In this document: piece after piece, positions 1 through 6,846 of the stretch
How positions within the stretch are numbered: the first letter of the stretch is position 1
Layout: every line of letters starts with the position of its first letter
Source: a bacterium
Lineage (GTDB): Bacteria > UBP15 > UBA6099 > DSWB01
Assembly (NCBI GenBank): GCA_020061125.1
Contig: JAGUYV010000322.1
Span: forward strand, 1-6,846
DNA: 6,846 nt
Direction: 5' to 3'
The notes under the pieces: generated by a model
Database searches by the model: none
What the model was told of the DNA's origin: nothing
What the model saw: only the letters and a program-made list of their open reading frames with translations
Translations under genes and position numbers: made by a program

Positions 1-165
1 GCAGGTGGCCACATAGCGGCCGTGCGGGCCTCGCGCGATGCGCAGGTACTCGGCGCACAGCGGGCATGTGGCCTGCATCAGCTCCACGGCGTCCACCCCG
101 GCCGCGTGGCCATGCTCGATGTAGGCGGTGATGACCATGTCCCACGCCGCCAGGGCCTGGGCCAC
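1..165 (-). CDS. Partial small protein with a CxxC motif (N-terminal 55 residues), cut by the left edge
   Basis: I do not recognise this gene with confidence. The minus-strand frame that ends exactly at base 1 has strongly GC-rich third positions (runs such as GTG GCC CAG GCC CTG GCG), unlike the other two frames, so I take it as coding. The first start codon in frame is GTG at 163-165, with AAAGAG about ten bases upstream; an alternative ATG lies at 136-138. The frame stays open upstream of the GTG, but there it runs through repeat DNA and has no other start. Visible residues include AWDMVITAYIEHGH and, near residues 34-37, CPLC, followed by a further Cys at residue 55, the last complete codon. 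This spacing suggests a zinc-ribbon-like knuckle whose second half lies off the window. Phages often carry small cysteine-rich proteins of this general kind, with no assigned role. In lambda-like tails the gene after L is usually an NlpC/P60 peptidase (K); nothing visible here matches that. Confidence 0.5.
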   Translation of the reverse strand, partial: MAQALAAWDMVITAYIEHGHAAGVDAVELMQATCPLCAEYLRIARGPHGRYVATC

Positions 166-179
166 AAGAGCAAGCTCTT
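166..179 (-). repeat. Short inverted repeat directly upstream of the GTG start
   Basis: AAGAGC and GCTCTT form a 6-bp stem around a 2-base centre, ending one base before the GTG of the partial left gene. The AAAGAG that could serve as its ribosome site lies in one arm. Pairing in the mRNA would hide that site, so it could influence initiation; this is inference. With a 2-base loop the hairpin would have to open its innermost pair, and chance occurrence is possible. Confidence 0.35.
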
Positions 180-203
180 TATTGGAATATTCTTTATATA
201 AGC

Positions 204-362
204 GCGCAGGGCGCTGGGCGCTGGGCGCTGGGGAAAGGCAAGGATTATCACGGAAATCACGGAGGCTCGGAGAACACGGAGAACCCCCGTTTTTTTGCGG
301 CCGCAGGCCGCGATCCCTGTGCCCCTCTGTGGCCTCTGTGGTTGTCATTGCCTTTGCCTTTC
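204..362. repeat. Composite intergenic repeat block between the L-like gene and the left gene, arranged head to head
   Basis: On the plus strand, 204-231 is a 7-bp tandem array: one GCGCAGG followed by three GCGCTGG. Next come GAAAGGCAA (233-241), a GGATTATC joint and degenerate nonamers related to ATCACGGAG (243-285). After a T run (290-296) and a GCGGCC-GCA-GGCCGC hairpin (297-311), the same modules return in reverse complement: CCCTCTGTGGCCTCTGTGG (323-341), a GTTGTCA joint and TTGCCTTTGCCTTTC (348-362). The outer ends GAAAGGCAA (233-241) and TTGCCTTTC (354-362) match perfectly, giving a 130-bp imperfect inverted repeat. The right end overlaps the TGA stop of the L-like gene (361-363). No coding sequence is visible between 166 and 360. 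Confidence 0.75.
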
Positions 363-1194
363 AGTACTTCACAATCTGTTCAGCGAGCGACACGAAGCCG
401 CCGAAGTTGTCCGTGTTGCTGAACCTGCTGTCGCAGGTGTTCCAGGACTGGTCGCAGCCCTGCTGGAGCGTGTACCCGTCGCCGGCCGCGGGCGCGGCCG
501 AAAGCGCGTGTTCGAGTGTCACGGTTCCGGACGCGCTCGACAGCACGCGCCGCACCTGCCCGCTCGTGGCCCCGCTGGTCATGGTCAGGATGCCGTCTTT
601 CCAGTAGTCGTCGGCCTCTGTGCGGGCCGCGTCCGCGATCTCGCTTGCGGTGGCGCCCGCGTCACAGGTCTGGGCGGTGACTTGCGTTGTGCTTGCGTCA
701 AACGCGCAGTCCGAGTCCCCGAACACCCAGGGGCAGGACTTGTCGAATATGCGGCGCGGGCAGGTTCTGTCCAGCTTTGCCATCTGGCTCTTGCCGTGCA
801 CCTTGCAGTCGTCCTCATCGAGTTCGGTGTGCGCGCAGGTTCCGCTCCACACCATGACCGGGTCGCCGATGACCGCGCCCGCGGCGTTGAGGAACACCTG
901 TTGCAGAACCATGCCGCCGCCGCGCAGGTCGTTGGCCACGGCCGCGGCGGCCAGGGCGGCGTCCACATTGTCGAGCGTGATGGTGATGGGATCCGTGGCC
1001 AGGGTGGTGTTCATGCCCGCCTGGCCAAACTCCATGCCGCGGCTGTAATAGGTGTCCGAGTCCACGACCAGGTTTTCTTCCCAGTCCGTGTAGCGCAGCG
1101 CCGAGCCTCCGGACAGGGTGAGTTCGAGGATGTAGCAGAAGGTGACGGCGGGTTGGCCGATCTCGGTGATGACATCCGCGTGGAGTGTGCGCAT
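361..1194 (-). CDS. Tail-tip protein of the DUF2163 / phage BR0599 type (lambda gpL counterpart)
   Basis: This is a complete protein of 277 residues. It starts at ATG 1194, with AGGAG nine bases upstream (1204-1208), and ends at TGA 361-363. The N-terminal two thirds are beta-rich, as in the DUF2163 family (the YILELTL stretch near residues 21-27, then ITITLDNVD near 70-78). The C-terminal end, GCDQSWNTCDSRF near residues 246-258 followed by NFGGF, is close to the BR0599 C-terminal pattern of GCD, seven residues to a second Cys, RF, then NFGGF. Family members are distal tail proteins joining the tail tube to the tip, in the same slot as lambda gpL and the gene-13 protein of gene transfer agents. 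Those relatives bind an iron-sulfur cluster. Cys154, Cys163, Cys247 and Cys254 are the likely ligands here, by position only. Cys120, Cys130, Cys145 and Cys177 are extra and could form a second metal site or disulfides. Confidence 0.85.
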   Translation of the reverse strand: MRTLHADVITEIGQPAVTFCYILELTLSGGSALRYTDWEENLVVDSDTYYSRGMEFGQAGMNTTLATDPITITLDNVDAALAAAAVANDLRGGGMVLQQVFLNAAGAVIGDPVMVWSGTCAHTELDEDDCKVHGKSQMAKLDRTCPRRIFDKSCPWVFGDSDCAFDASTTQVTAQTCDAGATASEIADAARTEADDYWKDGILTMTSGATSGQVRRVLSSASGTVTLEHALSAAPAAGDGYTLQQGCDQSWNTCDSRFSNTDNFGGFVSLAEQIVKY

Positions 1195-1203
1195 TTTGGA
1201 AGG

Positions 1204-1208
1204 CTCCT
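1204..1208 (-). promoter_or_regulatory. Ribosome binding site of the L-like gene
   Basis: AGGAG on the minus strand sits nine bases before ATG 1194. It lies just beyond the 28-bp repeat at 1218-1245 and supports this start. Confidence 0.7.
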
Positions 1209-1217
1209 AAAGTCAAC

Positions 1218-1246
1218 GGACACCGCGGAGACGCGGAGCCGCGGAG
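1218..1246. repeat. GC-rich nonamer-like repeat, copy 1
   Basis: A purine-rich plus-strand element lies in the 62-bp gap between the 64-residue gene and the L-like gene. It contains CACCGCGGAG, ACGCGGAG and CCGCGGAG in tandem, so the unit CGCGGAG recurs every 8-9 bases. It starts 11 bases after the end of the gene-L ribosome site and ends 10 bases before the upstream stop, filling the gap without touching either. Bases 1218-1245 match 1481-1508 at 27 of 28 positions (C/T at base 22). Confidence 0.8.
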
Positions 1247-1256
1247 GGCACATGAA

Positions 1257-1451
1257 TTACAGGCCCATGTCGTAGTTGGAGACGAAGTCCACGCCCTTTT
1301 CGGTTATCACGATGGCGGTGCCGCCCTCGATGGCCGCGCGCTGGAGCGCGTTCAGGAACTGGAGGAGCTGGCCGTCGTGGCCCATCGTGCTGAATGGCGT
1401 GTCTTCAAGCATGTTGGAGATGCGTTGCGCGGCTTCACGGTTGTTGTTCAT
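1257..1451 (-). CDS. Hypothetical 64-residue protein
   Basis: I do not recognise this protein. It starts at ATG 1451 (MNNNREAAQRIS) and ends at TAA 1257-1259. The start is chosen because GAAGGGGG lies about eight bases upstream. A longer in-frame start at 1577 would read back through repeat DNA and the end of the 120-residue gene. The N-terminal half (EAAQRISNMLEDTPF, then QLLQFLNALQRAAIEGG) looks helical, and the last 20 residues (AIVITEKGVDFVSNYDMGL) look like one or two beta strands. There are no cysteines, signal peptide or membrane segment. It sits between two copies of the 28-bp repeat, downstream of the methylase and 120-residue gene and upstream of the L-like tail gene. By position it could be cargo or a small tail-assembly accessory protein; nothing in the sequence decides this. 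Confidence 0.65.
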   Translation of the reverse strand: MNNNREAAQRISNMLEDTPFSTMGHDGQLLQFLNALQRAAIEGGTAIVITEKGVDFVSNYDMGL

Positions 1452-1459
1452 TGGTGTTG

Positions 1460-1467
1460 CCCCCTTC
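1460..1467 (-). promoter_or_regulatory. Ribosome binding site that fixes the start of the 64-residue gene
   Basis: GAAGGGGG on the minus strand is followed after eight bases by ATG 1451. It is the only good Shine-Dalgarno match in this frame and argues against the longer open frame that reaches through the neighbouring repeat. Confidence 0.65.
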
Positions 1468-1480
1468 AAATTTTTTTCAA

Positions 1481-1508
1481 GGACACCGCGGAGACGCGGA
1501 GTCGCGGA
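1481..1508. repeat. GC-rich nonamer-like repeat, copy 2
   Basis: This second copy of the element at 1218-1245 is in the same orientation and differs at one of 28 bases. It lies between the stop of the 120-residue gene and the ribosome site of the 64-residue gene. The two copies therefore flank that small gene almost exactly, one on each side. Confidence 0.8.
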
Positions 1509-1512
1509 ATGT

Positions 1513-1875
1513 TTATTCTCCGGCTTCGCCGGGATCCTGGGGCGGCGGCGTAAGATTGTGATCGCGCATCTTTGCACCGCCTATGAACTTGACACCCGGG
1601 ATACCCGGGCCGGGCTGAAAAATTGGAAGCACGGACTCGGGCGCGTCATCGGGGCCGCCGATGATGACGCCCCTCTTTGTGATGTCCGGAATCACGCCGC
1701 CCGCTGGGCCGCTGGTCTCGATGTACTCGACCTCGGCCTTGTTGATGGAGATGCGCCCGCCATCAGGTTTTTCGAAGTGCATCCACACGGTGTCGCCGGT
1801 CCAGTCGCCCTTCACGGTCTTGTAGTGCCCGCTCTTGAATGCAATAAGGGTTTCGCCCTGTTTCACATTTGCCAT
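1513..1875 (-). CDS. Hypothetical 120-residue protein coupled to the methylase gene
   Basis: I do not recognise this protein. ATG 1875 lies five bases after the TGA of the methylase gene. The ribosome site GAGGG is inside the last codons of the methylase, so the two are very probably translationally coupled. The protein ends at TAA 1513-1515. Residues 1-55 have the alternating pattern of a small beta-barrel (LIAFKSGHYKTVKG, TVWMHFEKPDGG, RISINKAEVEYIE). Residues 56-120 are glycine- and proline-rich (GPGIPGVKFIGG, TPPPQDPGEAGE) and probably disordered. There are no cysteines, membrane segment or catalytic motif. Coupling to the methylase suggests the two arrived together, but a functional link is inference. 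It could also be an ordinary phage accessory protein. Confidence 0.7.
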   Translation of the reverse strand: MANVKQGETLIAFKSGHYKTVKGDWTGDTVWMHFEKPDGGRISINKAEVEYIETSGPAGGVIPDITKRGVIIGGPDDAPESVLPIFQPGPGIPGVKFIGGAKMRDHNLTPPPQDPGEAGE

Positions 1876-1880
1876 GATGT

Positions 1881-2825
1881 TCAGCCCTCACTTGTATCTT
1901 GTTTGGTGCGGTACACGGCGCGTGGTTCGCGCACCTTAAAGCGGTCGTCATTGGCCTGTTTCCAGGCTTTAAGCGCGGCCGGGTTGCGCCACACGGTCTC
2001 GGTGCGCGGCTGCATTTTTTTGGCCGCGCCAGCGCCGATTATGCCCGTGCCGCGCGTGCGCCCGGCGGCCATGCACGCGGTCTCGAAATCCACGCGGTCC
2101 CAGCCTGCGGCTTCGAGCGGCGCATAGAGTTTGTGCGCGTAGCCTGACAGCATGACCATGCCGGGATACTCCAGAATCACGCGCACAAGCCGCTCGTGGT
2201 CCGCCGCCGTCAGCTCGTGCGCATATCCGCCGCTCTTGCGCGTGTCCGGAATGTAGGGCGGGTCCAGGTACGCCAGGGTCTCGGCGTGGTTGTGGCGCGC
2301 GAGCACCTTTTCCCAGGAGTCGTGCTCGATCTGCACGCGCATGACGCGCGCATGAATCGCGGGCAGCAGCTCGAAGATGGACAGCAGGCGGCTGGTCTGG
2401 CTGGCCATGCCGCGGTTCGAGCTGGTCACTCCGTAGCCCCAGCTCGCGCCGAAGTTTCCGGCAAAGGAATTGCGAGCCACCACGAACCATTTGTAGGCCA
2501 TCATCACCGGGTCGGTTTCATTGGCCCAGGTCTCGCGGCAGTAGTTGTATTCCGCGCGGCTGAACGGCGTGTGCAGCACCAGGTGGTAGAACATGTTGAA
2601 CAATTCCGGATCGCGCATCACGCGGAAGAAATTCACCAGGCCTTCGTCCGCGTCGTTGTAGGTTTCCACGGCTGACGGCTCCTTGGCGAACAGCAGGCTT
2701 GCGCCCCCTCCGAACGGCTCCACATAGAACTTGTGCGGCGGCATGAGGCCCAGCAGCTTAGCGGCCATCGCGCCCTTGCCGCCGAACCATGTGATCGGGC
2801 TTCGCAGTTTTTTTGTCTTGTCCAT
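1881..2825 (-). CDS. D12-class DNA adenine-N6 methyltransferase (Dam-like)
   Basis: This 314-residue protein is of the usual size for the Dam/D12 family, which transfers a methyl group from S-adenosylmethionine to N6 of adenine in a short target, often GATC. Motifs come in D12 order: ITWFGGKGAM near residues 11-20 (FGGK), the cofactor-binding EPFGGGASLLF near 36-46, the acidic ND near 57-58, the catalytic DPPY at 188-191, and a C-terminal RTETVWRNP near 274-282. All key residues are present, so it should be active; target specificity cannot be read from the sequence. ATG 2825 is chosen because GGAGAGGG lies just upstream and because the frame before it (to 2945) is translated repeat DNA. Phages use such enzymes to evade host restriction or alter gene control. 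Its place between the M-like and L-like tail genes is unusual. It overlaps nothing and is followed after five bases by the 120-residue gene. Confidence 0.93.
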   Translation of the reverse strand: MDKTKKLRSPITWFGGKGAMAAKLLGLMPPHKFYVEPFGGGASLLFAKEPSAVETYNDADEGLVNFFRVMRDPELFNMFYHLVLHTPFSRAEYNYCRETWANETDPVMMAYKWFVVARNSFAGNFGASWGYGVTSSNRGMASQTSRLLSIFELLPAIHARVMRVQIEHDSWEKVLARHNHAETLAYLDPPYIPDTRKSGGYAHELTAADHERLVRVILEYPGMVMLSGYAHKLYAPLEAAGWDRVDFETACMAAGRTRGTGIIGAGAAKKMQPRTETVWRNPAALKAWKQANDDRFKVREPRAVYRTKQDTSEG

Positions 2826-2829
2826 GATT

Positions 2830-2837
2830 CCCTCTCC
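2830..2837 (-). promoter_or_regulatory. Ribosome binding site that fixes the methylase start
   Basis: GGAGAGGG lies on the minus strand with four bases between it and ATG 2825 (eight counted from GGAG). It follows GAGACAC and itself resembles the local nonamer repeats (ACACGGAGA), so it may derive from repeat sequence. Confidence 0.65.
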
Positions 2838-2894
2838 GTGTCTCATTGATTGCCCTGCGGGCGGCGCGGTTCGGCGGCCGCGCCCTGCATCTTT

Positions 2895-2994
2895 TCTTTG
2901 CGCCCTCTGCCTCTCTGCGCCCTCTGTGTCCTCTGTGGTTATCATTGCCTTTGCCTTTGCTTTTCCCTACGCGCTACCCGCTACACGCAACTCG
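2895..2994 (-). repeat. Composite intergenic repeat block between the M-like and methylase genes
   Basis: Read on the minus strand from 2994, four 7-bp units come first: CGAGTTG, CGTGTAG, CGGGTAG and CGCGTAG (2967-2994). An AAAGC and AAAGGC linker follows (about 2946-2966), then GATAACC, then purine-rich nonamers CACAGAGGA, CACAGAGGG, CGCAGAGAG and related units (about 2895-2937). The first heptamer begins just beyond the stop of the M-like gene (3001-3003). The remaining 2838-2894 contain GC-rich sequence with a GCGGCCGC palindrome (2874-2881) and no gene. Confidence 0.75.
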
Positions 2995-3000
2995 CTCGCC

Positions 3001-3348
3001 TCACGCCGTCACCTGCCGCAGCGGCACCCTCACGCGGAACCGCTTGTTCCCCGTTTTCTCGAAGGTCAGCTTGTCCGTGTCAAAGCGCACCAGGTACTGC
3101 GTGGAATCCAGCAGGCAGGTCCAGTGGAACGCCTCGTAGCGGCCCTTGCGCGCATTAAAAAAAGTCTGCATGCCCGTGGCGTCGCTCTCCGTGAGCGTGC
3201 GGAAATCAAGATCCCAGCTCTTGAGCGCCGATGCGCGGCGGCTCGCGCGGCGCTCGGTTCCGTTGCGGCTGGCGCTCACGCCCGTGTCCCACTCATCCGA
3301 GACCGGGTACGTGTAGTTTGGCGTGTATGTGAATTCAGGCGTGGGCAT
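3001..3348 (-). CDS. Minor tail protein resembling lambda gpM / DUF2460
   Basis: This 115-residue protein lies between the tape measure and L-like genes in transcription order, the slot of lambda gpM or the DUF2460 (gene-12) protein of gene transfer agents. These form part of the distal tail ring. The pattern fits: an early SRNGTERR near residues 27-34 (like the G-x-x-x-R turn of these families), LKSWDLDFRTLTESD near 42-56, FFNARKGRYEAFHWT near 63-77 and a final beta strand RFRVRVPLRQV near 103-113. Its length is close to gpM and well below a typical DUF2460 protein of about 200 residues, so it may be a minimal form. ATG 3348 is chosen over an in-frame start at 3393 because GGGAG lies nine bases upstream and the extension would be translated heptamer repeat. 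The product ends at TGA 3001-3003. Confidence 0.75.
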   Translation of the reverse strand: MPTPEFTYTPNYTYPVSDEWDTGVSASRNGTERRASRRASALKSWDLDFRTLTESDATGMQTFFNARKGRYEAFHWTCLLDSTQYLVRFDTDKLTFEKTGNKRFRVRVPLRQVTA

Positions 3349-3355
3349 GTGGGCA

Positions 3356-3386
3356 GGCTCCCGTCTCCCGGCTTCCGGCTTCCGGC
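3356..3386 (-). repeat. 7-bp tandem array upstream of the M-like gene
   Basis: On the minus strand from 3386: GCCGGAA, GCCGGAA, GCCGGGA, GACGGGA, then a partial GCC. The period is exactly seven through four units. Plus-strand order is heptamers, then an AAGGCAAAAGCG-type linker (3386-3410), then the palindrome at 3413-3498. Confidence 0.8.
3358..3362 (-). promoter_or_regulatory. Ribosome binding site of the M-like gene, located inside a heptamer repeat
   Basis: GGGAG on the minus strand is nine bases before ATG 3348. It spans the last complete heptamer (GACGGGA) and the first base of the next partial unit, so the gene seems to use repeat-derived DNA for initiation. Confidence 0.6.
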
Positions 3387-3412
3387 AAGGCAAAAGCGAA
3401 ACCGAAACCGTT

Positions 3413-3498
3413 GATCACGAATTGGCACGAATTAAAGGCGAATAAGCACGAAGACTCGTTCGTGTGCATTCTGGTTTTATTGGTGTTCATTCGTGATC
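3413..3498. repeat. 86-bp imperfect palindrome with GATC at both ends
   Basis: The outer ten bases GATCACGAAT (3413-3422) and ATTCGTGATC (3489-3498) pair perfectly. The inner CACGAA (3447-3452) and TTCGTG (3459-3464) pair perfectly around a 6-base loop. Without gaps, 29 of 40 arm positions pair; the middle 24 contribute 13. Matches cluster in CAC, AAT, AAA and GAAT groups, so each arm is itself a degenerate tandem of a CACGAAT-like unit. It could form a cruciform in DNA or a long stem in the tail mRNA. It contains no coding sequence. Confidence 0.8.
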
Positions 3499-3595
3499 CG
3501 CCTTTCGCCTTTCGCTTTTCCCTGCGCCCTCTGTGGCCTCTGTGGTTATCCTTGCCTTTCGCCTTTGCCTTTGCCTGCACCCTGCGCGCTGCACC
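3499..3595 (-). repeat. Composite repeat block adjoining the tape measure stop
   Basis: On the minus strand from 3595: heptamers GGTGCAG, CGCGCAG and GGTGCAG (3575-3595), a GCAAAGGC and GCGAAAGGC linker (about 3551-3574), GGATAACC, nonamers CACAGAGGC and CACAGAGGG (about 3527-3545), then GCGCAGGG and a second AAAAGCGAAAGGCG linker (3499-3526) leading into the palindrome. The array begins just after the tape measure TGA (3597-3599). The whole 248-bp gap 3349-3596 is accounted for by repeats. Confidence 0.78.
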
Positions 3596-3596
3596 C

Positions 3597-6500
3597 TCAC
3601 CCCGCGAAATACTGGCGCATCACGCCCGCGTTCTCGATGTCCGTGGCCACGGCGAGCGGCGCCACGGCGCGGGCGCTGGCCTCGGCGATGGCCGCGATGA
3701 TTTGCCCGCGGGCCTGCACAAAGCTCTGGGCGTCGTCCGTGCGGATGTTGAACTGGTAAGTGTTCTGCACAATCTGCTGCTGATTGCCCGCGCCACCGCG
3801 CAGAATTTCCACGGGAATCTTGCGGTTGCGGCTCAAGGGCACCGCTGCCTCTGGCCCGGACTCGCCGAAGATGGCCGGGCGGTCCGTGACGCCGCCCTCG
3901 GCGAACAGGCCGAACACGGACAGCAGCCCCGCGGCCTTGCTGCCCTTGGGCGGGCCTGCGGAGACCGTTCCGTCCGGCTGCATGCCGCCGCCGAACAGCC
4001 CGCCGCCGAACAGGCCCATCATCATCTTGCGCGCCAGCATGTCGCTGAACGCGCGAATGTACATGTCCCGGATGTTGCCGAGCATGTCGCGCCACAGGTC
4101 CTTGATGCTCGAGATGTCGCGCTTAAAAAACGCAAAGAAAGTGTCGCTGAAACCCGTGCGCAGCCGCTCCGCGGCCTGCTGGCCGAACTCCACCATGATC
4201 TGCGCATCCTGCGCGAAGCGGCTCACCGTGTCGCTCCACCCCTGGCGCATGGCTTCCTGCTGCCCGATCTCGTTGTCCTGGATGCGCCGGCTGATCTCCT
4301 CGCGGATGCGCACCTTTTCGGCCTCGGCCGTGGCCGTGTCCGAGAGCATGCGCTGAAGCTGTGCAAACTCGAACTGCGCCCAATAGCCAGCCTGCGCCTT
4401 TTTGTGCTCCATTTCCGCGGCGTCTATTTCGCGCAGCTTGAGGCGGTACTCGCGGTGCAGTTCGGTGAGGTCGCCGTACTCGATGCGCTTGTCTTCGTAG
4501 TCGCGCCGGGCCGCTTCGCGCTGCACATCGAACTCGGAGGCCCCGGCCATGCGGATGTCCGTGAGGCCGCGGGCTTTCTGTTTCGCCGCGGCCGCTTCCT
4601 GCTGTTTTTTCTGCCGCTCTTCCTCGTCTATTCGCGCCAGTTCTTTCTTTACATACAGGTCTCCCAGTTCCCTGGCTCTGGGCGCGCCCACGGCCCCGGC
4701 GTTTTCTTCATATATCTCCTGTCCTCTTTTCCGCGCGTCGCGCCGGGCCTTGTCCTCGGGACTCATCACAAGCTCTGTTTTGAGTTCCCTGAACAGCGCG
4801 TTCTGTTCAATTTTCTTCCTGGCCTCTGCCTCGAAGTCTTCGAGCATGTCCGTGAGCCTGCCTCCCAGCCTGTTCAGGTTCTGCTCGCGCTCCCTGGCAT
4901 CGCGCTCTGCCTCGGTGCGCGCGCGCTCCGCGGCGGCCGCGCGCTTTTCATTCACACCGGCGTACCATTGCTCGTCCTCAAACGCCTGGGGTCCGCTGGC
5001 CATGCCGCCTTTCAGCGCCGCGAACCAGCGATTAAATTTCTGCGCATTTTTCTGATCGGCAAATTGCGCGTGTATGTGCGCGCCGGTTGAATCATCGCTC
5101 GGGTCCAGATATTCGTCCTTCACATAGCCCTTGACCCCGGCCTGCCGCAATAATCCCTCGATGTATTTTTTCACGGCCGCCGATTCAGAGGCGTTTTTCA
5201 GCTTGAAGTCCAGGGCCAGGCCCTGCGTGTGCTTTCCTTTTTTATGAAATTTGTCGTTGAACGCCGTGAACTCGTCCACGAAACCCTGCTCGTTCAGAAA
5301 ATGCGCCAGCGCGTAGGTGCCCTGCTGCGCCGGGCCGCGGTCCTCGGCTGTCTTTTCCCTGGTTTTTTTCGGAGCGGCCAGCGTCTTGGGTTTCATGAAT
5401 CCGCTCATCCTGCCGTACAATTCCTCGAAATTGCCCGTGCCGGCCGCTGCCTTGCGGCCATCAGATCCAATGAGGGGCTGCTCGTATTCTTTTATCTGCT
5501 CTCCAAGCCCTCCGCCAGGCGCGAACCGCTTTTCATATTTCACGTTTCCGGCCATGACCAGTTCCATCGTGCCCTTGAGTTCGGCCGCCTGTTTCGAGAG
5601 CCTCACAAATTCGTCCGCGGACAGCTTTTTCCCAAACGCCGCGAAGTCGGGCCGCCCCCTGGGATCTTCAACCAGAACCTCGCGCAGTTCCTTGTGCCAG
5701 GTCCCCGATGCCGGATCGTAGACCATTTGCGGCATTTTCTTTTTTATCTTTGGTCTGGTATTGTGCTCGTCGCTCGTGAACGCGCCGCCCTGTCGCAGTA
5801 GGCGCTCATCTGTTTGTTTGCCCGTTTCTTCGCGCCCCGTTTCGCCATACTCGCCGCGCGAGCCGAGCGCCCCCGCAATTTCAATTGTCTCGTAAGCCTT
5901 CTTGTATTCCTCCCAAGCCTTGCTTCCGCCCTTGTTCAGCTCGGCCTTTATTTCTTCAGGCGTCATGCCCTCGTATTTTTTCGCGATTTTCTGCGCGGCC
6001 GCCAGGCTGTTCATCACCGTCTCGGCCCGCGCGTTCCGCGCCTTTGCGTTGGGCTGCTCGTCAAGCAGGTCCTGAAGCTCCTTCTTGGCGTCGCTGGCCT
6101 GCCTGATCATGTCCGCCAGTTCCATCACTTTGCCTATGGCATAAGTCAGCACCGTCATGAACCCCGCCAGGGTCAATGCGTTAAGAGACGCCCCGAACGA
6201 TTTCACTTTGGTCGCCGTGTAGCCCACATCTGTGGTGAATGTGTCCAGCTTGACAGAGGCCGCGGCAAGGGCTAACTCATACGCCGCCAGCGCCGAGCGC
6301 ACGGCCTCAATGGCCGCGCTGAATTTCTTGTATGCGGAGAGCATGCCGGCCACAATGGCCACGGCCGCGACCATGTGCCGGTTGTCGGACAAAAATCTGA
6401 ATAACGAGACCGCGCCCGCAAGCAGCTTTTTGGTCCACTCGTACATGTCCGTGAGTGCGTTGCTCGCCCGCTTGGCCCACTTTTCGAGCTGCCCGTTTTC

Positions 6501-6846
6501 GGCAAGTTCATCCACGGAGGCGAGAAGCCTTCCTATTTCCTTCTTCGCAAAATCAAACACGCCGGCGTCCGCGATCCTGTTCAAAAACAGGACCCAGGCG
6601 TCCTGCATCATGCTGATCTGCCCGGCCCAGGTTTTGGCCATCTTGTCCGTCATGCCGCCGATGCCGCTCTCCGCGCTCGACGCCGCCTCGAACATGGCCT
6701 TGCGGAATTCTTCGAGCGACATGTTGGCCAGGTCCGACGCGTTCTCAAGGCCCTTGAAATCCTTAATCACATTCAGAATGCCGCGCTCGCGGAATATGTC
6801 CGCGGCCCCGGCCCCGGCGCTGAACGCGCGCCCCGCGGCCGCCGCC
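3597..6846 (-). CDS. Tail tape measure protein with internal LAS/M15-like peptidase domain, N-terminus beyond the right edge
   Basis: The frame is open to the right edge, giving 1082 visible codons; the start is outside. A GTG at 6770 (residue 1 below) is only an internal codon, since coding sequence (AAGRAFSAGAGAADIFRERG) continues above it. Tape measure proteins set tail length and pass toward the cell during infection. Evidence: great length; alternating helical and hydrophobic stretches (about 132-147 and 196-217); long charged coiled-coil segments (about 600-735 and 745-845); and a lambda gpH-like C-terminus with FFKRDISSIKDLWRDMLGN (879-898), a glycine-rich stretch and GESGPEAAVPLSR (969-981). 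Residues about 485-580 hold a peptidase-like domain: HTQGLALDF (His514, Asp521) matches HxxGxAxD of M15 peptidases, and GAHIHAQF (His565, His567) could give the third zinc ligand. It ends at TGA 3597-3599 and heads the tail operon seen here. Confidence 0.9.
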   Translation of the reverse strand, partial: AAAAGRAFSAGAGAADIFRERGILNVIKDFKGLENASDLANMSLEEFRKAMFEAASSAESGIGGMTDKMAKTWAGQISMMQDAWVLFLNRIADAGVFDFAKKEIGRLLASVDELAENGQLEKWAKRASNALTDMYEWTKKLLAGAVSLFRFLSDNRHMVAAVAIVAGMLSAYKKFSAAIEAVRSALAAYELALAAASVKLDTFTTDVGYTATKVKSFGASLNALTLAGFMTVLTYAIGKVMELADMIRQASDAKKELQDLLDEQPNAKARNARAETVMNSLAAAQKIAKKYEGMTPEEIKAELNKGGSKAWEEYKKAYETIEIAGALGSRGEYGETGREETGKQTDERLLRQGGAFTSDEHNTRPKIKKKMPQMVYDPASGTWHKELREVLVEDPRGRPDFAAFGKKLSADEFVRLSKQAAELKGTMELVMAGNVKYEKRFAPGGGLGEQIKEYEQPLIGSDGRKAAAGTGNFEELYGRMSGFMKPKTLAAPKKTREKTAEDRGPAQQGTYALAHFLNEQGFVDEFTAFNDKFHKKGKHTQGLALDFKLKNASESAAVKKYIEGLLRQAGVKGYVKDEYLDPSDDSTGAHIHAQFADQKNAQKFNRWFAALKGGMASGPQAFEDEQWYAGVNEKRAAAAERARTEAERDAREREQNLNRLGGRLTDMLEDFEAEARKKIEQNALFRELKTELVMSPEDKARRDARKRGQEIYEENAGAVGAPRARELGDLYVKKELARIDEEERQKKQQEAAAAKQKARGLTDIRMAGASEFDVQREAARRDYEDKRIEYGDLTELHREYRLKLREIDAAEMEHKKAQAGYWAQFEFAQLQRMLSDTATAEAEKVRIREEISRRIQDNEIGQQEAMRQGWSDTVSRFAQDAQIMVEFGQQAAERLRTGFSDTFFAFFKRDISSIKDLWRDMLGNIRDMYIRAFSDMLARKMMMGLFGGGLFGGGMQPDGTVSAGPPKGSKAAGLLSVFGLFAEGGVTDRPAIFGESGPEAAVPLSRNRKIPVEILRGGAGNQQQIVQNTYQFNIRTDDAQSFVQARGQIIAAIAEASARAVAPLAVATDIENAGVMRQYFAG

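Follow-up and report, generated by a model that had tools for sequence, protein, structure and literature searches.

The three large gaps in the phage tail operon of the window (the whole stretch of 6,846 nucleotides analysed here) hold a BIME-like mosaic repeat that has probably spread by copying between intergenic sites, through a copying engine that is itself putative. It has been shown that this repeat belongs to a dispersed family with a fixed module order, an intergenic and stop-proximal placement, and shared REPs. It has also been shown that the same junctions are filled in two related phages, one composite being best matched from a different junction, and that these junctions are tight in distant relatives.

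Composite elements in the window

Gene calls and homology place the three gaps at exactly 166-360, 2826-3000, and 3349-3596. On the minus strand of all of them, the 6-mer AAAGGC or AAAAGC is followed by the joint GAYAACC and by CACAGAG nonamers. The 7-mers are the outermost modules, except that the minus-strand arm of 166-360 starts right at the stop codon. The preliminary description had claimed that the gaps share one modular architecture, which is confirmed by the gene calls, by the composite model (E 5.9e-16, 5.4e-13, and 1.2e-13, in the order given), and by chance controls. It had also stated that the modules are mirrored in two gaps, and mirrored arms are indeed found in 166-360 and 3349-3596, while 2826-3000 consists of one arm plus a REP. 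The features of the window are as follows:

1-165: gene next to the baseplate hub, other flank of gap 166-360
166..360, minus strand: composite element 1, gap from hub to next gene; 6-mer/joint/9-mer arm, GCGGCCGCAGGCCGC hairpin, and mirrored 9-mer/GATTATC/AAAGGC/7-mer arm
204..232, plus strand: 7-mer array GCGCTGG x4, outer end of the mirrored arm of element 1 (TRF)
231..282, plus strand: mirrored arm of element 1, with AAAGGC, joint GATTATC (243-249), and CACGGAG nonamers (249-281); R1 match, E 2.3e-5
295..313, no strand: GC palindrome GCGGCCTGCGGCCGC, tip of the element 1 hairpin
306..362, minus strand: main arm of element 1, with AAAGGCAAAGGC, joint GACAACC (340-346), and nonamers CACAGAGGC; R1 match, E 5.9e-16; adjoins the hub gene stop codon (361-363)
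361-1194: baseplate hub gene, flanking gap 166-360
1217..1246, plus strand: half-module GGACACCGCGGAGACGCGGAG, belonging to the 8/9-mer class and having a joint of its own (direct-repeat search)
1480..1509, plus strand: half-module, direct repeat of 1217-1246 with 96% identity (direct-repeat search)
1881-2825: D12 methyltransferase gene, flanking gap 2826-3000
2826..3000, minus strand: composite element 2, gap from DUF2460 to methyltransferase; single arm plus REP, without a long hairpin
2863..2890, minus strand: GTAG-type REP (ATGCAGGGCGCGGCCGCCGAACCGCGCC); the REP flanking the RAYT gene of contig C84 differs from it at 2 of 28 bases
2911..2966, minus strand: arm of element 2, 6-mer / joint GATAACC (2937-2943) / nonamers; R1 match, E 5.4e-13
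2967..2996, plus strand: 7-mer array CTACNCG, outer end of element 2 (TRF)
3001-3348: DUF2460 gene, between gaps 2826-3000 and 3349-3596
3349..3596, minus strand: composite element 3, gap from tape measure to DUF2460; a full hairpin made of a CACAGAG arm, an inner hairpin of the CACGAAT type, and 7-mers on the outside
3356..3386, plus strand: 7-mer array CTTCCGG of element 3 (TRF)
3410..3500, no strand: inner inverted repeat of element 3, CACGAAT units, GATCACGAAT...ATTCGTGATC; the relative phage has another middle here
3512..3574, minus strand: arm of element 3, 6-mer / joint GATAACC (3544-3550) / nonamers; R1 match, E 1.2e-13
3574..3596, plus strand: 7-mer array CCTGCAC/CCTGCGC of element 3, adjoining the tape measure stop codon (repeat search)
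3597-6845: tape measure gene, flanking gap 3349-3596

The two half-modules flank a 64-aa ORF (1257-1451) on both sides. Neither these half-modules, nor the REP at 2863-2890, nor the spread of the family over the genome had been noted in the preliminary description. Another small phage ORF (C259 2156-2332) is bracketed by CGCGGAG modules, as is that of the window, and resembles it by eye, but the two are not clearly homologous, so no claim of paralogous cassettes is made.

A repeat family in the host genome

Copies of the composite follow the order of a run of 7-mers, a run of AAAGGC units, AATGATAACC, and a run of CACAGAGGN units, then a GC hairpin, and then the mirrored arm. A genome scan, which the preliminary description had suggested as a check, was carried out on the host MAG (513 contigs, 79% complete, the contigs with composites often being short) with a composite model built from 37 copies and a cut-off of E<=0.01. 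It yielded 64 same-order copies, 63 of them intergenic although the genome is 86% coding, over 49 gaps and 34 contigs, with enrichment just after stop codons. In 19 cases, against 5.7+-2.2 expected, a copy has its 5' end no more than 40 nt from a stop on the same strand, an about three-fold excess over chance that surpasses the maximum of 13 reached in 2000 trials. Matches to the module regexes are far more frequent in gaps than in either coding sequence or dinucleotide-preserving random sequence. Phage contigs carry 12 of the 64 copies within 19.5 kb, a 40-fold excess. Bin contamination was considered as a cause of this clumping, and it has been ruled out by GC and 4-mer composition.

With respect to known classes, the extragenic site typical of BIMEs is found (63/64), and palindromic units alternate in inverted orientation with other motifs between them. 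This arrangement takes the form of arms mirrored about a GC palindrome or a REP, including an inverted REP pair at L012:1860-2010. In E. coli, BIMEs are bound by gyrase, IHF, and Pol I. As for the terminal inverted repeats of classical MITEs, the arms are mirrored but the ends vary.

REPs and RAYTs

The GTAG REP (TGTAGGGCGGC..) occurs in 27 copies in the genome versus none in the reversed control. These REPs are nearly identical overall, ten of them being exact. In their stem, 98% of the cells are paired and three pairs show double (compensatory) changes, a covariation score reached by none of 500 shuffles. The RAYT of contig C84 (NF047646 match, 101 bits versus a cut-off of 80) has REPs on both sides, and those of C406 and C79 are flanked by a second REP type. 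With their head (GCAG in the window copy), compensated stem, and RAYT flanking, the sequence at 2863-2890 and the 27 genomic copies are the GTAG REP of a RAYT system.

It is possible, though on the unlikely side, that the resident RAYT (TnpA-REP) proteins mobilise the entire composite as a REPIN-like miniature transposon. The presence of REP-flanked RAYTs speaks for it, together with the location of 21 of the 27 REPs within 350 bp of a composite, the REP in gap 2826-3000, and the pair in L012, which sits within inverted composite arms. However, the GTAG-type head expected of a REP or REPIN was not found in gaps 166-360 and 3349-3596 of the window, nor in most composites. Moreover, pairs of composites share only 70-94% identity (over 70-540 bp) whereas the REPs are nearly identical, indicating that the two do not move as one unit, and six REPs have no neighbouring composite, which shows that REPs move alone.

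Composites in related phages

The proposed copying between sites can be followed in the relative phage L194, whose proteins are 88-90% identical to those of the window phage. Composites occupy all four comparable junctions in both phages. In gap 3349-3596, both ends are kept in L194 and the middle is replaced, while window gap 166-360 shows 87% identity over 128 bp to a different junction of L194, the TMP-DUF2460 gap, which argues that copies move between sites. The idea of a defined element family, or of copying that preserves architecture, is thus supported by the genome scan and by these composites swapped or partly replaced between the gaps of relatives. The methyltransferase and two small genes lie between composite pieces in the window phage and are absent from L194.

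The homologous tail operons of L193, L195, and Paracoccus phage R3 have tight junctions without such gaps, bearing out the view that this operon is usually tightly packed. In the comparison of empty sites proposed earlier, tight junctions were found in these distant phages, only about 25-36% identical, whereas all four sites are filled in the near relative L194.

The composites might instead be selected RNA 3'-end elements or protein-binding sites, with hairpins after stops protecting or terminating messages, a role also suggested for the REP/BIME of E. coli. This is an unlikely reading, although it would fit the stop-proximal starts, the long phage-gap hairpins, and the maintenance of structure where the middle sequence differs between phages. 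Against such a role, copies occur in either orientation and also in divergent gaps, half copies without a hairpin persist, most host genes have no copy, and there are none in six genomes of the same order.

Independent neutral growth of the arrays in place by replication slippage, with convergence of low-complexity DNA accounting for their likeness, is already disfavoured and very improbable: the periods are short, pure (GGCAAA) arrays of at least 16 units at two contig ends are compatible with slippage, and periodic motifs recur in other phyla, but the joint is non-periodic, the order 6-mer, joint, 9-mer aligns column by column across 37 copies, multi-module alignments of 100-300 bp connect many loci, and the same joint 60 times is beyond what slippage can create. 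An assembly or binning artefact, with chimeric or foreign contigs, has a negligible likelihood despite the fragmented MAG, since the composite contigs match the remainder of the bin in GC and tetranucleotide composition and the elements recur, junction for junction, in the independent metagenome contig 3300007072.

Distribution beyond the host

The full composite is private to the host lineage. A model search of 59 further genomes returned no full-length composite and, for 48 of them, no match of any kind. Among GTDB representatives, the exact composite gave only two isolated 20-mer matches, in which the surrounding modules are absent and which are taken as chance. The short joint pattern occurs in 18 viral contigs, but the composite is carried by just two of them, that of the window and L194, and most of the others match model positions about 17-41 only. 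Rfam covariance models gave nothing above the gathering score, with two weak chance-level matches elsewhere, and in the open-access papers searched the nonamer strings were found only as primers. In contrast, ACCAC-nonamers are present across the domain in 45 of 386 sampled genomes (12%, about one in eight), in agreement with the earlier statement that similar nonamers occur in other uncultured bacteria. The suspicion that the motifs might be known and the composite new also held, as the combination of 6-mer, joint, and 9-mer was not found outside the host lineage.

Proposed mechanism

The element is best explained as a hairpin-forming chain in which outer 7-mers, AAAGGC 6-mers, a GATAACC-type joint, and CRCRGAG nonamers lead to a GC palindrome, or to a REP of the GTAG type in its place, after which the modules continue as a mirror image, with copies dispersed between the genes of the host and of its phage. 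Hairpin folds with z -2.65 and -2.84 speak for this reading. Against it, gap 2826-3000 folds no better than shuffles (z +1.4), the median z over all composite gaps is only modestly lower than in control gaps (-1.58 versus -0.94), some composites have no GTAG REP, the empty junctions come from distant phages, and neither target-site duplications nor sharp ends of the element were defined. Whole or partial copies would have moved between intergenic sites via homologous recombination, gene conversion, or hairpin-primed template switching, processes that the common periodic modules would favour. The REPs within composites may be, or have been, mobilised by resident RAYTs, and the 6-, 7-, and 9-bp arrays would then lengthen and shorten through slippage, as fits the pure (GGCAAA) arrays at contig ends. 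Phage copies might double as recombination joints, consistent with the composite-bracketed methyltransferase and two small genes that L194 lacks. It is doubtful, but conceivable, that a widespread and so far undescribed class of intergenic elements is represented here, with a common syntax (hairpin arms of class-specific joint and nonamers, plus heptamer arrays), RAYT-independent copying, a patchy presence across many bacterial phyla, and recombination joints admitting accessory genes into phage structural operons.

If copying is confirmed, the composites would be natural intergenic cassettes, in host and phage, with a kept syntax and changing letters, and the evolution of BIMEs and of phage gene junctions would become directly testable. 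The lineage-private composite is also a tag tying phages to an uncultured host, and through it IMGVR_UViG_3300007072_000142 was recognised as a phage whose host is the same or a near one.

Comparison with known systems

The STRRs of cyanobacteria are another intergenic short-unit repeat, of a single motif and patchy. Phage boundary or linker sequences, which are similar sequences at gene junctions bracketing variable genes, have been proposed for modular exchange; the composites differ from them in being a host-wide repeat family that is not phage-specific.

The TAACTGA heptamers of Beggiatoaceae (PMC4679880) are likewise short-unit intergenic arrays, patchy across phyla. However, they are single-motif arrays located mostly upstream of start codons, while the composites combine four or more modules in a fixed order downstream of stops. 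BIMEs and REPINs (PMC3116915) resemble them as intergenic mosaics of palindromic units and short motifs, with inverted pairs forming long hairpins, but the extra motifs here are 6, 7, and 8/9 bp arrays with class-specific joints, often without a REP. Regarding the GTAG-tagged REPs of RAYT systems (PMC3733652, PMC2817692), module TGTAGGGCGGCGTCGCCGAACGCCGCC and the window REP share with them a GTAG (or GCAG) head, an 8-bp stem, compensatory changes, and RAYT flanking, whereas the arms of 6-mer, joint, and nonamers belong to no REP described there.

Repeat architecture and genomic distribution

The 6,846-bp window is a complete contig (C78) from a metagenome-assembled genome of 513 contigs and 4.12 Mb, and its sequence is also present in a viral database as IMGVR_UViG_2880805847_000001. 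Its genes all lie on the minus strand. They encode a tape measure protein (TMP), DUF2460, a D12 adenine methyltransferase, the products of two small ORFs, and a baseplate hub, followed by the first part of another gene. Contigs C8 (head and neck genes and the TMP N-terminus) and C259 (lysis genes and a late activator) are probably further pieces of this phage or of a sister phage, an assignment between contigs whose ends do not overlap. By eye, TMP residues ~560-650 (window 3597-6845) show an apparent peptidase-like stretch (..HTQGLALDFK....AHIHAQF..).

The preliminary description had proposed that the gaps at 166-360, 2826-3000, and 3349-3596 share ordered repeat modules, and these are present in all three exactly as stated. 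A BLAST search of the host genome with one 76-bp stretch returned 56 matches on ~25 contigs, from which a single consensus, GCAAAGGCAATGATAACCACAGAGGCCACAGAGGGCGCAGAG, can be read. A sequence-only model of the composite, built from 37 copies, found it at 64 places (E≤0.01); the training copies were picked by their joint, so conservation of the joint columns is partly a selection effect, of which the BLAST matches and genome-wide E-values are free. The contigs C78, C8, and C259 hold 12 of the 64 on 0.47% of the assembly.

The expected placement between genes and beside stop codons was borne out. Predicted intergenic DNA contains 63 of the 64 composites, although coding sequence accounts for 86% of the sampled DNA, and 19 composites start ≤40 nt after a same-strand stop, against 5.7±2.2 expected (maximum 13) when composites were placed randomly inside their own gaps in 2,000 trials. 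In contigs C1-C64, the module patterns are also commoner in gaps than in dinucleotide-preserving random sequence or coding DNA. C14, C34, and C64 (L043, L062, L091) also carry another intergenic repeat family, centred on AAAGGGGGATCAAGGGGGATGT / CCCCCTTGATCCCCCTTAGAAAAGGGGG; it is gap-enriched and nearly missing from coding sequence.

The main class of composite reads 7-mers, AAAGGC units, GATAACC, CACAGAGGN units, a GC palindrome, CTCYGYGN units, and a mirror joint. Other classes have joints of their own (GATTGAC-GCAGAG, TTAACCACGAAG, GGACACCGCGGAG, and GATCACGAAT), none of which occurs in reversed-sequence controls. Whole composite gaps align pairwise over 70-540 bp at 70-94% identity and, side by side, appear as chains of hairpins. 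Gap 3349-3596 folds into a long hairpin (z -2.65), as does its counterpart in a relative phage (z -2.84); gap 166-360 folds more weakly (z -1.57, gene strand), and gap 2826-3000 is a half element without the long hairpin (z +1.43). Across all composite gaps the median z (-1.58) is modestly below that of control gaps (-0.94), indicating that long hairpins belong to full copies and not to every copy.

Turnover between related phages

The tail genes of the window are also present in the relative, IMGVR_UViG_3300007072_000142, with protein products 88-90% identical. Composites occupy all four comparable junctions in both phages (junction D was compared through C8). In more distant phages, the genes that meet at these junctions overlap or lie only a few bases apart. 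Two features of the window bear on this comparison and on the REPs (short GTAG-headed palindromic repeats) with their associated transposases (RAYTs):

1881-2825, minus strand: D12 (Dam-like) methyltransferase inserted into the tail operon, missing from the 88-90% identical relative
2863-2890: REP copy, differing at 2 of 28 bases from the REP beside the RAYT gene of contig C84

The TMP-DUF2460 gaps of the two phages share both outer ends and differ in the middle: the window has a CACGAAT hairpin there, and the relative a CACAGGG/GCGGCCTGCGGCCGC/CTCCGTG hairpin. Window gap 166-360 matches the relative's TMP-DUF2460 gap at 87% identity over 128 bp, but its own counterpart over 67 bp only. The DUF2460-to-hub interval holds one composite in the relative; in the window it holds a composite arm, the methyltransferase, two ORFs, and two 28-bp half-modules, which flank the 64-aa ORF on both sides. 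Copies inside one phage are as similar as copies at corresponding sites, which is a prediction of copying between sites and not of strict descent.

Composites may be moved by recombination or gene conversion, or by template switching from one hairpin to another; REPs would be moved by RAYT, and the short-period arrays would change by slippage. Pure (GGCAAA)n arrays of at least 16 units, at C81:13450-13546 (contig end) and C183:1-96 (contig start), suggest active slippage of the 6-mer; the assembly probably broke within a single locus here, giving both ends. The elements may also act at the 3' ends of messages, which would be compatible with these mechanisms.

Distribution in other genomes

The composite model had no match in six genomes of the host's order, and in other lineages it matches mainly the nonamer half. 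The preliminary description's statement that similar nonamers occur in other uncultured bacteria proved correct: pattern ACCACRGAGNNCACRGAG is found in 45 of 386 genomes (two control matches in total), with none in the six order-mates. Genomes bearing it again show hairpins, bounded by ACCACAGAG...CTCTGTGGT, in some cases adjoined by 7-mer arrays. In G053 (L130, L137) and G030 (L123, L132), 7-mer arrays, (GGCAAGA)n/(GCCTACT)n or (TTCCAGG)n, lie right next to CTCTGTG/CTCCGTG nonamers. These unrelated genomes are an independent case of 7-mer and 9-mer adjacency. At a contig end, L129 (G051:C196) has at least three tandem, near-identical ACCACAGAG...CTCTGTGGT hairpin copies. The 6-mer, joint, and 9-mer composite was not found outside the host lineage and its phages in the genomes and viral contigs searched; the syntax is therefore widespread and patchy, and the composite lineage-restricted. 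No description of the nonamer strings was found in the open-access literature searched, coverage of which was incomplete.

Relationship to REP elements

A frequent neighbour of the composites is TGTAGGGCGGCGTCGCCGAACGCCGCCGCCG (27 copies, 10 identical; none in a reversed-sequence control), which has a GTAG head and a REP stem with compensatory changes. The host genome encodes three RAYTs above the curated NF047646 cut-off, each REP-flanked. A different REP type, GTAGGGCGGGGTCACCGCACCCCGCCG, flanks the RAYT genes in L142 (C406) and L143 (C79), which means that this genome has at least two REP/RAYT systems side by side. Of the 27 TGTAGGGCGGCGTCGCCGAACGCCGCCGCCG REPs, 21 lie ≤350 bp from a composite, where roughly 6% would be expected, and in stretch L012 inverted composite arms enclose an inverted REP pair.

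These analyses establish a family that is dispersed, ordered, intergenic, and stop-proximal, that shares gaps with REPs, and that has been exchanged between sites in the phage. The composite is a real, non-trivial feature, and rather than as a REP, REPIN, or MITE it is best filed as a new, lineage-specific mosaic intergenic repeat resembling bacterial interspersed mosaic elements, whose layout is matched by the REP pair inside composite arms and by the proximity of REPs to composites (PMC2817692, PMC3116915, PMC3733652).
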